Below, one piece after another: positions 1-64,000 of a stretch of 64,000 bases of DNA. Where the stretch lies: positions 124,001 through 188,000 of the forward strand of contig NZ_QEVW01000017.1 of NCBI RefSeq assembly GCF_003287275.1, in the 5' to 3' direction. The DNA comes from Paenibacillus taichungensis (GTDB lineage: Bacteria > Bacillota > Bacilli > Paenibacillales > Paenibacillaceae). The notes under the pieces were generated by a model. The model saw nothing but the letters and a program-made list of their open reading frames with translations. It made no database searches and was not told the origin of the DNA. A program made the position numbers and the translations under genes. Each line of letters begins with the position of its first letter. Positions within the stretch are counted from its first letter, which is position 1.

Positions 1-648
1 GTACAGGTTGTTGATCGTTGCATCGATCCGTCCAGCGTCCAGATCTTTCAATGATGTGATAACATCATCATAGGTCTTGATAGTGAAATTGCCGACTTTA
101 GGCAGCACTTCGTTACGCAGATACGTCTCATCATTGGTACCGAGGCCTACACCAATCGTTTTTCCTTTGAAATCTTCCAGCTTGGTAATGTCATTGTTAT
201 CACTTTTCACAATAATTTTGACTTGGTTCGTTATATACGGATCACTGAAATCCAGTACTTTCTTGCGATCATCGGTAATCGTCATCTGGCTGATGATGGC
301 ATCCAGCTTTTTGGCTTGCAGACTTGGTGTCAGGCCGGAGAACTCCTGGGATACAAATTCAATCTCAACCCCAAGACGCTTCGCAACCTCACGTGCGATA
401 TCTGCATCGTAGCCATCCATTTCTTTCTTATCGTTCAGGAAGTTGTATGGAGCGTACGTGCCCATCATGCCCACTTTGATGACGCCAGCAGACTTGATCT
501 GCTCCAGTTCATTGTTCGCCTGTGCTCCATTGCCGCTTCCATTATCCGTGGTTTTATTGCCACAAGCGCTGAGTACCAGCACGGTCATTAGCAGCAGGGC
601 TGTTAAAGTCCAGCCTTTGCGAAATTTCATTCCATATGTTTTATTCAT
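1..648 (-). CDS. Amino-acid ABC transporter substrate-binding lipoprotein, partial (3' end outside window)
   Basis: Family 3 extracellular solute-binding protein that captures a polar amino acid outside the membrane for an ABC importer. The start at 648 follows an AGAGGAAG ribosome binding site 8 bases upstream. The protein begins with a lipoprotein signal peptide ending in the lipobox LSAC (Cys29), then an acidic/polar linker, then the typical family 3 fold with GVIKVGMMGTYAPYNF near residue 55 and FSDPYITNQVKIIV near residue 133. The reading frame stays open to base 1, so 216 residues are visible; complete members have about 260-280. Permease and ATPase genes presumably lie beyond the left edge. 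A second in-frame ATG at 630 is less well placed. Substrate cannot be deduced. No gene lies between it and the TetR gene upstream (649-806), which also holds no convincing promoter. Confidence 0.9.
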   Translation of the reverse strand, partial: MNKTYGMKFRKGWTLTALLLMTVLVLSACGNKTTDNGSGNGAQANNELEQIKSAGVIKVGMMGTYAPYNFLNDKKEMDGYDADIAREVAKRLGVEIEFVSQEFSGLTPSLQAKKLDAIISQMTITDDRKKVLDFSDPYITNQVKIIVKSDNNDITKLEDFKGKTIGVGLGTNDETYLRNEVLPKVGNFTIKTYDDVITSLKDLDAGRIDATINNLY

Positions 649-806
649 GTCATTAACTTCCTCTCATCCATGTAGTCATGTCTTGTTGAAACTTATTTTT
701 CCTGTGTTCCTAAACCGCAGTTGTACCCATTATTCCCTGCTGCTGGCTTAATCATGTGAATATTTAATCCAGTTATTGAAAATTAGAGCTTCGGGCCAGC
801 ACATCT

Positions 807-1439
807 TTATGTGCCGAGCAGTCCGTAAAACTCAAAGCTTGCCGCCTCCGCAGCGAGCGTCGTTGCTGACATTGATGAAAACTTGCTGTGAAGCTCCTCC
901 GAGCCAAACAGCCAGCGTGTAATCATGCCTTCAATCATGCTAACCAGCAGCGCAGCACGGAGCGGTACATTCATGGAATCCGGCAGCATGCCCAGCTCAA
1001 TGGCCCGCTGCATGTTATGGCGAAACGCCTGTTCTACTGCACCGCGTGTCTCCTCGACCAGACGGCGTACCGAATCCTCCGACACGATGCCTTTAAGCAA
1101 CAACTCCATAAAATAACGATTGTCCTCTGCAAAAGAGAATAAGTCGGTAAACAGTCGTTCCGAAGCTCTAACCATATCCTCAACCGATCCGGCATCCTTG
1201 CGGTAGCCTTGTCCAATCGCTTCAAGCAACTTCTCCCTGCCGGTTAACACAATCTCCGAGGCAATGGCTTCCTTGCTTTTAAAGTGCCAGTAAAAAGTGC
1301 CTTGAGCGACGCCCGCTTCCCGGACGATATCGGAAATTTTCGTCTGATGGTAGCCCTGGGTCGCAAAACGTTCCATCGCTATGCGTATAATTTGGTCCCG
1401 GCGTTCTTCTCCGGGTTCCAAATGATTGTTTTTAGACAT
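807..1439 (-). CDS. TetR/AcrR family transcriptional regulator
   Basis: A 210-residue TetR-type repressor. The N-terminal helix-turn-helix (about residues 33-57) carries the family signature KISDIVREAGVAQGTFYWHF followed by KSKEAI. The C-terminal ligand-binding region is variable and gives no ligand. The start follows a GGGAGG site. It is transcribed away from the undecaprenyl-diphosphatase gene, and its own promoter contains an inverted repeat over the -10 box, which suggests autorepression. A short hairpin (GCACAT-aaag-ATGTGC) overlaps the stop codon but lacks a good T-run. Its target beyond itself could be uppP or the amino-acid transporter; the sequence does not decide. Confidence 0.9.
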   Translation of the reverse strand: MSKNNHLEPGEERRDQIIRIAMERFATQGYHQTKISDIVREAGVAQGTFYWHFKSKEAIASEIVLTGREKLLEAIGQGYRKDAGSVEDMVRASERLFTDLFSFAEDNRYFMELLLKGIVSEDSVRRLVEETRGAVEQAFRHNMQRAIELGMLPDSMNVPLRAALLVSMIEGMITRWLFGSEELHSKFSSMSATTLAAEAASFEFYGLLGT

Positions 1440-1479
1440 TTGCCTATCCTCCCGATTGATCAGTCAGTCAGTTAATGTA

Positions 1480-1509
1480 TATCCTATTGGATAACTAGGT
1501 TTTTGTCAA
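1480..1509 (-). promoter_or_regulatory. tetR promoter with overlapping inverted-repeat operator
   Basis: On the minus strand TTGACA (1509-1504) is followed after exactly 17 bases by TAGGAT (1486-1481), a good sigma-A promoter. The -10 box lies inside the 14-base inverted repeat TATCC-nnnn-GGATA (1480-1493), the usual place for a TetR-family operator. Binding there would block tetR transcription. The assignment of the repeat to this TetR protein is inference from position. Confidence 0.6.
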
Positions 1510-1654
1510 TATGGTTTTAAACAATTCATTGCGAGCATAAGTTGAAGTTGAGCGCATTTGTGATCATAATAGATGATAGCCTTGTTCTAATGAGCGGGCA
1601 TTGTCACGCAGGACAGCCTGTATGCTGTCATCTGCATTTCAAGGAGGAAGAGAA

Positions 1655-2467
1655 TTGGACTTTATATCATCGATTATTATGGGCATCATCGAAGGTTTGA
1701 CTGAGTTTTTGCCCGTGTCCTCGACCGGACACATGATTCTGACTGCCCACTTGCTGGGATTATCGGAGGACAACGAGTCAGTCAAAACGTTTGAGGTGGT
1801 TGTGCAACTCGGAGCTGTACTAGCTGTCGTTGTGCTGTACTGGAACAAATTCATTGATATGTTCCGCTTCACCGGAGGCAAAAGGAGCTACACCTCCCGT
1901 CTGAACCTCATACATATCTTTTTGGCGATGGTTCCAGCCGTGGTCATTGGACTTGTATTCCGGGATTGGATCAAGGCGCATCTGTTTGGAGCACAAACGG
2001 TGCTGTACAGTCTTGTTATTGGTGGTATTCTGATGATTGTCGCTGAACGTTGGAGCCACCGCAGCGAACGCATTACAACCCATGATGTAGACGATATTAC
2101 GTATAAACAGGCATTTGTAGTGGGTCTTTTTCAGATTCTCGCATTATGGCCAGGCTTCTCCCGTTCCGGTTCGACGATCTCAGGCGGTCTGTTCGCAGGG
2201 GTAAGCCGAGTTGCAGCGGCGGAGTTTACATTCCTGGTATCTGTGCCGATCATGATTGGAGCCACAGGGTATGATCTATACAAAAGTATCGATCATTTGA
2301 ATACCAGCGATTTTCCAATCTTCGCGATTGGATTCATTGCCGCATTTATCGTAGCCATGCTTGCCATTAAGACGTTCCTGTCCATTTTGAAAAAACTGAG
2401 CCTGACCGTCTTTGCCGTCTATCGCTTCGTGCTGGCAGCTGTATTTTTTATCATTTTAATGATGTAA
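1655..2467 (+). CDS. uppP: Undecaprenyl-diphosphatase
   Basis: Integral membrane phosphatase that recycles undecaprenyl pyrophosphate to the monophosphate carrier for peptidoglycan and wall polymers; family members confer bacitracin tolerance. The 270-residue product has the two family signatures: [14 protein letters not shown] close to the N terminus and [10 protein letters not shown] in the second half, with about eight hydrophobic segments. I chose the TTG at 1655 because AAGGAGGAAG lies just upstream and the protein then begins at the normal family position; an ATG at 1601 in the same frame has no ribosome binding site and would add 18 atypical residues. The gene is divergent from tetR, with about 215 bases between the two starts. 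Confidence 0.93.
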
Positions 2468-2498
2468 CCCTATCTTCAAGTCATGTAACAAAAAAGCC

Positions 2499-2540
2499 AA
2501 TGGCGACCTGTTCCTTTCGGAAACGGGTCGTCATTTTTAA
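2499..2540 (+). terminator. Intrinsic terminator of uppP
   Basis: Inverted repeat ATGGCGACC...GGTCGTCAT enclosing a shorter TTCC/GGAA stem and followed by TTTTTAA, 30 bases after the uppP stop. Confidence 0.8.
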
Positions 2541-2555
2541 TTTGTGCAATCTCAT

Positions 2556-2590
2556 CAACAAAAACACCCCCTATCAGGGATAGGAGGCGT
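2556..2590 (-). terminator. Intrinsic terminator of the thioredoxin-like gene
   Basis: Twelve-pair stem (two G-T wobbles) with a 3-base loop at 2564-2590, followed on the minus strand by TTTTGTTG. Confidence 0.8.
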
Positions 2591-2628
2591 TCCATATAAC
2601 TACTGCGATCTAAACGAACTGATTATGG

Positions 2629-2955
2629 TTAGACCTTGGACTCCAAAGTCTGTAGGTACTCCGAGATTTGAGCAGGCGTTTTTGCCCATTTGCTGTGCAG
2701 ATGTGCAATTTTCTTGCCGTTTTGGAATACGAGCAGGCTTGGAATGCCGCGTACACCGTTCTCTTCGGCAAACGGCAGGAACTCTTCTGCATCCAGAGCA
2801 TAGAAGGTTTTATCGGCATGCTGGTCGATAACGTCCCCGATAAAGCGATCCAGGTTTTTGCAATCCGGACACCAGGTTGTATCAAATTTAATGACGGTCA
2901 GTCCGTCAGAATTGATTGTATCGCGATATTGTTGTTCACTTTGAATTCTTTCCAT
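2629..2955 (-). CDS. Thioredoxin-like protein (WCPDC)
   Basis: A 108-residue single-domain thioredoxin-fold protein. The active site is W-C-P-D-C (Cys29, Cys32) rather than the WCGPC of housekeeping thioredoxin, and the cis-proline motif GIPSLLVF is present. There is no signal peptide or membrane segment, so it should act in the cytoplasm as a thiol-disulfide reductase or as a dedicated reductant for an enzyme. The start follows AAGGGAGAGAAG. It stands alone between two terminators or strand switches. The proline-aspartate dipeptide between the cysteines is shared with Bacillus YtpP/YdbP-type proteins; precise partner unknown. Confidence 0.9.
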   Translation of the reverse strand: MERIQSEQQYRDTINSDGLTVIKFDTTWCPDCKNLDRFIGDVIDQHADKTFYALDAEEFLPFAEENGVRGIPSLLVFQNGKKIAHLHSKWAKTPAQISEYLQTLESKV

Positions 2956-3039
2956 ATGTCTTCTCTCCCTTATTTGATTCTTTATGGTTGAACTTCATTG
3001 TACCTCGTATAGTTACAATTGAAAATAGGCTACCCACGT

Positions 3040-3948
3040 TTAACGGTGCTGCTTGTAGAGATTGGCGGGACTGAGCTCCCGTATTTCGTTAATCTCCGCA
3101 GCCGTAAGTGGTGCAGATACCGAAGCAGCAATATTATGCAACAACTGCTCTTTCGAACTGGCACCTGGCACGACAGCGGCAACAGCCGGATGCGCCAAAG
3201 CATAACGAATAGCCGTTTGAGCCATGCTGCGATTGTCTGTAACCAGACGGCTCAGGCCTTGGCGTATGATGTGCAACTCCTCAGGAGTATAATCCAAATA
3301 ACCCTTATCTGCCTTGGCAGCACCAGAATCGGCGAGAACCCCACTTGCCACGGGTCCACGAGCGATAACGCTAATCCCCTTTTGCTCTAATAAAGGTAAT
3401 ACTTCCTCTTCGGCCCGGCGATCCGCAACGCTGTATTGGTTCATCACGCTGACAATGGAAGCTCTCTGCACATACTCACGAATCACGTTAGGCCGGATGG
3501 AGGATATTCCGTAATACCGGATAAGACCTTCCCTCTTCAGTTCCTCAAAGGCTTCAATTGTCTCTTCGATTGGATCATCCAGCGTGCCACCATGCAGCTG
3601 ATACAGATCAATATAATCCGTCTGCAGACGCTTCAGGCTGTCTCGTACAGCTTGTTTGATATAGGTTTTGGACGGGTCCCATGACCAGCCTTCTTTTCCC
3701 GGTATGCGACGATTACCAACCTTGGTCGCCACAATGACCTGATCCCGGCGTCCCTGGATGGCTTGGCCCACGATTTCTTCGTTTAACCCTGCATCATACA
3801 GGTCAGCGGTATCCAGAAGATTAACGCCACGATCCAATGCTTCATGAATCAAAGCTACGGCCGGTTTCACTTCGGTTCCAAGTGACATACAGCCTAGCCC
3901 AATTTCACCAACCATGAGTTCGGATGAACCCAGACGATTTTTCTTCAT
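3040..3948 (-). CDS. Aldo/keto reductase
   Basis: NAD(P)H-dependent oxidoreductase of the (beta/alpha)8 aldo/keto reductase family, 302 residues. The catalytic tetrad is visible: Asp in NLLDTADLYD, Tyr of the same motif, Lys in VIVATKVG and His in DLYQLHGG. The C-terminal nucleotide-binding loop PGASSKEQL is also typical. The start at 3948 (MKKNRLGSSEL) has AAGGGG 11 bases upstream. The frame is open for a further 45 codons upstream, but those residues are not family-like and overlap the terminator of the upstream gene. Closest in style to Bacillus YhdN/IolS-type general reductases; substrate unknown. Confidence 0.9.
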   Translation of the reverse strand: MKKNRLGSSELMVGEIGLGCMSLGTEVKPAVALIHEALDRGVNLLDTADLYDAGLNEEIVGQAIQGRRDQVIVATKVGNRRIPGKEGWSWDPSKTYIKQAVRDSLKRLQTDYIDLYQLHGGTLDDPIEETIEAFEELKREGLIRYYGISSIRPNVIREYVQRASIVSVMNQYSVADRRAEEEVLPLLEQKGISVIARGPVASGVLADSGAAKADKGYLDYTPEELHIIRQGLSRLVTDNRSMAQTAIRYALAHPAVAAVVPGASSKEQLLHNIAASVSAPLTAAEINEIRELSPANLYKQHR

Positions 3949-4035
3949 ATGTTGTACATCCCCTTCCATACGTTCTGCAAGTTTCCATTGTATCATTCTT
4001 GCTGGCAAAAATCGCATGTGACATATGAGCGCACA

Positions 4036-4067
4036 CAAAAACCCGGGACCATACCAGCTCCGGGCTT
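4036..4067 (-). terminator. Intrinsic terminator of the small membrane protein gene
   Basis: On the minus strand GCCCGGAGC and GTCCCGGG pair imperfectly and are followed by TTTTTG. It lies between the small gene at 4101-4274 and the aldo/keto reductase. Confidence 0.6.
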
Positions 4068-4100
4068 TCACGCTAATTGACACCTATATTAAAATCTATT

Positions 4101-4274
4101 TTATATCACACGTGAACCTTTTTTGCTTCCATAAGACGGTTTTGAAGATGAATTTGAACTTTTCATCAGTCCAGACACCGTACTGAACAGCTTATCCCTT
4201 GCTTGTTTGTTCCTCATCAAGTAAGTCACGCCTGCTCCAATGGCTGTTACAATAATTCCACTTTTTTTAGACAT
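4101..4274 (-). CDS. Small hydrophobic-N-terminus protein, 57 aa, function unknown
   Basis: Short gene with a strong GAAGGAGG site 9 bases before ATG 4274. The product starts MSKKSGIIVTAIGAG, a glycine-rich hydrophobic stretch able to form one membrane segment (about residues 6-20), then a basic amphipathic part (RNKQARDKL) and a Ser/Lys-rich tail. The layout resembles small YtxH/YrzQ-like Bacillus proteins, but similarity is only in pattern. It has its own terminator and probably its own promoter. No function is proposed. Confidence 0.65.
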   Translation of the reverse strand: MSKKSGIIVTAIGAGVTYLMRNKQARDKLFSTVSGLMKSSNSSSKPSYGSKKGSRVI

Positions 4275-4321
4275 ATGTTGTTCCTCCTTCAGGATTAATG
4301 TACATCGTGTCTTGCTTGAGA

Positions 4322-4346
4322 TTACCCTGTAGGAGAAAAACGAAAC
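4322..4346 (-). promoter_or_regulatory. Possible alternative-sigma promoter of the 57-aa gene
   Basis: Minus strand GTTTCG, 13 bases, GGGTAA, about 50 bases before the start codon. This resembles the GTTT...GGGTA pattern of the SigB/SigF group more than sigma-A. Two short boxes are weak evidence. Confidence 0.25.
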
Positions 4347-4393
4347 GTCAGATGCAATCGCTAAAATTAGAGAATAGCTATTAAAGCATAAAG

Positions 4394-4425
4394 AATGGCC
4401 CCTAAGAATTCAGGAGCCATTTTCT
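4394..4425. terminator. Hairpin terminator downstream of gpmA
   Basis: AATGGCCCCT and AGGAGCCATT form a 10-base stem with one mismatch and an 8-base loop. T-rich tails follow on both strands, better on the plus strand. It lies about 70 bases beyond the gpmA stop. Confidence 0.6.
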
Positions 4426-4491
4426 AACGTGATGTATAAGTCGAACTCATCTTTACTAATGTATAGCCTGCTGGTCATAACAATCGTCCGA

Positions 4492-5235
4492 TTAATCGGA
4501 CGGTGGTGCGACATGAGTCATTTCCTCATGTTTGTACGTCGAACCATCCGCAGTGAGGTAAAAATGTCCGATCGGATGCAGATCTTCATCCAGTTCATAG
4601 ACCAGGGGAATACCTGTTGGGATATTAAGCGCCATTACGTCTGCTTCGGACATTTGGTCCAGATGCATAACGAGTGAACGGAGCGTATTGCCGTGCGCGG
4701 AGATGAGCACCCTTTTGCCCGCTGACACAACCGGTTTGATCTCTGCATTCCAATACTCCAGCACCCGCTTCGATGTATCCATCAAATTCTCGGTACGCGG
4801 GATGGTGCAGCCCAGCCTTTGATACTTGTCCTGATCCTGAACATAACGCTCATCTGTATCGTCTAGTGCTGGAGGAGATACGCTAACGGAGCGTCTCCAC
4901 TCCTTCACCTGCTCCTCGCCGTACTTCAGCGCAGTCTGCTGTTTGTTCAGTCCTTGTAGTGCACCATAGTGACGTTCGTTCAGCTTCCACGTCTTCGTGA
5001 TCGGAATCCACATCCGGTCCATCTCATCCAGTGCAATATCCAGTGTTCGAATGGAGCGTTTGAGTACCGAAGCATAAGCATAATCAAAATCAAAACCCTG
5101 TTCCTTCAGGATCTTTCCCGCTTTACGCGCTTCTCCGTATCCATCGGTCGTCAGATCCACATCTGTCCAACCGGTAAAACGGTTCTCCACGTTCCACATA
5201 CTCTGTCCATGGCGAATCAATACGACTCTGTACAT
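4492..5235 (-). CDS. gpmA: 2,3-bisphosphoglycerate-dependent phosphoglycerate mutase
   Basis: Interconverts 3- and 2-phosphoglycerate in glycolysis, in the cytoplasm. The 247-residue product has the histidine-phosphatase motif [10 protein letters not shown] at the N terminus (phospho-acceptor His), the family stretch [18 protein letters not shown], and the second catalytic histidine in [10 protein letters not shown]. Start at 5235 is set by GGAAGGAGG ten bases upstream; an upstream in-frame ATG would place this site inside the gene. Bacillales usually use the cofactor-independent enzyme for the main flux, so this may be an auxiliary isozyme. The DUF420 gene ends 72 bases upstream on the same strand and could be cotranscribed. 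Confidence 0.92.
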
Positions 5236-5307
5236 AAGCGTGAATCCTCCTTCCATGAAACCATTACCCGCAAGGCGAGCCGGATATGCCCATGATATGT
5301 GAAATTA

Positions 5308-5892
5308 TTAATAGTACGGTGCCATCATCAGATATACAACTACACCCGTGGAACTCACGTAGAGCCAGATAGGCATCGTCCAGCGAGCAATTTTACGGTG
5401 TTTCTTCAATTGATTCGTCCAGCCCCATACCAGAGTGAACAGAGCAAGCGGCACAATAATCGCTGCCAGGATGCTGTGTGTGATCAGAATGAAGAAATAG
5501 ATGGAACGAATGATGCCTTCTCCGCCGTATTTGGACGTTTCCGGAGACAGATAGTGAAACGACAAATAAGTAACGAGAAATAAAAGGGTTGTTGAAAATG
5601 CAGCAAGAATGAAACGTTTGTGCAATTTCACATTCCGCTTGATAATGGCAATCAAGGCCGCAAGCAAAAAGATGAAGGTGAAGCTGTTGAACACGGCGTT
5701 GAACCGTGGCAACACGGTAATATCAAAGGCTACATCGCCTTTGTATCCGATGGACGGAGCAAAGAACAACAATAAAATAATGACATTGGCGATAATGGAA
5801 ATGGTAATAATAAGACCTGCAAAGTTTTTATTACTGGTCGGGGCAATCTGATTGGATTGAATGTTCGGGTCCCCTTTGTCCTGTTTGCCCAA
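5308..5892 (-). CDS. DUF420 membrane protein (CtaM/YozB-like)
   Basis: A 194-residue protein with about five hydrophobic segments. Family hallmarks are histidines near membrane edges: KLHKRFILAA, SFHYLSPE and ITHSILAA. DUF420 proteins are known as CtaM in Staphylococcus, needed for maturation of heme-copper cytochrome oxidase; Bacillus YozB is the same family. That role is transferred by family only. The start follows GGAGGATTTTTC, and a clean sigma-A promoter lies upstream. No oxidase genes are in this window. Confidence 0.82.
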   Translation of the reverse strand: MGKQDKGDPNIQSNQIAPTSNKNFAGLIITISIIANVIILLLFFAPSIGYKGDVAFDITVLPRFNAVFNSFTFIFLLAALIAIIKRNVKLHKRFILAAFSTTLLFLVTYLSFHYLSPETSKYGGEGIIRSIYFFILITHSILAAIIVPLALFTLVWGWTNQLKKHRKIARWTMPIWLYVSSTGVVVYLMMAPYY

Positions 5893-5933
5893 TGAAAAAT
5901 CCTCCTCATATCCTAACTTCTATGTTCTATCTC

Positions 5934-5962
5934 ATTATATCTTGCCATTTCTCGACTGTTAA
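5934..5962 (-). promoter_or_regulatory. Sigma-A promoter of the DUF420 gene
   Basis: Minus strand TTAACA (5962-5957), 17 bases, TATAAT (5939-5934), 42 bases before the start codon. Confidence 0.75.
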
Positions 5963-6049
5963 GTGACAACACTCTGAACAAAAAGGCTCGTCAGGTACCC
6001 TTAAAATGCCCACATAAGGCCATTTTCATTAAAAGCCCACCTTCACTGG

Positions 6050-6078
6050 TTTACCCCATCCTGTATTTGTGGTATAAT
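6050..6078 (+). promoter_or_regulatory. Promoter of the antiporter leader
   Basis: TTTACC (6050-6055), 17 bases, perfect TATAAT (6073-6078). The only gene downstream on this strand is the antiporter 190 bases away, so transcription starting here enters the structured leader. Confidence 0.65.
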
Positions 6079-6108
6079 TAATGCAATTAATCAAATACGC
6101 GTTGAACT

Positions 6109-6146
6109 GGAGGAGCCTGTCACCAAGGGCCCTCCTTGTCTTTTTT
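6109..6146 (+). terminator. First leader terminator upstream of antiporter
   Basis: Stem GGAGG-(A)-GCC / GGC-CCTCC with a 10-base loop, followed by TTGTCTTTTTT. It lies only about 25-30 bases after the expected transcription start and before the antiporter gene. Confidence 0.7.
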
Positions 6147-6191
6147 AAGGCATAAAGCGGCACTTTTACAAGCGCTGTTTTATGCCTTTTT
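6147..6191 (+). terminator. Second leader terminator upstream of antiporter
   Basis: Perfect 10-base stem AAGGCATAAA / TTTATGCCTT with an inner AGCG/CGCT stem, followed by TTTTT. It is directly adjacent to the first terminator. Confidence 0.75.
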
Positions 6192-6267
6192 CTGTTCCTG
6201 AGGCCTGGAATGATCCCCCCTTGGACTGGTAATCCTATAAACGCTACTGCTGGAGAGGAGTACACCT

Positions 6268-7458
6268 ATGGAATTTATTTTGGTTCTTGCACTTATTTTG
6301 ATTTTCACCAAGTTGGCTGGTGATTTGTCCGTAAGACTTGGTCAGCCGTCGGTTCTGGGCAAATTGATTGTTGGTGTTATTCTTGGTCCCGCTCTGCTCG
6401 GTTGGGTACAACAAAGTGATTTCGTCCATTACATGGCTGAAATCGGGGTTTTGCTGCTCATGTTCATAGCCGGACTTGAGACGGATCTGGAGCAGTTGAA
6501 GAAAAATTGGAAGGCAGCCTTTGCTGTTGCCGTGGGTGGTATCATTTTACCATTCATCGGAGGTTATGGAGCTGCCGCTGCTTTTGGCATGTCGCAGACA
6601 CATGCTTTGTTTTTTGGACTATTGTTCTGTGCGACTTCGGTCAGCATCTCGGTTCAAACGTTAAAAGACATGAATCAACTAAGCTCTCGTGAGGGTACAA
6701 CGATTCTTGGAGCGGCTGTCGTCGACGATGTACTCGTAGTGGTCATCCTCGCTGTCATGATGAGTTTGCTCGGAACAGGTGCATCCGATACTTCAATCTC
6801 GCTGCTCATTGGCAAGAAGCTGTTATTCTTTGTTGTTATTATCGCTGCCAGCTGGTTCCTTGTTCCACGTATTATGAAGTGGATGGCACCGTTGAAGGTC
6901 ACGGAGACCGTTATTACAGCCGGATTAATCATTTGTTTTGGCTTTTCGTACTTTGCAGAATGGATGGGTGTTGCAGGGATTATCGGGGCCTTTGCAGCAG
7001 GTATTGCCATCTCCCAGACGAAATTCAAACATGAGGTCGAAACCAAGCTTGAACCGATCGCATACGGAATCTTTGTCCCGGTATTCTTTGTAAGCATCGG
7101 TTTGAACGTGACTTTTGACGGCGTGGGTTCGCAAATCTGGTTCATTATCGTCATCAGTCTGATTGCCATTGTAACCAAGCTTCTGGGCGGCGGAGCAGGA
7201 GCGCGTCTGACCGGATTTGATCGCTCATCTTCTCTCGCCATCGGTGCAGGCATGATTTCCCGGGGTGAAGTTGCTCTTATTATCGCTTCAACCGGACTTG
7301 CTTCCGGCTTGCTCGATTCTGAATATTTCACCAGTGTAGTCATTATGGTTATCGTTACAACCCTGGTTACGCCACCTTTACTCAAAATCACCTTTGCACG
7401 CAAAAAAGGGGAAACTCGTGTTGAAAAAGGCATTGAGGAATCCCATCTAAGCGGGTAA
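6268..7458 (+). CDS. CPA2-family Na+(K+)/H+ antiporter
   Basis: A 396-residue integral membrane exchanger of the cation:proton antiporter-2 family (NapA/GerN/KefB-like transport domain), with about 12-13 hydrophobic segments across the whole length. The paired aspartates of the ion site are present in GAAVVDDVLVVV, and ISRGEVALIIAS carries the conserved Arg/Glu of a later helix. There is no C-terminal TrkA-N regulatory domain, so it is a bare transport unit ending in a short charged tail. The start has GGAGAGGAG 10 bases upstream. It is monocistronic with its own terminator. Exchange of Na+ or K+ for protons is expected; ion preference cannot be read from sequence. Confidence 0.88.
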   Translation: MEFILVLALILIFTKLAGDLSVRLGQPSVLGKLIVGVILGPALLGWVQQSDFVHYMAEIGVLLLMFIAGLETDLEQLKKNWKAAFAVAVGGIILPFIGGYGAAAAFGMSQTHALFFGLLFCATSVSISVQTLKDMNQLSSREGTTILGAAVVDDVLVVVILAVMMSLLGTGASDTSISLLIGKKLLFFVVIIAASWFLVPRIMKWMAPLKVTETVITAGLIICFGFSYFAEWMGVAGIIGAFAAGIAISQTKFKHEVETKLEPIAYGIFVPVFFVSIGLNVTFDGVGSQIWFIIVISLIAIVTKLLGGGAGARLTGFDRSSSLAIGAGMISRGEVALIIASTGLASGLLDSEYFTSVVIMVIVTTLVTPPLLKITFARKKGETRVEKGIEESHLSG

Positions 7459-7472
7459 ATAAAATTATTATC

Positions 7473-7508
7473 AGCTCACCGTGATGTTGCGGTGGGCTTT
7501 TCATTTTT
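7473..7508 (+). terminator. Antiporter terminator
   Basis: AGCTCACCG / CGGTGGGCT stem with one G-T pair and an 8-base loop, followed by TTTCATTTTT, 14 bases after the stop. Confidence 0.85.
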
Positions 7509-7531
7509 CAAGGGAGTTAAATAAACACAAC

Positions 7532-7563
7532 AAAAAAGACCACTCCATTAACAAGAGGTCTTT
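7532..7563 (-). terminator. Terminator of the RR-HK-pssA-dedA operon
   Basis: Minus strand AAGACCTCT / AGTGGTCTT stem followed by TTTT. It lies about 35 bases after the dedA stop. Confidence 0.8.
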
Positions 7564-7595
7564 ATCCTCGCCTGTTCATAACAGGCTGTCCCATT

Positions 7596-8081
7596 TTAAG
7601 TTAACACACCTACGTAAAAACCGATCGATATAAACACAACACACCATATAAACGCGCCAATGCTGGAGACAAGAACGTATCGTCCTATAGACATGCGGCT
7701 GATCCCGGAGAAACAGCACATCAGATGACGAATGCCTGGAATGAAGTAGCCCAGTATGATGGACCAGTACCCGTATTTTAAAAACCAGGACTCCACCCTG
7801 CCCAGCCGTTTGGCGTTGACCCCGACCCATTTACCATACTTCTCAACCAGTGGCCGACCAGCCTTCTTGCCAATGGTGTAACTCAGAAGACCTCCAGTAA
7901 ACGCTCCACCAAAACTGACAACGATGGACACCGAATAATTCAGCACCGAGATGGAGGCGAGATAACCGACAAAGGTCATCATCACCTCATCCGGAATAGG
8001 CATGCCAATCACGCCAAGAGCCAGTAGTCCATAAATTGCGAAATAACCATATTGACCAATAAATTCTCTTGCAAATTCCAT
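7596..8081 (-). CDS. DedA-family membrane protein
   Basis: A 161-residue DedA/SNARE-associated-type membrane protein; the family includes undecaprenyl-phosphate and phospholipid transporters (for example UptA and PetA types). Visible features are the N-terminal amphipathic segment, GMPIPDEVMMTFVGYLA with the re-entrant-loop acidic residue, the second loop FIPGIRHLMCCFSGISRM with the conserved Arg, and the terminal GFYVG motif. It is shorter than typical 200-residue members because it stops right after the last family motif. Start 8081 follows AAGGAGC; 13 bases separate it from pssA, so it is the last gene of that operon. Coexpression with phosphatidylserine synthase suggests a role in lipid traffic. 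Confidence 0.85.
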   Translation of the reverse strand: MEFAREFIGQYGYFAIYGLLALGVIGMPIPDEVMMTFVGYLASISVLNYSVSIVVSFGGAFTGGLLSYTIGKKAGRPLVEKYGKWVGVNAKRLGRVESWFLKYGYWSIILGYFIPGIRHLMCCFSGISRMSIGRYVLVSSIGAFIWCVVFISIGFYVGVLT

Positions 8082-8094
8082 ACTGACTCGCTCC

Positions 8095-8640
8095 TTATTT
8101 CGGTTCCACAATATCCTTCTCATGGGGGGCTAGCACTTGTTTTAGAGACGGGAATCGGATTTGGCTAACCATTAGACCGGATAATACGATAATGACAAGA
8201 TAGGCTACACCATGAGTAAAATAAGGACTCCAGAGCGCGAAAAAGGACATAAGACCGCCTGCAAACGTAATCGGCATGCCCACAAAACCATGGCTTGCTG
8301 TCTTCTGGCAATTGTAACGGGCGAGACGCAATGCACCACAAACCGGGAATAATGCTGTCAGCGCCATACCCAGTGCACTTACCTCATTCATGGAGTTCAA
8401 ATATAGGATCAACACGGGTGCGGTTCCGAACGAAACAACATCAGCCAATGAATCCAGCGCTTTGCCGAATTCCCCCTCGCAATGCAGCTTGCGGGCTGCA
8501 AACCCGTCAAACAGATCAAAGAACATGGCTACCCAAATCATCGTCACGGCTAATGCAAACTCCCCATGAATTGCCATAATGACAGCCAGCATGCCTGAAG
8601 TTAAGTTGCCCAACGTTAGAATGGACGGTAAAGATTTCAT
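8095..8640 (-). CDS. pssA: CDP-diacylglycerol-serine O-phosphatidyltransferase
   Basis: Makes phosphatidylserine from CDP-diacylglycerol and serine at the membrane, the first step to phosphatidylethanolamine. The 181-residue product holds the complete CDP-alcohol phosphotransferase signature: DG-x2-AR-x8-G-x3-D-x3-D, seen as FDGFAARKL...GKALDSLAD around residues 43-66. About six hydrophobic segments follow. Start has AAGGGGAGTC upstream. It begins 20 bases after the histidine kinase stop and precedes dedA. No decarboxylase (psd) gene is in the window. Control of pssA by an adjacent two-component system is inferred from the gene order. Confidence 0.92.
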   Translation of the reverse strand: MKSLPSILTLGNLTSGMLAVIMAIHGEFALAVTMIWVAMFFDLFDGFAARKLHCEGEFGKALDSLADVVSFGTAPVLILYLNSMNEVSALGMALTALFPVCGALRLARYNCQKTASHGFVGMPITFAGGLMSFFALWSPYFTHGVAYLVIIVLSGLMVSQIRFPSLKQVLAPHEKDIVEPK

Positions 8641-8660
8641 AGACTTGACTCCCCTTCGTA

Positions 8661-10418
8661 CTAAGCATTAGGAAAAATAATATAAAAACGGACTCCGTCC
8701 GGCGTGTTCTCCACGCCATAACTGCATCCATGCAAATCGAGAATCTGCTTCGCGATGGCCAGGCCAAGCCCGGTCCCCCCCATTTTGCGATTACGCGAGC
8801 GCTCCACACGGTAGAATCTTTCCCAGATGTACTGCCGCTCCGCTTCCGAAATCTGCTCACCCTGATTCTCAATGGAGATTCGAACCTGCCCTTCCGGCCT
8901 GCTGATCTCAATCATAATATCGGTCTTGGGGACAGCATGACGTATAGCATTCATCATCATATTGTAGATGACTTGCTCCAACTTGCTGCGGTCTCCCTCA
9001 ATGGTCTGCTCGGTGGTGGAGACCAATACGACCTCCAGTTCCTTTTCCTTCAATTGTGGACCCAGACGTCCGGCAATATCTTCAATCATATCTCCAAGAG
9101 CCACTGCATCAGTATTTAGCTTAATCGCTTGGGATTCCAGCCGTACCAGATCCAGCATCTCTTCGACCATCGTTTCCATCTTGACCGCTTCATCGGCAAT
9201 AATCTCGATGTAACGCTCACGTTTGCTCTCGCTGACCCCATCTTTCAACCCTTCGGAGTACCCTTTGATGATGCTGATTGGCGTTTTGAGCTCATGGGAT
9301 GCATCGGCAAAAAACTCCCGTTGACGCTGTTCAATCCGCTGCTTCATCTCCATATCGGTGCGCATCTGACTATTCGCCTGTCTTAGTTCTTCCAAAGTCT
9401 GACCCAATGTCGTCGACAGCGCGTTGAGACTGTTGGACAGACTGCCAATCTCATCATTGCGGCGGATAGGCGATTTCACCGTGAAATCAAGGGTCGACAT
9501 CTTTTTGGCAACATGGTTAAGGGCAAGCAATGGCTTGGTGACAATTCGGGACAGGAGCAGTGAAAGGAACACAATCAGCACAAATGCAGCAATACCAAAA
9601 TACGCATAAAATAGTTGTGTAGCTTCACTCGCCTCCCTCATCTCCTGCAGGGATGTCAGGGAAAAAATGAGCTGCTGCTGGGGTCCGGAGCTGTGCACCG
9701 GAGCAATGGTAAGCACATTTCGCACACCACTCCAGCTATCGGTCCATTCCTCATTAATCATTTTCCCGTTGGCGAGACTGAGCTGATCTTCCGTAGACAG
9801 CGGGAAGCGGCTATCCAGCGCCTGCACAAGCAGCCCCTGTCTCTGGCTCCATGTCCCCAGGTTGGGAAGAACAACTTCCTTCAATGTTCCTGACCATTCT
9901 TCTACCGGCTCCGTTAACTCCTGAAAATCTTCCGTTCCGCTGACCACAGAACTCTGATCCTTTATCTTCAGCGGATAAACCATAGGATCATTCATTCCAC
10001 TTGCTGAGCCTGTAACAGTCAATTGCTGACCATACTTCAAGTGTGTAGCAAGCCATCCTGCGTTCTCACTGTTGATAAACAACGACAAAGATATATTCAC
10101 CTGCTTGCCATCCTCTTGCAGAAGCACGATGTGGAATGGGTCATTGACCAGCTTACCTGTATTCGTCAGGATGACCAGATGCGACTGATTCTGCCGCATG
10201 AACTTTCCGGTTTCCTTGGCCAGCTGCACATCGTTCCAATGTCCCGTGGAATATTGTTGTTCGAATTTTGTTAATTTTTTCTTAATGCTGCTGATTTTCT
10301 GATGTTGGTAAAAGTCCGGGAACCAGACCAGTTGGGCAATCACGGTTGTTCCATATAGAAGAAGCAGAAATCCAGCCATGACCAAAAACAGTTTCATCGT
10401 TACACCGTTACGTCTCAT
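8661..10418 (-). CDS. Sensor histidine kinase (HAMP, HisKA, HATPase_c)
   Basis: Membrane sensor kinase of 585 residues. Layout: membrane helix about 8-30, a large extracytoplasmic sensing domain to about 265, second helix about 268-290, HAMP, HisKA with phosphorylation site in DASHELKTPISIIKGY (about residue 390), and an ATPase domain with the N box near MMMNAIRHA and the G2 box GGTGLGLAI. The start overlaps the regulator stop as ATGA (10418-10415), a sign of translational coupling. The sensed signal is unknown; the downstream lipid genes point to membrane state or envelope stress. Confidence 0.93.
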   Translation of the reverse strand: MRRNGVTMKLFLVMAGFLLLLYGTTVIAQLVWFPDFYQHQKISSIKKKLTKFEQQYSTGHWNDVQLAKETGKFMRQNQSHLVILTNTGKLVNDPFHIVLLQEDGKQVNISLSLFINSENAGWLATHLKYGQQLTVTGSASGMNDPMVYPLKIKDQSSVVSGTEDFQELTEPVEEWSGTLKEVVLPNLGTWSQRQGLLVQALDSRFPLSTEDQLSLANGKMINEEWTDSWSGVRNVLTIAPVHSSGPQQQLIFSLTSLQEMREASEATQLFYAYFGIAAFVLIVFLSLLLSRIVTKPLLALNHVAKKMSTLDFTVKSPIRRNDEIGSLSNSLNALSTTLGQTLEELRQANSQMRTDMEMKQRIEQRQREFFADASHELKTPISIIKGYSEGLKDGVSESKRERYIEIIADEAVKMETMVEEMLDLVRLESQAIKLNTDAVALGDMIEDIAGRLGPQLKEKELEVVLVSTTEQTIEGDRSKLEQVIYNMMMNAIRHAVPKTDIMIEISRPEGQVRISIENQGEQISEAERQYIWERFYRVERSRNRKMGGTGLGLAIAKQILDLHGCSYGVENTPDGVRFYIIFPNA

Positions 10419-11095
10419 GCCTCGGCCTCGAATCGATAACCGGTACCGATAACGGTTCGGATACACTTCGCTTCATCCCCAAGTTTGCTGCGAAGCTTTT
10501 TGATATGGGTATCCACCACACGCGAATCGCCCTCAAAGTCATATCCCCATACCCGATTAAGTATGGCATCACGGGACAGTACAATTCCCTGATTGCGAGT
10601 TAAATACAGCAGAAGGTCATATTCTTTGGGAGCAAGCTCCACTTCGATTCCATCCTTCTCAAGCCGCCGTGCCCATGGATCGAGTGCTGCGCCTCCAAAC
10701 CGTATCACAGTCTGCTCCTTGCTAACGGCGCCCTCTACCCGCTTCATTAATGTCTCTGCACGTGCCACCAGTACACGAGGACTGAATGGTTTCGTAACAT
10801 AATCATCCACGCCGAGCTGGAAGCCATGAATCTTGTCATCATCTTCCGATCGGGCAGTCAACATTATAATAGGTACGGTCGACTGGGAACGAATATGCCC
10901 ACAGAGGGTCCATCCATCCATTTCCGGCATCAGCACATCCAGGATGACCAGATCCACTTCATGCAGTGCCAGCAATTCCAGCGCCTCCACCCCATGTTCT
11001 GCTTCAATAACGTTCCATTGTTCTTTTATGAAATAATCGGCCACAATCTCACGAATGCGGCTTTCGTCTTCCACAAGAAGCACTGTTCTGACCAT
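10415..11095 (-). CDS. OmpR-family response regulator
   Basis: A 226-residue regulator with an N-terminal receiver (acidic pocket VEDE, phospho-acceptor Asp in LVILDVLMPEMDG, Lys in VTKPF) and a C-terminal winged helix ending in THIKKLRSKLGDEAK...GTGYRFE. Start 11095 is set by AAAGGAG 8 bases upstream; the reading frame stays open farther but without a ribosome site. It is the first gene of RR-HK-pssA-dedA. Two 10-base direct repeats spaced by 11 bases lie 42-62 bases before the start and probably are its own binding sites. Confidence 0.93.
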   Translation of the reverse strand: MVRTVLLVEDESRIREIVADYFIKEQWNVIEAEHGVEALELLALHEVDLVILDVLMPEMDGWTLCGHIRSQSTVPIIMLTARSEDDDKIHGFQLGVDDYVTKPFSPRVLVARAETLMKRVEGAVSKEQTVIRFGGAALDPWARRLEKDGIEVELAPKEYDLLLYLTRNQGIVLSRDAILNRVWGYDFEGDSRVVDTHIKKLRSKLGDEAKCIRTVIGTGYRFEAEA

Positions 11096-11136
11096 GACCG
11101 ACTCTCCTTTTAGCATTCTGTTGTTAACATAACGAT

Positions 11137-11157
11137 TCCGTGTGTCGTCCGTGTGTC
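11137..11157 (-). promoter_or_regulatory. Direct-repeat response-regulator box
   Basis: GACACACGGA occurs twice on the minus strand (11157-11148 and 11146-11137), start to start 11 bases. One-turn-spaced direct repeats are the normal target of OmpR-family dimers, so this is a candidate autoregulatory site of the operon. Confidence 0.5.
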
Positions 11158-11237
11158 CAGCCATGTTCTGGAATGAACTCCATCTTATATACGATTAATA
11201 TATACCAAAAGTTACTAAATTCCATACGTTTTCGCAC

Positions 11238-11281
11238 AAAAAAGAAGCCGTCAACGAGCAACCTTCTGCTCATTGACAGCT
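11238..11281 (-). terminator. Terminator of pdxK
   Basis: Fifteen-base stem with few wobbles (AGCTGTCAATGAGCA paired with TGCTCGTTGACGGCT) followed by TCTTTTTT on the minus strand. Confidence 0.85.
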
Positions 11282-11343
11282 ACTTCCGGCTGAGACCACG
11301 TTTTTCTCCGCGATTACACACTACACGTGCGCACCGCTCAGTT

Positions 11344-12150
11344 TTACTTCTCCAGTCGGTGTGCTACATGCAACGTTGGGCCAACAAAGCGGTTCAGCGG
11401 GAATCCACCAGCAATCGCTTTGGTCACGAAGGCTTTGCCTTCACGAACAGCCTCTTTCACAGTAAGACCGCGCGCCAAACCTGCGGTAATTGCCGCAGAT
11501 GTGGTGCAGCCTGCACCATGTGTATATCCGGAGCCAACAACATCGGCTTCAAACCATTCGTAGTTCGTTCCGTCATAGAGAAGATCCATCGCTTTACCCG
11601 GGTTAATAACGCCTCTGTCCTTGATCAGGACATGTTTCGCCCCATGATCGTGAATGACAGCTGCTGCAGACTCCATCTGCTCCTTGGAGCGGATTAGCCC
11701 ACTTTTCGCGAGCTGTGAAGCCTCAAACAGGTTCGGGGTAACCAGATCAGCACCCGGCAACAGGAATTCGATCATTGCTTCTGTATTCTCAGGTTGCAGC
11801 ACTTCGTCCGTACCTTTGCAGACCATTACCGGATCGATAACGATCTGTGGCAGTCCGCTCCGGCGGATGTGCTTCGCAACCAATTCAATGATGTCTACAG
11901 AACCCAGCATACCCGTCTTCATTGCATCAAAACCGATGCCATCCAGAACGGTGCGCAGTTGAGCCTCGACTACATTTAATTCCACAGGAAAGACCTGGTG
12001 ATCCCACGTATCAGGCTCCATAGCCACAACAGTAGTAAGCACAGTCATGCCATACACGCCAAGCTCCTGAAAAGTTTTCAAATCTGCTTGAATCCCGGCA
12101 CCGCCGCTCGTATCCGAACCAGCGATTGTTAATGTTTTTGGAATCGTCAT
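11344..12150 (-). CDS. pdxK: Pyridoxine/pyridoxal/pyridoxamine kinase (ThiD-like type)
   Basis: Ribokinase-fold kinase of 268 residues that phosphorylates B6 vitamers, resembling Bacillus PdxK/ThiD. Signatures are LTIAGSDTSGGAGIQADLK at the N terminus, VVIDPVMVCKG-type text (IVIDPVMVCKGTDEVL), and the anion-hole THGAGCTTSAAI near residue 215. Most ThiD enzymes read GTGCTFSAA; the THGAGCT form together with VAMEPDTWDHQVFP is the PdxK-like subgroup, so B6 salvage is more likely than thiamine synthesis. I start at 12150 because the upstream ATG at 12171 overlaps the AAGGAGA ribosome site itself. Monocistronic. Confidence 0.88.
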   Translation of the reverse strand: MTIPKTLTIAGSDTSGGAGIQADLKTFQELGVYGMTVLTTVVAMEPDTWDHQVFPVELNVVEAQLRTVLDGIGFDAMKTGMLGSVDIIELVAKHIRRSGLPQIVIDPVMVCKGTDEVLQPENTEAMIEFLLPGADLVTPNLFEASQLAKSGLIRSKEQMESAAAVIHDHGAKHVLIKDRGVINPGKAMDLLYDGTNYEWFEADVVGSGYTHGAGCTTSAAITAGLARGLTVKEAVREGKAFVTKAIAGGFPLNRFVGPTLHVAHRLEK

Positions 12151-12254
12151 GGTAGTTGCATTCTCCTTCATCCTTCAGTTGACATTATCCTATCCCTTGT
12201 ACGAGCGGATGTCAATGGCATGTGAAGCCATACGGAGTATGGTTTTCAGAGGAA

Positions 12255-12962
12255 TCAGTTCACATCTTTTGTCTCCAGACGAATCATGGACAGTGAAGCA
12301 ATCCACAGTCCAACCGCCCCCAGCGTCAGTGGGATCACAATAAGCGTGTTGATGGAGAACGTAGGCCCGTTGAATCCAGAACATACTACAAGAACAAGCA
12401 GAATGGATGATACCAGTGTAGTCGTGACCGAATGTTTGCGCATCCCGAAGAATAGAGGGATCAGAGCCATCCCCGCAGCGGACAAGGAACTAATGGTGTA
12501 CTTCAGCAACAGTACCAGTGCATCACTTATCGTCAACGTATCGGGAATGAAGGAGTAGAATTGGTTTGTAATAACCAGCAAGGCTCCCATCAGCAGATCG
12601 GTAAACAAAATCATCACAAAGGTAAAAACAAAGATAATAATCAGCTTGGCAGCAATGATTTTCTGGCGCTTGATCGGATAGGTAAACATGACGTTCATCG
12701 TTTTATTTCGATACTCACTAATAATCAGTTTCGCGATCAGCGCACCGCCAAAGATGATGAATACAGCTCTAGCAAACGTATCTATTAACATGAAGGAGAC
12801 GTGGTAATCGGCAAAAGCGTAATCTTCTGCCCCCTGATCGGTGAATCCAATCAAGATGAGAAACAGGATAAGGGCGAGATTGGCGATACCTACCGTTCTG
12901 AAATTTCGGGCAAACCGATGTTTGTGCAGTTCCAGCTGGATCAGTTTAAGCAACGTCCCCAT
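12255..12962 (-). CDS. ABC-2 type transporter permease (YcbO/BcrB-like)
   Basis: A 235-residue membrane protein with six hydrophobic segments, typical of lantibiotic/bacitracin-immunity-type ABC permeases. The first segment follows LELHKHRFARNFR, and the loop SEYRNKTMNVMFTYPIKR between helices 2 and 3 is the usual motif that contacts the ATPase. Its start lies inside the end of the ATPase gene (17-base overlap). With the ATPase, kinase and regulator upstream the order matches Bacillus subtilis ycbL-ycbM-ycbN-ycbO. Substrate unknown; peptide antibiotic efflux is a family-based guess. Confidence 0.85.
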   Translation of the reverse strand: MGTLLKLIQLELHKHRFARNFRTVGIANLALILFLILIGFTDQGAEDYAFADYHVSFMLIDTFARAVFIIFGGALIAKLIISEYRNKTMNVMFTYPIKRQKIIAAKLIIIFVFTFVMILFTDLLMGALLVITNQFYSFIPDTLTISDALVLLLKYTISSLSAAGMALIPLFFGMRKHSVTTTLVSSILLVLVVCSGFNGPTFSINTLIVIPLTLGAVGLWIASLSMIRLETKDVN

Positions 12963-13869
12963 CCCCTTTCATTAAGCTCATGAAGTGTTCTTCCAATGAA
13001 TGTGCCCGTTTGAAAATGGATTCAATCTCAACGCCATGCCCGATCAGCTTGCCTGTCAATTCCGATGGAGCAATGCCCGGATCGTAGATGCGTACAGTAT
13101 GGTCATCGATCAATTTATAATTTTTCAACCCCAGCTGATGTTCCAGCACATAGGTTGCTTTACGCGGGTCCAACGTTTGCAGCTCAATGTATTCGCTGTG
13201 GCTCCCGCGAATGCTGTCCATCGACACTTCTTCAACCAGACGCCCATTTCGAATGACCCCAACGGTGTCTGCAACCTGTTCAATTTCCCCAAGGATATGA
13301 CTGGAGATCAGCAAAGTAATACGATATTGGGAACTGAGACGTTTGAACAAATCACGCATTTCCTTGATTCCTACCGGATCGAGGCCATTGATCGGTTCAT
13401 CCAGAATGAGCAGTTCCGGTGTTGTTATAAGCGCACGAGCAATGCCAAGTCGCTGCTTCATCCCCAGAGAGAAATCACGGACAGGCTTCTTGCCTGTATC
13501 CTTGAGACCTACATTTTCCATCATGTCGTTAATGACCTTTTTGTTATGAAACCCCATGTATTCACAATGAAGATCCAGATTTTCCTTAGCGGACAGATTA
13601 TCGTAGAAAAAAGGATACTCAATGATGCTGCCCATTCGTTTCAGCAATTCATAAGAGGTAGGCGTGAGCTTTTCTCCAAACAATTCAATCTCGCCTACAG
13701 TCGGCTTCACCAGATTAGTGAGCATCTTCATCATCGTGGTTTTCCCCGCTCCATTCGGACCAAGAAACCCGTAGATCTCCCCTTGCCTGATACTCATATT
13801 GACGTTGGATACAACCTCCGCCCCTGCATACGTCTTGGTCACACCTATCGTCCGCGCAATATATGTCAT
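12946..13869 (-). CDS. ABC transporter ATP-binding protein (YcbN/BcrA-like)
   Basis: A 307-residue ATPase. Walker A GPNGAGKTTM at about residue 39, signature FSLGMKQRLGIARAL, Walker B LLILDEPINGLDP and the switch histidine in LLISSHIL are intact. The 80-residue C-terminal extension after the nucleotide domain is typical of BcrA-like exporters. Ribosome site AAAGGAGA. A 128-base gap separates it from the kinase gene, enough for a separate regulated promoter; I see a TATAAG -10-like box there but no convincing -35, as expected for a regulator-activated promoter. Confidence 0.9.
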   Translation of the reverse strand: MTYIARTIGVTKTYAGAEVVSNVNMSIRQGEIYGFLGPNGAGKTTMMKMLTNLVKPTVGEIELFGEKLTPTSYELLKRMGSIIEYPFFYDNLSAKENLDLHCEYMGFHNKKVINDMMENVGLKDTGKKPVRDFSLGMKQRLGIARALITTPELLILDEPINGLDPVGIKEMRDLFKRLSSQYRITLLISSHILGEIEQVADTVGVIRNGRLVEEVSMDSIRGSHSEYIELQTLDPRKATYVLEHQLGLKNYKLIDDHTVRIYDPGIAPSELTGKLIGHGVEIESIFKRAHSLEEHFMSLMKGDGDVA

Positions 13870-13997
13870 GTTCTTATTCTCCTTTACGTTCGTCCCTGAC
13901 GGGTTCTTATATCTGTATTGTAAAGAGAAAAGTCTTCTTTTTTATTAATCAAATCTTACGAAAACCTTAAGCTTATCGCGAAAGCTCAAAACTGCTT

Positions 13998-14930
13998 CTA
14001 ACAAGGTTTTAATGAAACCAAAAATACAGTTCGTACAAAAGGTACGCTTTGCAACTCAATACTTCCGCCCATTCGCTCCACCAATCGCTTCGTAATGGTC
14101 AGTCCCAGACCACTTCCTTGATAGAGACGATTACGGGAATCCTCAAGCGTATACATACGTTCAAATACACGGCTGTGCTCCTGTTCAGGAATACCCTTGC
14201 CCCGATCCCAGATGCTAAGAGTCACTCGTTCACCTATTGAATAGTCGAGTGAAAGGCCGAGCACCTTGCCATCCGCTCCATATTTCATGGCATTCGTAAT
14301 CAGATTATCCAGCACACGGTCCAGCGCTTCCTCATTACCTTTGACGAAGATATCGCTTTCCGGGATGGACAGCTCTACTCGAAGACCCAGATTCGTTAAC
14401 ATGTCATAAAAAGAAATCATCTTCAATCGACACAATTCGCTTACATTGACCCTGGACAGTACAAGCTCGTTATCCCCCGACTCCAGCTTCGCCAGGTCAA
14501 AAAAGGAATGAATCAGACGCAGCACTTCCTGCGCCTTATCCTGGATTTTGCTAGTCATGATCGCGCGTTCCTGATCCGTTAGGGAAGTGCTGTGCAGCAG
14601 CGTTTCGCAATAACCAAGCACAACCGTAAGCGGCGTCTTCAGATCATGAGAGATATTGGAGAGCATGTTGCGCATCTCCTTCTCCTGATTGGCATAGCCC
14701 GCCTCAGCCCGATGTGCATGATCCAGTAACTGATTCATGTCCTTAAGGAGCTGGCTGATTTGGGGGTCACTGTTGAAGACAAGCAGGCGTTCAAATGTGT
14801 TCTTATCTATAATAGTGGTCAATTTCTCATGTATGTAAGTTAGATGGGTACTACGTTTATGTAACCTTACGCTCAACAGAATGACGACAAAAGCCAAGAT
14901 CCCGGTAGAAAAGGCAAAGATCAATGTCAT
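13998..14930 (-). CDS. Sensor histidine kinase (YcbM-like)
   Basis: A 310-residue kinase with a single N-terminal membrane helix (about residues 3-22) and almost no extracytoplasmic part, so it is an intramembrane-type sensor. HisKA carries NISHDLKTPLTVVLGY near residue 95; the ATPase domain has NLITNAMKYGA and GSGLGLTI. Start overlaps the regulator stop as ATGA. Kinases of this build usually sense through a neighbouring ABC transporter; the adjacent permease/ATPase pair fits that model. Confidence 0.92.
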   Translation of the reverse strand: MTLIFAFSTGILAFVVILLSVRLHKRSTHLTYIHEKLTTIIDKNTFERLLVFNSDPQISQLLKDMNQLLDHAHRAEAGYANQEKEMRNMLSNISHDLKTPLTVVLGYCETLLHSTSLTDQERAIMTSKIQDKAQEVLRLIHSFFDLAKLESGDNELVLSRVNVSELCRLKMISFYDMLTNLGLRVELSIPESDIFVKGNEEALDRVLDNLITNAMKYGADGKVLGLSLDYSIGERVTLSIWDRGKGIPEQEHSRVFERMYTLEDSRNRLYQGSGLGLTITKRLVERMGGSIELQSVPFVRTVFLVSLKPC

Positions 14931-15646
14931 GCCGGGTCCACCTCAAGCTTATAACCGATACCCCACAATGTTTTGATATACCGGGGGTTGGAGGGGTCAA
15001 CTTCCAGCTTCTCGCGCAGACGACGCATATGAACATTAATGATATTTTCGTCGCCATAATAATGATCATTCCAGACAGAAGCGTAAATTTGAGCCTTGGT
15101 AAATACTTTGCCAGGGTGGGTGACAAACATTTTGAGAATGCCAAATTCCTTGGAAGTAAGTTTTACAGGTATGCCATCACGCTCAACTTCATACGTTTCC
15201 GTATCGACCACAAGTCCGCCAATGTGAATGCGCTGTGCCTTCGGAGTAGTTGCAGCTGCAGGTTGTGCGGTATAGTTGGCACGACGAATAGCCGCCTTGA
15301 TCCGGGCGGTCAGCTCGATCAATGAGAATGGTTTGCTCAAGTAATCATCAGCGCCGAATCCCAGGCCAAGGGCTTTGTCCACCTCTCCGTCCTTCGCAGA
15401 CAGGATGAGTACTGGCACCAGACTGGTGGCACGGATGCTCTGGAGCACTTCCATCCCATTTTTATGTGGCAGCATCAGATCGAGAATGACCAAGTCATAA
15501 ACTGACGGTGATTGACTGAATTGACGTTCCGCCTCCAGTCCGTCATATGCATAAGAGACGTCATAGCCCTCTTTTTCCAAATAAGGACCGACCATTTCAC
15601 TAATTGACCGATCATCTTCAACAAGCAGCAAGCGATAACTTGACAC
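14927..15646 (-). CDS. OmpR-family response regulator (YcbL-like)
   Basis: A 239-residue receiver plus winged-helix regulator. The acidic pocket VEDD, phospho-acceptor Asp in LVILDLMLPHKNG, and KPF lysine are present; the DNA-binding end reads NVHMRRLREKLEVDP...GIGYKLE. I start at GTG 15646 since GGAGGG is 6 bases upstream and the protein then begins at the family position. First gene of the RR-HK-ABC module. A short Ala/Pro/Thr-rich linker (about residues 125-137) joins the two domains. Confidence 0.93.
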   Translation of the reverse strand: MSSYRLLLVEDDRSISEMVGPYLEKEGYDVSYAYDGLEAERQFSQSPSVYDLVILDLMLPHKNGMEVLQSIRATSLVPVLILSAKDGEVDKALGLGFGADDYLSKPFSLIELTARIKAAIRRANYTAQPAAATTPKAQRIHIGGLVVDTETYEVERDGIPVKLTSKEFGILKMFVTHPGKVFTKAQIYASVWNDHYYGDENIINVHMRRLREKLEVDPSNPRYIKTLWGIGYKLEVDPA

Positions 15647-15714
15647 GATATTCCCTCCAACTTGATCGTTTTCCTTTATTACCTCACAGTTTGCATCAAT
15701 TGGCAATGAAATAC

Positions 15715-15768
15715 GAAAAACCCGGCAGGATCGCCACTTCATGTTTCAAAGTGAACCTCCTGCCGGGC
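15715..15768 (-). terminator. Terminator of the degV gene
   Basis: Perfect 10-base arms CCCGGCAGGA / TCCTGCCGGG around a second ACTT/AAGT stem, followed by TTTTTCG on the minus strand. Confidence 0.85.
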
Positions 15769-15781
15769 CTCATTAACTACT

Positions 15782-16624
15782 TTATACCGTCTCGCTTCGT
15801 ATCCAGCACAGTCCAATTGTTCCCGCACCTGCATGAATGCCTACCACAGGGATAAAAGGCATAATTTCCGTCTTCAAGCGGGGAAGCAGATCTGCAATCT
15901 GCTGTTTGATTGTAACGGCTTCTTCCTGATTGTTCGCATGCATGATGCATACATGCTTCACTTTCCCCATATCCACCTTGAGCACATCCAGCATGCGCTG
16001 TTTGGCCCGTTTGAACGTACGGATTTTCTCATTCACAACCACTTTGCCCTCTTCGAATCGAAGCAGCAGATGAATTTTCAACAATTGACTAAGAATAAGC
16101 TGGGTCCCGGACACACGCCCACTGCGGTGTAAATGCTGAAGACTGGCCGGAATGAGGTAAAAGGACATATTATCAATCATCTGTTCAATGTGAAGTTTGA
16201 TTTCGGCAGCTGTCTGACCTTGCTTCTGCCATTCCAGTCCTTGCAATATCATCTCCCGCAGCGGATAAGCACCTGCTCTGGAATCAATGGCGGTAACCGT
16301 CACACCTGCAATTTCGGCAGCCTGCATCGATGTGTGCAGCGTTCCGCTTAGCGCAGTGGAGCAATGAATGGTAATAATCTCATCGTACTGGCCTTTCAAC
16401 GACTCATACAGCTCAATAAATTCACCAATCGGCGGCTGTGAACTGCTTGCGCGTGAAGCCCCATCAAGTTTCTCATAGAACAATTCCGATGAGATGTCTT
16501 CTGTCTCCCGATAACATTCCTCTCCAAAAACGATGCGCAGAGGTACGATGTAAACATGATTCTGCTCAGCAAATAGCGGATCGAGTGTGCTCGTACTGTC
16601 GGTGACCCATGCAATTTTCCTCAT
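15782..16624 (-). CDS. DegV family protein (fatty-acid-binding)
   Basis: A 280-residue DegV-fold protein. Typical features are the N-terminal AWVTDSTSTL, HCSTALSGTLHTS that lines the lipid carboxylate, and SLQHLHRSGRVSG. In Firmicutes the related FakB proteins bring exogenous fatty acids to the kinase FakA; no fakA gene is nearby, so this exact role is not shown. Divergent from the exporter genes at 16930. Its upstream region includes a catabolite-repression-like site. Confidence 0.9.
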   Translation of the reverse strand: MRKIAWVTDSTSTLDPLFAEQNHVYIVPLRIVFGEECYRETEDISSELFYEKLDGASRASSSQPPIGEFIELYESLKGQYDEIITIHCSTALSGTLHTSMQAAEIAGVTVTAIDSRAGAYPLREMILQGLEWQKQGQTAAEIKLHIEQMIDNMSFYLIPASLQHLHRSGRVSGTQLILSQLLKIHLLLRFEEGKVVVNEKIRTFKRAKQRMLDVLKVDMGKVKHVCIMHANNQEEAVTIKQQIADLLPRLKTEIMPFIPVVGIHAGAGTIGLCWIRSETV

Positions 16625-16716
16625 TCCAACCTTCTCTCTTGCCGGATTGTTGAAGCTGTATCCTCAATCGTCAGGCACATGCCCGGCGGATTATTTAAAA
16701 TTTGAATAGTTTATAT

Positions 16717-16730
16717 TGTAAACGTTTGCG
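16717..16730. promoter_or_regulatory. Candidate CcpA (cre) site
   Basis: TGTAAACGTTTGCG matches the cre consensus TGNAANCGNTNNCA except for the last base. It overlaps a minus-strand TTTACA box followed 17 bases later by TTTAAA, a possible degV promoter, and lies about 90 bases before the degV start. Confidence 0.35.
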
Positions 16731-16826
16731 TTCTTGCTCTCCAATTATAAAGGAACGGACAAACCGCTGTCTTGTGGCGCATTAATGAACAGCCTCATTT
16801 CTTCCGGTATATGCCAAAAAAATGTC

Positions 16827-16855
16827 TTGCCTGTGAAGGAATTAATTGGTATGCT
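16827..16855 (+). promoter_or_regulatory. Candidate promoter of the ABC exporter operon
   Basis: TTGCCT, 17 bases, TATGCT; four of six matches in each box, 75 bases before the first permease start. Confidence 0.35.
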
Positions 16856-16929
16856 GTTGTCCTTCTCTCTTTTTCGCCTTGACTGAAGTGAACGGAACCG
16901 CCGTTCAACCAACTTATCGGAGGTGTCAC

Positions 16930-17706
16930 ATGCTTTATTTCACTCTGGCTTCCAAAGCCTACTCCCGGAACCTGCAATACCGCGGGGCCCACATGGTACA
17001 TAACCTGGCAAGCGCCATGTTCGGTTACATGTATGCCTGTCTCTGGATCGGCATCGGGGCCGACCACTCTCTCGGAGAATACGGGACACAGGGGATGATC
17101 AGTTACATTGCGTTTACGCAATCCTCTCTCTGGATCTCGGGTTTTCTCACCAATGGACTTGGTATTCCACTCTCGGTCAGGACAGGGCAGATCGCACTTG
17201 ATCTCATGAGGCCGGTTCATCTGTTCACCCACCTGATGGCACGTGAATGGGGACAGGTTGCCTACCAGTTCGTGTACAAAAGCATTCCGATTTACCTGCT
17301 CTTCTCCATCGTATTTTCTCTGCAATGGCCCTCAGAAGCTTCAACCCTGCTATTTGCCGCAATTGGTCTTGCCGGCGCATCCTATTTATCCATCTGTATG
17401 AATTACATTATTGGCGCCACCGCGATGTGGACTACGGAGTCCTCCTGGCTGCATTGGGGCAATCACGCCATGATGAATCTGCTTGCTGGTTTCTTCATTC
17501 CGCTGGAATGGCTGCCAGACTGGTTGGAACGAATTGCTTGGTTGTCTCCCTATCCTTTCCTTCTCTACGTCCCGACCCGAATCTATCTGGGTTATGAAAA
17601 TGGCTCCTTGTTATGGGGAACCTTGATTTGGTGCGTCCTCATGACGTTTGTCTGTCTGGCGATAACCCAGGTACTGCGCCGTAAAGTGGAGGTGCAGGGC
17701 GGATGA
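16930..17706 (+). CDS. ABC-2 family permease, first of pair
   Basis: A 258-residue membrane protein with six hydrophobic segments, of the paired-permease exporters seen next to a COG4586-type ATPase. No substrate has been established for most of these systems. The start at 16930 has GGAGGT upstream; an upstream in-frame ATG (16846) would place this site inside the gene. It overlaps the next gene by the ATGA junction at 17703-17706. Features include TGQIALDLMRPVH in the loop after helix 2, a motif shared in spirit with the second permease (GGELDQLLTRPMP). Confidence 0.87.
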   Translation: MLYFTLASKAYSRNLQYRGAHMVHNLASAMFGYMYACLWIGIGADHSLGEYGTQGMISYIAFTQSSLWISGFLTNGLGIPLSVRTGQIALDLMRPVHLFTHLMAREWGQVAYQFVYKSIPIYLLFSIVFSLQWPSEASTLLFAAIGLAGASYLSICMNYIIGATAMWTTESSWLHWGNHAMMNLLAGFFIPLEWLPDWLERIAWLSPYPFLLYVPTRIYLGYENGSLLWGTLIWCVLMTFVCLAITQVLRRKVEVQGG

Positions 17707-18503
17707 AAACAACTTCCTGGTTTACTTTATATAAAATGCTCATTCGAACAAGCATCCGCAGCCGGATGCAATACAAGTTCAATTTCATCATGGCCTCCGT
17801 TCTGGCCGCCTTGATTCAAATCTCCGAATTTCTGATGGTTGCTCTGGTGCTTCACAAATTCGGAGCCATTAAAGGCTGGTCCCTTCATGAAATCGGTTAC
17901 CTTTTCGCGATCATGACCCTATCCAAGACGCTGTATCGAACGTTTGGCAACGAAGTGCATCATTTGGAAAAATATCTGGTCGGCGGCGAACTCGATCAAC
18001 TGTTAACCCGTCCGATGCCCGTATTGCTGGCCTTACTGCCACAGAACTTCCGCATCATGGCTGGTGAAGTGTTACAAGGCGGGTTTATTCTCTGTTGGTC
18101 TCTGGCCGGCATGATGCATAGCGGACAGATCGGCTGGACTGTCATCCCCTTCTCCCTGCTCGTCATCCTGACCGGAGCCATTATTCTTTTTTCGATTGGG
18201 CTTGCCACGGCAACGCTTGGATTCTGGACCACACGTATTGAGGAGCTGCAAACCATCACTGAGGATGCGGCGCGTACGGCTGCCCAATATCCGCTGACGC
18301 TATATCCCAAATGGATGTCTGGCATTCTGCTGACCTTGATCCCGGTGGGTTTCGTGAACTATGTTCCGTCACTCTATCTGCTTCGCGGCGAACTAGGTGC
18401 GTGGGTTCTTGTTGCGATTGTCGTTGTAGCCATCCTGAGTCTGGCCGCAAGTCTGCGTTTCTGGAAATTCGGTATAACCAAATATCAAAGTACAGGTAGC
18501 TAA
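17703..18503 (+). CDS. ABC-2 family permease, second of pair
   Basis: A 266-residue membrane protein with six hydrophobic segments, start overlapping the previous stop by four bases. It carries the conserved VGGELDQLLTRPMPVL loop near residue 98 that suits this permease family. Presumably forms a heterodimer with the preceding product, energised by the ATPase encoded 16 bases downstream. Confidence 0.87.
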   Translation: MKTTSWFTLYKMLIRTSIRSRMQYKFNFIMASVLAALIQISEFLMVALVLHKFGAIKGWSLHEIGYLFAIMTLSKTLYRTFGNEVHHLEKYLVGGELDQLLTRPMPVLLALLPQNFRIMAGEVLQGGFILCWSLAGMMHSGQIGWTVIPFSLLVILTGAIILFSIGLATATLGFWTTRIEELQTITEDAARTAAQYPLTLYPKWMSGILLTLIPVGFVNYVPSLYLLRGELGAWVLVAIVVVAILSLAASLRFWKFGITKYQSTGS

Positions 18504-18519
18504 GGAGGAGAATATCATC

Positions 18520-19494
18520 ATGACTATGATTACAGCGCGGCATCTGCAAAAGGAATTCAAAACCCCTGTGGTTCGCGAGGGCCGTTTCTCCGGGCTTCGC
18601 ACCTTGTTTTCACGTGAGTATCTGTCCAAGGAAGCAGTTCGAGACATTAGCTTTGATATTGGCAAAGGAGAATTTGTTGGATATATCGGCCCGAATGGGG
18701 CTGGCAAATCCACCACGATCAAAATGCTGACGGGCATCCTTCATCCAACCTCGGGTGAGGTATTGCTCGGTGGTATGAATCCACACCAGGAAAGACGCCG
18801 CACGGTTGGACGCCTCGGTGTCGTGTTCGGACAGCGCAGCCAGCTCTGGTGGGATCTGCCCGTGAAGGATTCGTATGATATTTTGGCCGAGATGTACGGA
18901 GTCCGTGCCGAGGACAAAACGAAACGATTAGCCCAGTTTGCCGAGCTGCTGGATTTGGAGTCATTCTGGGCTACGCCTGTCCGCAAGCTCTCGCTTGGAC
19001 AGCGAATGCGTGCTGATCTGGCAGCATCCATGCTGCATGACCCGGAACTGCTTTTTCTGGATGAACCGACGATTGGACTGGATGTAAACGCGAAGCGAAA
19101 CATTCGTCAATTTCTTCGTACATTAAATGAGGAGTTTGGCAAAACGATTTTGCTGACCACCCATGACATGGACGACATTGAGCAGCTATGCAGTCGGGTG
19201 ATGGTGATCAATCACGGTCAACTTACGTATGACGGCTCGATCCCTTCTCTGCGCGACACCATCGGTCTGCCAACACTTATCCGAGTTACGTATCGAGGTT
19301 CGTTTCATATCCCGGACGCTATATCATCCGCCATTCAAATTACAGGGGTAGAGGGACAAATCGTCACTGTTGAAGTGAACCGAAAAGAATGGAGTACAAT
19401 GGACATTCTGAAGCAGCTCGAACAATGGGGCGAGATTGAGGATGTGGAGATGAAAGAACCGGATTTCGAGGATATTATTCACCGAGTATACTAA
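18520..19494 (+). CDS. ABC transporter ATP-binding protein (COG4586 type)
   Basis: A 324-residue exporter ATPase. Walker A GPNGAGKSTTI near residue 60, Q-loop GQRSQLWWDLPV, signature LSLGQRMRADLAASM, Walker B LLFLDEPTIGLD and switch TTHDMDD are intact. The N terminus has a long pre-Walker insertion (LRTLFSREYLSKEAV) and the Trp-Trp after the Q-loop, both characteristic of this subfamily. AAGGAGGAG precedes the start. Third gene of the permease-permease-ATPase operon. Confidence 0.92.
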   Translation: MTMITARHLQKEFKTPVVREGRFSGLRTLFSREYLSKEAVRDISFDIGKGEFVGYIGPNGAGKSTTIKMLTGILHPTSGEVLLGGMNPHQERRRTVGRLGVVFGQRSQLWWDLPVKDSYDILAEMYGVRAEDKTKRLAQFAELLDLESFWATPVRKLSLGQRMRADLAASMLHDPELLFLDEPTIGLDVNAKRNIRQFLRTLNEEFGKTILLTTHDMDDIEQLCSRVMVINHGQLTYDGSIPSLRDTIGLPTLIRVTYRGSFHIPDAISSAIQITGVEGQIVTVEVNRKEWSTMDILKQLEQWGEIEDVEMKEPDFEDIIHRVY

Positions 19495-19588
19495 CTTGCC
19501 TATTTATTCAGAACTGGATGAGAGCCTGTTCAAATGCCGTTACATGCAGGAAGGACATGACGTACTGTAATAGCGGAGGTGAAGTGTC

Positions 19589-20266
19589 ATGCTTGTTACC
19601 AAACACACACTTGCTGCATCCAGTGCATACGCCACTCCCTATTACCTCGTTCGAGGCACGAAGCCCGGACCCGTTGTCATGATTACATCGGGAGTCCACG
19701 GAAATGAAACCGCGAGCATGGCCGCTGCGCAGAAGCTGGCTAATGACTGCATGGCAGGGCGGCGACACATGGTTCGCGGACTCCTCATTATTATTCCACG
19801 AGTGAATCAGAAGGCTTATCGTAACAAAAGTCGAGGAAAACCTGATTTAAATCGCACCTTCCCGCGGCATATTTCTGGCAAAGCCAAACATCCGCTTGCT
19901 TCCGCAGTCTTTCGGCTTGCCCGTCAATATGGACCCGCCTGGTGGCTGGACCTGCATGAAGCCAATGGATTATCCCAACGCAGCTCACGGGTACTGGGAC
20001 AAACCTTGATTACCAATCCAGGCAGCAGAGCTGTTCCGGTATGTAAACGAATTATAGGGCGAATGAATCGGTCGATTCCCATTCGTGACAGGCATTTCAA
20101 TCTGAAGCAACACGAGTTGCCCGGTTCAGCACGAACAGCCGCAGCTCGCCTACTTCAAGCCCGCTCGGTTACCGTGGAGACCTGCTGGAGTCTGAACCGT
20201 TCAGAACGGATCAAGTATCAGACGGAAATTGTGCACCATTTCCTGCGCGAAGCAGGCCTGTTTTGA
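19589..20266 (+). CDS. Succinylglutamate desuccinylase/aspartoacylase-type (M14-like) zinc hydrolase
   Basis: A compact 225-residue carboxypeptidase-fold hydrolase. Zinc ligands are visible in GVHGNET (His, Glu) and WWLDLHEA (His); PDLNRTFP supplies the substrate-binding Asn-Arg, and the final catalytic Glu is in VTVETC. Members remove acyl or amino-acyl groups from small amide substrates. It lacks the C-terminal beta-domain of longer AstE proteins. GGAGGTGAAG precedes the start. It follows the exporter genes at 94 bases and may be cotranscribed; no specific substrate can be named. Confidence 0.85.
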   Translation: MLVTKHTLAASSAYATPYYLVRGTKPGPVVMITSGVHGNETASMAAAQKLANDCMAGRRHMVRGLLIIIPRVNQKAYRNKSRGKPDLNRTFPRHISGKAKHPLASAVFRLARQYGPAWWLDLHEANGLSQRSSRVLGQTLITNPGSRAVPVCKRIIGRMNRSIPIRDRHFNLKQHELPGSARTAAARLLQARSVTVETCWSLNRSERIKYQTEIVHHFLREAGLF

Positions 20267-20300
20267 ATTGCTTGAATCGTGATGAATAGGCGGGAACATA

Positions 20301-20364
20301 AAAGACACCTTCAAAGATATCTCTCACGCCAAACGCGTCAGGGATGATCTTCGAAGGTGTTTAT
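20301..20364. terminator. Bidirectional terminator
   Basis: Long hairpin with ACACCTTC / GAAGGTGT outer arms and an AAGAT/ATCTT continuation, flanked by AAAA on the left and TTTA on the right. It separates the convergent M14 hydrolase and merR genes. Confidence 0.75.
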
Positions 20365-20380
20365 TGGTTAAAGGATTATC

Positions 20381-20788
20381 TTATGATTTGCCTTCTTCCT
20401 TGTTGATCCGAAAAGATTCAATGTAATTGTGAATATCATGCTCTGGCGTCAGGAGTAACCCCGCAAGAAGTGTCTGCATCTGCTGCAGGTTATCGATATG
20501 CAGCTGAATCTCTTCAATTCGGTCACGTACAAGTGTTTTTAGTGCATCACTCTCCATGTCCTCTTGACTGAGCAGTTGCAACGTATCCTGTATTTCCTTT
20601 AAGGAATAACCCAGTGATTGAGCATCCTTAATGAATTTGACTTTAACCAGATAATCCTCGGTATACACACGGTATCCGTTAGACGAACGACGGGGAGCAG
20701 GCAGAATTCCACTGTCCTCGTAATACCTGAGCGTTGCCATGCTCACACCCGTACGTTTGGCTAACTCTCCTCTTGTCATGGTTTTCAT
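20381..20788 (-). CDS. MerR-family transcriptional regulator
   Basis: A 135-residue MerR protein. The N-terminal winged helix reads TRGELAKRTGVSMATLRYYEDSGI, followed by a long dimerisation coiled coil (residues about 80-115). There is no cysteine, so it is not a metal sensor or a NmlR-type thiol sensor, and there is no C-terminal ligand domain, which puts it with small regulators. GGAGGAG precedes the start. It follows the esterase gene by 24 bases and is likely cotranscribed from the promoter with the 22-bp palindrome. Confidence 0.9.
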   Translation of the reverse strand: MKTMTRGELAKRTGVSMATLRYYEDSGILPAPRRSSNGYRVYTEDYLVKVKFIKDAQSLGYSLKEIQDTLQLLSQEDMESDALKTLVRDRIEEIQLHIDNLQQMQTLLAGLLLTPEHDIHNYIESFRINKEEGKS

Positions 20789-20812
20789 GATACTCCTCCA
20801 TCCATCTCCGCG

Positions 20813-22294
20813 TTAATCCTCCTGATTGCTCCGCAGCTTGGTGTACTTGGTATCATAAGTGGCCTCGGGGAAACGTGCTGACGTCCCTTCCAACAAAGGC
20901 TGCTGCTCTTCTCCCTTCAAGTAACGGTCAAAGAAGGCCAACGTATATGATCTTGTGATGTCCACATTATGCTCTGGTGTTATGCCTTTGGCAAACATGA
21001 TAGGTGAAATTAACGGAATATCCGTGAAACTCTGATGGAAGAAATGATCCACGGTCAAGTAATACGTGTCATTGAGACTGCTTGTCATCACCCGATCCAA
21101 ATCCGTTTCAAACTCGGGATAAAACACTTTATCCTTGGCAGTGGTGTTCGGGTCCAAACTTTTGGCTGTTTCCCCTGACATAATATACATAAACGGCTGT
21201 TGCAAGGCTGTCGTGGATACGGTTCCCCAGAATCCACCTTCCAAACTGAGTCCTGCTTTGAAACGGCTATCCTGCGCCAGTGCTTCCGCTGTTGTCGCAC
21301 CACCATAGGAGTGGCCAAAGATACCGATATGATCCAGATCAAGCTTGCCTTCGAGCAGTTGATTCGGATCATGTTTATTCCATTGGGTGAGCGTATCCAG
21401 TACAAAGCTTGCGTCGGCTGCACGAATACCAACACCTTCTATATTATGTTGATACACTTCCTCTGACGTTAGATCGTCAGGATCCGGTTCATAAGAAGCA
21501 ACATGTCCATCCGGGAATGTCACTTGAGCAGAGGTATATGGATGATCAATTCCAACAACAATGTAGCCGTGGCTTACCAGCTCCTCAATCGCGGTCATAC
21601 TTTGAAAGCGTGCAGAACGTATTCCAGGTGAAAACAGCAATACTGGATACTTGCTCTGTGCGGCAGACACCTCAGCGCCTTTAACCACATGCGTGGGAAT
21701 CGTATCAAGATAACTGAACACCACCGGTGGAATTCCAAATACGAGACTGATCGCCTCTCCCAATTCGGCAGGATAATGCTCTAGCGGTAATCCTTTAGCT
21801 GTTTCCTGATCTACAGGATACCAGACATTAATCATAAGTTCTCGCTTATCACCAGCTTCAGCCGTCTTGGTCTCTTCCCGAGATTCATCCGTTAACTGCT
21901 GTGAAAAGGTGCCTATGGCGAATGAACCTGTCGGTTCGGGCATCGTGAATGCAGGAAAAAGCGACGTCAGCACAATTGAACCTGCACTGAGAGCCAGCAC
22001 TAGAAAGGATGCCAAGATGGTTTTGAACCACGAACGACGTTTCGATTTTTGTGTGTTCTGCCTACGGCGTCCCGACTTCCGTAGTTGAATCGCCAATACA
22101 ATCAGTAAAACAAGGGCTACGATATAGGTGGGCAGCAGCTGCACACGAAAATGATCGACTACCCCATGCAATAGAATAACCAGTGCCAGTGCCGACAACA
22201 TACCCACTTTCACTGCCTGACGTTTGGGAGCCATCAGTATGACTACTGCGCTAATAACCGTCACCATGACCAAAATCCATTCCAAAATCCTCAT
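20813..22294 (-). CDS. Membrane-anchored alpha/beta hydrolase (PAF acetylhydrolase-like)
   Basis: A 493-residue protein. The N-terminal part (to about residue 120) holds four hydrophobic segments, and the rest is an alpha/beta hydrolase with nucleophile elbow GIFGHSYGGATT (catalytic Ser), an oxyanion-region motif LLFSPGIRSAR and a late DHFFHQSF that could give the histidine. The catalytic domain follows the last hydrophobic segment and so likely faces outward. The overall build resembles the platelet-activating factor acetylhydrolase/dienelactone hydrolase group. Start 22294 is set by GGAGGT. The gene is first in an operon with merR; substrate unknown. Confidence 0.85.
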   Translation of the reverse strand: MRILEWILVMVTVISAVVILMAPKRQAVKVGMLSALALVILLHGVVDHFRVQLLPTYIVALVLLIVLAIQLRKSGRRRQNTQKSKRRSWFKTILASFLVLALSAGSIVLTSLFPAFTMPEPTGSFAIGTFSQQLTDESREETKTAEAGDKRELMINVWYPVDQETAKGLPLEHYPAELGEAISLVFGIPPVVFSYLDTIPTHVVKGAEVSAAQSKYPVLLFSPGIRSARFQSMTAIEELVSHGYIVVGIDHPYTSAQVTFPDGHVASYEPDPDDLTSEEVYQHNIEGVGIRAADASFVLDTLTQWNKHDPNQLLEGKLDLDHIGIFGHSYGGATTAEALAQDSRFKAGLSLEGGFWGTVSTTALQQPFMYIMSGETAKSLDPNTTAKDKVFYPEFETDLDRVMTSSLNDTYYLTVDHFFHQSFTDIPLISPIMFAKGITPEHNVDITRSYTLAFFDRYLKGEEQQPLLEGTSARFPEATYDTKYTKLRSNQED

Positions 22295-22326
22295 CGATCT
22301 TACCTCCAACTTGTTGTAATACATCA

Positions 22327-22358
22327 AGGATAAACCTTGAAGTATACTTCAAGGTCAA
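22327..22358 (-). promoter_or_regulatory. MerR-type promoter with 22-bp perfect palindrome
   Basis: ACCTTGAAGTA and its exact reverse complement abut at 22334-22355. On the minus strand the palindrome fills the spacer between TTGACC (22358-22353) and TATCCT (22332-22327), giving a 20-base spacer (19 if TTATCC is used). An over-long spacer centred on a palindrome is the hallmark of MerR-activated promoters, and a merR gene is second in the operon. Confidence 0.75.
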
Positions 22359-22467
22359 GGTATAAAAATGAGAAATTTATAACTACGAATTACACATGCA
22401 AAAACCCGATAAACGACGCAGCCGGAAGTGGCTTGTACGTAAACATTATCGGGCTGTATTTATCGAT

Positions 22468-22914
22468 TTATTCTTCTACAGTTACCTTCGTTCGGGGCAT
22501 GGTGTGCATTGCACCAGCAGTGACATGGACCTGAACGATATAGACTCCGGATTGCTCAAACGCGTAGCTTGCTTCGTATAATCCTTCACCTGTTGATTTC
22601 GCGGTGATGGCTCCCTTGGCTTCAAGCTCTTCTGCACTCATCATGCCTTGTTCCAGAGATGGTGCCTCGGGTTCATCCTGTTCATTCCAGATCTGAAACT
22701 GCACATGGTCCGCATCATTCACAGGCTTCCCCCCTTGTGTTAGCTGGATTTGCAAGGAAACATTTTCCTTAATGGACACCTTGTCCGGTACCATGAGCTT
22801 CACCTTGATCATCTCCGGCATCACACCTGACTGGGACTGCTTCTGTTCCGAACAACCCACAGTCAGGAGGATCAGAATGATGAAGGGCATGAACCAACGG
22901 ACTTGTCCGCTCAT
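22468..22914 (-). CDS. YtkA/FixH-like lipoprotein
   Basis: A 148-residue exported lipoprotein: basic start, hydrophobic core and lipobox TVGC (Cys21), then a single beta-rich domain typical of YtkA-like proteins, with the final strands YIVQVHVTAGAMHTM. The family binds copper or serves in cytochrome oxidase assembly in some bacteria; the MHTMP stretch could bind metal, but that is a guess. It follows the DsbB-type gene by 17 bases and is likely in one unit with it. Two ATG codons are adjacent; the second is better spaced from AAAGGA. Confidence 0.78.
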   Translation of the reverse strand: MSGQVRWFMPFIILILLTVGCSEQKQSQSGVMPEMIKVKLMVPDKVSIKENVSLQIQLTQGGKPVNDADHVQFQIWNEQDEPEAPSLEQGMMSAEELEAKGAITAKSTGEGLYEASYAFEQSGVYIVQVHVTAGAMHTMPRTKVTVEE

Positions 22915-22931
22915 CAATCATCTGTCCTTTC

Positions 22932-23384
22932 TTATGAAGAAGATTTTGGTGTTTTTCCAATTCCCCACAGCATAACAATAATGATGATAAATGCGATCAG
23001 TGCAAGTAACGGAATTGTGATAAAACCAAACCAGTTCAAGTAATCGGTATAACACGGAATTTGGCCGCATGCCACTGAACTACCCGTAGCTGAGTAAATG
23101 CGCTGAATCGTTACATGGTATAACGAGATCCCGCCTCCAATGAAACTCAGCGGAAGAACATACTTGGTAATTCCCACGTCATCCTTGAAGTAGGCAATGC
23201 CCAGTAAAATCGTTAACGGATACATGAAGATCCGCTGGAACCAGCACAGATCACAGGGGATGTATCCCTTAATCTCACTGAAATAAAGGCTGCCACCAGT
23301 CGCAATGACTGATACGGCCCAGGCAATAAACAGACGGGTATCAATATGTTTTGCCCGTCGCTCTGGCTTTGAAGCTGTGTCCAT
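22932..23384 (-). CDS. bdbC: DsbB-type disulfide oxidoreductase (BdbC-like)
   Basis: A 150-residue four-helix membrane protein that reoxidises an extracytoplasmic thiol oxidase with quinone. Both redox pairs are present: CDLC (Cys44, Cys47) followed by WFQR, and C-x4-C (Cys106, Cys111) in ACGQIPCYTDYLNWFG. Length and order match BdbC. The partner BdbD is not in this window. Ribosome site GAGGGGG. Confidence 0.92.
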   Translation of the reverse strand: MDTASKPERRAKHIDTRLFIAWAVSVIATGGSLYFSEIKGYIPCDLCWFQRIFMYPLTILLGIAYFKDDVGITKYVLPLSFIGGGISLYHVTIQRIYSATGSSVACGQIPCYTDYLNWFGFITIPLLALIAFIIIIVMLWGIGKTPKSSS

Positions 23385-23638
23385 CCGCTTGAACCCCCTC
23401 TTCTTGTTTGATCATACCGAATAATAATACAACATACATGACTCCAACGGGCTAGTGATTACGATTATGTACAGTCCGCCACCGTACCGTGATCAATAAC
23501 ACGTTGCGGCGAGGTTGCTGACTCCATTGATTATACCAAATATTTGAATATTTTGATGTGGCCTTTTTGCGTCCATGTGATACCAATTGGATGGCTGAGT
23601 CCCAAAATAAGATGTAGGTAAAAAACTGAAATGACAAT
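23385..23638. other. Intergenic, no feature recognised
   Basis: About 250 bases between bdbC and the terminator of the secreted protein gene. I see no open frame with a ribosome site, no hairpin of note and no clear promoter, although the bdbC promoter must lie at the left side. Confidence 0.5.
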
Positions 23639-23670
23639 AAAAAAAGCTGCCGTATGGGGCAGCTTTTTTT
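23639..23670 (-). terminator. Terminator of the eight-histidine secreted protein gene
   Basis: AAAAGCTGCC / GGGCAGCTTTT, 5-base loop, with A- and T-runs on both sides, so it can work in both directions. Confidence 0.9.
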
Positions 23671-23693
23671 CGTTCTTCTTTTATAAATAGTAA

Positions 23694-25322
23694 TTACATA
23701 GATTTAGTCAGTGTGATCGAGCCATCTTTTTGTGCCCATTTTACATCCCAGCCAAGAAGTTCAGCGATGAAACGCAGTGGCACTTGTGTACGTCCGTCTT
23801 TGTTAACAAAGACCGTTGCACCCACATTTTTCTTCATACCGTTCACTTCCATAACGTTGTTGTTCACCCAGAATTTCAATGTATCATTACCAGCCATTAC
23901 AGTTACTTGTTGTGCTTTTTTATCCCATTTCACGGTTGCACCAATCCCTTCGCTCAGGAAGCGCAGTGGAATGTAGCTTGTGTTTTTCCAGAGCATTGGC
24001 GTGGTGTCCATGTTGGTTGTTTTGTCATTGATTTTCAGCGTTTTGCTGTTCAGCTGCATCCATACAGTTGTTGTATCTGTTCCAGGCATTGTCGGTGTAG
24101 TGGGTTGCTCTTGAAATTTATCATTGAATTGCGTCACGATTGCATTACCAAGGGCTTGACCTACACCAAACATTACTTTGAAGCCTTCACGGTTGGTGGT
24201 GTACGAACCCTCGTAGTTAGCTGCAGCATATTGATCCAGCACTTGTTGTACTTGCTTCTCATGTGTAGTCAATGCTTGTTGTCCGGCAGCTTTTGGCAGG
24301 TTGCCTGCTGTTGCGGAATCCAGGAATGTCGCGAACTCCGTTGTGAATCCATCAATACGTTTCTCGACAGCTGCACGAGCCGTTGCATCATTGTTTTTAA
24401 CGGCTGTTACATAGTCGCTTTGTGCATTCACGTGGTTGGTTACCCAAATTTTCTCGAACGCGTTGGCACCGTCATTACCGTAAATGGAAGCGATCGCTGC
24501 TTTGAAATCTGCTGTGTTTCCAGCTTCAGCCGTAACCAGTGCATTGGATGCTGCTGTGCGGCCATCATATTGCTCTTGCATTTGCAGAGCCGACAGAGCG
24601 AAGTGCTCAGAAGCCAAGTGGTTCAGTGCAGATCTCAGATCAGCAGCTGGTGTGTCCGCTTTGCTGTTCTCGAATTTCTCAGGCATTTGTGTTGTGATTG
24701 CAGTGGAAAGTGCTTTACTCACGTCGAACATTTCTTTGAAACCTTCACGGTAAGCTTTGTATGCATCTGTGTAGTCACCAGCGACATATTCATCAAATAC
24801 TTTTTGCACGAGATCTTCATGTACTTTCAAAGCATTTTTGGCTGCTGCTTTTGGCAATTTGCCTTCCGTTGCTGTGCTCAAGAATGTAGAGAATTCTTCT
24901 ACAAAACCGTTGATATTATTCTGTGCCTGTTTGATTCCAGCCTGGTTACCCATTTTAGTTGCTTTCACAAGATCATCTGTATATTTGTTATGAGCGCGGA
25001 AGATCCGTTCGAATTCTTTGGCTCCTGCATCACCGTAAAGGGAAGCGATTGCCGGCTGCATATCCAATGCATTTTGGTCGAGTGCTTTGTAAGCTGCGTC
25101 TGCATCTTTTGCTCCGTCATATGCCTTCGCCATTGCGGTTACTGCGAGTGCAAAGTGTTCGGATAACAGGTGATCCAGGCTCGCTCTCAGGTCCGCAGCA
25201 GGTGTATTGACACTTGCCTTCATTGTAGTCATCGGTGTCTGTGGTGCTGCAGCAGCCCCGGCAATTCCTGGCATCAATAACGTCAAGCTCAGCATGGGTG
25301 CGATAAATTTCTTCATTTTCAT
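23694..25322 (-). CDS. Secreted stalk-domain protein with duplicated eight-histidine helical domain
   Basis: A 542-residue exported protein. Signal peptide residues 1-25. Two homologous helical repeats follow, about 40-215 and 224-402, each starting TPAADLR and containing H-x4-H (H51/H56; H235/H240) within HLxSEHFAL, a third His (H111; H297), and THE/VHE (H168; H354) before a REGFK-MF motif. The C-terminal 120 residues are two copies of the copper-amine-oxidase-N-like stalk domain (IPLRFLSE, VPLRFIAELLGW), a wall-associated module common in Paenibacillus. The His positions are conserved at a constant offset of 184-186, suggesting bound metal or another ligand in each bundle. No Cys. Start overlaps a leader ORF stop (TAATG). 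Confidence 0.85.
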   Translation of the reverse strand: MKMKKFIAPMLSLTLLMPGIAGAAAAPQTPMTTMKASVNTPAADLRASLDHLLSEHFALAVTAMAKAYDGAKDADAAYKALDQNALDMQPAIASLYGDAGAKEFERIFRAHNKYTDDLVKATKMGNQAGIKQAQNNINGFVEEFSTFLSTATEGKLPKAAAKNALKVHEDLVQKVFDEYVAGDYTDAYKAYREGFKEMFDVSKALSTAITTQMPEKFENSKADTPAADLRSALNHLASEHFALSALQMQEQYDGRTAASNALVTAEAGNTADFKAAIASIYGNDGANAFEKIWVTNHVNAQSDYVTAVKNNDATARAAVEKRIDGFTTEFATFLDSATAGNLPKAAGQQALTTHEKQVQQVLDQYAAANYEGSYTTNREGFKVMFGVGQALGNAIVTQFNDKFQEQPTTPTMPGTDTTTVWMQLNSKTLKINDKTTNMDTTPMLWKNTSYIPLRFLSEGIGATVKWDKKAQQVTVMAGNDTLKFWVNNNVMEVNGMKKNVGATVFVNKDGRTQVPLRFIAELLGWDVKWAQKDGSITLTKSM

Positions 25323-25405
25323 TACGTGTTCACTCCTCGGTTAGTTTTGTTTATCCTTTGTTTCCTCGTCGTCGTCTTCATAGGGTGTAACGCAGGGTTC
25401 TTCAA
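25322..25405 (-). CDS. Leader ORF, 27 aa, coupled to the secreted protein gene
   Basis: TTG start at 25405 with AGGTGATCC, a long match to the 16S anti-Shine-Dalgarno, 9 bases upstream of it. The peptide is short and strongly basic in the middle (KTTTRKQRINK). Its TAA stop overlaps the next ATG as TAATG, so translation of the two is likely coupled. A second frame (GTG at 25413, acidic 24-residue peptide ending DDDEETKDKQN) is also open but has no ribosome site. Whether either is translated is unproven. Confidence 0.4.
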   Translation of the reverse strand: MKNPALHPMKTTTRKQRINKTNRGVNT

Positions 25406-25425
25406 TCTGGATCACCTCTCTGGGC

Positions 25426-25510
25426 AAAAAAAATTGCTGCCTCCGCTTAGGAAAGCCGCAAATACGCGCCACAACAAGGTTTATCTCAAATTTAAAATTT
25501 TAAAATTATA
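25426..25510 (-). promoter_or_regulatory. Attenuator-like leader of the secreted protein gene
   Basis: On the minus strand a TATAAT box (25510-25505) is followed by about 45 bases and then a hairpin (25461-25434, arms TTGC/GCAA around a pyrimidine/purine stem) directly followed by eight T residues (25433-25426). This is an intrinsic terminator upstream of both the leader ORF and the main gene. In addition TGGATCAC at 25518-25511 is complementary to GTGATCCA that forms the leader ORF ribosome site. No known riboswitch class recognised; a -35 box is not evident. Confidence 0.45.
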
Positions 25511-25651
25511 GTGATCCACTCCATTCAGCACTGCATACATACTGTAAGTGAAGGACTTTATTTTCCTTTATTTATCATTAAAAACTTACATCCAAGGTAA
25601 ACTTGAAGTACAATGAACAGAACGATTGATTTCAATGAAGGAGGTCATCGC

Positions 25652-25858
25652 ATGACATTGCTGCCCTATATTTTAATTGTTGGTATTGCCCTATTCGGTG
25701 GAATTGCTACCATGATCATCGGGAATTCAAAAGCGAATCAGACCAGCAATCCCGAGTATGATCGCAGGACCAAGCAAAATCTGAGCAAACTTACTTATGT
25801 ATACGTTGGTGCCATAGTTCTCGGCATAGGCGGTTTCGTCCTGTATTTAGTGAACTGA
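25652..25858 (+). CDS. Small two-helix membrane protein, 68 aa
   Basis: Start set by GAAGGAGG 7 bases upstream of ATG 25652. Two hydrophobic segments (about residues 3-22 and 46-65) flank a polar loop NSKANQTSNPEYDRRTKQN. The build resembles the small membrane proteins annotated in Bacillales as BshB3, but I rely on memory of the pattern and would not assign it. It is divergent from the leader of the secreted protein gene. Confidence 0.7.
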   Translation: MTLLPYILIVGIALFGGIATMIIGNSKANQTSNPEYDRRTKQNLSKLTYVYVGAIVLGIGGFVLYLVN

Positions 25859-26281
25859 ATGGCCCTTACTCTCAGTCAGCAAAGTACATGTCTGAACTTT
25901 TCGAGTAATTCAAGGTTTCGTTGTACATATGGGATGGTTCGGCGAACCATTCCCCTCTCTCTTATGATGGCCAAGCGTCCAGGAAACACCCATGTATGCA
26001 TTAGTTCAGAAAGAACTTCCCTGTTAAAAGAATTACCTTCCTGCGTGTATCCCTGCTCAAAATCAGCTGCAATCTCTCCCACTTCTCTCTCCTTGCTTCT
26101 CCAATATCTATAATGTGAATGCTCTCCTCTGTGAATAACAACATCCAAATGCCAAGATCCTTACACATGTTTACAAGTTGGAGATAATTCAGAATTATTC
26201 TGGATATGTTCAGTGGGTAATATAAAGCCATAAGGACAGCAAGCCATTATAAATAACACAATTTAAAGGAGAGTTATACAC
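25859..26281. other. Intergenic with an uncertain ORF and two inverted repeats
   Basis: A 423-base stretch. It holds the questionable minus-strand frame 25876-26148, an inverted repeat GGGATGGTTC-GGC-GAACCATTCCC-like around 25930-25953 without a T-run, and a perfect 13-base palindrome CAGAAT-T-ATTCTG at 26190-26202 about 80 bases before the next gene. Otherwise nothing recognised. Confidence 0.4.
25876..26148 (-). pseudogene. Uncharacterised ORF, 90 aa, possibly degenerate
   Basis: Open from TTG 26148 (AAGGAT nine bases upstream) to 25876. The translation has a protein-like charged composition and ends LLEKFRHVLC, but codon use is unlike the neighbours (many AGA/AGG) and a second minus-strand frame overlaps it with similar openness. 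It could be the remains of a gene or chance. No family recognised. Confidence 0.25.
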
Positions 26282-27385
26282 ATGAAGAAAAACTTGAAGA
26301 AATCTGCAGCAACGATGATGGTACTGGGCATGACTTTAACAGGAGCAACGGGCGTATTCGCAGGAACACAACTGGAGAAAATCTCGGCATACCTCAACCA
26401 TGGAATCAGCTTCAATGTTGACGGTGCGGCGTACTCACCGACTGATGGAAACGGCAAGAAATTGGCTCCAATCACTTACAACAATTCAACTTATCTGCCT
26501 GTACGTGCCATTGCTGATGCGCTGCATGTACCTGTATCGTATGACGGTAAAAAAGGACAGGTGATCATCGGAGAAGCACCAAGCAATCCTTCCACATTGA
26601 GCAACGTAACCTATAGTGCAGCTCAAAAAGAAGCTATTCAAAAGGCGTTTGCACAGTTCGATGGCTTCGAGACAGCATACGCTCCTCAACAGATGGTTGC
26701 AGGTGATACTTTTAAAAGTGTAGGCGCTGGCGGCGATGGAGTAAGCTTTACTTTTAACCATATGAAAGTGGATGTGTCTCCAAGAGATTATTCAGACGGT
26801 TACAATAGCAAAGACGTAAAACTGTCCAATGGTGTCACAGCCAAGTGGTACACACCGGATCAAACGGGTATGCTCACGTTCAAACTGGATGATCGTTATG
26901 TCACAATAAGCTCACCTGACCATAAGCTGTCTCAGGCTCAGTTGCAGCAAGTGGCTGTATCTGTGCAAAAGGTTCAAGGCAATGATCAGGGTGTTACAGG
27001 CTTTGCTGATGTGAAATATACCCAAGAGCAGTCAGCTGCCATCCGCAAAGCCTTTGCCAAATTCCAAGGATTCGAGACTGCTTACGCACCACAACACATG
27101 ATTGCTGGGGATTCATTCAAAAGTGTGGCTGCTGGCGGTGATGGTGTAAACTTTGTTTTCAATCACATGAATGTCAGTGTGTCACCTAAAGACTATTCCT
27201 TCAGCTATGATGGCAAAAATGTTAAACTGCCAAACGGCGTTACCGCCAAGTGGTACACACCGGATCAAACCGACATGCTAACATTCAAACTGGATGATCG
27301 CTATGTAACCCTTAGCTCGGCAAATAATGCCTTGACTCACACACAGCTGGAGCAAATGGCTGTATCTGTGCAAAAAGTGAAATAA
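26282..27385 (+). CDS. Secreted stalk-domain protein with a tandem 125-residue repeat
   Basis: A 367-residue exported protein. Signal peptide to VFAG (residue 28), one stalk-type domain (about 29-97; YLPVRAIADALHVPV), then two near-identical repeats, about 108-231 and 243-367, each with AIxKAFAxFxGFETAYAPQ, a GGDGV-FxFNHM segment, VTAKWYTPDQT and a conserved end VAVSVQKV. The repeats are also alike at DNA level, including identical 20-base blocks, so the duplication is recent or under homogenisation. RBS AAAGGAG. No catalytic motif seen; probably a wall-associated or ligand-binding protein. Confidence 0.87.
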   Translation: MKKNLKKSAATMMVLGMTLTGATGVFAGTQLEKISAYLNHGISFNVDGAAYSPTDGNGKKLAPITYNNSTYLPVRAIADALHVPVSYDGKKGQVIIGEAPSNPSTLSNVTYSAAQKEAIQKAFAQFDGFETAYAPQQMVAGDTFKSVGAGGDGVSFTFNHMKVDVSPRDYSDGYNSKDVKLSNGVTAKWYTPDQTGMLTFKLDDRYVTISSPDHKLSQAQLQQVAVSVQKVQGNDQGVTGFADVKYTQEQSAAIRKAFAKFQGFETAYAPQHMIAGDSFKSVAAGGDGVNFVFNHMNVSVSPKDYSFSYDGKNVKLPNGVTAKWYTPDQTDMLTFKLDDRYVTLSSANNALTHTQLEQMAVSVQKVK

Positions 27386-27400
27386 AATAAAACGATATAT

Positions 27401-27455
27401 AAAACACACATCATTCTGCTCTTCCTATGAAAGCAGATTTGATGTGTGTTTTGTC
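27401..27455. terminator. Bidirectional terminator
   Basis: AAAACACACATCA / TGATGTGTGTTTT, 13-base perfect arms with an inner CTGCT/AGCAG stem, between the secreted protein gene and the convergent SUMF1-like gene. Confidence 0.9.
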
Positions 27456-27540
27456 TTAATTTCACTAACGACTATAGGTATCCTCAGCTGATCGAGGATG
27501 GTTCGTTTAAAATTTCTGTTGCCACTTGTCTGCAATATGA

Positions 27541-28587
27541 TCACACCGACAAACCCGCTAAACGAATCACTCTCCGATAGTTCATATAATCGATCATATC
27601 CTCCCATTCCAACTCCCCTGCATTACCGTCACGATAGTATACGGCCGCAGCGGGTAGGAAACCGACCAACGGACCCATGCCACCACAGATCATCGCGCCA
27701 CCGTCGCCACCTTTGGGCATCATGTTCCCAGACGCATCAAGCGTAAGCTCATAGTTATAGGGATCTCCAGCAAACTGGACACCAAAAAAGTTGGGCAGCT
27801 CCAAATCATACGGACGGTCATTCTCTACTAATAGGGAAGGGTTCTGCTCTACCGATTCGTCCACAATTCCCTCCACCTCTTCGAGGCTTCCAAAATGCTT
27901 CAATTTCATCGTGTAGTCGAAGCTGTCTCCCCATGGAAATAACGTACGGCTCCCCCCTCCGTACAGATACTCCCACTCCTCTTCAGTAAGCAAACCAAAA
28001 CCCGCTTTTGCTTCTTCCTCGATTAAATATTCCAACGTCAAATCTTCATTGAACCAAAATATCTGTATTGCCTCACCTTGACGAACCAAACGAAACTCTT
28101 GATGCAGTTCATACTGATTCAGATCGGACAGCTTAAACTTCTCCAACTCTTCTGTAAAATAGGAACTCTCTTGCGCCATCGCTTCAGCTTCCGTCACTTC
28201 AAACCAACCAAGTGGATGGTTCCTGCACTCCACCAGCATGGGAGCAATGTGTACTTCCCTGACCGGAGACATCTGGCTACTCAAAAAAGAATCCACATCC
28301 TCCACGCCATACTCACTGACGGTCTCCAGCAAATCCGCGGAAGTCTCCTCGTTCATCCCAACCTGCCAGCGATCCCAGCCAAGTGTCACCCGATCACCAG
28401 GCACAAACACAAATGTCTGCTCCTCATACGAAAATACACCTGTCTCGATTCGCTGACCGAATCGTTCAAATGTCTCCAGCCCTTCATACTTCATACCTGT
28501 GGGAAAATTTCTGAGCAAATCACGCAGCCGCTCCTCCTTTTTCTGAGCGGACAGTCCTTCCCATACATCCCGATTCAATGGCCCCAT
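27541..28587 (-). CDS. SUMF1/FGE-sulfatase-like domain protein, function unknown
   Basis: A 348-residue soluble protein. The middle contains LLTEEEWEYLYGGGSRTLFPWGD (cited in part: TEEEWEYLYGGG and FPWGD), the hallmark of the formylglycine-generating-enzyme/ergothioneine-synthase fold, and the N-terminal half has the VPGDRVTLGWDRW stretch expected at the start of that fold. The two active cysteines of true FGE are not evident, so it is probably a binding or structural member. It begins 68 bases after the large unknown gene on the same strand. Confidence 0.6.
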   Translation of the reverse strand: MGPLNRDVWEGLSAQKKEERLRDLLRNFPTGMKYEGLETFERFGQRIETGVFSYEEQTFVFVPGDRVTLGWDRWQVGMNEETSADLLETVSEYGVEDVDSFLSSQMSPVREVHIAPMLVECRNHPLGWFEVTEAEAMAQESSYFTEELEKFKLSDLNQYELHQEFRLVRQGEAIQIFWFNEDLTLEYLIEEEAKAGFGLLTEEEWEYLYGGGSRTLFPWGDSFDYTMKLKHFGSLEEVEGIVDESVEQNPSLLVENDRPYDLELPNFFGVQFAGDPYNYELTLDASGNMMPKGGDGGAMICGGMGPLVGFLPAAAVYYRDGNAGELEWEDMIDYMNYRRVIRLAGLSV

Positions 28588-28655
28588 ATCTCCCCACCTT
28601 TACTTGTATCCTCATACATCACATCAGCCTTGAAAAGCCCCTCACGGGCATATCC

Positions 28656-30344
28656 TTACTTCCCTGCGGCCTTTAACAGTTCTAACAGTAACTCTTTCCG
28701 TTTACCATCAGCCTTGCGTGCCAGCGTTGCAAGTTTCTCTATCTTGCCCCAGATCGGATACAGCGCTCGCTCCACTTCATAGGTTTCCATTCCTTGCAGC
28801 GATTGGACCAGAAGTTCAAGCTTCTCCTCATCCTCCAGCTCTGGCTGGATCTTCAGCTTCAGGGAATCCGTAGAACAACGTAGGCAAGCAACTAAAGCAG
28901 GTACCGTGCTTTCCGTTACACCATGTGTCTCAGCAAAGGCAACGGTGAATTTATCCTGTACCAACTGGTGCTCATCGTCCACTTCCCCCATGTAATATTC
29001 AACCAACGGGAAATACCGCTTATCTGCCAATCCCAGTCCGAATGTTGCATAGCTGCCTGGCATACAGTTCTTTTCACCCTCTGTATCCGCATAAAATTCG
29101 AACTCTTCGATCGCTGCACGTGCATATTCTTCAAGCAGCGGACGCAGCTCTGGGTACTCCTGCGCGTTTGCGAAAAATCGATGGGTATCCGACTTCGCAA
29201 GCCCTTTAACAGGCAGATACTGCTTCACGCTGGATTTGAGCTTGATCTTGTAACTTTTGGGGAAGCCCTGCTTCAGCAAACGGGTGATAAAAGCAATGGC
29301 CTGTTCGTAGGCAGCTGCTTCTTCCTTGCGAATGATGATGGTAATGATCGAGAACACATCGTTCGCGGTGCATTCTACCTGCTCATTTTTCACATGAATA
29401 TCTTCCTTGGCATAGGTTCCACTACCTTCCGTCATCATACGCGCTGCACGGTTACTGCCAAGCTGTTTCGCCAGCTCCAGGAAGGTAAGTCCTTTCGGTT
29501 TACTGTAACTAGGCTCATAACGAAGAATCATCACGGCTGCATACAACAGGAGATCAATAGGCTGTGCCACATGCTGCCCATGCTCACTCTGAGGCTGGTC
29601 TTCCTCCAAAGAGGCACCTGGCTTAAGTGAATATACATTGGCACTGTATGCAGAAGGCTGTACATCAAAGTACCGTGGCAAAAAATGATTCTCCGCCCAA
29701 GACGTTATCGCACGAATAATATCACCACGATGCTCCGCCAGAGCTTCCTGACGTCCTTTATTTAACTCCTGTATGCGATCATATTGCGATATAGTCCACG
29801 CTACATCCAGTTCAGGGAACAATTTTGGATCAAGCAGGTGACGCGTCAAAAAAAAGGATTCCAACGGCTTTGTTGGATATGAACCTTTCAGTAGCTTCTG
29901 GTCTACGTATGTATGAATGCGCTCAAGCAACTGCTGCCTTTTCCCTTCGTTGATATACTCGAGCATGGTCACTTGCAGCTTTCCTTCTGTCGTTGGGAAT
30001 TTCCCGCGAAAGGTAAACCGATAGTCGATCAACGGTGTATCCGCCAGCTTGTCCAAGTTCTCTTGAACCACTTCTACAAGCTTGGGCTGGATCTCATTCC
30101 GCACCTGTTCCTCCGTAAAGGGACCAGGATTCTTCGATTTCAATCCCTCATCCAATCCAAGATCCACACTATCTACCGTGGTCCGTCCAGGTCTGTAATC
30201 CAGCAAAATATCATTAAAGATCCCCGTTTGTAGTGTTGTTCTCTTCACAGCCTTTTCCAGGTCATCCCGCTTCAACTGTTCACTAAACCATTCTTCAATG
30301 ACCTCAATCATCTCTTCCATTGCCTGATCATAGAGTGTACTCAT
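28656..30344 (-). CDS. Large uncharacterised protein (possibly DUF6138)
   Basis: A 562-residue cytoplasmic protein, acidic and helix-rich, without signal peptide or membrane helix. It starts MSTLYDQAMEEMIEVIEEW. Distinct stretches are ITSWAENHFLPRYFDV and YATFGLGLADKRYFPLVEYYM. The pattern reminds me of proteins annotated DUF6138, which have no known function; I am not certain of that link. Upstream gene of a probable two-gene unit with the SUMF1-like gene. No catalytic motif recognised. Confidence 0.65.
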   Translation of the reverse strand: MSTLYDQAMEEMIEVIEEWFSEQLKRDDLEKAVKRTTLQTGIFNDILLDYRPGRTTVDSVDLGLDEGLKSKNPGPFTEEQVRNEIQPKLVEVVQENLDKLADTPLIDYRFTFRGKFPTTEGKLQVTMLEYINEGKRQQLLERIHTYVDQKLLKGSYPTKPLESFFLTRHLLDPKLFPELDVAWTISQYDRIQELNKGRQEALAEHRGDIIRAITSWAENHFLPRYFDVQPSAYSANVYSLKPGASLEEDQPQSEHGQHVAQPIDLLLYAAVMILRYEPSYSKPKGLTFLELAKQLGSNRAARMMTEGSGTYAKEDIHVKNEQVECTANDVFSIITIIIRKEEAAAYEQAIAFITRLLKQGFPKSYKIKLKSSVKQYLPVKGLAKSDTHRFFANAQEYPELRPLLEEYARAAIEEFEFYADTEGEKNCMPGSYATFGLGLADKRYFPLVEYYMGEVDDEHQLVQDKFTVAFAETHGVTESTVPALVACLRCSTDSLKLKIQPELEDEEKLELLVQSLQGMETYEVERALYPIWGKIEKLATLARKADGKRKELLLELLKAAGK

Positions 30345-30539
30345 GCTTCGACCGCCTTCCCATTTATCAGATCATTCCTCAAACCATCTATGCTAAAAAT
30401 ACGTATTGACGTTCGTATATTACCTATTATCTTACTCTCTCACGCATCTGTGAAACAATAAGTCTTACGCACGGTTGTATTCCTAGAAAATTAATGGATA
30501 AACCCTTCCGCACGTGTCTATGCATCCCCGCACACCAAA
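30345..30539. other. Intergenic, upstream of the large unknown gene
   Basis: AT-rich stretch that must contain the promoter of the gene ending at 28656. On the minus strand TTTCAC, 18 bases, GATAAT is a weak candidate. Nothing else recognised. Confidence 0.3.
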
Positions 30540-30582
30540 CAAAAACACCGGATTCAGGCGGTTTCACGCCCAAATCCGGTGT
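30540..30582 (-). terminator. Terminator of the sugar-binding lipoprotein gene
   Basis: ACACCGGATT / AATCCGGTGT with an inner GGCG/CGCC stem, followed by TTTTTG on the minus strand. Confidence 0.9.
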
Positions 30583-30649
30583 ATTCACGAAAGAGTTCTT
30601 CTTTCTTTTATTACTTTAGTATGATTCATCTCGTGAATCATTCATGGTA

Positions 30650-32302
30650 TTAATTAACTGTTTTGAACCATTCATTGACTTCCGTTGTGATTTGGTCGCC
30701 GCCCATGGATTTCCATTTTGTCACGAACGCGTCAAATTCATCGATGCCGACCTGACCGTAAATGATTTTGCTGAACGTATCTTTCTCCAGCTTGTCGAGC
30801 GCATCTTTCTTCATCTTCATCGTATCCGTAGGTGCACCCGTAAATTTGTTCTTGATTGCATCATCCTTATGAGCTACCACGACTTGTGCCGCAGCGAATA
30901 CTTCAGGTTTGTTGGCAATTTTCGTATTTTTTTCAAATGGTGTTTCAGGCTCCTTGCCTGTAGCAAGTTCTGCCAACGTATCCATCATCAGGTTTGGAAT
31001 CCGTGCACCGTCATACGTAATTGTGTACTTGAGGGGGGATACCCCATCTTTCACTTCAGCCTCACCAAGCACTTTGCCATCTACAATATCAAAGTCATAT
31101 CCTTGGGCAAAGCCATGTTCAAACTCCCCGCCCACTTCTGGATTAGCGAAGTTATCGAACAAATAATTTTGATACGTGAAGAAAATTTCTGGGTTTACCA
31201 TATCCTTATTGATCAACACAACCCCGTTACTTGCACCCGAACCGTGGTGATGGCTTTCGCCAGTTGGTCCAGTTGGCAGGGCGATTGCTTTGTAGGTAGC
31301 GCCGTCCACATTTTTCTTCACATCATCGATTGGCCAGTTCGGCATCCAGTGTGGTCCGACAATGATTCCCGCTTTGCCTGCTGTAAACAGTTCGGCAGCC
31401 TTGATCTCGTCATATACGCCAGCTTCCTTCGGCAGATAACCTTTGGACAACCATTCTTTCATCGTTGCAAGTCCTTCTTTTACACCTGGTTGAACCGAGC
31501 CGTATTCCAGTGTTCCTTCTGCATTCAGATTCCACTGTCCTGGCATCGTGTTATACATTCCGAAGATCCAGCCAGATTCAGTCATCCAGGTATTGAGGGC
31601 ATTTTTCATGCCAACCGTCAGACCGTACGTATCTTTCTTACCGTTGCCATCCGGGTCCTGATTCGTAAAGGCATCCATCACCGTCACGAGCTCATCGATC
31701 GTTTTAGGTTCTTCCAGTCCCAGCTTCTTCAGCCAGTCTTCACGGATAAACATGACCGGGTCGCCATTGTAGGCATAGTCGAAGATCGGAATACCATAGC
31801 GTTTGCCTTCATACATGTACGGGTACCACTCTTCCGGTGCGGATTCAGCAGCCCCTTTCCATGTGTCGGATGCATACTTGTCGAACAATTCACCTGCATC
31901 GGCGAATTTACCCGATTCAATCAACTCACGCACCAGATTGTAGTCACCACGGATGGAGACGATATCCGGCAGCTCTTCGTTAGCCGACAGGGAGAGACGA
32001 AGCTTCGTGTAAAAAGCATCATTGGTCACGGACACAGCCCAAGGTGTAGTCAGGTCGATGCCCAGACGCTCTTTGGCCCATTTGGTATGCACGTTGTTCT
32101 GTGCAGTCTCTCCGTTCTTGAACTTTGTATCATCATTCCAGGCTCGCAAATAGCTCATCTGAACCGCAGGTTCATACTTGCCGTCTTGCAGCGCAAGTGG
32201 CGCAGCCGCTTCCTTGGATGGTTCTTCCTTTGCCCCCGAACTGCATGCCGTTACGGCAACCATCGTCAGTGCAAGCAATGCAGTCATCATTTTTCTATAC
32301 AT
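30650..32302 (-). CDS. Extracellular carbohydrate-binding lipoprotein (LplA/LipO-like)
   Basis: A 550-residue solute-binding protein of the large Paenibacillus/Bacillus LplA group that delivers oligosaccharides to CUT1 ABC importers. Signal peptide with lipobox VTAC (Cys20). Early SYLRAWNDD and the later FIREDWLKKLGLEEPKTIDEL, DPDGNGKKDTYGLT are characteristic of this group. GAGGAGGGG sets the start at 32302. It lies downstream of the YesN/YesM pair, while the two permeases are divergent from that pair at 35989. No glycoside hydrolase accompanies it, so the substrate is unknown. Confidence 0.92.
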   Translation of the reverse strand: MYRKMMTALLALTMVAVTACSSGAKEEPSKEAAAPLALQDGKYEPAVQMSYLRAWNDDTKFKNGETAQNNVHTKWAKERLGIDLTTPWAVSVTNDAFYTKLRLSLSANEELPDIVSIRGDYNLVRELIESGKFADAGELFDKYASDTWKGAAESAPEEWYPYMYEGKRYGIPIFDYAYNGDPVMFIREDWLKKLGLEEPKTIDELVTVMDAFTNQDPDGNGKKDTYGLTVGMKNALNTWMTESGWIFGMYNTMPGQWNLNAEGTLEYGSVQPGVKEGLATMKEWLSKGYLPKEAGVYDEIKAAELFTAGKAGIIVGPHWMPNWPIDDVKKNVDGATYKAIALPTGPTGESHHHGSGASNGVVLINKDMVNPEIFFTYQNYLFDNFANPEVGGEFEHGFAQGYDFDIVDGKVLGEAEVKDGVSPLKYTITYDGARIPNLMMDTLAELATGKEPETPFEKNTKIANKPEVFAAAQVVVAHKDDAIKNKFTGAPTDTMKMKKDALDKLEKDTFSKIIYGQVGIDEFDAFVTKWKSMGGDQITTEVNEWFKTVN

Positions 32303-32401
32303 GAAACCCCTCCTCAATCACTTTGAATGCCCTTACATGAAAAGGATAGTGCAGCCGGGGAAGCAAACATATATCACAATTTCAATGTTCATATTGATTT
32401 G

Positions 32402-33994
32402 TTAACCGTTCCGAAAATCCTGCGGGGTCAGGCCATAATGTTTGCGGAATACTTGAATGAAATAAGGCGTATTGTTATATCCCACTTCCTGACCGACTTC
32501 ATATATTTTCATAGCCGTGTGTTTCAGCAAGTGAACAGCACGTTCCATTCGGGAACGGATAATGTAGTCACTGATGCCTTCACCCGTCGATTGTTTATAC
32601 ATTTTGGACAAGTATACCGGGTGCAGATGCACCTCCCCGGCAATAACCTGCAAGGACAGATCTTCACCCAGATGGTGGTCAATCCATTGCTGGACCTGTC
32701 TGATCATGTTCGATCCACTTTCCTGGCCCGTATCGGTTGTGCTTTGAGCCCATTGTTCCATCACGCTCCGGGTCCATGCTTCCAGACTCCGAAGTGACAC
32801 GCCGTAGCCGTCCTTCAGCAATTGCTGATACTTCTCACCAAGGACATCGGACAACTGTCTGCCCTCCCGATGAGCCATGTAGGAGAACGCGGCTGCGAGA
32901 TAGTGAAAAGCAACATAGACATGCTCCGGGAACACACTATCCGATAACTCGGCGAAAATTGAATCAATCTTGCGACTCGCGTCCTCCATCCGTCCTGCTT
33001 CCAGCAGTGCGGTCAGTCCGGGTGGCTCATACAGTGCTGAAAGTGATTTCAATGTTGCTCCATGGGAGCCGGCAGCCGCATTGAGGTGCAGGCCTTTGCC
33101 CGCTTCCGCCTGCTTGCGCAAGGCACTTACAGCCTGATGATACAATTGTGGAACCTGGTCTGGAAAACGGCCTATCCGGCTGACTGACAGTGAAATCGTC
33201 GCGTTTAAATACTGCTTCACACTGTGAAGCAGCCGTTCTCCAAGCCGCCCCATCAGCAGTTCAGGTTCAGACTGTGTCTGTTTTGGACTTGCCATGAAGA
33301 CGAGATCATCATACGCATCGTCCGTATGGCAGAGATGATAGCTGCTGCCAAAGATCTCTTCCACCACGTTGGAGATGGCGTATTTCATCAGACGAAATGC
33401 CTTGTGCGTTGGCTGTGGGTCATCATAACGGATGAGCAGCAGCTGCATTTTATCCTGGGGACGGAAGCCAATCTCCAATTGCTCCAGTTTCTCTACAAGT
33501 TCGCTCTCTGCAAATTTATGTCCAAGCAGTACATCCTTCATTAATCCCGCCCGCTTCTCCGGTAAATGTTCCCTCACCGAATACATGGCGCGCTGGTGCA
33601 TCAATTGTTTCTCTCCCTCCAGCCGAATCTGGACGGAAGCCTGCTGCACAGCTTCAATCAGCTCCTCATCCCGAACTGGCTTCAGCAGATAACTCACTGT
33701 TCCATGCCGGAGTGCCTGCTTCGCATAATCAAAGGATGCGTGTCCAGATAAAATGATACATTTGGTCCGTTCCCACTTTTGACGAATATGACTCACCAGA
33801 TCCAGTCCGGACAAGCCAGGCATACGAATATCGGTGATGATAATATGGACCTGATGTGCCGTCATTTGCTGTAATGCCTCTTTCACCGAGTACGCCTTAT
33901 ATACGTGCCCAATCCCATGCTCTCTCCACGGTATGGAGGCTGCAATCGATTCCACCGCTGAATGTTCATCATCCACGACCATTAGATTCATCAT
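32402..33994 (-). CDS. YesN-type response regulator with AraC DNA-binding domain
   Basis: A 530-residue regulator. Receiver at residues about 1-120 (VVDDE, phospho-acceptor Asp in IIITDIRMPG, KPV lysine), a 300-residue middle region of the YesN type, and two AraC helix-turn-helix motifs at the C terminus (LSLQVIAGEVHLHPVYLSKMYK and YEVGQEVGYNNTPYF). GAGGAGG precedes ATG 33994, and the gene overlaps the kinase end by 26 bases. Expected to activate the adjacent sugar transporter genes in response to the kinase. Confidence 0.92.
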   Translation of the reverse strand: MMNLMVVDDEHSAVESIAASIPWREHGIGHVYKAYSVKEALQQMTAHQVHIIITDIRMPGLSGLDLVSHIRQKWERTKCIILSGHASFDYAKQALRHGTVSYLLKPVRDEELIEAVQQASVQIRLEGEKQLMHQRAMYSVREHLPEKRAGLMKDVLLGHKFAESELVEKLEQLEIGFRPQDKMQLLLIRYDDPQPTHKAFRLMKYAISNVVEEIFGSSYHLCHTDDAYDDLVFMASPKQTQSEPELLMGRLGERLLHSVKQYLNATISLSVSRIGRFPDQVPQLYHQAVSALRKQAEAGKGLHLNAAAGSHGATLKSLSALYEPPGLTALLEAGRMEDASRKIDSIFAELSDSVFPEHVYVAFHYLAAAFSYMAHREGRQLSDVLGEKYQQLLKDGYGVSLRSLEAWTRSVMEQWAQSTTDTGQESGSNMIRQVQQWIDHHLGEDLSLQVIAGEVHLHPVYLSKMYKQSTGEGISDYIIRSRMERAVHLLKHTAMKIYEVGQEVGYNNTPYFIQVFRKHYGLTPQDFRNG

Positions 33995-35729
33995 TAGGAT
34001 ATTCCTCCTCAAACCATCGTATTTCCACACTGAGACCCCCGTAAGGGATCGCTCCAAAATGAAGCCCTGAAGAATGACCATATCGTGTAACGAGCCGTTG
34101 GTGTACATTCCAGGTACCCGTGCCTATTTCTTCACCCATCGGTTCATTGATTTCTCGTTCAAGACCGGCAATCTCTTCCGGCGTCAAAGTAACACCGTCA
34201 TTATCGACAAACAAACTATACCGTGTGTATTCCCTTCCATCAATTTGTTCTTGTGCTGCCATGCCTGTAACCACGATGTGACCGCTTCCCTCCATCGGTT
34301 CAATGCCGTGAATGACTGCATTCTCCACGATAGGCTGGATCAGCAGCCTCGGAATGTGCTGCTGCATCAGTTCTTGCGGTACGGCGATCTCATACGACAA
34401 ACGGTTGGTGCGCATCTGTTGGATGGACAAATAATTGTCCAACAACCGGATTTCCTCCTCCACGGTGGTCATATCGTTCTCATCACGTGTGATGTAGCGA
34501 TAGTAATCTCCCAGGCTGAGCGACATGGCAATAACCGCTTCACGGTTGCCGAGCTGCGTCATATTTTTAATATAAAACAGACAATTGTACAGGAAATGAG
34601 GATTGATCTGTGATTGCAGATGCTTCAGCGTCGCTTCTCGTGAACGGATGCGTTCCTCGTATACTTTTTCGATCAGCTCCTGAATTTGCTCGGCCATGTG
34701 ATTGAAGCTCTGCGTCAGGTACGCGAATTCATCACGGGAGTGATCGACCGGAATTCGTGTGGACAGCTGTCCTTTGCGAATCTGTTGCAATCCTCTCATC
34801 AGACGTTGTATCGGTACCTGTACCTTTCGATATAACAACAGTGCAGCGCCAATACTGAGCACGAGCAGCAGCAAAATGGAAGTAATGAACATGTTCCGGC
34901 TCTTGTCCATCGGCGTGAGCAAATCATCCAGCACAACCGGGTTAACATAAATTCCGTTCAGCTGTTTGGAGAGCACATAACTAACCAAGTACTTCTTGCC
35001 CCCCACCTCAAGTTGATGGTTGCCTTCACTATCCAGTTCAGTTAGCGGCATGTCCCGCATCACGGCTTCCACGAGCTCGGGGTCTGCACTGCGATTTAAT
35101 AGTGGCTCGTTGCCCGGGACCAGAAGAAAGGGATCTCCTCCCTGTGCCTCCTTAAAATCATCCAGCATGGCAACAATGTTCATCGGGTCAAAATTAATTT
35201 CCATCACGGTCCGTACATCCGTGGCCACAGGTTTTTCATTCCACTCGTAGTTATCCGTAAAGAAATAAGTGAAGCTGCCTTCATTCAACTGCCATCGGCC
35301 TGGCTGTGGAAATTTCAACATCTTCTCATTAAAGACCGTCCGGTTCGACATGGTGGATAATACCAGCTCTGCCTGAGGCAACACAATGGTAATATCATTC
35401 TTCCAGCGGCTGGTGGACTGGTACAGCGACAATTTGTCGAGAATATCGAGATAGATGCTGTTTTTCTCATACTGACTGGTCGATTCCGTCATGTAACGAT
35501 AGTGCAAAATGCTTGGATCACGTAGTAAAGTCAGCCCGTAAAGGGAGAGCTGTTCAATATTTTTATCCACCTGAGAGCTAAAATAGTTGAATTGATTCAA
35601 ACTTGAATTTTGCTTCTCCTCGACAACCATGTCCACATTCGCCTGATTCGCGTAGGTATAGAGCAGCAAGATTGGTACAAGCAAGCAGACAAGCAGCATA
35701 ACTGTTTTTGAGAATACTGTAAATTTCAT
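33969..35729 (-). CDS. YesM-type sensor histidine kinase
   Basis: A 586-residue membrane kinase of the LytS/YesM class: helix 1 about 6-26, extracytoplasmic domain to about 270, helix 2 about 276-297, HAMP, then the His_kinase domain with SQINPHFLYN (phospho-His about 377) and an atypical ATPase domain with LIQPIVENAVIHGIE. Start 35729 has only a weak GGGTGA site. It faces outward to sense extracellular carbohydrate, by family knowledge, and pairs with the YesN regulator that overlaps its end. Confidence 0.92.
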   Translation of the reverse strand: MKFTVFSKTVMLLVCLLVPILLLYTYANQANVDMVVEEKQNSSLNQFNYFSSQVDKNIEQLSLYGLTLLRDPSILHYRYMTESTSQYEKNSIYLDILDKLSLYQSTSRWKNDITIVLPQAELVLSTMSNRTVFNEKMLKFPQPGRWQLNEGSFTYFFTDNYEWNEKPVATDVRTVMEINFDPMNIVAMLDDFKEAQGGDPFLLVPGNEPLLNRSADPELVEAVMRDMPLTELDSEGNHQLEVGGKKYLVSYVLSKQLNGIYVNPVVLDDLLTPMDKSRNMFITSILLLLVLSIGAALLLYRKVQVPIQRLMRGLQQIRKGQLSTRIPVDHSRDEFAYLTQSFNHMAEQIQELIEKVYEERIRSREATLKHLQSQINPHFLYNCLFYIKNMTQLGNREAVIAMSLSLGDYYRYITRDENDMTTVEEEIRLLDNYLSIQQMRTNRLSYEIAVPQELMQQHIPRLLIQPIVENAVIHGIEPMEGSGHIVVTGMAAQEQIDGREYTRYSLFVDNDGVTLTPEEIAGLEREINEPMGEEIGTGTWNVHQRLVTRYGHSSGLHFGAIPYGGLSVEIRWFEEEYPNDESNGRG

Positions 35730-35832
35730 TGCTTCACCCTGTCCCGGATTAAAGTAAAGATACACATCGAAGTCCTATTTTATATTGAAACCCCTTACAT
35801 ATCTATACTGAATTTCAAATGAGTCACTATTC

Positions 35833-35846
35833 GGTATACGTTTTCA
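35833..35846 (-). promoter_or_regulatory. Candidate CcpA (cre) site in the sugar-transport promoter region
   Basis: Minus strand TTGAAAACGTATACC (including the flanking base) fits WTGNAARCGNWWWCA at 14 of 15 positions. It lies between the divergent kinase and permease starts. On the plus strand a TATAAT box occurs at about 35910-35915 without a recognisable -35, which suits an activator-dependent promoter. Confidence 0.45.
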
Positions 35847-35988
35847 ACAAGTTAATAAATCAACATCCGCCTTGAAATGTTGTTCTATAGCCCACCCGTT
35901 TCCATTGCTATAATTCAGTTGCTCCACTATTTGCAGAGGCTGACTGGCCTCATTATGCAGAGGCTGGACGATATAAAGGAGGGACCTG

Positions 35989-36954
35989 ATGGCTATGGAA
36001 CAACCACTAACGACCAATACGCCGGTGCGGCAGGCAACACACAATCCACGCAAACGTACCCGCTGGAATTTCAAACGCAATTGGCCGCTGCATCTGATGC
36101 TGCTGCCTTCGGTACTGCTCACATTGCTGTTCGCCTATGTGCCTATGGGCGGCATTATTATTGCGTTTCAGGATTTCAAACCATGGCTGGGATTCACCGG
36201 CTCCAAATGGGTAGGATGGGATAACTTCCGATTCATGTTCGAATATCCGGACAGTGTTCAGGTCATCTGGAACACAGTACTGATTGCCGCCATGAAGATT
36301 GTGGCCGGACTCGTGGCCCCTGTTGTATTTGCTATTTTGCTGAATGAAGTACGGAATTCCACGTTCAAACGGTTCTCACAAACGCTGGTATACCTGCCCC
36401 ACTTCTTGTCTTGGGTTGTACTGGGCGGCATCCTGCTGGACATGCTTTCCCCCGAAGGCGGACTGATTAACCAGATTCTGGCGGCCGTTGGCATTGAACC
36501 GATCTTCTTTCTGGGAGATGGCGACTGGTTCCGTGTAACCGTGGTCATCAGTGATGTATGGAAGGAATTCGGATTTGGTACCATTGTCTTTCTTGCAGCC
36601 CTTGCGGGCATTAACCCTGCTCTGTACGAAGCTTCTGAAGTTGACGGGGCAACACGACTTAAGCAGACCCTACACATTACGCTGCCTGCACTCGTGCCGA
36701 TGATTATTGTGGTGGGAACGCTGTCACTGGGGAATATTCTTAATGCTGGATTTGACCAGATTTTCAACCTGTACAATCCACTTGTATATGATAAAGGCGA
36801 TATTATTGACACGTTTGTTTACCGGATGGGTATTTTGAATGGCAAAATGAGTTTTGCGACTGCGGTTGGTTTGTTTAAATCCTTTGTCGCCATGTTCCTC
36901 GTTATTACTGCCTACCGGATGGCTTACAAAATCGCCAATTACCGCATTTTCTAA
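35989..36954 (+). CDS. Sugar ABC transporter permease (LplB/YteP-like)
   Basis: A 321-residue CUT1 permease with six hydrophobic segments. The ATPase-contacting EAA loop is seen as EASEVDGATRLKQTLHITLP. The cytoplasmic basic N terminus (RKRTRWNFKRNW) is typical of the LplB side. AAAGGAGGG precedes the start. With the next gene it forms the channel for the lipoprotein at 30650; as usual no dedicated ATPase is encoded, and a shared MsmX-type ATPase is expected elsewhere. Confidence 0.93.
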   Translation: MAMEQPLTTNTPVRQATHNPRKRTRWNFKRNWPLHLMLLPSVLLTLLFAYVPMGGIIIAFQDFKPWLGFTGSKWVGWDNFRFMFEYPDSVQVIWNTVLIAAMKIVAGLVAPVVFAILLNEVRNSTFKRFSQTLVYLPHFLSWVVLGGILLDMLSPEGGLINQILAAVGIEPIFFLGDGDWFRVTVVISDVWKEFGFGTIVFLAALAGINPALYEASEVDGATRLKQTLHITLPALVPMIIVVGTLSLGNILNAGFDQIFNLYNPLVYDKGDIIDTFVYRMGILNGKMSFATAVGLFKSFVAMFLVITAYRMAYKIANYRIF

Positions 36955-36966
36955 GGAGGAATTAAG

Positions 36967-37845
36967 GTGTATCACAAAACGACCGGATACCGTATATTTA
37001 ACGGCTTCAACCTGTTCTTCATCGCGGCCGTCTCGCTGCTGTGTGTGCTGCCGCTTGTCCACATTCTGGCGGTTTCCTTCAGCGGTAAAGCGGCAGCTTC
37101 CGCCAATCTGGTAACGCTCTGGCCGATTGATTTTACAGTCGATGCCTATACCAAAACGTTTGGTAACAGTAACTTTCTCAGCGCGCTCTGGATCTCAGTG
37201 CAACGTACCGTGTTCGGTACGCTGCTTAGTATGGTGCTGGTCACCCTGACGGCATATCCTTTATCCAAGGAAAGTCTGAATTTCAAGGGACGTTCGCTGT
37301 ACGCGTGGTTTTTCATCTTCACGATGCTGTTCAGCGGCGGACTGATCCCTTCCTATATCCTGATTCAAAAGCTGGGACTGATCAACACCATGTGGGCTCT
37401 GATTTTGCCGGGCGCTGTGGCGGTCTGGAACCTGATTCTCATGATGAACTTCTTCCGTAACGTGCCCAAAGAGCTCGAAGAAGCGTCGTTCATCGATGGT
37501 GCCAACCATATCACCACATTGTTCCGCATCTATCTGCCTGTATCCATGCCGGCCATTGCTACGATTTCCCTATTTACGATGGTGGGGCAGTGGAATTCCT
37601 GGTTCGACGGTTTGATCTACATGAATGACGCAGCCAAATATCCGCTCGCTACATTGATGCAAACGATTATCGTGCAGCAGGATTTCTCCAATATGAATGT
37701 CGATGCGACACAGCTTCAGAACATGTCGCAGCGTACCGTTAACGCAGCCCAGATCTTTATTGGGGCACTGCCAATCCTGCTCGTTTATCCATTCTTGCAG
37801 CGTTTCTTTGTAAAAGGAATTGTGCTTGGGGCTGTAAAAGAATAG
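36967..37845 (+). CDS. Sugar ABC transporter permease (LplC/YtcP-like)
   Basis: A 292-residue CUT1 permease with six hydrophobic segments and the EAA loop EEASFIDGANHITTLFRIYLP. The N-terminal TTGYRIFNGFN is a frequent start of this family in Bacillales. GTG start at 36967 set by TAAGGAGGA; 12 bases after the first permease, same operon. Confidence 0.93.
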   Translation: MYHKTTGYRIFNGFNLFFIAAVSLLCVLPLVHILAVSFSGKAAASANLVTLWPIDFTVDAYTKTFGNSNFLSALWISVQRTVFGTLLSMVLVTLTAYPLSKESLNFKGRSLYAWFFIFTMLFSGGLIPSYILIQKLGLINTMWALILPGAVAVWNLILMMNFFRNVPKELEEASFIDGANHITTLFRIYLPVSMPAIATISLFTMVGQWNSWFDGLIYMNDAAKYPLATLMQTIIVQQDFSNMNVDATQLQNMSQRTVNAAQIFIGALPILLVYPFLQRFFVKGIVLGAVKE

Positions 37846-37876
37846 AGTTCGTATACTGAATGCATTCGCATCATTT

Positions 37877-37920
37877 CATCCCGAGGTTTGTAACACGCTG
37901 TTATTTACTTCGGGATGTCT
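37877..37920. terminator. Terminator of the permease operon
   Basis: CATCCCGAGGT / ACTTCGGGATG stem with one wobble and a 19-base loop, followed on the plus strand by TCTTTCC. The convergent Spo0E-like gene stops within the loop. Confidence 0.6.
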
Positions 37921-38083
37921 TTCCGCGAATGGCATTGTTATATTGATTAATGAGTTCATCCAGAACCATCGATTGACGAATGACCTCCGGATGCCACAGT
38001 TCTTTATGAGAATTTGCAATCTGGTAGAGCCTCTGTCGTGCCTTTTCGATACATTCCTGAATGGTTTCCGGATTATGCACCAT
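37901..38083 (-). CDS. Spo0E-like aspartyl-phosphate phosphatase
   Basis: A 60-residue helical hairpin protein of the Spo0E family, which dephosphorylates Spo0A~P and delays sporulation. The signature S-x3-LD is present in RQSMVLDELINQY; the first helix reads IEKARQRLYQIA. GGGGGCGGGAG precedes the start. Typical genome context is isolated single genes as here. Confidence 0.85.
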   Translation of the reverse strand: MVHNPETIQECIEKARQRLYQIANSHKELWHPEVIRQSMVLDELINQYNNAIRGKTSRSK

Positions 38084-38251
38084 ACTCCCGCCCCCTGTTG
38101 TCCTTCAATATGCTTCATCCAAAAAAGACCATCTATTATAATATTCGGAACATAGGGAGCTGCACATTACCCCAAAATCGAATTTATGGTTATTTTTTCT
38201 TGTACAGGTTGAAATAAGGATGAGCAATGGACTCGGATGTGGCAAAATACG

Positions 38252-38292
38252 AAAAAATACCGGATAGGCTTATCAGCCTTATCCGGTATTTT
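38252..38292. terminator. Terminator of the marR gene
   Basis: AATACCGGATAGGC / GCCTTATCCGGTATT, 6-base loop, with T-runs on both strands. Confidence 0.85.
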
Positions 38293-38361
38293 GTTATACC
38301 TTAATTTATTGTTCGTAGAACGCTTCAAATCATTTTCTTATGAAATATGCTGATGTTGCGG

Positions 38362-39072
38362 CTAGTCCTCATAGTCTGCAAAAAAAACATCATTTAATAT
38401 GGTTTTTGCTTTCTTCAAATTCCGGGAATCCAACTTGTTGAGCATAGACATGATTTCATCCATTTCCTCGGTCAATGACGAAGAGCTATTAGCCTTATAA
38501 GCTTTTGAATCCTTGTTTGTAGGCGCATCTCTTCGGGCGGATTCATAAGTCTCCTCCTCTGTCTCCGAATGAATCCATGATGTATGCAGCGTCTTTTGGA
38601 GGGTGTTTACGAGAAACTGTAACTCATCCTCGTTATACCGTTGCAAGAAATGATGAACCCCAAGATCAATCTGATGATGCAGGCCCTGATGCAAACGATA
38701 AATCTCTTTTCCGAGCGATGTGGTACGGAATAGAACTTCTTTTTTGTTATCCGGAAGTGACTCGGTTACGATGATTTTTTGAGACACGAGTCTTCTCGTA
38801 ATCTTGGAGACAGTCCCTTTAGAGAATCCGAATTGTTTTGAAATGGTTATGCCGTTTACTGGTTCAAGTGTACCGATCGCATCCAGCACATGCAGCATTG
38901 TCACCGTCATTTCTTGGATTAGCTCTTCAACAGCCGGATTAGGACTATTTTGGATCAGCCACTGTTTTTCTTCGTCTTCTTCTGTTTGGAATCTGATCTG
39001 TATATCTTTCACTGCTTCCAGTACTTCTTGAATTAAGTGATCTTTATTTTGATTATCCGATGGGTTGATCAT
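38362..39072 (-). CDS. MarR-family regulator with C-terminal extension
   Basis: A 236-residue protein. The winged helix (about residues 60-135) includes ISKQFGFSKGTVSKITRRL and the wing region LFRTTSLGKEIYRLHQ. About 70 extra C-terminal residues, polar and helical (SSLTEEMDEIMSMLNKLDS), are unusual for MarR. Start set by GGAGG. It is divergent from the FAD monooxygenase, and three GTTTC/GAAAC repeats lie between the two genes. Confidence 0.87.
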   Translation of the reverse strand: MINPSDNQNKDHLIQEVLEAVKDIQIRFQTEEDEEKQWLIQNSPNPAVEELIQEMTVTMLHVLDAIGTLEPVNGITISKQFGFSKGTVSKITRRLVSQKIIVTESLPDNKKEVLFRTTSLGKEIYRLHQGLHHQIDLGVHHFLQRYNEDELQFLVNTLQKTLHTSWIHSETEEETYESARRDAPTNKDSKAYKANSSSSLTEEMDEIMSMLNKLDSRNLKKAKTILNDVFFADYED

Positions 39073-39135
39073 TCAATTTTCCTCCAACGATGGTTAGCTT
39101 TTTACCAGTATATCAGGGTATGTCCTACAATTAAA

Positions 39136-39216
39136 GTTTCCTGGAAACAATATTGACAATAAAGAGAAATTAACTTATTATTGTTTCACAGGAAATTAAA
39201 AAGTTTCAATAGAAAC
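39136..39216. promoter_or_regulatory. Monooxygenase promoter flanked by three MarR-like operator repeats
   Basis: Sigma-A promoter TTGACA (39153-39158), 17 bases, TATTAT (39176-39181) on the plus strand. Site 1, GTTTCC-T-GGAAAC (39136-39148), lies just upstream of the -35; site 2, GTTTCACAGGAAA (39183-39195), begins at the transcription start region; site 3, GTTTC-AATA-GAAAC (39203-39216), is further downstream. The common inverted GTTTC/GAAAC arms indicate one protein, most likely the divergent MarR regulator. Confidence 0.7.
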
Positions 39217-39250
39217 AATAAATAAAGCACGATATCTCATCCATTGCGAT

Positions 39251-40813
39251 ATGGGTGATCAGGAGGAGATTCAACTGACCCAACATTACGATATTGACGT
39301 ACTCATCGCTGGAGCTGGACCGACTGGCTCCGCTCTTGCAGTCGACCTGCTTCGACGCGGCCTTCGTGTCCGACTCGTTGACAAAGCCCCTCACCCCTTT
39401 CAAGGTTCCCGTGCCAAGGGAATTCAACCAAGAACCCAAGAGATTTTGGAGGACTTCGGCGTGCTGGAAGAGGCTCAGTCAGAGGGAAGTTCTTACCCGC
39501 TTGCCGGTTTTCATATTGGACCGTTAACTTTGCCATGGCGCATGCAGCAGCAAAATAAACCAACACCGAGCGATCCGTATCCAAACATTCTCCTGTTGGC
39601 GCAGCACCGAACGGATGCCATCTTACACCGCCTATTGAAACAACTCGGCTTAATCATTGAATTTAACAACGGGTTGGAGCAATTCGAACAGGATACTGAT
39701 GGAGTGACGGTGACTCTCTCTTCCGGGGAGAAGGTTCGCAGCAGATATCTCGTCGGAGCAGATGGAGGTTCGAGCATCGTTCGCAAAGGGGCAGATATCC
39801 GATTTATTGGAGAGACTACCGACTCTGACCGTACACTCATCATCGACGGCTCGATCGACAAACTGTCTCGCAATAGGTGGCATATGTGGCCACGTACACG
39901 TGGCACGTTTGTCGGAGCCTGCCCTCTGCCACACTCCGACCAGTTCCAAGTTATGATCAGGCTGGCACCGGAAGAAAAGCCTAACCTAGACAAAGGCGCA
40001 CTCGCCGCTCAATTCCACAAACTCACAGGTTTGCGTCTCTACGACATTACCTGGAGTTCGCTGTTTCGTCCCAACGTTCGACTGGCTGAGCACTATCGGT
40101 CGGGTCGCGTCTTCATTGCAGGCGATGCTGCACATGTGCACACCCCGGCCGGTGCACAAGGTCTCAACACGGGTATACAGGACGCCTATAACCTCGGTTG
40201 GAAAATAGGGCAGGTCATTGCTGGGGCACCCGAGAGGTTGCTTGACAGCTATGAGACTGAGCGTCAACCGATTGCCGCTCGCGTCCTCAGCAAATCCAGC
40301 GAGCTATACGCCAAGCTAGACAAAAATCGCCTGGCTAGCCTCAAGCGTGGAGACGAGGAGCGACAGCTTAGACTTTCTTACCATGGTGGGCCGCTCGCGT
40401 CTAGCGAAGAAACGGCCACCAAAACACTTCATGTTGGTGACCGGGCGCCAGATGCTCCCTGCAATGGACCCGGTGGGGAACCACGTCTGTTCGACATCTA
40501 TCAGGGGCCTCACTTCACTTTGCTTGCCTTTGGACCTAACGCTGCCAAGTTACTCCCTAAGTTAAACTGGCCAACCAGCGGTGCCGAATTACACTGCTAC
40601 GTCGTTGGTACCACACACGAATCAGATCAGAAGATCCTCCATGACTCCAGCGGCAAGTTGACCCGTACCTACGGTATTACCAGCGAAACGCTGGTCTTGA
40701 TTCGCCCAGATGGTTATATCGGGAGCATCATCACGGCCGATTGGCAGGAAAGCTTCAACAATATAGCCAGAATGTTGGCTCCGCCGCAATCCATCGGGGC
40801 CAACCCGAATTGA
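39251..40813 (+). CDS. FAD-dependent aromatic monooxygenase (class A, PHBH-like)
   Basis: Up to 520 residues. Rossmann FAD motif VLIAGAGPTGSALAVDLLR, the DG motif LVGADGGSSIVRK and the second FAD motif RVFIAGDAAHVHTPAGAQGLN are all present. The C-terminal thioredoxin-like domain (about 395-510) is typical of phenol hydroxylase/rifampicin and polyketide hydroxylases. Such enzymes hydroxylate aromatic compounds or antibiotics with NAD(P)H and O2. ATG 39251 has no ribosome site, while AGGAGGAG lies six bases before an in-frame CTG at 39275; real translation may start there, giving 512 residues. Control by the divergent MarR regulator is inferred. Confidence 0.9.
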   Translation: MGDQEEIQLTQHYDIDVLIAGAGPTGSALAVDLLRRGLRVRLVDKAPHPFQGSRAKGIQPRTQEILEDFGVLEEAQSEGSSYPLAGFHIGPLTLPWRMQQQNKPTPSDPYPNILLLAQHRTDAILHRLLKQLGLIIEFNNGLEQFEQDTDGVTVTLSSGEKVRSRYLVGADGGSSIVRKGADIRFIGETTDSDRTLIIDGSIDKLSRNRWHMWPRTRGTFVGACPLPHSDQFQVMIRLAPEEKPNLDKGALAAQFHKLTGLRLYDITWSSLFRPNVRLAEHYRSGRVFIAGDAAHVHTPAGAQGLNTGIQDAYNLGWKIGQVIAGAPERLLDSYETERQPIAARVLSKSSELYAKLDKNRLASLKRGDEERQLRLSYHGGPLASSEETATKTLHVGDRAPDAPCNGPGGEPRLFDIYQGPHFTLLAFGPNAAKLLPKLNWPTSGAELHCYVVGTTHESDQKILHDSSGKLTRTYGITSETLVLIRPDGYIGSIITADWQESFNNIARMLAPPQSIGANPN

Positions 40814-40900
40814 GGCTCATGCGAGATTATGAATGCTAGTTCAGCTATTGTATGTGGACCGTCATTACGGCATAGATGTGGCTAAGATAAACGCAAATAA

Positions 40901-40940
40901 GACCGGGAACGACTGCTCTCAGCGTCATTTCCGGTTTTGT
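40901..40940 (+). terminator. Terminator of the monooxygenase gene
   Basis: ACCGGGAACGAC / GTCATTTCCGGT imperfect stem followed by TTTTGT. Confidence 0.65.
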
Positions 40941-40979
40941 CTGTACTTTTTCTATTTTGAAGTAATTGCACTATTCCAT

Positions 40980-41996
40980 TCATCTTAATCCAATATCCTC
41001 AAAACGATTGCCAATCGTCTCTGGGAATGCCTGCTTAATGGCATCGATGGCACGCTGTTCCGTTTCCCCTGCTTGCTCGATCAGACAGATCACCTTTTGC
41101 ACATGCCCCGGTTCTTTCGCATCCCACGCTGTTGAATCCTTAACCTTCTCCATCATCTGAGCATATAGGTCTGCAAGTAACGCATACTCCTGTACCACTT
41201 GATTCATCTGATTGGACAAATGCTTAAGCTCTCCAACATAGGAGGCCATATCCTTTCTTGAATTAGCATAATAGCGCAGAACCATGGCAGCTTGATCGGT
41301 TTCATATGCATCAGATTGTAGGGCATCAGCAATGGCTGCATAAGCAGCGGGTCCACATGCGTAATCCTGAGGAGGCAGCATATAGTCATGGGTTTCCCAT
41401 TTGTACACAGCCTGAATTAATGATTCTTTGCACACTTCCCATATGTCTACGGTTGTATGAGATTCAAGAACCTGATAGTACCAGTATGGTGTACTGTTTC
41501 GACCAAAAGAATCATAGGGCAGACGAATGACTTCATTTTCTTGACTCTCACAAATGAACAGCACCTGCTCCCCATCATCATATCCAGCACAAATAACAAA
41601 CTGATCATGCCACAGAATAGCACCTACACCCCGGTCAATGGAAGCCTTGATATCCAGCAGGGCCTGCTTCTGATAGAGCGGAAAGGTTGGCACGAACGAA
41701 AATCCCCCTGACTGACTCGCTGTCACACCAATGAAATCAGCAGCTACAAAGTTCTCGGCCATCCAATTGTACGCCGAGATCGATTCTGTCGTTAGACGCC
41801 GATCTACCACCAGACGAAACACATTTGCAGTCATGCCCGCAATCATGTGACGCGGTAAATTCGTCCACTGCTTGTGTATTAGAATACGATACATCGCATC
41901 GAGGTACGAGCCTGCGCCGCTCCAGTATAGTTGTTCATCCGCCAAATTCTGAGTCTGTGCAAAACGAATCAACTCCGGCAGAGTTTTACTCCCCAT
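40980..41996 (-). CDS. Uncharacterised protein, BtrH/C39-like fold, second paralogue
   Basis: A 338-residue soluble protein, homologous over its length to the next gene upstream. Shared features in order: a helix with AGMTANVFRLVVDRRL, DRGVGAILWHDQFVICAGYDDG (strand-His/Ala-Gly-Tyr-Asp-Asp), a WYYQVL strand, and a helical C-terminal half. The arrangement of a glycine-rich strand followed by GYDD resembles papain-like C39/BtrH N-terminal domains, but no catalytic Cys is in place, so it may be a non-enzymatic member. Third gene of a WYL-paralogue-paralogue operon, 18 bases after the previous one. Confidence 0.7.
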   Translation of the reverse strand: MGSKTLPELIRFAQTQNLADEQLYWSGAGSYLDAMYRILIHKQWTNLPRHMIAGMTANVFRLVVDRRLTTESISAYNWMAENFVAADFIGVTASQSGGFSFVPTFPLYQKQALLDIKASIDRGVGAILWHDQFVICAGYDDGEQVLFICESQENEVIRLPYDSFGRNSTPYWYYQVLESHTTVDIWEVCKESLIQAVYKWETHDYMLPPQDYACGPAAYAAIADALQSDAYETDQAAMVLRYYANSRKDMASYVGELKHLSNQMNQVVQEYALLADLYAQMMEKVKDSTAWDAKEPGHVQKVICLIEQAGETEQRAIDAIKQAFPETIGNRFEDIGLR

Positions 41997-42014
41997 CACC
42001 TTATCCTCCCTCCC

Positions 42015-43013
42015 CTACCTTGCCGAATGTGCTCCCCAACGTGGCACAGTGGTACGTTTACGATCTGGATACTTTAGGGATATCAAACGAAAATAATCAA
42101 CAGCCTGCTCTTCCAATGCTTTCGCTTCCAATAAAATCTGTGCCAGCTTCTCTGTGGTGTCTGCCTGCATAATCCATCTGTTATGTTCCTGAATCATGCA
42201 TCCCTTCATCTGAATAATCAGTGCTCCAAGCTGTTCATAACACGCATGGGCTTGGTCCAGCTCGGTCCATATCCCCCGCGCATCCTGCAAATACAACTGA
42301 ATTTCAGTTCGGGACTGGCAATAGGATTGCAAAATATACACAGCACCCGATTCATCGTAATCTCCACTCCGAAGGGCCTCTACCCACACATCATACGCCA
42401 TTCTGCCCGAAACGATATTCCGATCAGGCAGTAGACGATAAGGGATATCCCAATCCTCAATCGCCAATCTCAATGATTCCAACAGCATCTCTTGTTCAGG
42501 GATATGTACCTGATCACCAAAGACCTGACAGTACCAGAACCCGGTGAAGTTTAATCCGAAATTGTCATACAGCATAATCTGTGGTTCCTTGCTCCAGCCA
42601 TCTTGCACATAAAAGATGCGATCACTGTCATCATACCCATGAATAACACCAAATTCCGGAATCCAGTAGATAACTCCTACGCCCCCATCCAGACTGCGCT
42701 TCACCCAATTTACCGCATCCCTCTGGTAATACCCGAATGTGGGATGACGTGTCCGCCCCCCATCCCAGATCGTGAATATCCCCAAGTTATCGATCCCAGG
42801 GCGATGAGATTCTCCCCATTGACCATAGGCTGTAACGGACATGGGCAGCAGTCTGCGATGCACTGAAAGTTTGAATGCCATACCCGTATATCCAGCGAGC
42901 ACATACTTGGAACCCTGAAACAGACCCGCATGGGTCAATACAGCGTGTAGGCTATCCACATACGATTTGGACTCCCGCTTCATGATCAGGTTGTCTAACG
43001 CAACTTCAGTCAA
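42015..43013 (-). CDS. Uncharacterised protein, BtrH/C39-like fold, first paralogue
   Basis: A 332-residue soluble protein, TTG start at 43013 with GAGGAG 8 bases upstream. It shares with its neighbour the sequence AGYTGMAFKLSVHRRL, DGGVGVIYWIPEFGVIHGYDD, a WYCQVF strand and similar helical C-terminal half. The His in GVIHGYDD is at the position of the catalytic His of C39-like folds and is missing in the second paralogue; no obvious Cys partner exists in either. Function unknown. Cotranscribed with the WYL regulator 30 bases upstream. Confidence 0.7.
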   Translation of the reverse strand: MTEVALDNLIMKRESKSYVDSLHAVLTHAGLFQGSKYVLAGYTGMAFKLSVHRRLLPMSVTAYGQWGESHRPGIDNLGIFTIWDGGRTRHPTFGYYQRDAVNWVKRSLDGGVGVIYWIPEFGVIHGYDDSDRIFYVQDGWSKEPQIMLYDNFGLNFTGFWYCQVFGDQVHIPEQEMLLESLRLAIEDWDIPYRLLPDRNIVSGRMAYDVWVEALRSGDYDESGAVYILQSYCQSRTEIQLYLQDARGIWTELDQAHACYEQLGALIIQMKGCMIQEHNRWIMQADTTEKLAQILLEAKALEEQAVDYFRLISLKYPDRKRTTVPRWGAHSAR

Positions 43014-43043
43014 AAAAAATCTCCTCTCTATGGTTGTTCCAAT

Positions 43044-43958
43044 TCAGGTTTGCCTTGAGCTCATTGCAAGCCTGTCGATTATTCCTTCAGCACTTTGCTG
43101 GAGCTTTCGTCTAAGCCACGTTGGAGACAACAGTTCCTCCCACTCGGTAACGAACAAATGCTGTAAGAACGCCTCCGTATCATAAAATTCAATCCAGTGG
43201 ACCTGATCTTGATTCTCCCGAATCCGATATCCTTGCCACAGCTCTGTGTGCTGCACTTCTCTCATTCTTATCTTAGCGACAAACGGTTTACGGACAGGCA
43301 TCGACTCTTCCCATCCCCCCAGCAAACCGTCTGTCTGACACTGAAACGTATCGTTCGTCATCTGCACATGAATCATGCCCTCCAGCCGGATAGCCGTTTG
43401 CTGTAAAGGGTCGAATTCATAGCCAACGACATAATCGGCGTTGAACTGGGACACCATCTTCAATGGGCACCAGGTAAATTGCCTTTCTCCGGCATGATCT
43501 TTGTAATGGATATGTACTTTGCGGGATTCGGCAATCGCATGGGACAAAATCTCAAAGGACTGAAGCTGTTGCGGATCTGCTTTAAACACAGGAAGCTGAC
43601 TGCTCCCCGTCTGCTGTTTCTCAAGCGTAAAACGCTCCAGCAAATGCGCCACACGCTTCACCGCATCCGACTGATCATAATTGTAATGCCTGTAACGATG
43701 TGCCAGATACTTAAGCACCTGCTGTTCTTCTTCCGTCATATATAAATGGGGCAGCCGGTAGGTCTGATCCTCGTAACAATACCCCCGATATTTTGCTATA
43801 TACACCAGGGGGGCACGTAGAGAAATCGCCATATATTCAATATCACGCTGGGCTTGGCGCCGGGATATTTCAAATTCACGTGCCAGCCAGCTGCTGTTCG
43901 GAAAACGTCCACTCCGAATCTGCTCGTCAAACCAATGAATACGATGCATATTGCTCAT
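43044..43958 (-). CDS. WYL-domain transcriptional regulator (YafY/DeoR-type HTH)
   Basis: A 304-residue regulator. N-terminal winged helix RFPNSSWLAREFEISRRQAQRDIEYM and central WYL-type domain (about 140-220) with KVHIHYKDHAGERQFTWCPLKMV and ADYVVGYEF. WYL regulators often bind nucleic acid or nucleotides and control stress, DNA-damage and defence functions. GGGGCGGGGAA precedes the start. First gene of an operon with the two paralogous unknown proteins; a TATAAT box is at 44002-43997. Confidence 0.88.
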   Translation of the reverse strand: MSNMHRIHWFDEQIRSGRFPNSSWLAREFEISRRQAQRDIEYMAISLRAPLVYIAKYRGYCYEDQTYRLPHLYMTEEEQQVLKYLAHRYRHYNYDQSDAVKRVAHLLERFTLEKQQTGSSQLPVFKADPQQLQSFEILSHAIAESRKVHIHYKDHAGERQFTWCPLKMVSQFNADYVVGYEFDPLQQTAIRLEGMIHVQMTNDTFQCQTDGLLGGWEESMPVRKPFVAKIRMREVQHTELWQGYRIRENQDQVHWIEFYDTEAFLQHLFVTEWEELLSPTWLRRKLQQSAEGIIDRLAMSSRQT

Positions 43959-44003
43959 TTCCCCGCCCCCTGGCTCGTTCCGTATTTAGTAATTGTATTA
44001 TAC

Positions 44004-44035
44004 CAAAAGACATGGCCCGTTCCGAAGAACAGGCC
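44004..44035 (-). terminator. Terminator of the zinc-ribbon gene
   Basis: Minus strand GGCCTGTTC-TTCG-GAACGGGCC, a nine-pair stem with a UUCG tetraloop, followed by ATGTCTTTT. It overlaps the promoter region of the WYL operon. Confidence 0.65.
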
Positions 44036-44042
44036 TGTTATG

Positions 44043-44231
44043 TTATACGGTTACTTTGTCCACTCTGGACTGCACGGCTTTGGAGCATTTCTTGCATACT
44101 TTCAGACTCGTACCATCTGTTTTCGTTTGCGAATACAACAATTTAATCCGGGTGCTGCTGCACACCGGGCATGTTCCTCTTCCTCGGGATGGTAGATTCC
44201 ACAGGACGCGTCCTCTTTTTGTTTTTGCCAA
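44043..44231 (-). CDS. Small zinc-ribbon protein, 62 aa
   Basis: Start TTG 44231 with AGAGG about 10 bases upstream gives MAKTKRGRVLWNLPS. Two CxxC pairs, CPVC and CKKC, form a zinc ribbon around IKLLYSQTKTDGTSLKV. A longer frame exists upstream but without a ribosome site and with non-protein-like residues. Small zinc ribbons of this type may bind RNA, ribosome or be a nucleic-acid accessory; function unknown. Own promoter likely. Confidence 0.65.
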   Translation of the reverse strand: MAKTKRGRVLWNLPSRGRGTCPVCSSTRIKLLYSQTKTDGTSLKVCKKCSKAVQSRVDKVTV

Positions 44232-44274
44232 CGTTTGTGAACCTCTTTTCGATATGGTTTGTGTGTTCACCGTT

Positions 44275-44307
44275 ATTATAGGGGGCATGGTACGACATAG
44301 AATGTCG
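44275..44307 (-). promoter_or_regulatory. Promoter of the zinc-ribbon gene with a palindrome
   Basis: TATAAT (44280-44275 on the minus strand); no -35 match, but a perfect palindrome CGACAT-AGA-ATGTCG (44293-44307) covers the -25 to -40 region and may bind a regulator. Confidence 0.35.
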
Positions 44308-44332
44308 CAGCAGTATGGAACAGGCCAAACAT

Positions 44333-44370
44333 AAAAAAATGTCCCCTCTTCAACTTGAAGAAAGGACATT
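44333..44370 (-). terminator. Terminator of the arsR-type gene
   Basis: AATGTCC and TCTTCAA pair with TTGAAGA and GGACATT, followed by TTTTTTT on the minus strand; directly after the stop. Confidence 0.85.
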
Positions 44371-44372
44371 AT

Positions 44373-44696
44373 TTAGGAATCATGTATTTCGGACTGAGCT
44401 GCCGCTTGTAACAAAGGCTGTAACAGACCAGGAAAACGCACTTCCAGATCCTCAGATCTTAGCGTCAGGAAATGCTGTGTACCTTGTACTCTCACCCGAA
44501 TGACTCCGGCTTCCCGCAGGGTCCGAATATGGTGTGACATCGTGGATTTCACAACAGGTGCACGAAAATGACTGCATGGCTGCTCACCATTTCTGGCCGC
44601 TTCCGTTACAATCCCAAGACGGATGGGATCACTTAAAGCGTACAAAACGGAAGAAAGTTCAATATCCTCCACTTGGGGATGGTGTAAAATTTTCAT
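44373..44696 (-). CDS. ArsR-family transcriptional regulator
   Basis: A 107-residue winged-helix repressor: LSDPIRLGIVTEAARNG, recognition helix KSTMSHHIRTLREAGVI and wing VQGTQHFLTLR. Only one Cys, so no ELCVCD metal site; it belongs to the non-metal group. AAAGGAG precedes the start. It is divergent from an MFS exporter, and the perfect inverted repeat at 44764-44781 lies between the two. Confidence 0.9.
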   Translation of the reverse strand: MKILHHPQVEDIELSSVLYALSDPIRLGIVTEAARNGEQPCSHFRAPVVKSTMSHHIRTLREAGVIRVRVQGTQHFLTLRSEDLEVRFPGLLQPLLQAAAQSEIHDS

Positions 44697-44763
44697 CGTT
44701 GAAGTCTCCTTTTTTTCAGACTATCCATTGTATTTTAGCATAGTTCCATGATATATTTCTAAT

Positions 44764-44781
44764 GTTCGATACCAATCGAAC
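44764..44781. promoter_or_regulatory. Inverted-repeat operator between arsR and MFS genes
   Basis: GTTCGAT-ACCA-ATCGAAC, perfect 7-base arms with a 4-base centre, 68 bases upstream of the arsR-type start and 127 bases upstream of the exporter. Suits a dimeric ArsR repressor controlling both genes. Confidence 0.6.
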
Positions 44782-44907
44782 TTACAAACCTATTTCGTTT
44801 ATGTATCCCCTGCTGTCAGGCATGGGATTCACTCTATACCACATTTTGCAAATGTTACACACCATTTCTGAAATATTGCGAAATGCACATCAATCTAGGA
44901 GGTTTTT

Positions 44908-46284
44908 ATGAACAACACCGCAACTGCATCATCTGGGGAACGGACAGCAGGAATACAGGAAGGGTTAATCGTAAGTCTGCTTGGTTTCACGGTTGTCCTT
45001 GTCGTTATGAATACGATGATGTTCAATCTGGCCCTGCCCAAAATTGCAGCTGAATTTATGCTCTCATCTGTCTCTTCTTCCTGGATTGTCACCGGCTATT
45101 CCATCGTTTTTGCTATTTCCTCGATCACGTTCTCACGTCTATCGGATTTTGTTCCGATTCGCACCCTGTTTACGACCGGTCTTACACTGCTTGGTGCAGC
45201 ATCCGTTCTTGGTTTCTTCAGTAACCATTTTATCCTTCTGCTCATTGCACGTCTGATTCAGGCCGCGGGTGCAGCTTCTGTACCAGGGCTGGCTATCGTT
45301 CTTATTACTCGTTACATTCCAAGTGACCGCCGGGGTAAATCCATGGCTGTTGTCATGTCGGCCAGCTCACTGGGTCTTGGACTTGGACCTGTGATCGGCG
45401 GTAGTATTACACAGTTTCTCGGATGGCATGATCTGTTTATCGTTACCGGACTAACCTTGTTTCTGATCCCTGTATTTTTCAAACTGCTTCCAAGTGAGAT
45501 GCCGCAAAAGGGTTCATTCGACTTGCTAGGCGCGCTGTTACTGGCGATCGGAACAACCGGCGTCCTGCTATTCCTGACTTCACGTGAATGGGTAACCCTC
45601 GTTGTTGGTGCGGCTGCACTCGTCCTGTTCTGGTTACGAATTCGCCGTGCGGCTGATCCCTTTGTACAACCAGCTCTGTTCAAAAACAAAAAATATATGA
45701 TGCTCAGCTCACTGGGGATTGTATCGTATATTAACAATTTCTCGACGCTGTTCCTGCTGCCGCAAGTTCTGGCACATCTGTATGGCCTGACTCCGGCCCA
45801 GTCCGGGCTCGTCATCTTCCCGGGTGCAATTGTATCCATGCTGTTATCCAATCGAATTGGCCGCATGATTGACCGGCACGGCAATACACAACTGCTCAAG
45901 TTCGCACCATGGTTACTGCTCGCTGCTGCTGGATTGTTTGCTCTTTTTGCAGACGACAGCATCTATGCCATTATGGCTGTATACATTCTACTTAGCGTAG
46001 GCTTCTCTGCACTAACAACGAGTGTATCCAATGAGTTGTCGGGCAATCTGACGATGGATCAGGTTGGTGCTGGCATGGGACTATTCCAGCTTAGCCAGTT
46101 CTTCAGCGGAGCATTTAGTGTTGCCGTAACTGGTGTCGCATTGACAGCCATGCAGCAATTGCCATTAGCCTCGGCGTACACTAATATTTTCTGGGGTATG
46201 ACTGTGGTTGCTCTGGCATCCATTGTTTTTTCCCAGGTGTATCTGAGAATGCAGGCACGGAAGGAAACTGTCGCTTCACATTAA
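44908..46284 (+). CDS. MFS drug:H+ antiporter, DHA2 (Tet(L)/14-helix) type
   Basis: A 458-residue efflux protein with about 14 hydrophobic segments. Family motifs are FNLALPKIAAEF in helix 1, SSSWIVTGYSIVFAISSITFSRLSDF (cited in part: WIVTGYSIVFA, RLSD) and the antiporter motif GLGLGPVIGGSI in helix 5. Export of a hydrophobic drug is expected, substrate unknown. GGAGG precedes the start. Likely repressed by the divergent ArsR-type protein. Confidence 0.9.
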   Translation: MNNTATASSGERTAGIQEGLIVSLLGFTVVLVVMNTMMFNLALPKIAAEFMLSSVSSSWIVTGYSIVFAISSITFSRLSDFVPIRTLFTTGLTLLGAASVLGFFSNHFILLLIARLIQAAGAASVPGLAIVLITRYIPSDRRGKSMAVVMSASSLGLGLGPVIGGSITQFLGWHDLFIVTGLTLFLIPVFFKLLPSEMPQKGSFDLLGALLLAIGTTGVLLFLTSREWVTLVVGAAALVLFWLRIRRAADPFVQPALFKNKKYMMLSSLGIVSYINNFSTLFLLPQVLAHLYGLTPAQSGLVIFPGAIVSMLLSNRIGRMIDRHGNTQLLKFAPWLLLAAAGLFALFADDSIYAIMAVYILLSVGFSALTTSVSNELSGNLTMDQVGAGMGLFQLSQFFSGAFSVAVTGVALTAMQQLPLASAYTNIFWGMTVVALASIVFSQVYLRMQARKETVASH

Positions 46285-46324
46285 GCAGGTTATACAGGTT
46301 CTTACTTATAATAAATTCTATAAG

Positions 46325-46368
46325 AAAGCCAGGATTGGACCGATAGGGTCTGATCTCTGGCTTTTTTG
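46325..46368 (+). terminator. Terminator of the first MFS gene
   Basis: AGCCAGGATTGGACC / GGGTCTGATCTCTGGCT imperfect stem followed by TTTTTTG. Confidence 0.85.
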
Positions 46369-46486
46369 TTTGTTATTAGACTATAAGATATGAATACGTA
46401 TTACTTTATCTCTGTTATTCTTATATTATAAACAGATCGTATAGATTTTTTTGAAAATGATAAAATCAAGGGGATGTCTTTCGCAC

Positions 46487-47701
46487 ATGAAGCTTCAACA
46501 GTTTAATTCACTATTTCGTATCCCTACATACCGGCTGTTCCTCGTTTGTATGTTGTTGCAAGGTATGGCTATTTCAATCAGCGCGCCCTTTCTTGCGGTC
46601 TACTTTACAACCCGCCTCGAAGTATCCATTGCAACATTCGGATTATTCACTGCTGTAACACTTATGGCGGGTGTGCTGTTCAGTTCCTGGATCGCCAGAC
46701 GATCGGATCAACCCGGGGCTCGCAAAAAAATTCTGGTGTCTGCCATGATTTGCAACGCTCTTGCTTTTGCAGGGTATCTGTGGATTCACGATTTCACTTT
46801 ATTATTTATTTATATGACGATAATGACTGCACTCGGATCTCCCGCCATGCCACAATTGTTCGCAGCTGCAAGAGAAGCGGTTAATTCCGCAACAGATGTC
46901 GATCATGCTGTGGCCAATTCAACCCTGCGCTCCGCATTTTCATTGGGGTTTATTACGGGACCTTTAATCGGAACTTTACTGATTGCGTATATTGGGTACA
47001 TCGGCATTTTCAGTTCAACGTGTTTTATTTTTCTGATCAATGCGGTATTATTTTTCTTTCTGTTAAAAAAAGCTCCCGAGCCTTCTTCCATTCGTGCATC
47101 CTCGGGTAGCATACACATGAAATTACATCAGGATGCAAGAATCTATATGCCTTTTCTCATTACCACACTTCTGTATATGGCACATTGGATGAATAACCTG
47201 AATGCTTCTCTGTTCATTATTCACCATCTGGGCGGGGGAACCCGGGAAGTTGGCTGGATCTCCAGTTTATGCGCGGGGCTTGAAATTCCGATTATGCTAG
47301 GTTTGGGTCTGCTCGCCTCAAAATACCCCAACCGCTCACTCATGTTATGGGGTTCCCTTATGGGTGCCGCTTATTATGTAATAGTTTTGTTCTCTACGGA
47401 ACTGTGGCACTTGCTGGCCGGACAACTATTGCTCGCATTCTTTGTTGCCGTTATCTCTGCTATCGGAATCAGTTACATGCAGGATCTGCTTCCGTCCATG
47501 CCCGGCTATGCGTCAACTCTCTATTCCAATGCCTCCACGTTGGGAAGATTATTTGGTAGTCTGGTCGGGGGATGGACAGCCGGAGTGTGGGGGTATCGGA
47601 ATTCCTATTGGGTATGTCTAATCCTTGTTCTGATTTCATTAGGTATGCTTGTTGTCACACAACAATTATCAAAAGAAAAACGTCAGACCCTTTCACTCTA
47701 A
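46487..47701 (+). CDS. MFS sugar-efflux-type transporter (SetA/SetB-like)
   Basis: A 404-residue MFS protein with 12 hydrophobic segments. The helix 2-3 loop AVTLMAGVLFSSWIARRSDQ and helix 4 TIMTALGSPAMPQLFAAARE match the SET family of sugar and drug exporters. Start chosen at 46487 with AAGGGG upstream, although 13 bases is a long spacing; an ATG at 46451 has no ribosome site. Monocistronic, no regulator alongside. Confidence 0.82.
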   Translation: MKLQQFNSLFRIPTYRLFLVCMLLQGMAISISAPFLAVYFTTRLEVSIATFGLFTAVTLMAGVLFSSWIARRSDQPGARKKILVSAMICNALAFAGYLWIHDFTLLFIYMTIMTALGSPAMPQLFAAAREAVNSATDVDHAVANSTLRSAFSLGFITGPLIGTLLIAYIGYIGIFSSTCFIFLINAVLFFFLLKKAPEPSSIRASSGSIHMKLHQDARIYMPFLITTLLYMAHWMNNLNASLFIIHHLGGGTREVGWISSLCAGLEIPIMLGLGLLASKYPNRSLMLWGSLMGAAYYVIVLFSTELWHLLAGQLLLAFFVAVISAIGISYMQDLLPSMPGYASTLYSNASTLGRLFGSLVGGWTAGVWGYRNSYWVCLILVLISLGMLVVTQQLSKEKRQTLSL

Positions 47702-47746
47702 GCAAATCCGCATGCAAGACTGAGTGAACGTAAAAGCTTGAACAAA

Positions 47747-47791
47747 ACAAACCCCCAAGAGGACGCAGCTATAGCGCTCTTGGGGGTTTGT
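47747..47791. terminator. Bidirectional terminator
   Basis: ACAAACCCCCAAGAG / CTCTTGGGGGTTTGT, 15-base perfect arms, between the MFS gene and the convergent SnoaL-like gene. Confidence 0.92.
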
Positions 47792-47830
47792 TTATCATCG
47801 TTTCAATATTCTTTTATGTGAATACAAACA

Positions 47831-48280
47831 CTATTCAAATAGATCCAGACGAAGACGCTTCAGGCTAGTATGCTGGATGAGCCATTGACCATCGATTTTG
47901 ACAAACGTTTCATGGTAATGTCCAAATCCATGAAAGGATTTATTGTCTTTGCCTTCAGGGAACGTCACCCAATCTTCCATTGGAGAGATGACTTTGGCTT
48001 CATTCTCGGATACAAATTCAACTTCAGCGCTATGTACATGATGCACAGTTACGGCAACATCCACCAAATCCCGGAATACTTGAACGATGGTGTCCCGACC
48101 TGTCAATACCGGGATTGGATTGCCTTCTGTACTGAAATCAGCTACGGCATCCGGAGCGAACACTTCACCTAATGTATCCCACTGCTTCGTATCAATATAA
48201 CGGCAATAGCGCGCTTTGGTGTTCCGAATGTTTTCCAGTGCAAGCAGTTGTTCCAGTTCTGTAATGGTTGATTGGCTCAT
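47831..48280 (-). CDS. SnoaL-like/NTF2-fold protein
   Basis: A 149-residue cone-shaped alpha+beta-barrel protein. It starts ITELEQLLALENIRNTKARYCRYIDTKQW, the usual SnoaL_4 helix with Tyr and Asp after ARY, and has a central HHVHSAEVEF strand with candidate catalytic His. Family members include isomerases, dehydratases and polyketide cyclases. GGAGGGAC precedes the start. Substrate unknown. Confidence 0.85.
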   Translation of the reverse strand: MSQSTITELEQLLALENIRNTKARYCRYIDTKQWDTLGEVFAPDAVADFSTEGNPIPVLTGRDTIVQVFRDLVDVAVTVHHVHSAEVEFVSENEAKVISPMEDWVTFPEGKDNKSFHGFGHYHETFVKIDGQWLIQHTSLKRLRLDLFE

Positions 48281-48447
48281 GTGTTGTCCCTCCAGAAATC
48301 TAAGATGTAAGCAAATATGTATTAATAATTTTCTTCCTTATTGTACCATTCCACTTATATTAGGTACAATGGCATATTATACGTTTGTATATTAACTATC
48401 TTCCCTATCGTTGAAGCACTCGGATCAATCCTCATCCATGCACAGCA

Positions 48448-48493
48448 AAAAAAACCCTCCAACTCCCTTAAACGGGGAGAGAAGGATTTTTTT
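48448..48493. terminator. Terminator of the Rrf2 gene
   Basis: CCCTCCAACTCCC / GGGGAGAGAAGG imperfect stem with A-run on the left and T-run on the right, so it can act both ways. The rest of 48281-48548 shows nothing clear. Confidence 0.75.
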
Positions 48494-48548
48494 ATAATTC
48501 GCGCTTCAACGGGCGCAGCGATAGGATCAACTGGACCTCCGATTCAGG

Positions 48549-48956
48549 TTATACGGAATGTGCAGCTTTCATTTGAGCAGCCAGCTCAGACATTTTTTTA
48601 TTGTGCAAATAACTCTCCATCTCTTCTTCCGCACGGACCATCACCTGCTGAATCAGGCAGCCTTCATTATGATCCTGCGAGCATTCGAACAGGGAAGCCT
48701 GTCCCTCAATGGCATGGATAATCTCCAGAAATGAAGGATCCGGATTCTTCCGGCTAAGCCGATAACCACCATTGGCACCCGAAGTCGATTCGATCATGCC
48801 GGCTTTGACCAGCTTGGTCAATATTTTAGACAAATAGGTTGGAGATACTTTTTGCATCTCAGCTAATTGATGTACACTGACCAGTTGCTCCGGTTCGGTC
48901 GCAACCAGAAAAAGCATGGTGTGGAGGGCATAGTTTGTAGCTTTCGAATATTTCAT
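48549..48956 (-). CDS. Rrf2-family transcriptional regulator
   Basis: A 135-residue winged helix regulator starting MKYSKATNYALHTMLFL with helix-turn-helix LAEMQKVSPTYLSKILTKLVKAG and the wing SGANGGYRL. Two cysteines (Cys92, Cys100) sit where IscR/NsrR carry their three cluster ligands, so a typical Fe-S cluster is unlikely unless another residue contributes; thiol sensing is possible. GAGGTG precedes the start. Lies upstream of the convergent-free SnoaL gene at 268 bases; target unknown. Confidence 0.88.
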   Translation of the reverse strand: MKYSKATNYALHTMLFLVATEPEQLVSVHQLAEMQKVSPTYLSKILTKLVKAGMIESTSGANGGYRLSRKNPDPSFLEIIHAIEGQASLFECSQDHNEGCLIQQVMVRAEEEMESYLHNKKMSELAAQMKAAHSV

Positions 48957-49065
48957 GAGGGCACCTCATTATATACGGATTTAATTTATCTATAATAGAC
49001 TTGATTGAACGCTCTGTCAAACGTTGAAGATTCCCGCAGAATCAAACAAACGGACATCATTACAT

Positions 49066-49902
49066 TTAACTGTGGTAAAGCCCCCGATAATCCGTCGGAG
49101 TCATGCCTTCATGGGCTAAAAACTGGCGGTTAAAATAACTGGCATTGGGATACCCCGCCTCCTCTGCGATCTGTCCAATGTTGGCCGTCGGGCGTTCCAG
49201 AAGCCATTGCTTTGCCATCTGCAACCGTGAACGAGTTATAAATTCCATCGGGGTCATCTCCACAGCACTTTTAAACATTTTGCAAAAGTAATATGAACTT
49301 ACACCCGCCATATCCGCCCAATCCTGCAACAAAAACGGTTGGCATGCCTCCTGCTGCATCTGTGGAAGCAGTCCAAGGATACGACTCTCAGCCTTGCTTG
49401 TGCGTGTGCTTTTCAATGGAACCGCATGCTGCACGAACTCAGCCAGCACAGCGTAGGTCAGGGTAGATAGTTGGGCAGGACGCAGCATCCGGTTCTGCTC
49501 GGCTTCATTTAGTAGGGCCATATGCGCTTCTTCCCATGGCGCCTGCTGACGCAGCGTCCACAACAGATTGCGGTGCAACCCCCGCTCAATCATATAATCA
49601 TGCAGGCGTTCACCGTAAAAATGAACCCAACGCACATCCCATGGATCATCTTCGCTGCTGTAGTAATGCTGCCGCTGCAGTGGGAAGTACAGTACAGCCT
49701 GACCCGCACGTAGCTCATGCACTACTCCCTCCACTTCCACGTACCCCTTGCCCGCAGCAACGTAGTGAATATTGAAGTTGTTAAGTGCGCCAGCCTCACG
49801 TAATACGGTGTGCTCAGGGTGGTCAACATAAAGTCCAACAGATTCTGGATAACAAAAATATGGAATATCCTGCAAGGTTAGCAGTACAGTCTGTCTCATC
49901 AT
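49066..49902 (-). CDS. AraC-family transcriptional regulator
   Basis: A 278-residue regulator with N-terminal cupin (FNIHYVAAGKGYVEVEG, LRAGQAVLYFPLQRQHYY) and two AraC helix-turn-helix motifs (LQDWADMAGVSSYYFCKMFK and IGQIAEEAGYPNASYFNRQF). It is divergent from the Gfo/Idh/MocA and aldo/keto reductase genes at 50021-51994 and probably activates them in response to a small carbohydrate bound in the cupin. Confidence 0.9.
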   Translation of the reverse strand: MMRQTVLLTLQDIPYFCYPESVGLYVDHPEHTVLREAGALNNFNIHYVAAGKGYVEVEGVVHELRAGQAVLYFPLQRQHYYSSEDDPWDVRWVHFYGERLHDYMIERGLHRNLLWTLRQQAPWEEAHMALLNEAEQNRMLRPAQLSTLTYAVLAEFVQHAVPLKSTRTSKAESRILGLLPQMQQEACQPFLLQDWADMAGVSSYYFCKMFKSAVEMTPMEFITRSRLQMAKQWLLERPTANIGQIAEEAGYPNASYFNRQFLAHEGMTPTDYRGLYHS

Positions 49903-50020
49903 GGCCCATTCTCTTTTCTAAACAATATTGTGTTAACTCATTTCAATATATTATCATTTTCATTCATCCATCTATTACTTATAATCACAATATACATTCA
50001 TTCATAGGAGGAAACAACAA

Positions 50021-51025
50021 ATGAATTCAGATCGAAAACTGCGCTGGGGAATTCTTGGTAGCGCTAGCATTGCCGTAGGATCCGTTATTCCAGGTTTGCA
50101 GCAATCCGAGTTGAATGAAGTGACTGCCATTGCTAGTCGAGATGAAGAAAAAGCAAAACAAACTGCTGACAAACTCGGCATTGCTCAAGCTTATGGCAGC
50201 TATGAAGCTTTGCTTGCTGACGATTCCATTGATGCGGTCTACATTCCGCTTCCGAACCATCTGCACCGGGAGTGGACACTCCGCGCCGCAGAAGCTGGTA
50301 AACATATTTTGTGTGAGAAACCGTTGGCACTGACGGAGCAGGAAGCTCAGGAAATGGTGCAAGCCTGCGAAGACGCTGGTGTGCATCTCGCTGAAGCTCT
50401 CATGTACCGACACCATCCACGATATGATCAGATTAAGGATATTATCGCCAGCGGAGAAATTGGTGAGATCCGCGGCATTCATAGTACATTTTCGTTCAAC
50501 AGTTCAGGCTCAACAGGTAATGTTCGCTTTCGGCGTGATTGGGGCGGCGGTGCGCTGTATGATATCGGCTGTTATTCCATCAGTGCTGCACGCTTGCTGC
50601 TTGGCCAAGAGCCTTCGGCGGCAACCGTCATTGGCATGTTCTCCCCTGAGCATGGTCATGTGGATATGATGGCTTCCGGCTTGCTTGAGTTCGACAATCA
50701 TATTGGCGTCACCTTTGACAGCAGCATGTGGGCAGCCTTCCGCAACACACTGGAGGTACTTGGATCGGATGGCATCATTGAGGTTCCTTCTGCCTTTATC
50801 AGCAATCGGGATCGCAGCTCCAACTTCTTCGTAACTGTTGACGGTGAGCGTAAGGAGATTGAAGTCCCACAGGTGAATCACTACTCCCTCCAGGGCGACG
50901 ATATGGCACGGGCTGTGCTTCAAGGTAAGGCTCTGCGTTTCGATCCATCCGATGCTATAGCCAATATGAAAGTACTCGAAGCTTGTCTTCGTTCAGCAGA
51001 AGAACGTACACGTATTACACTATAA
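50021..51025 (+). CDS. Gfo/Idh/MocA-family NAD(P)-dependent oxidoreductase
   Basis: A 334-residue sugar or polyol dehydrogenase. Rossmann glycine motif WGILGSASIA at the N terminus, catalytic Lys in ILCEKPLAL near residue 93, and GGGALYDIGCYSI where the family has its Asp/His pair. ATAGGAGGA precedes the start. Followed by an aldo/keto reductase 21 bases away. Likely oxidises or reduces a sugar derivative imported by another locus. Confidence 0.92.
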   Translation: MNSDRKLRWGILGSASIAVGSVIPGLQQSELNEVTAIASRDEEKAKQTADKLGIAQAYGSYEALLADDSIDAVYIPLPNHLHREWTLRAAEAGKHILCEKPLALTEQEAQEMVQACEDAGVHLAEALMYRHHPRYDQIKDIIASGEIGEIRGIHSTFSFNSSGSTGNVRFRRDWGGGALYDIGCYSISAARLLLGQEPSAATVIGMFSPEHGHVDMMASGLLEFDNHIGVTFDSSMWAAFRNTLEVLGSDGIIEVPSAFISNRDRSSNFFVTVDGERKEIEVPQVNHYSLQGDDMARAVLQGKALRFDPSDAIANMKVLEACLRSAEERTRITL

Positions 51026-51046
51026 GAAGAGAGGATGAACTGAATT

Positions 51047-51994
51047 ATGGAATACATTGAAATTGCTGGTGCAGGAAAACCTATCTCCCGATTGATTAAA
51101 GGAACTGATTATTTTTACCATGATTCCTATGAGAAAGCAGCTACGAACATGGATGCATTCCTGGCGATTGGCGGTAATACCGTTGACTCCGCACATATTT
51201 ATTGTGGCGGGCAGAGTGAAGAAGTGCTCGGACGTTATATGCAGGAACGTGGTAACCGTAACGAGATTGTTATTTTGACCAAGGGTGCGCATCATGACCA
51301 GAACGGCCCACGTGTTAATGCTGATGCTATCCGTAGTGACCTTCTTACCAGTCTGGAGCGGCTGCAAACGGAACATGTGGAGCTCTATGCTCTGCATCGG
51401 GATGATCCAAACATCCCTGTTGGCGCGATTCTCGAAGCGTTGAATGAACATATTGAATCCGGCAAAATCGGCGCGATCGGCGCCTCCAACTGGACTTGGC
51501 AGCGGCTAGAAGAAGCTAATGCATATGCAGCTGCCAATGGTCTGAAAGGTTTCACTTTCAGCAGTCCGAATCTCAGTCTTGCCAAAGCGAACGAACCGTT
51601 CTGGGCAGGCTGTGTATCGGCAGACGAAGAAACACTGGCATGGCATGAACGCACTAAGCTTCCATTGCTCTCCTGGTCATCCCAAGCCCGTGGATTCTTT
51701 ACTGGACGTTTCACACCTGAAGTTCGGGACAATGAAGATCTGGTTCGTGTGTTTTACAGTGACGGCAACTGGGAACGGTTGCACCGTGCTGAACAGCTGG
51801 CCGAGTCGAAAAAGACTTCCCCCATCCAGATTGCTCTCGCTTATGTATTGAATCAGCCGTTTCCAACCTGTGCGTTGATAGGTGCCCAGAATCAGGCAGA
51901 ATTGCTCTCCTGTGACGAAGGATCACGTATCACCCTATCTCCTGAAGAAGTCGCATGGCTGGATCTCGGCAGTGATGTGAAGCCTAGCATCTAA
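51047..51994 (+). CDS. Aldo/keto reductase
   Basis: A 315-residue reductase. Tetrad: Asp and Tyr in NTVDSAHIYCGG, Lys in IVILTKGAHH, His in ELYALHRDD; cofactor loop near GAQNQAELL. Divergent from typical reductases in using short N-terminal IEIAGAGKPISRLIKG. Second gene of the AraC-linked pair. Together with the dehydrogenase upstream it may epimerise or reduce a sugar. Confidence 0.9.
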   Translation: MEYIEIAGAGKPISRLIKGTDYFYHDSYEKAATNMDAFLAIGGNTVDSAHIYCGGQSEEVLGRYMQERGNRNEIVILTKGAHHDQNGPRVNADAIRSDLLTSLERLQTEHVELYALHRDDPNIPVGAILEALNEHIESGKIGAIGASNWTWQRLEEANAYAAANGLKGFTFSSPNLSLAKANEPFWAGCVSADEETLAWHERTKLPLLSWSSQARGFFTGRFTPEVRDNEDLVRVFYSDGNWERLHRAEQLAESKKTSPIQIALAYVLNQPFPTCALIGAQNQAELLSCDEGSRITLSPEEVAWLDLGSDVKPSI

Positions 51995-52030
51995 TACGGA
52001 CATATACGTTTTGAATCAAGCTTAAAGATT

Positions 52031-52076
52031 AAGGGACTGACTCTTCCGCGATGTAGCGGAGTGGTCAGTCCTTTTT
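52031..52076 (+). terminator. Terminator of the first oxidoreductase pair
   Basis: GGGACTGACTCTTCCGC / GCGGAGTGGTCAGTCC with one mismatch, 6-base loop, followed by TTTTT. Confidence 0.9.
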
Positions 52077-52213
52077 GGAATGCCAGTTAACCGTTCAAAC
52101 ATAATAACATGCTGCAAAACAACAAATCGTCGCTCGTTGTGCCCCGCATATCGCCAAACACCGGGTTCCGCTGTCCTCTGTTACGTATAGCTGATTGTCA
52201 TGAAAAAAGTAAT
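52077..52213. other. Intergenic, no feature recognised
   Basis: Between the two convergent terminators; no frame with a ribosome site and no repeat seen. Confidence 0.5.
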
Positions 52214-52263
52214 AAAAAGAGACTACCCGCCAGAAATATTTCTCTGGAGGTAAGCCCCTTTTT
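52214..52263 (-). terminator. Terminator of the second oxidoreductase pair
   Basis: Minus strand CTTACCTCCAG / CTGGCGGGTAG with an AT-rich inner stem, followed by TCTCTTTTT. Confidence 0.75.
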
Positions 52264-52313
52264 AATATGAGATAGTCACACTAATTAAATTAATGATAAT
52301 GATATCGTTACGA

Positions 52314-53333
52314 TTACAGCTTCACGATCTGACCCGTTTTCTCAGATTCGAACGCTGCCAGAATCACTTGCAGGGAACGCAGACCTTCTTCGCCGGAAAT
52401 GCTTGGAGGTGTTTGCGTTACAATTGATTCTACAAAAGCATCAATAACGCCGCTTGGTACTTGTTTCTCGTTGGTAGCCATTGCGCCAACTTTGTATGTC
52501 TCAACCGTACCGTTAGTCAGCTCAACGATAACCTCGTCGCCTTCTACCGTTCCGATCTTCATCACACCGTTTTCACACCACAGAACCGTACTGTTATCTC
52601 CTGCTCTGTATTGTGTCCAGCTCGCTACCAGTGTACCAATTGCACCGCTCTTCATGCGAAGCAGGCAAGTTGCGTTATCGTCCACTTTGGTATTTTCCTT
52701 ATGCAGTGTGCTGATGAAACCAGCCACTTCGGACACTTCATCATCCAGCAAATAACGGATAAAGTCCGACTTGTGCACACCAAGGTCACCCATGGCTCCC
52801 ATAATTGCTTCTTCTTTGCGAAAGAACCAGCTTTCTGCACCGTCTACGCTCCAGCCTTCCGGACCCGGATGACCAAAGGAAGTACGGAAATTCAGGACTT
52901 TACCCAGTTTGCCGGAATCCAAAATTTCTTTGGCTTTCACGTGTGGAGGCATCAAGCGCTGGTTGTGTCCAACCATCAGATACACACCGTTTTTCTTGGC
53001 AGCTTCAATCATTTGCTCGCCTTCTTCGGTTGTAACCGCCATCGGTTTTTCCACTAGTACATGTTTGCCGGCATTCGCAGCAGCAATGGCCATCGATGCA
53101 TGCAGGTAGTTCGGCGTACAAACGCTGACTGCATCCACTTCTTCGCTTGCAAGCAATTCTTCGTAGCTGGAGTAAGCTTTACCGCCGTAAGTTTCGGCCA
53201 TCTTCTCCGCACGCTCCACGATCGGATCGGCAAAAGCGACAAGTTCTACGTTCTCATTGGCAGCGTATTCTGGAATATGTCTGCGCTCGGCAATGGCTCC
53301 ACAGCCGAATACAGCAACTTTAATTTTACTCAT
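52314..53333 (-). CDS. Gfo/Idh/MocA-family NAD(P)-dependent oxidoreductase
   Basis: A 339-residue dehydrogenase. AVFGCGAIAERRHIPEY for NAD(P), VLVEKPMAV with catalytic Lys, and GDLGVHKSDFIRYLL with the catalytic Asp-His pair. Start at ATG 53333 because AAAGGAG stands 12 bases upstream; the in-frame TTG at 53339 is too close to it. Second gene of a unit with the isomerase-like protein 28 bases upstream. Confidence 0.93.
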   Translation of the reverse strand: MSKIKVAVFGCGAIAERRHIPEYAANENVELVAFADPIVERAEKMAETYGGKAYSSYEELLASEEVDAVSVCTPNYLHASMAIAAANAGKHVLVEKPMAVTTEEGEQMIEAAKKNGVYLMVGHNQRLMPPHVKAKEILDSGKLGKVLNFRTSFGHPGPEGWSVDGAESWFFRKEEAIMGAMGDLGVHKSDFIRYLLDDEVSEVAGFISTLHKENTKVDDNATCLLRMKSGAIGTLVASWTQYRAGDNSTVLWCENGVMKIGTVEGDEVIVELTNGTVETYKVGAMATNEKQVPSGVIDAFVESIVTQTPPSISGEEGLRSLQVILAAFESEKTGQIVKL

Positions 53334-53360
53334 GTACAAATGTCTCCTTTGACAAATAAA

Positions 53361-54137
53361 TTAGAATTGGTTCAAGTAATTCTGCTTCAGCCAGTTATGG
53401 CTGTTGGCTACGCTTTCAAGCGGTGGATTCTGGCAAACGTCCTGTTCCACGATCAGCCATTCTACACCTGCACTTGTAGCCGCTTCAATAACAGCTGGCA
53501 GATCAACGGAACCTTGTCCCAGTTCCAGTGTCTTCATCTGGCCCTGTTCGTCTTTGCTGAAGTCTTTCAAATGAAGCAACGGCAGACGACCTGCGTATTT
53601 GTTGATGTACTCAATCGGATTTTGTCCGGCAAATTGTACCCAACATACGTCCATTTCCACTTGAACCGCTTCAGGCGTCGTTTGAACAAACATTGCATCA
53701 AAGGCATTTTCGTCGCCAACCTGACCGTGGAATTCGAAATCATGGTTATGATAACCGAAGATCAGACCCTGTTTAGTCGCTTCTGCACCATATTGTTGCA
53801 ATTCGTTGAACAGTTTGGTCCAGCCTTCTGCATTCTCTGGACGATCTTCAGGCATCAGGTAAGGGCAGATCATATATTGAGCCCCAATAGTTTTGAGGTA
53901 GTCGATTTGTTGTTGCAGATTTTCACGCATAGCATGCAATGAAACGTGGCTGCTGAAACCTTTCAGTCCAAGCTCATCCAATAGCGCTTTCATTTCTTCG
54001 GCAGGAATGTCACCATATCCGGCGAATTCGACACCTTCATAACCAAGCTCTGCTACCTTGCGCAAAGTTCCACGGAAATCTGCTGCAGTTTCATCACGGA
54101 GTGTAAACAATTGCAAACCAATATTAAGTTTTTTCAT
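53361..54137 (-). CDS. Xylose-isomerase-like TIM-barrel sugar isomerase/epimerase
   Basis: A 258-residue TIM-barrel protein of the IolE/AP-endonuclease-2-like family. Metal ligands can be placed in GVEFAGYG (Glu), FGYHNHDFEF (His), VQVEMDVCW (Glu/Asp), LLHLKDFSKD (His, Asp) and WLIVEQD (Glu). Members isomerise or epimerise sugars and keto-inositols. Coupled with the Gfo/Idh dehydrogenase downstream and an AraC regulator divergent. Confidence 0.9.
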   Translation of the reverse strand: MKKLNIGLQLFTLRDETAADFRGTLRKVAELGYEGVEFAGYGDIPAEEMKALLDELGLKGFSSHVSLHAMRENLQQQIDYLKTIGAQYMICPYLMPEDRPENAEGWTKLFNELQQYGAEATKQGLIFGYHNHDFEFHGQVGDENAFDAMFVQTTPEAVQVEMDVCWVQFAGQNPIEYINKYAGRLPLLHLKDFSKDEQGQMKTLELGQGSVDLPAVIEAATSAGVEWLIVEQDVCQNPPLESVANSHNWLKQNYLNQF

Positions 54138-54281
54138 AATAGATGCACCTCTGCTCTCAAATTTGCTTTCATTGCTCTATCTGGTATCATCCTAACGCAA
54201 AACAGGCTAGAATGAACATATACAATATCGTCAGAACATGAACTATCTGATCAAATTTTTAAATTTGGAGGATTACATCTT

Positions 54282-55100
54282 TTGGAAACCTCAGTACTGA
54301 TCTGTGACTATTCCTATCACTATAAGGCGTTTAACCATAATATGAAGGGCGAATTGCAGACTTATCTGTTCCGTCTGCAAACCGAAGGCTCTTGCAAGGT
54401 ATATGTGCAGGATGAAGAATTTAAGATGATTGGCGGCGATTTACTACTGCTTAAACCCGGAGACGACTATCACCTCGTGGTAGAAGAACCTCATAAGGAG
54501 GGCAGGTTATCCAGCGGAGACTATTATTTGTTCTGTGAAGGGGAATGGATTGATAGCTGGTGGAAGCGTCACCATCGATCTACTGTGAGCCACATTGGGC
54601 TGGATGATAAATTGGTCAGCCTCTGGCGCAATATGCTCCTGGAGAAACGCCGTGGTCCGCTGGAGGAAAATATAGAACTGAGTGATGCACTGCTGCGCGG
54701 TTTGTGTCTGTATATCGATCGAGCCATCAAGGAGAATATCCAGACGGATCGTTCTGTTTCCTCGACACTGAAGCTAAAACGATTCATTGAAGAGCATGCC
54801 ACCGTCACATTCAAACTCGAAGAAGCCGCCCGCTACGCAGGACTAAGCCTGTCTCGTGCAGTGCGATTGTTCAAGGAGCACTATGGCCAAACGATGATCC
54901 AGTATGCGATTGAGATTCGGCTGAACGCTGCCTTGGAGCGTATGAAGTACAGTGATATGACCTTGGAGCATATTGCCGAAACATGCGGCTTTGCAAGCTA
55001 TTCCTATTTTCACAGGGTGTTCCGATCCCATTTTGGAATGTCCCCGGCCGAATATCTCAAATCCCAGGCTCATCAATCCATCGATTTGGAGCATTTATAA
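54282..55100 (+). CDS. AraC-family transcriptional regulator
   Basis: A 272-residue regulator, TTG start with TTGGAGG ten bases upstream. N-terminal cupin (FRLQTEGSCKVYVQDEEF, LLLKPGDDYHL) and C-terminal pair of helix-turn-helix motifs (LEEAARYAGLSLSRAVRLFKEH, LEHIAETCGFASYSYFHRVF). Divergent from the isomerase and dehydrogenase genes, whose likely activator it is. Confidence 0.9.
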   Translation: METSVLICDYSYHYKAFNHNMKGELQTYLFRLQTEGSCKVYVQDEEFKMIGGDLLLLKPGDDYHLVVEEPHKEGRLSSGDYYLFCEGEWIDSWWKRHHRSTVSHIGLDDKLVSLWRNMLLEKRRGPLEENIELSDALLRGLCLYIDRAIKENIQTDRSVSSTLKLKRFIEEHATVTFKLEEAARYAGLSLSRAVRLFKEHYGQTMIQYAIEIRLNAALERMKYSDMTLEHIAETCGFASYSYFHRVFRSHFGMSPAEYLKSQAHQSIDLEHL

Positions 55101-55138
55101 ATATAGTTGTGGCTCGATCCTCTTTTTTCTTCATGATG

Positions 55139-55175
55139 AGAGCAGCTGATTTTCAATCGGCTGCTTTCTTTCAAA
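55139..55175 (+). terminator. Terminator of the araC-type gene
   Basis: AGCAGCTGATT / AATCGGCTGCT stem followed by TTCTTTC. Confidence 0.75.
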
Positions 55176-55299
55176 AAAACCTCTTGTAGTTCCCATGACT
55201 TCACGAAAACAAACCTGTATAGTTAAAATATAGTATTCTTACAGATTCATACATAGGTTAGTCTTATACTCTACCACTCTACTATTTGGAGAGATTTCA

Positions 55300-56004
55300 A
55301 TGGAAACCAAACGTAAAATCCTAATTATTGAAGACGAACATGATATTTCGCGCATTTTGCGAGATTATTTAACCAAAAATCAGTATGAAGCGGCAGTGGC
55401 CAGCAATGGACAAGACGGGTTGCAGATGATGGACATGTTGCAGCCGGATTATATTATTCTGGATATCATGCTTCCAGATATCGACGGGATCGATGTATGT
55501 CGGGAAATTCGGCGGAGAAACAACATTCCCATTCTCATATTGAGTGCACGAGGCAGCGATACAGACAAGGTTCTTGGCCTTGGGTTTGGGGCGGATGACT
55601 ATATGACCAAACCCTTCTCCCTGAGTGAATTACTCGCACGAATTAATGCCCACTTTAGACGATATGACAGTTTAGCTTTAGCGAGCGAGCAGGACAGAAC
55701 AGATCTGCTACGTCTGGCTAACCTGGAAATTGACAAGAAAGCCTATAAAGTTACCCTAGAAGGTAACGAGGTTTCTCTTTCCGCCAAGGAATTCGAGCTG
55801 CTGCACTATCTGGCGAGCAATAAAAACCAGGTCTTCTCCAAGTCTCAATTGCTGGATGCAATCTGGGGATATGCTGCATATGGGGATGAAAATACGGTTA
55901 CCGTGTATATTCGCAGACTGAGAGAAAAAATTGAGGCGGACCCTTCCCATCCTGTTGTTCTGAAGACCGTCTGGGGCGTCGGATACAAATTCAATCATGA
56001 ATAG
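55300..56004 (+). CDS. OmpR-family response regulator
   Basis: A 234-residue receiver/winged-helix regulator: IIEDE, phospho-acceptor Asp in YIILDIMLPDIDG, KPF lysine, DNA-binding end VYIRRLREKIEADPSHP...GVGYKF. TTTGGAGAG precedes the start. First gene of RR-HK-ATPase-permease. Confidence 0.93.
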   Translation: METKRKILIIEDEHDISRILRDYLTKNQYEAAVASNGQDGLQMMDMLQPDYIILDIMLPDIDGIDVCREIRRRNNIPILILSARGSDTDKVLGLGFGADDYMTKPFSLSELLARINAHFRRYDSLALASEQDRTDLLRLANLEIDKKAYKVTLEGNEVSLSAKEFELLHYLASNKNQVFSKSQLLDAIWGYAAYGDENTVTVYIRRLREKIEADPSHPVVLKTVWGVGYKFNHE

Positions 56005-56025
56005 GCAAAGTTTGGAGGAGGCCAC

Positions 56026-57468
56026 ATGTCACTGAACACATGGTCCGCACGATGGCTCAAAACAACATTCATCCTCCTGTTGATTCTGGTCGGAAGCAGT
56101 CTGGTTTTATTTCTTAATCTGCTAGAAAACCGAAATTCGACTGAGTCTACAGTGTCGATCCAGCAAGTTCGTCTCCGGGTTAACCCCATCCTGCTCAACT
56201 TGGAGCAGAACATTGATCTCCTGCAGGAAACAAGAGTACGAGAACATCTTCTTTCCATCGTCAAGGAAAATGGGGTTGAGCTTTCCTATGTTGGATTGGA
56301 TGGGACTATATTGCTATCCTCTTCTCCCACCTCCGAAGGAAAACAAGCCAATCTGCGATCAGCCCTGCATTATGATCTGAATCATACCGTACAGGCCACG
56401 AATGGAAACGATTCGCTTAACATCGCTTTCCCTATTATGGCTGGTCCCGAAGGAAGCCAGATTGGCAATGCCCTCTTCACGATTCCTAAGGCAATAGTTA
56501 TGGTGAATGAAACGGTGATATTCCCTTTCTTTATTTTGGGTACACTTTTGATTACTTCCCTGATTCTTGGCATTTATCTGGTGTTGATGAAGAGAAAATT
56601 TAAGACACATCTGCTCTCCCCCATTCATCAGTTGAAGCAACATGCCGAATCCATTCTCAAAGGGAAATATAGTGAACCGATACAGTATAACCGCATGGAT
56701 GAGATGAGCGAACTATACGCCATGTTTGATCTGATGCGTACAGAAATTATGCATTTAAGCGAACTTCGTATCCGGCAGGAAACTGCGCAAAAAGAACTCA
56801 TTACAAATATTTCTCACGATATCAAAACACCGATTACAACAGTAAGAGCCTACATAGAAGCTATTCTGGAAGGAATATGCTCCGATAAAGAAACTCTGAT
56901 GGAGTATATGAAAGTCATGCAGACCAATACGGACAAAACAGCCCGTCTTGTCGAGGACCTGCTTGTTCATGCATTGCAGGAGCTGGGGCAGATTTCTGTG
57001 GAGCCTTATGAAGTATATAGCAGCCCCGCCTTTGAGCGTATGTTACAACCGATTGGACATGTTGTTCTAACCAGTGGAATGATCTATGAAGCACCCAAAA
57101 ACATTCCTAATGTATTAATCCAAATGGACACTGTTCGAATTGAACAAGTCATTTCCAATCTAGTCTCGAACGCTCTTAAACATACTTCTCCGGGAGACGC
57201 CATTCGTATAAATGTAGAGCTGGAATCCGACCAACTCAACGTTACAATCGCTGATTCAGGTCAGGGAATACGTGCACAGGACATGCCTTTTGTTTTTGAA
57301 CGTTATTTTAAAGGCCAGACTTCCTGGTCAAACCGAAACGCTCACGAAGGGACAGGCCTAGGTTTGTCTATCTGCAAAAGCATTATTGAGGCGCACGGAG
57401 GACATATCTCCTTTTCAAGCAAAGAAGGACAGGGGACAACCTTTCAGTTTAATCTCCCAATCTGCTAA
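56026..57468 (+). CDS. Sensor histidine kinase (HAMP, HisKA, HATPase_c)
   Basis: A 480-residue sensor kinase: helix about 13-31, extracytoplasmic domain of about 130 residues, helix about 167-190, HAMP, HisKA with NISHDIKTPITTVRAY (His about 264), and an ATPase domain with SNLVSNALKHTSP and GTGLGLSI. Has a real sensing domain, so it differs from Bce-type kinases that read signal only via a transporter. GGAGGAGG precedes the start 21 bases after the regulator stop. Confidence 0.93.
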   Translation: MSLNTWSARWLKTTFILLLILVGSSLVLFLNLLENRNSTESTVSIQQVRLRVNPILLNLEQNIDLLQETRVREHLLSIVKENGVELSYVGLDGTILLSSSPTSEGKQANLRSALHYDLNHTVQATNGNDSLNIAFPIMAGPEGSQIGNALFTIPKAIVMVNETVIFPFFILGTLLITSLILGIYLVLMKRKFKTHLLSPIHQLKQHAESILKGKYSEPIQYNRMDEMSELYAMFDLMRTEIMHLSELRIRQETAQKELITNISHDIKTPITTVRAYIEAILEGICSDKETLMEYMKVMQTNTDKTARLVEDLLVHALQELGQISVEPYEVYSSPAFERMLQPIGHVVLTSGMIYEAPKNIPNVLIQMDTVRIEQVISNLVSNALKHTSPGDAIRINVELESDQLNVTIADSGQGIRAQDMPFVFERYFKGQTSWSNRNAHEGTGLGLSICKSIIEAHGGHISFSSKEGQGTTFQFNLPIC

Positions 57469-57537
57469 GTGAATAAGAGACCCTGTCTGGTCATATGGTG
57501 CCTGTAATACTTTATTCATAATTTGATAAGGCTTCAT
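57415..57537 (-). pseudogene. Possible 5' remnant of a minus-strand gene
   Basis: Minus-strand ATG at 57537 with a strong AAAGGAGG seven to nine bases upstream opens a 40-residue frame. The first 23 codons (MKPYQIMNKVLQAP...) lie in the intergenic gap and look protein-like; the rest is antisense to the kinase 3' end. This could be the cut-off start of an older gene left at a recombination junction, or a chance frame. Confidence 0.3.
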
Positions 57538-57589
57538 CAATATCCCTCCTTTAGAATGAACCCTATATTACAATCGGGAGTGATCATAC

Positions 57590-58348
57590 GTGGCGAAAAA
57601 AACCATCATTCGTGCACAGAATCTGTGCAAGACGTACAATACGGGCAGTGAACAATATCATGCCATTCGCAACGTCGATCTTGATATTTATGAAGGGGAC
57701 TTCACAGTCATCATGGGTAATTCCGGTTCAGGCAAATCAACATTACTCTATCTGATGAGCGGGCTTGACCATGTGACCGCCGGCGAAGTCTATTTTCGGG
57801 ATCAACGTATTGACGCCTACAGTGAACGGAAAATGTCCGACTTCCGTATCCGCAGGATCGGATATATCTATCAGAGCATCAATCTGGTCCCTGACCTTTC
57901 CATCAAAGAAAATATCGCATTGCCGGGGTATATTGCCGGAACTAAGAAAAACGAAGTACAAACAAGAACCTCTCAACTAATGAATGCCATGGATATTGAC
58001 GGTCAGCGTAATCGACTTCCTTCTCAGACTTCGGGAGGTCAGCAGCAAAGGGCTGCCATTGCACGTGCTCTAATCAATTCTCCGGATATCCTCTTTGCCG
58101 ATGAACCTACTGGAAGCTTGAATTATGAACATGGCAATGCCGTGTTGGATATCTTGACCGATATCAACCGAAAAGGACAATCTGTTGTCATGGTTACACA
58201 TGATATCAAGGCAGCCTGTCGGGCAGATCGGCTTATTTTCATCCGGGATGGTAAGGTTGGCGGCATTATGGAGTTTGAGAAATATGATGAAAATCAGATC
58301 CAGGATCGGGAATCGATGGTCTTTGCTTTTGTGTCGGGGAAGGAGTAA
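57590..58348 (+). CDS. ABC transporter ATP-binding protein (LolD/MacB-type)
   Basis: A 252-residue ATPase: Walker A GNSGSGKSTLL near residue 43, Q-loop YIYQSINLVPDLS, signature TSGGQQQRAAIARAL, Walker B ILFADEPTGSLN, switch VTHDIKA. This sequence pattern belongs to the FtsX-permease partners (LolD/MacB/BceA group). GTG start with CGGGAGTGATC upstream. It ends 3 bases before the permease start. Confidence 0.93.
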   Translation: MAKKTIIRAQNLCKTYNTGSEQYHAIRNVDLDIYEGDFTVIMGNSGSGKSTLLYLMSGLDHVTAGEVYFRDQRIDAYSERKMSDFRIRRIGYIYQSINLVPDLSIKENIALPGYIAGTKKNEVQTRTSQLMNAMDIDGQRNRLPSQTSGGQQQRAAIARALINSPDILFADEPTGSLNYEHGNAVLDILTDINRKGQSVVMVTHDIKAACRADRLIFIRDGKVGGIMEFEKYDENQIQDRESMVFAFVSGKE

Positions 58349-58351
58349 TCT

Positions 58352-60754
58352 ATGGCTGCCATGTTGAAACTGAGCCTCTCTTACCTGAGCAGAAGTAAAA
58401 TCCAAAACCTATTTATCGCTCTGCTGATTCTGCTTTCTACACTCCTTGTATCTACGGCGGTCATCATCCTGACCAACACAGGTAATCAATTTAAGGAAAT
58501 GCATGATCAAGCTAATGGATCTCATCAGATTCTGACGTTTGAGAAAGGGTTGAATGATCCCAACGATGTACATCAATGGTGGGCTGCTCAGGAAGGAATC
58601 GAAGTATCTCCATTACTGACCTATCGAACATTATCAGGCATCGCCCTTAAGGGTACGGATATTCCCAACGTTTATCTTTACATGCTTGACACCCCTCCAC
58701 CCCCATGGGATGTGGATGAACTCATTTTTTCATATGGAACTTCAAGCGCTGTTCCTGAGCAAGGTACGGTCTGGATTCCGACTTCATTGGCCAATGCCTA
58801 CAGTATCTCGGCAGGAGATACGATAGGCTTCAAGACAGGTTCCAGCACACTTGATCTGAAGGTATCCGGCATTGTGGTCGATGTGCCATATGGAGCCCCC
58901 TTCACCAACACAGCACGCGTGTGGATGAATCCCACAGATTATCAAACGGATTTCGATTCAATCGCGGGTAAAGACAATTATATGATGGGTATCCATTTCG
59001 ACGATTACAGCACCAATCCAAGCTATTGGGAACGTTACGTGAACGAGAAGGGAACTCCTTTCCTGGAAACCAAGATGGAGTTCGAGAGCATCTCCTCTTT
59101 CTATCTGATCATCAACCAAATCATTGGATTCATCATGATATTCCTAGGTATTGTTATGCTTGTAATCGCCCTTATTACTATCGGATTCACGATTTCGGAT
59201 GCTATTCTGGCCAACTATAAAACGATCGGCATTCTCAAGTCACTGGGCCTCACTTCAAACAGAACCATATGTACATATGTTATGCAGTACTCCTTACTAT
59301 CCGTTGTTGCCATTCTCCCGGGCATCACACTGAGCGTAGTGGTATCGAAATTTATCATTAATATCTCCGTGTCTTCCCTTCAGGTAGGCAATCGTCATAT
59401 TGAGATTAACGGCATTAGTGAAGCCATGTTAGTAGGTGTGTCCCTGTTTTCACTGGTAATATTATTTGTCATTCTGTATGCAAAAAAAACACGCAGCATC
59501 GAGCCTGTTCAAGCCATCCGCTATGGAATGTCAGAGACGGATCATGCTCGCATGACAAACCGGATAAATTCGCCATTAGGTAATTGGGTCGGTTTTGCCC
59601 GTTTGCCTGTAACCGTGGTCATCGGAATTCGCAATTTGATCAAGAACACCAAAAGTTCTGTTTTGATGCTGCTGCTGACCACAATGGCTTCCTCCGTACT
59701 GGTGCTGGGGTATGTTCTATTGACCAGCATTACTGGAATTTATCAGACTGCCGCTCAATGGGGTTATGACAACGCCCATATCGCAGCTGTCGTTGTTAAC
59801 AAAAATACTTTTCCCCAGGCTGAGCTGAAGCAAGTGTTAGGAAAGGACTCGAGGATTAGAACTGTAGGGTGGCAAGGAAACATTACCGGAGTAGTTAGTC
59901 CAGAATCTACATCAGAAATGCAGGGCCAATCCACCAGCCTATATCTGAGTGTACTCGACGGAAGTTATCAGGAGCTTGGGTTTGAGACGCTAAAAGGAGA
60001 TAATCCTCGTCAAGCGAATGAAGTTGCCATTGGTGTAAGTGTCGCTAAGACATTAAATAAAGAACTCGGTGACCTCATGGAACTTTACATTGAGGGAAAA
60101 AAACGCACTTTCATCATCACCGGGATCTATCAAGCGATCGCCAACATGTCCGTATCAGGTCGGATTACCATCGATGCCATGAGAACGGTGAACCCGTCTT
60201 ACGGTGATTTCGATGCCATTTTCATCAATTTAATAGATCCAGCGCAAGCCGATGTGGTTGCAGGTGAATTAAATGAGCAATTCAAAGCTTCCGCTTCAGT
60301 CGTAACCCAAAAAACACTGCTCGATTCGGTCTATGCAGAAGCCGCTGACATCTTCGTCTATCCTATCAGCTTAATTGGGTTATTGTTTATCCTTGCTACA
60401 TTCATTATTATTTTCAGTACCTGCCGGATCAGTATCCGCAAAGAAAGCAGAACGTACGGAATCTACAAATCCATCGGCATGACATCTCGTCGCATTCGAT
60501 CGTCGGTTGCCATGGGAATTACGATTTTGTCCACCATTGGAGCGGTACTGGGTACCTTAGTAGGTGTGTATGTACTACCTATGCTACTTGAGACGGTCCT
60601 TTCTGGGTATGGCATCGTATATCTTCCACTTATTTTAAATTGGGGAGGCATTATTTTGTTCGCTTTTCTAAGCATTAGCGCAGCAGCTCTTGGCTCCTGG
60701 TTCTCATCAAGAGTTATTCGTGAAGCATCCCCTCGTATGTTGGTTATTGAATAA
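58352..60754 (+). CDS. FtsX-type ABC permease, double domain
   Basis: An 800-residue permease: helix about 18-40, a large extracytoplasmic domain to about 245, three helices (about 252-380) forming the first FtsX domain with ILANYKTIGILKSLGL, a repeat of the plan in the second half (helix about 438-458, extracytoplasmic domain, then FtsX domain from about 665 with TYGIYKSIGMTSRRI), ending RMLVIE. The duplicated form resembles ABC exporters of peptides, lipoproteins or antibiotics in Firmicutes. Works with the ATPase upstream and is probably induced by the neighbouring two-component system. Confidence 0.9.
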   Translation: MAAMLKLSLSYLSRSKIQNLFIALLILLSTLLVSTAVIILTNTGNQFKEMHDQANGSHQILTFEKGLNDPNDVHQWWAAQEGIEVSPLLTYRTLSGIALKGTDIPNVYLYMLDTPPPPWDVDELIFSYGTSSAVPEQGTVWIPTSLANAYSISAGDTIGFKTGSSTLDLKVSGIVVDVPYGAPFTNTARVWMNPTDYQTDFDSIAGKDNYMMGIHFDDYSTNPSYWERYVNEKGTPFLETKMEFESISSFYLIINQIIGFIMIFLGIVMLVIALITIGFTISDAILANYKTIGILKSLGLTSNRTICTYVMQYSLLSVVAILPGITLSVVVSKFIINISVSSLQVGNRHIEINGISEAMLVGVSLFSLVILFVILYAKKTRSIEPVQAIRYGMSETDHARMTNRINSPLGNWVGFARLPVTVVIGIRNLIKNTKSSVLMLLLTTMASSVLVLGYVLLTSITGIYQTAAQWGYDNAHIAAVVVNKNTFPQAELKQVLGKDSRIRTVGWQGNITGVVSPESTSEMQGQSTSLYLSVLDGSYQELGFETLKGDNPRQANEVAIGVSVAKTLNKELGDLMELYIEGKKRTFIITGIYQAIANMSVSGRITIDAMRTVNPSYGDFDAIFINLIDPAQADVVAGELNEQFKASASVVTQKTLLDSVYAEAADIFVYPISLIGLLFILATFIIIFSTCRISIRKESRTYGIYKSIGMTSRRIRSSVAMGITILSTIGAVLGTLVGVYVLPMLLETVLSGYGIVYLPLILNWGGIILFAFLSISAAALGSWFSSRVIREASPRMLVIE

Positions 60755-60780
60755 ACGTAGGCAAAAGATTAACATTTCGT

Positions 60781-60812
60781 GAGGGGGAATTCGACTTCCC
60801 CCTCATTTTTTT
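60781..60812. terminator. Bidirectional terminator
   Basis: GAGGGGGAA / TTCCCCCTC with a 6-base loop followed by TTTTTTT; convergent ABC permease and gerC genes, and it overlaps the gerC stop. Confidence 0.88.
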
Positions 60813-62013
60813 AATCCGTCGATGAACCGGAATCTTTAATATTCAACTTCACATCATATGTCACGGGAATTTGACTAAACGTTTCATCCCAGTTTTTTTT
60901 GACCTTTGTCCATACTTTAGGATATTTGATCCTTAACTGCTCTCCAAATCCGGCTACTTCCACCCGATAGGTATTCTGCATTTTACCCATAACCTGATGT
61001 ATTTGTTCTTTGACGGTATCCGCAAACTGTACCTCCAAACCCTGAATGTACTCATCTGTTGAAGGAATCTCTGGAGCACTCCAATCTTCCATCAGTTGGC
61101 CTTCTGATTCAATCTTTACATGAAAAGAAATGTTATCGCCTTGAACTTTTGGCGTAATTTTACTCTTGCTAGACTTGATTTCGTACGTTACCGTATGCCC
61201 CTTAGGCGGAGCGTACGATTTCACCGCTCCTTCTTGGGCCTCACCAGTTATCCAGGACAATCCTTCAAGTTCAATCTGATTTAAGGATCCGATCCACTTT
61301 TTCGTTTTTCCTTTATAGATCTCTGCCCCTGAGAATTTATGCTCACCTTCAGCTGTAAGGACATTTTGCAGTAAAAAGCTTGCTCCTGACTGCATCTTCC
61401 CGTCAAGTTTCGCGAGAGATACTGGAGGGAGAATCTTGTTGGAGCGGTATGAGTTAGCCACCACCCCCTTCAAATAAAACGCTGGGATCTCACCCGGCTC
61501 CTTGGAGCTAAGAGCTTCCAAGGCTGTTCCATGACTTACCAGAACAAGGGAGCTAGGACGGATATCATTATCTCGCAAAATAAAATCAAGTAGCTGCTCC
61601 AGGCTATATTTCTTGGTCAATTCATGGGAAACAACAATGACCTTTAAATGATGACCAATAAGTGGACGGTCTCTTCTTAGAGCAAACTGACGAAAGATCT
61701 GAAACAGGGAATCTCCGGTTAACCTTTCATTCAAAAAAGACTGCCCCACGGAAGCACCGGCATTTTTTTGATTTTCCTGTTTGGGTCCAATTCGCGGAAC
61801 GATCTGTACGGTAGCTGTAAAATTGTTATTCTTGGGATAATGACCCCCTTGTTGATTAATACTCTTTTCAAATTTTGATTCGTCAGCCACGTCAAGCCCT
61901 AAACCCACATAAACACTTAGATCTTCGATTTCTTTACTGCTCCAGCATCCAGACGTAAACAATAGCAGCAACAATGTTAACAAAATGGTGAACTGCCTTC
62001 TGAAGCTGCTCAA
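60811..62013 (-). CDS. Spore germination protein, Ger(x)C family lipoprotein
   Basis: A 400-residue lipoprotein, signal peptide with lipobox TSGC (Cys23) followed by WSSKEIEDLS, the invariant start of mature Ger(x)C proteins. Later stretches RRDRPLIGHHLKVIVVSHEL and IPAFYLKGVVANSYRSNKILPP are family-typical. TTG start at 62013 set by AGGAGG and overlapping the gerB stop as TTGA, so translation is coupled. C subunit of a nutrient germinant receptor in the spore inner membrane; the nutrient is unknown. Confidence 0.93.
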   Translation of the reverse strand: MSSFRRQFTILLTLLLLLFTSGCWSSKEIEDLSVYVGLGLDVADESKFEKSINQQGGHYPKNNNFTATVQIVPRIGPKQENQKNAGASVGQSFLNERLTGDSLFQIFRQFALRRDRPLIGHHLKVIVVSHELTKKYSLEQLLDFILRDNDIRPSSLVLVSHGTALEALSSKEPGEIPAFYLKGVVANSYRSNKILPPVSLAKLDGKMQSGASFLLQNVLTAEGEHKFSGAEIYKGKTKKWIGSLNQIELEGLSWITGEAQEGAVKSYAPPKGHTVTYEIKSSKSKITPKVQGDNISFHVKIESEGQLMEDWSAPEIPSTDEYIQGLEVQFADTVKEQIHQVMGKMQNTYRVEVAGFGEQLRIKYPKVWTKVKKNWDETFSQIPVTYDVKLNIKDSGSSTD

Positions 62014-63107
62014 TTGTACTTTCCTCCTTTTTTTCGGATCATACTCAACAACAGAAGCAAAAGTGGTACAACCCCAAACAAATATATGGATACATTCCCG
62101 ACAGCATCGCCTAGTTTGAACGTGTCGTTCGCATTCTCTGGTAGCATAGCAATGATGTAAATGATGGGAAGCAAAATGATCATAAATGGTAGCAGTTTTT
62201 TCTTAAACAATTGTGAACATCCGAGAGAAGCAGCATAATGGGTAATGGTAGAAGTAGAGAAAATCTGCATAATCCAGATAACCAGCAACAAGGATTCGAA
62301 TCGCTCGAAGACCAGACCTTCGATTTCAAAGCTGCGCATCAAGTCAAGGGTTGGCCACGTTCTTGTTTTCATGCCTTCAATGGATAAGCTGCCAATGACC
62401 ATAACCAAGGTGATCAAGTAGATGCCCATAGGAATAAGGATGCCCCAGACCATGGCCTTCTTTCCCTTTTCCGGATTTCTCATAAAAGCCATCACTACAA
62501 ACATGATTTCATAACCTGTATACGCTAAAGTCGTAGGCTTAAGACCTTTAATAACAGGCATAATCCCCTCTCCCAACACAGGTCTCAAATTATTGATTTC
62601 AAACAGGTTACTGCTCAGAAAAATGGCCAGCACAAAAAGAATTAGCGTAATGGGCAAAATGATCTCATACAAGCGAGCCATCGAATTGACACCACCTGAG
62701 ATCAGATAAAAACCGATCCACATAAACACCATGACAATGGCCCATACCGGGGTTCCCTCCAATAAATATAAACCGGTGACATCAGCCATCACCCTGATTT
62801 CAAAGGCAGAGATAGTAATGAAATATGCGATGATTATTACTCCCAAGATATAAGCAATCCACTTTCCCGTAATTTCCTCAGTGAATTGGAAAACCGTCTT
62901 CCCTGGAAATCGTCGGCACAGAGTCACCAGGATTATCCCCATCAACATAACGAACAGACCGGACAATATTATTGAAATCCATACGTCAGGCGTACCTGCA
63001 GCCGTCACCGTGGTTCGAGGAAGTGTGAGGATTCCTGCACCCAACATGTAGTTGATGATAAAGGCTGCGGCTTGAACTGTCGTCAGTTGGTCTTGTTTAC
63101 GATTCAT
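62010..63107 (-). CDS. Spore germination protein, GerAB-family permease
   Basis: A 365-residue membrane protein of the amino acid-polyamine-organocation fold with ten hydrophobic segments, starting QLTTVQAAAFIINYMLGAGILTLPR, the usual germination-permease opening. B subunit that binds the germinant in known receptors. GGAGGTG precedes the start; 27 bases after gerA, four-base overlap with gerC. Confidence 0.93.
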   Translation of the reverse strand: MNRKQDQLTTVQAAAFIINYMLGAGILTLPRTTVTAAGTPDVWISIILSGLFVMLMGIILVTLCRRFPGKTVFQFTEEITGKWIAYILGVIIIAYFITISAFEIRVMADVTGLYLLEGTPVWAIVMVFMWIGFYLISGGVNSMARLYEIILPITLILFVLAIFLSSNLFEINNLRPVLGEGIMPVIKGLKPTTLAYTGYEIMFVVMAFMRNPEKGKKAMVWGILIPMGIYLITLVMVIGSLSIEGMKTRTWPTLDLMRSFEIEGLVFERFESLLLVIWIMQIFSTSTITHYAASLGCSQLFKKKLLPFMIILLPIIYIIAMLPENANDTFKLGDAVGNVSIYLFGVVPLLLLLLSMIRKKGGKYN

Positions 63108-63134
63108 GGTTCACCTCCTGAATATCCGATATGC

Positions 63135-64000
63135 CTACTTTTTGCGATCAGGGTCTTTTGGATGCATCATACTTGGACGCTTCTTCATCATTCCTAAAGG
63201 TGCTCGGATAAAGAAATCTTTCCAATCCGATAAGCTGTAAGGTACAGCCGGAGTGACATAAGGTACTCCAAAGCTCTTTAACCGAACGAGATGACTGCAG
63301 AGCAACAAGAAAAACATGACTACCCCAAACAATCCATAGGTCGCCGCACTGAACATTCCTACAAAACGCAATATACGAAGTGTTATCCCGGCACTATATG
63401 TAGGGATGGAGAACGAAGAAATCGCAGTGACTGCCACAACAATAACCAGAAACGGGCTGACAATTCCGGCCTGTACGGCGGCATCCCCAATAATTAGACC
63501 ACCTACGATACCCATTGCTGGCCCAATTGGCTTGGGTAGACGTATGCCTGCTTCCCGCAAAATTTCAATCGAGGTTTCCATAATCAGCGCCTCAATAACA
63601 GACGGGAAAGGCACACCTTGTCTAGTTTGAATAATGGTTAAAGCGAGCTTGGTCGGAATAAGACCCGGATGGAATGAAATAAAGGAGATATACAAAGCAG
63701 GTGCTAGCAGTGCAATCGTAGCAGCCAAGAAACGAAGCATACGCAGAAACGTCCCCGGAATCCAGCGCTCGTAATAATCTTCGGGAGATTGAAGCAGCAT
63801 GCTAAAGGTCGATGGTACTATTAATGCAAATGGTGTCCCATCCAGTAAAATAGCTACACGCCCCTCTAACAACCCACTGACTACACGGTCGGGCCTCTCT
63901 GTATTCTGAATCTGTTGAAAAGGACTCAGTTCATCATCTTCAATCAATTGTTCCACATAACCGGATTCAAGCATGATATCCATGTCCAGGTTCTGGATTC
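63135..64000 (-). CDS. Spore germination protein GerA-family, partial (5' part outside window)
   Basis: C-terminal 288 residues of a GerA-type subunit; the frame is open through base 64000. It contains the family core [25 protein letters not shown], helices with [23 protein letters not shown] and [32 protein letters not shown] (cited in part: [25 protein letters not shown]), and a short Lys-rich tail. Complete GerA proteins have about 480-540 residues, so the N-terminal domain lies right of the window. First gene of gerA-gerB-gerC. Confidence 0.93.

Follow-up and report, generated by a model that had tools for sequence, protein, structure and literature searches.

The locus occupies the minus strand of a contig of Paenibacillus taichungensis, of which we analyzed a stretch of 64,000 nucleotides (hereafter, the window). 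It comprises three co-directional open reading frames, in the order WYL, A, B. The first operon gene encodes a 304-aa WYL-domain transcription regulator (43044..43958, minus strand; identified by Pfam, PADLOC and synteny) and is followed after 30 bp by the gene for protein A (332 aa, 42015..43013, minus strand), which starts with TTG preceded by AGAGGAG, and, after a further 15 bp, by the gene for its paralogue, protein B (339 aa, 40980..41999, minus strand). The WYL domain of the regulator scored 28.5 bits against a Pfam cut-off of 21.8 and was matched by the PADLOC WYL model at 5.6e-19, alongside a weak match to Cas3c; at its N-terminus, Pfam returned HTH_11 at E 0.21, below cut-off. A and B align over 294 aa with 29% identity (E 4e-43). 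The initial annotation, made from the sequence alone, had described a WYL regulator heading an operon of two homologous proteins of about 330 residues, and the coordinates, the short gaps, the Pfam score and this alignment agree with it on each of these points.

Upstream of the WYL gene lies a TATAAT (43997..44002, minus strand), the probable -10 element of WYL-A-B, and a TTTGRTATAAT motif is present at this place in 13 out of 14 aligned upstream regions, the exception being L047. A scan with a promoter consensus did not list the TATAAT, for want of a -35 element, and returned four sites in the region versus 7.3 in shuffled sequences; terminator-like sites numbered five, versus 3.4 on average in shuffles. 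One such hairpin (44014..44035, minus strand) separates the WYL gene from the gene of a 62-aa zinc-ribbon-like protein with four cysteines (44043..44231, minus strand), which is syntenic with the cassette and gave weak Pfam zinc-ribbon matches below cut-off. As both the hairpin and the conserved motif precede the WYL gene, WYL-A-B is probably driven by its own promoter, and the zinc-ribbon gene probably sits on a separate transcript. The zinc-ribbon family also occurs in genomes outside the list of those with an A/B-family match, for instance G194 and G213.

Sequence databases assigned neither protein to a family. Pfam and NCBIfam gave no match above cut-off for A or B, PF14399 (BtrH_N) was not listed for either and had no match over cut-off in the organism's own genome, and a PHROGs search returned nothing useful. 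Profile comparison and structure prediction were more informative. Aligned with hhalign, the family profile A6 matched that of canonical BtrH_N rows (A7) with 96.8% probability and E 2.8e-10 over 290 columns; a PDB sequence search with A6 returned as best match a designed protein, aligned in the helical part. AlphaFold models of A and B had mean pLDDT values of 81.6 and 85.0, respectively, and matched whole AziU2-U3, CtaG and CcbD chains over 257-280 residues, with VIA Z scores of 14.3-18.1 and rmsd values of 3.9-6.3. For A, the matches were AziU2-U3 (8gs1; Z 16.5, 275 aligned residues, rmsd 6.3), CtaG (9qvj; Z 15.8, 260 residues, rmsd 4.8) and CcbD (9dks; Z 15.3, 269 residues, rmsd 5.2); for B, Z was 18.1, 17.4 and 17.0. 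Foldseek likewise placed AziU3-type chains first for both proteins (E 1.2e-6 for A and 7.8e-7 for B), with modest TM-scores of 0.44-0.50. Single-domain papain-like chains ranked lower (VIA Z up to 12.6), and the C39-like chain 3erv, at 11.9 for A and 10.5 for B, fell below AziU3, CtaG and CcbD; absence of a chain from the VIA lists was not counted as evidence.

A and B are thus predicted to adopt a complete two-domain BtrH-type fold, consisting of a papain-like domain and a C-terminal helical domain, and a BtrH-type ancestry among carrier-dependent acyltransferases is supported by fold and profile alike. BtrH itself is an acyl carrier protein:aminoglycoside acyltransferase according to PMC10318531, and PMC12945683 describes CcbD as a condensing enzyme that is carrier-dependent and has a Cys-His-Glu triad. 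With BtrH_N (PF14399), CcbD/LmbD, CtaG and AziU3, the two proteins share the whole two-domain arrangement, including the helix of the cysteine site, the histidine-site strand before a GYDD-like motif and the third acidic residue. The C39/BtrH-like core proposed in the initial annotation is therefore confirmed, by the hhalign match and by both models; an ordinary known enzyme family, named there as an outcome that would speak against the proposal, did not emerge for A or B from Pfam or NCBIfam.

The resemblance ends at the catalytic residues. The profile alignment places the canonical Cys, His and Asp on Ser17 (codon 42963..42965, minus strand, from hhalign and computed from the ORF start), Glu120 (42654..42656) and Asp138 (42600..42602) of A, the latter two codons, also on the minus strand, being placed by profile and family alignment; in B, Ser31 and Gln133 occupy the cysteine and histidine sites. 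Both proteins hence also differ from C39 peptidases, whose core Cys and His sites are occupied here by Ser and by Glu or Gln. The absence of a catalytic cysteine had been noted from the sequence and is borne out by the serine at the aligned site of both copies. In contrast, the statement that one copy keeps the histidine does not hold: the catalytic register lies six residues before the GYDD-like motif, where E120 and Q133 are found, whereas H125 of A, within HGYDD, is out of register and is replaced by Y, S or C in some of the 17 A orthologues compared. With the triad missing, A and B as an ordinary active C39/BtrH enzyme were ruled out.

The same substitutions run through the wider family. 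Across 111 family rows, aligned to the family's own model, which may favor dead members, and including fragments and rows that overlap another row of the same gene, the cysteine site held S in 53, T in 16, P in three and A, R, M or V in one each (35 gaps), and the histidine site held E in 84, Q in four, D in three and A, R or K in one each (17 gaps). Cysteine was thus found in none of the 76 readable rows at the first site and histidine in none of 94 at the second, which sets this family apart from BtrH_N, CcbD, CtaG and AziU3. The third site was looser, with D in 49 rows, S in nine, E in eight, N and G in seven each, A and T in four each and H in two (21 gaps). Among the cassettes compared, every A row carried Ser and Glu, while the histidine site of B varied between Q, A, S, R, G and E. 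Retention of a glutamate in place of the histidine points to a pocket function retained in A rather than lost by decay, an argument that covers A and the other relatives better than B because of the variable B site; B looks the more degenerate of the two.

Conserved replacement residues could also mean that A, B and their family are still enzymes, using a cysteine-independent chemistry such as a Ser/Thr-Glu-Asp arrangement. The high frequencies of S or T at the first site (69 of 76 readable rows) and of E at the second (84 of 94) would be consistent with such a chemistry, and aziridine formation in azinomycin employs the AziU3 fold. However, the third site retains D in only 49 of 90 readable rows, the histidine site of B varies, and a comparison of a set of window genes across 23 loci showed no biosynthetic gene that was conserved together with the cassette. 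We consider continued catalysis quite improbable. A gene for an FAD-binding monooxygenase was among the window neighbors compared across the loci.

The cassette itself proved to be a stable unit. Loci fetched with A alone as query contained the zinc-ribbon gene, WYL, A and B in that order in 23 out of 23 cases, and the arrangement was intact in four loci (L045, L046, L054 and L055) although the MFS and ArsR neighbors of the window were not found there. In other genomes of the Paenibacillaceae, the four genes stood in order in 19 of 20 regions, which had been picked for pair-like matches with no regard to the regulator; the remaining one, L107, is a remnant. Within the genus, 42 of 75 genomes had a match to A, each with an adjoining match to B as read from the match list, so that presence of the cassette is patchy. 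In the same genus set, G006 carried only a sigma-linked relative and G022 only B-like pieces. Individual damaged copies occur as well: the match to A is in two pieces in L053, G033 and G055 and begins only at the codon region of residue 102 in L051 (all of these probably overlapping strains), B is short in G058, and only B-like pieces persist in G022/L107. As a general state, pseudogene decay was ruled out by a codon comparison with six relatives, in which A, B and WYL showed an excess of third-position changes and mostly synonymous single changes.

At the level of sequence, the 23/23 recurrence and the codon constraint make the WYL-A-B arrangement more than chance. The neighborhood survey thereby confirmed the expectation that the regulator and both copies travel together, and the opposite outcome, homologues scattered without regulator or duplication, did not occur among close homologues of A at these 23 loci. 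Some more distant relatives do lack WYL, and most of these stand with other regulators.

Patchy presence in the genus (42 of 75 genomes) would also suit a WYL-controlled defense or stress-conflict module, and according to PMC4012209 and PMC9122588 some defense systems are under WYL control. Against this, PADLOC gave no match for A, B or the zinc-ribbon protein and recognized the regulator only through generic WYL models and the weak Cas3c hit, no phage match was found for A, and the four cassette genes include no recognized toxin or nuclease. A plasmid search yielded a single Paenibacillus record, 2.7 Mb long and with no features listed at the matching place. The link to defense raised in the initial annotation was accordingly not borne out, and we regard a defense role as highly improbable.

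A tree of 118 domains, calculated by a quick method without bootstrap, placed A and B in two sister clades of 23 rows each (SH-aLRT 100), with clade membership stated from gene position. As judged from these protein sequences, the duplication is shown to be an old one. Next to the A and B clades (99) came four rows belonging to other families within the phylum, two of which (L141 and L144) are WYL-linked. Regulator labels mapped on the tree required 26 changes, compared to a mean of 74 after shuffling; these labels derive from motif patterns, by which some cassette genes were misfiled as 'other'.

Both proteins end in a short conserved tail. Among the last 16 residues, those identical in 20 out of 20 cassettes were, in A (tail at 42018..42062, minus strand), a D, two R and the W and, in B (40983..41021, minus strand), an E, one R and the terminal LR, although the helical stretch before either tail varied. 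In the models, the chain ends have a pLDDT of about 35, with values below 50 at residues 319-332 of A and over the last ten residues of B (330-339). Such conservation suggests that the tails may dock to a partner. No tail of this kind is present in the WYL fusion L141.

In the organism's own genome, a 599-aa protein combines sigma regions 2 and 4 with a C-terminal relative of A and B. Situated 37 bp upstream of the gene for this sigma fusion is a homologue, L057, that has C, H and D aligned at the canonical sites. Within the family to which the window belongs (taken as Paenibacillaceae), 190 of 394 genomes contained a match, as did 32 of 398 genomes of a phylum sample, 27 of these outside that family. 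We took a census of 63 rows from 21 hand-picked genomes, a set from which rows spanning fewer than 100 residues were dropped and which includes fragments of broken genes and both genes of each cassette. Here, 24 rows were fused to a sigma factor, 16 lay behind one and 12 lay behind WYL (five cassettes and one remnant), one row each preceded a sigma or a WYL gene, and nine had no regulator by the models used. One of these nine, L120, is fused to a GyrI-like domain and has a sigma gene upstream of its long fused ORF, so that 55 of 63 rows are counted as regulator-linked (54 by the script alone). The split depends on the distance rule: an earlier rule gave 46 linked rows and seven with a regulator nearby, since over-long ORF starts overlapped the regulators, and the rule was then changed.

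Fusions also extend beyond sigma factors. Of 32 rows in the phylum set, from which one G469 place and short rows were left out and which includes one locus (L224) from the window's own family, one was fused to WYL and four to AraC, four lay behind and one before an AraC gene, and two lay behind WYL, giving 12 linked rows overall and leaving 20 without a sigma, WYL or AraC regulator by these models, which counts against a regulatory role. L141 encodes WYL and a pseudo-BtrH domain in a single 642-aa ORF, in which Pfam confirmed the WYL domain; among the AraC fusions (L219, L223, L228 and L229), Pfam confirmed the AraC HTH in L219 and L228. Sigma regions 2 and 4 were likewise seen by Pfam before the pseudo-BtrH domain in L003, L091, L112, L116 and L198, region 4 of L112 scoring below cut-off.

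Because the regulator models themselves derive from regulators adjacent to these very genes, linkage counts of this kind are partly circular. As a control, we scored canonical BtrH_N loci with the same sigma, WYL and AraC models and found neither a linked regulator nor a fusion at any of 26 loci; at a looser threshold, one out of 16 canonical loci had an upstream AraC gene. Pfam analysis of ten genes upstream of canonical BtrH_N, in turn, revealed PadR in four cases and AraC in one, and a similarity search located a PadR gene beside nine of the 16 strong PF14399 loci L162-L177. One more of these has an AraC neighbor, so that 10 of 16 closely related canonical genes adjoin a regulator. Adjacency alone therefore cannot separate dead from live members, and the argument rests on the fusions to three regulator classes.

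The control also bears on the possibility that A and B are products rather than partners of regulation, that is, ligand-binding or sequestering proteins whose expression WYL controls and which might bind, for example, antibiotics, amino-sugars or carrier proteins. The order WYL-A-B is a usual layout of a regulator and its targets, canonical BtrH_N genes adjoin PadR regulators too, and some relatives have no detected regulator. The fusions, however, fit a regulatory input better, and we judge control of A and B as mere output to be rather unlikely. Fusion of their relatives to regulators of three unrelated classes makes A and B probable signal sensors rather than enzymes. We therefore favor, with a probability of roughly 60%, the interpretation that A and B are neofunctionalized pseudoenzymes of the complete BtrH/CcbD/CtaG/AziU3 fold that act as sensing partners of their WYL regulator. 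The initial annotation had spoken of a duplicated pseudo-enzyme pair with its own regulator; such a pair is indeed present, as a conserved cassette nested in a wider family with links to sigma, WYL and AraC regulators.

In the sensing mechanism we propose, the former active-site pocket, above all that of A, would bind a small molecule or a carrier-borne acyl group, and the glutamate in place of the histidine would favor an amine-bearing ligand. The regulator would register binding through direct contact, for which the conserved C-terminal tails of A and B may serve in the cassette, and transcription of a regulon that probably includes the WYL-A-B operon itself would change as a result. A broader version, which we put forward only tentatively, holds that in Bacillota WYL, ECF-type sigma and AraC regulators all draw on the dead acyltransferase superfamily as a general signal-input domain, which would read amine-bearing or carrier-tethered metabolites, such as nascent natural products, through the former active site with its conserved glutamate; A and B would then represent a two-channel form, with their conserved tails docking them on WYL.

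Regulators with added sensory modules provide several points of comparison. GyrI-like effector-binding domains are used in several regulators, and the Pfam description of this domain, a small-molecule-binding module, parallels the role considered here, with L120 joining one to a pseudo-BtrH domain behind a sigma gene; in Pfam, the GyrI-like domain is a separate family. WYL regulators with ligand-binding roles include PafBC, DriD and CapW, and the WYL module senses ligands such as single-stranded DNA. The cassette shares a WYL regulator with these three systems, yet stands apart in that WYL and pseudo-BtrH are consistently encoded together and in one instance form a single protein. Similar to the extended ECF sigma factors reviewed in PMC8999054, relatives of A and B form C-terminal sigma extensions (24 of 63 census rows); unlike those extensions, they have a dead acyltransferase fold, no such extension being named in the available part of that review, and the cassette of the window uses WYL. 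Unlike BtrH_N, CcbD, CtaG and AziU3, finally, A and B are missed by Pfam and their family is encoded with, or fused to, transcription regulators.

The BtrH-type fold, WYL regulators and ECF extensions are each of a known kind, while the literature searched contained no regulator-linked pseudoenzyme family that combines them; within open-licence PMC articles, a collection that leaves most subscription journals outside, we recognized nothing as the A/B family. Our analysis thus describes a family of regulator-linked pseudoenzymes; Pfam missed it in the members tested, despite its presence in 190 of 394 genomes of the Paenibacillaceae. If the sensor reading is true, an enzyme fold of antibiotic biosynthesis would have been reused as a transcriptional sensor, and the family would offer a testable handle on the signals of the unassigned ECF-type sigma factors and WYL regulators in these bacteria.

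Ahead of the cassette, which comprises the WYL regulator and paralogues A and B, lies a conserved gene for a 62-residue, zinc-ribbon-like protein with four cysteines (window 44043-44231, minus strand). Matches to this protein were found in 80 of 148 genomes of the family, including some that are absent from the list of A/B-family matches. The cassette adjoins a FAD-binding monooxygenase (39251-40813, plus strand), beside which a MarR-like regulator is encoded (38362-39072, minus strand); these two genes are present in only part of the 23 relatives whose cassette loci were fetched using A as query (L040, L041, L051). Elsewhere in the window, a 560-aa ORF (30644-32326, plus strand) gave no match in a Pfam search at 1e-5; nearly its whole length is overlapped by a 555-aa reading frame running on the opposite strand.

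Pseudo-BtrH domains, that is, predicted BtrH-type folds lacking Cys and His at the catalytic sites wherever these are readable, also occur in other architectures. On contig C52 of the same genome, one is fused to an ECF-type sigma factor (L003 1204-3003, minus strand), and a BtrH-like gene retaining C, H and D (L057 991-1965, minus strand) lies upstream within 37 bp; as judged by eye, a similar gene likewise precedes the fusion at locus L112. The genome additionally encodes a 487-aa BtrH-like protein (L056 532-1995, minus strand), with a C terminus that appears ACP-like and an esterase-like gene before it, both by visual inspection. At two loci, a sigma fusion is followed by two more pseudo-BtrH genes in tandem (L194 1814-5650 and L218 1792-5530, both plus strand). 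Lectin-like Laminin_G_3 domains precede pseudo-BtrH domains within single ORFs (L207 2575-4350 and L210 4578-6368, both minus strand); at L210, a gene for a sigma factor and another for a second pseudo-BtrH protein come after this ORF. Finally, an 838-aa ORF (L198 1800-4316, plus strand) combines a sigma factor with a pseudo-BtrH domain and carries a glyoxalase domain at its C terminus.
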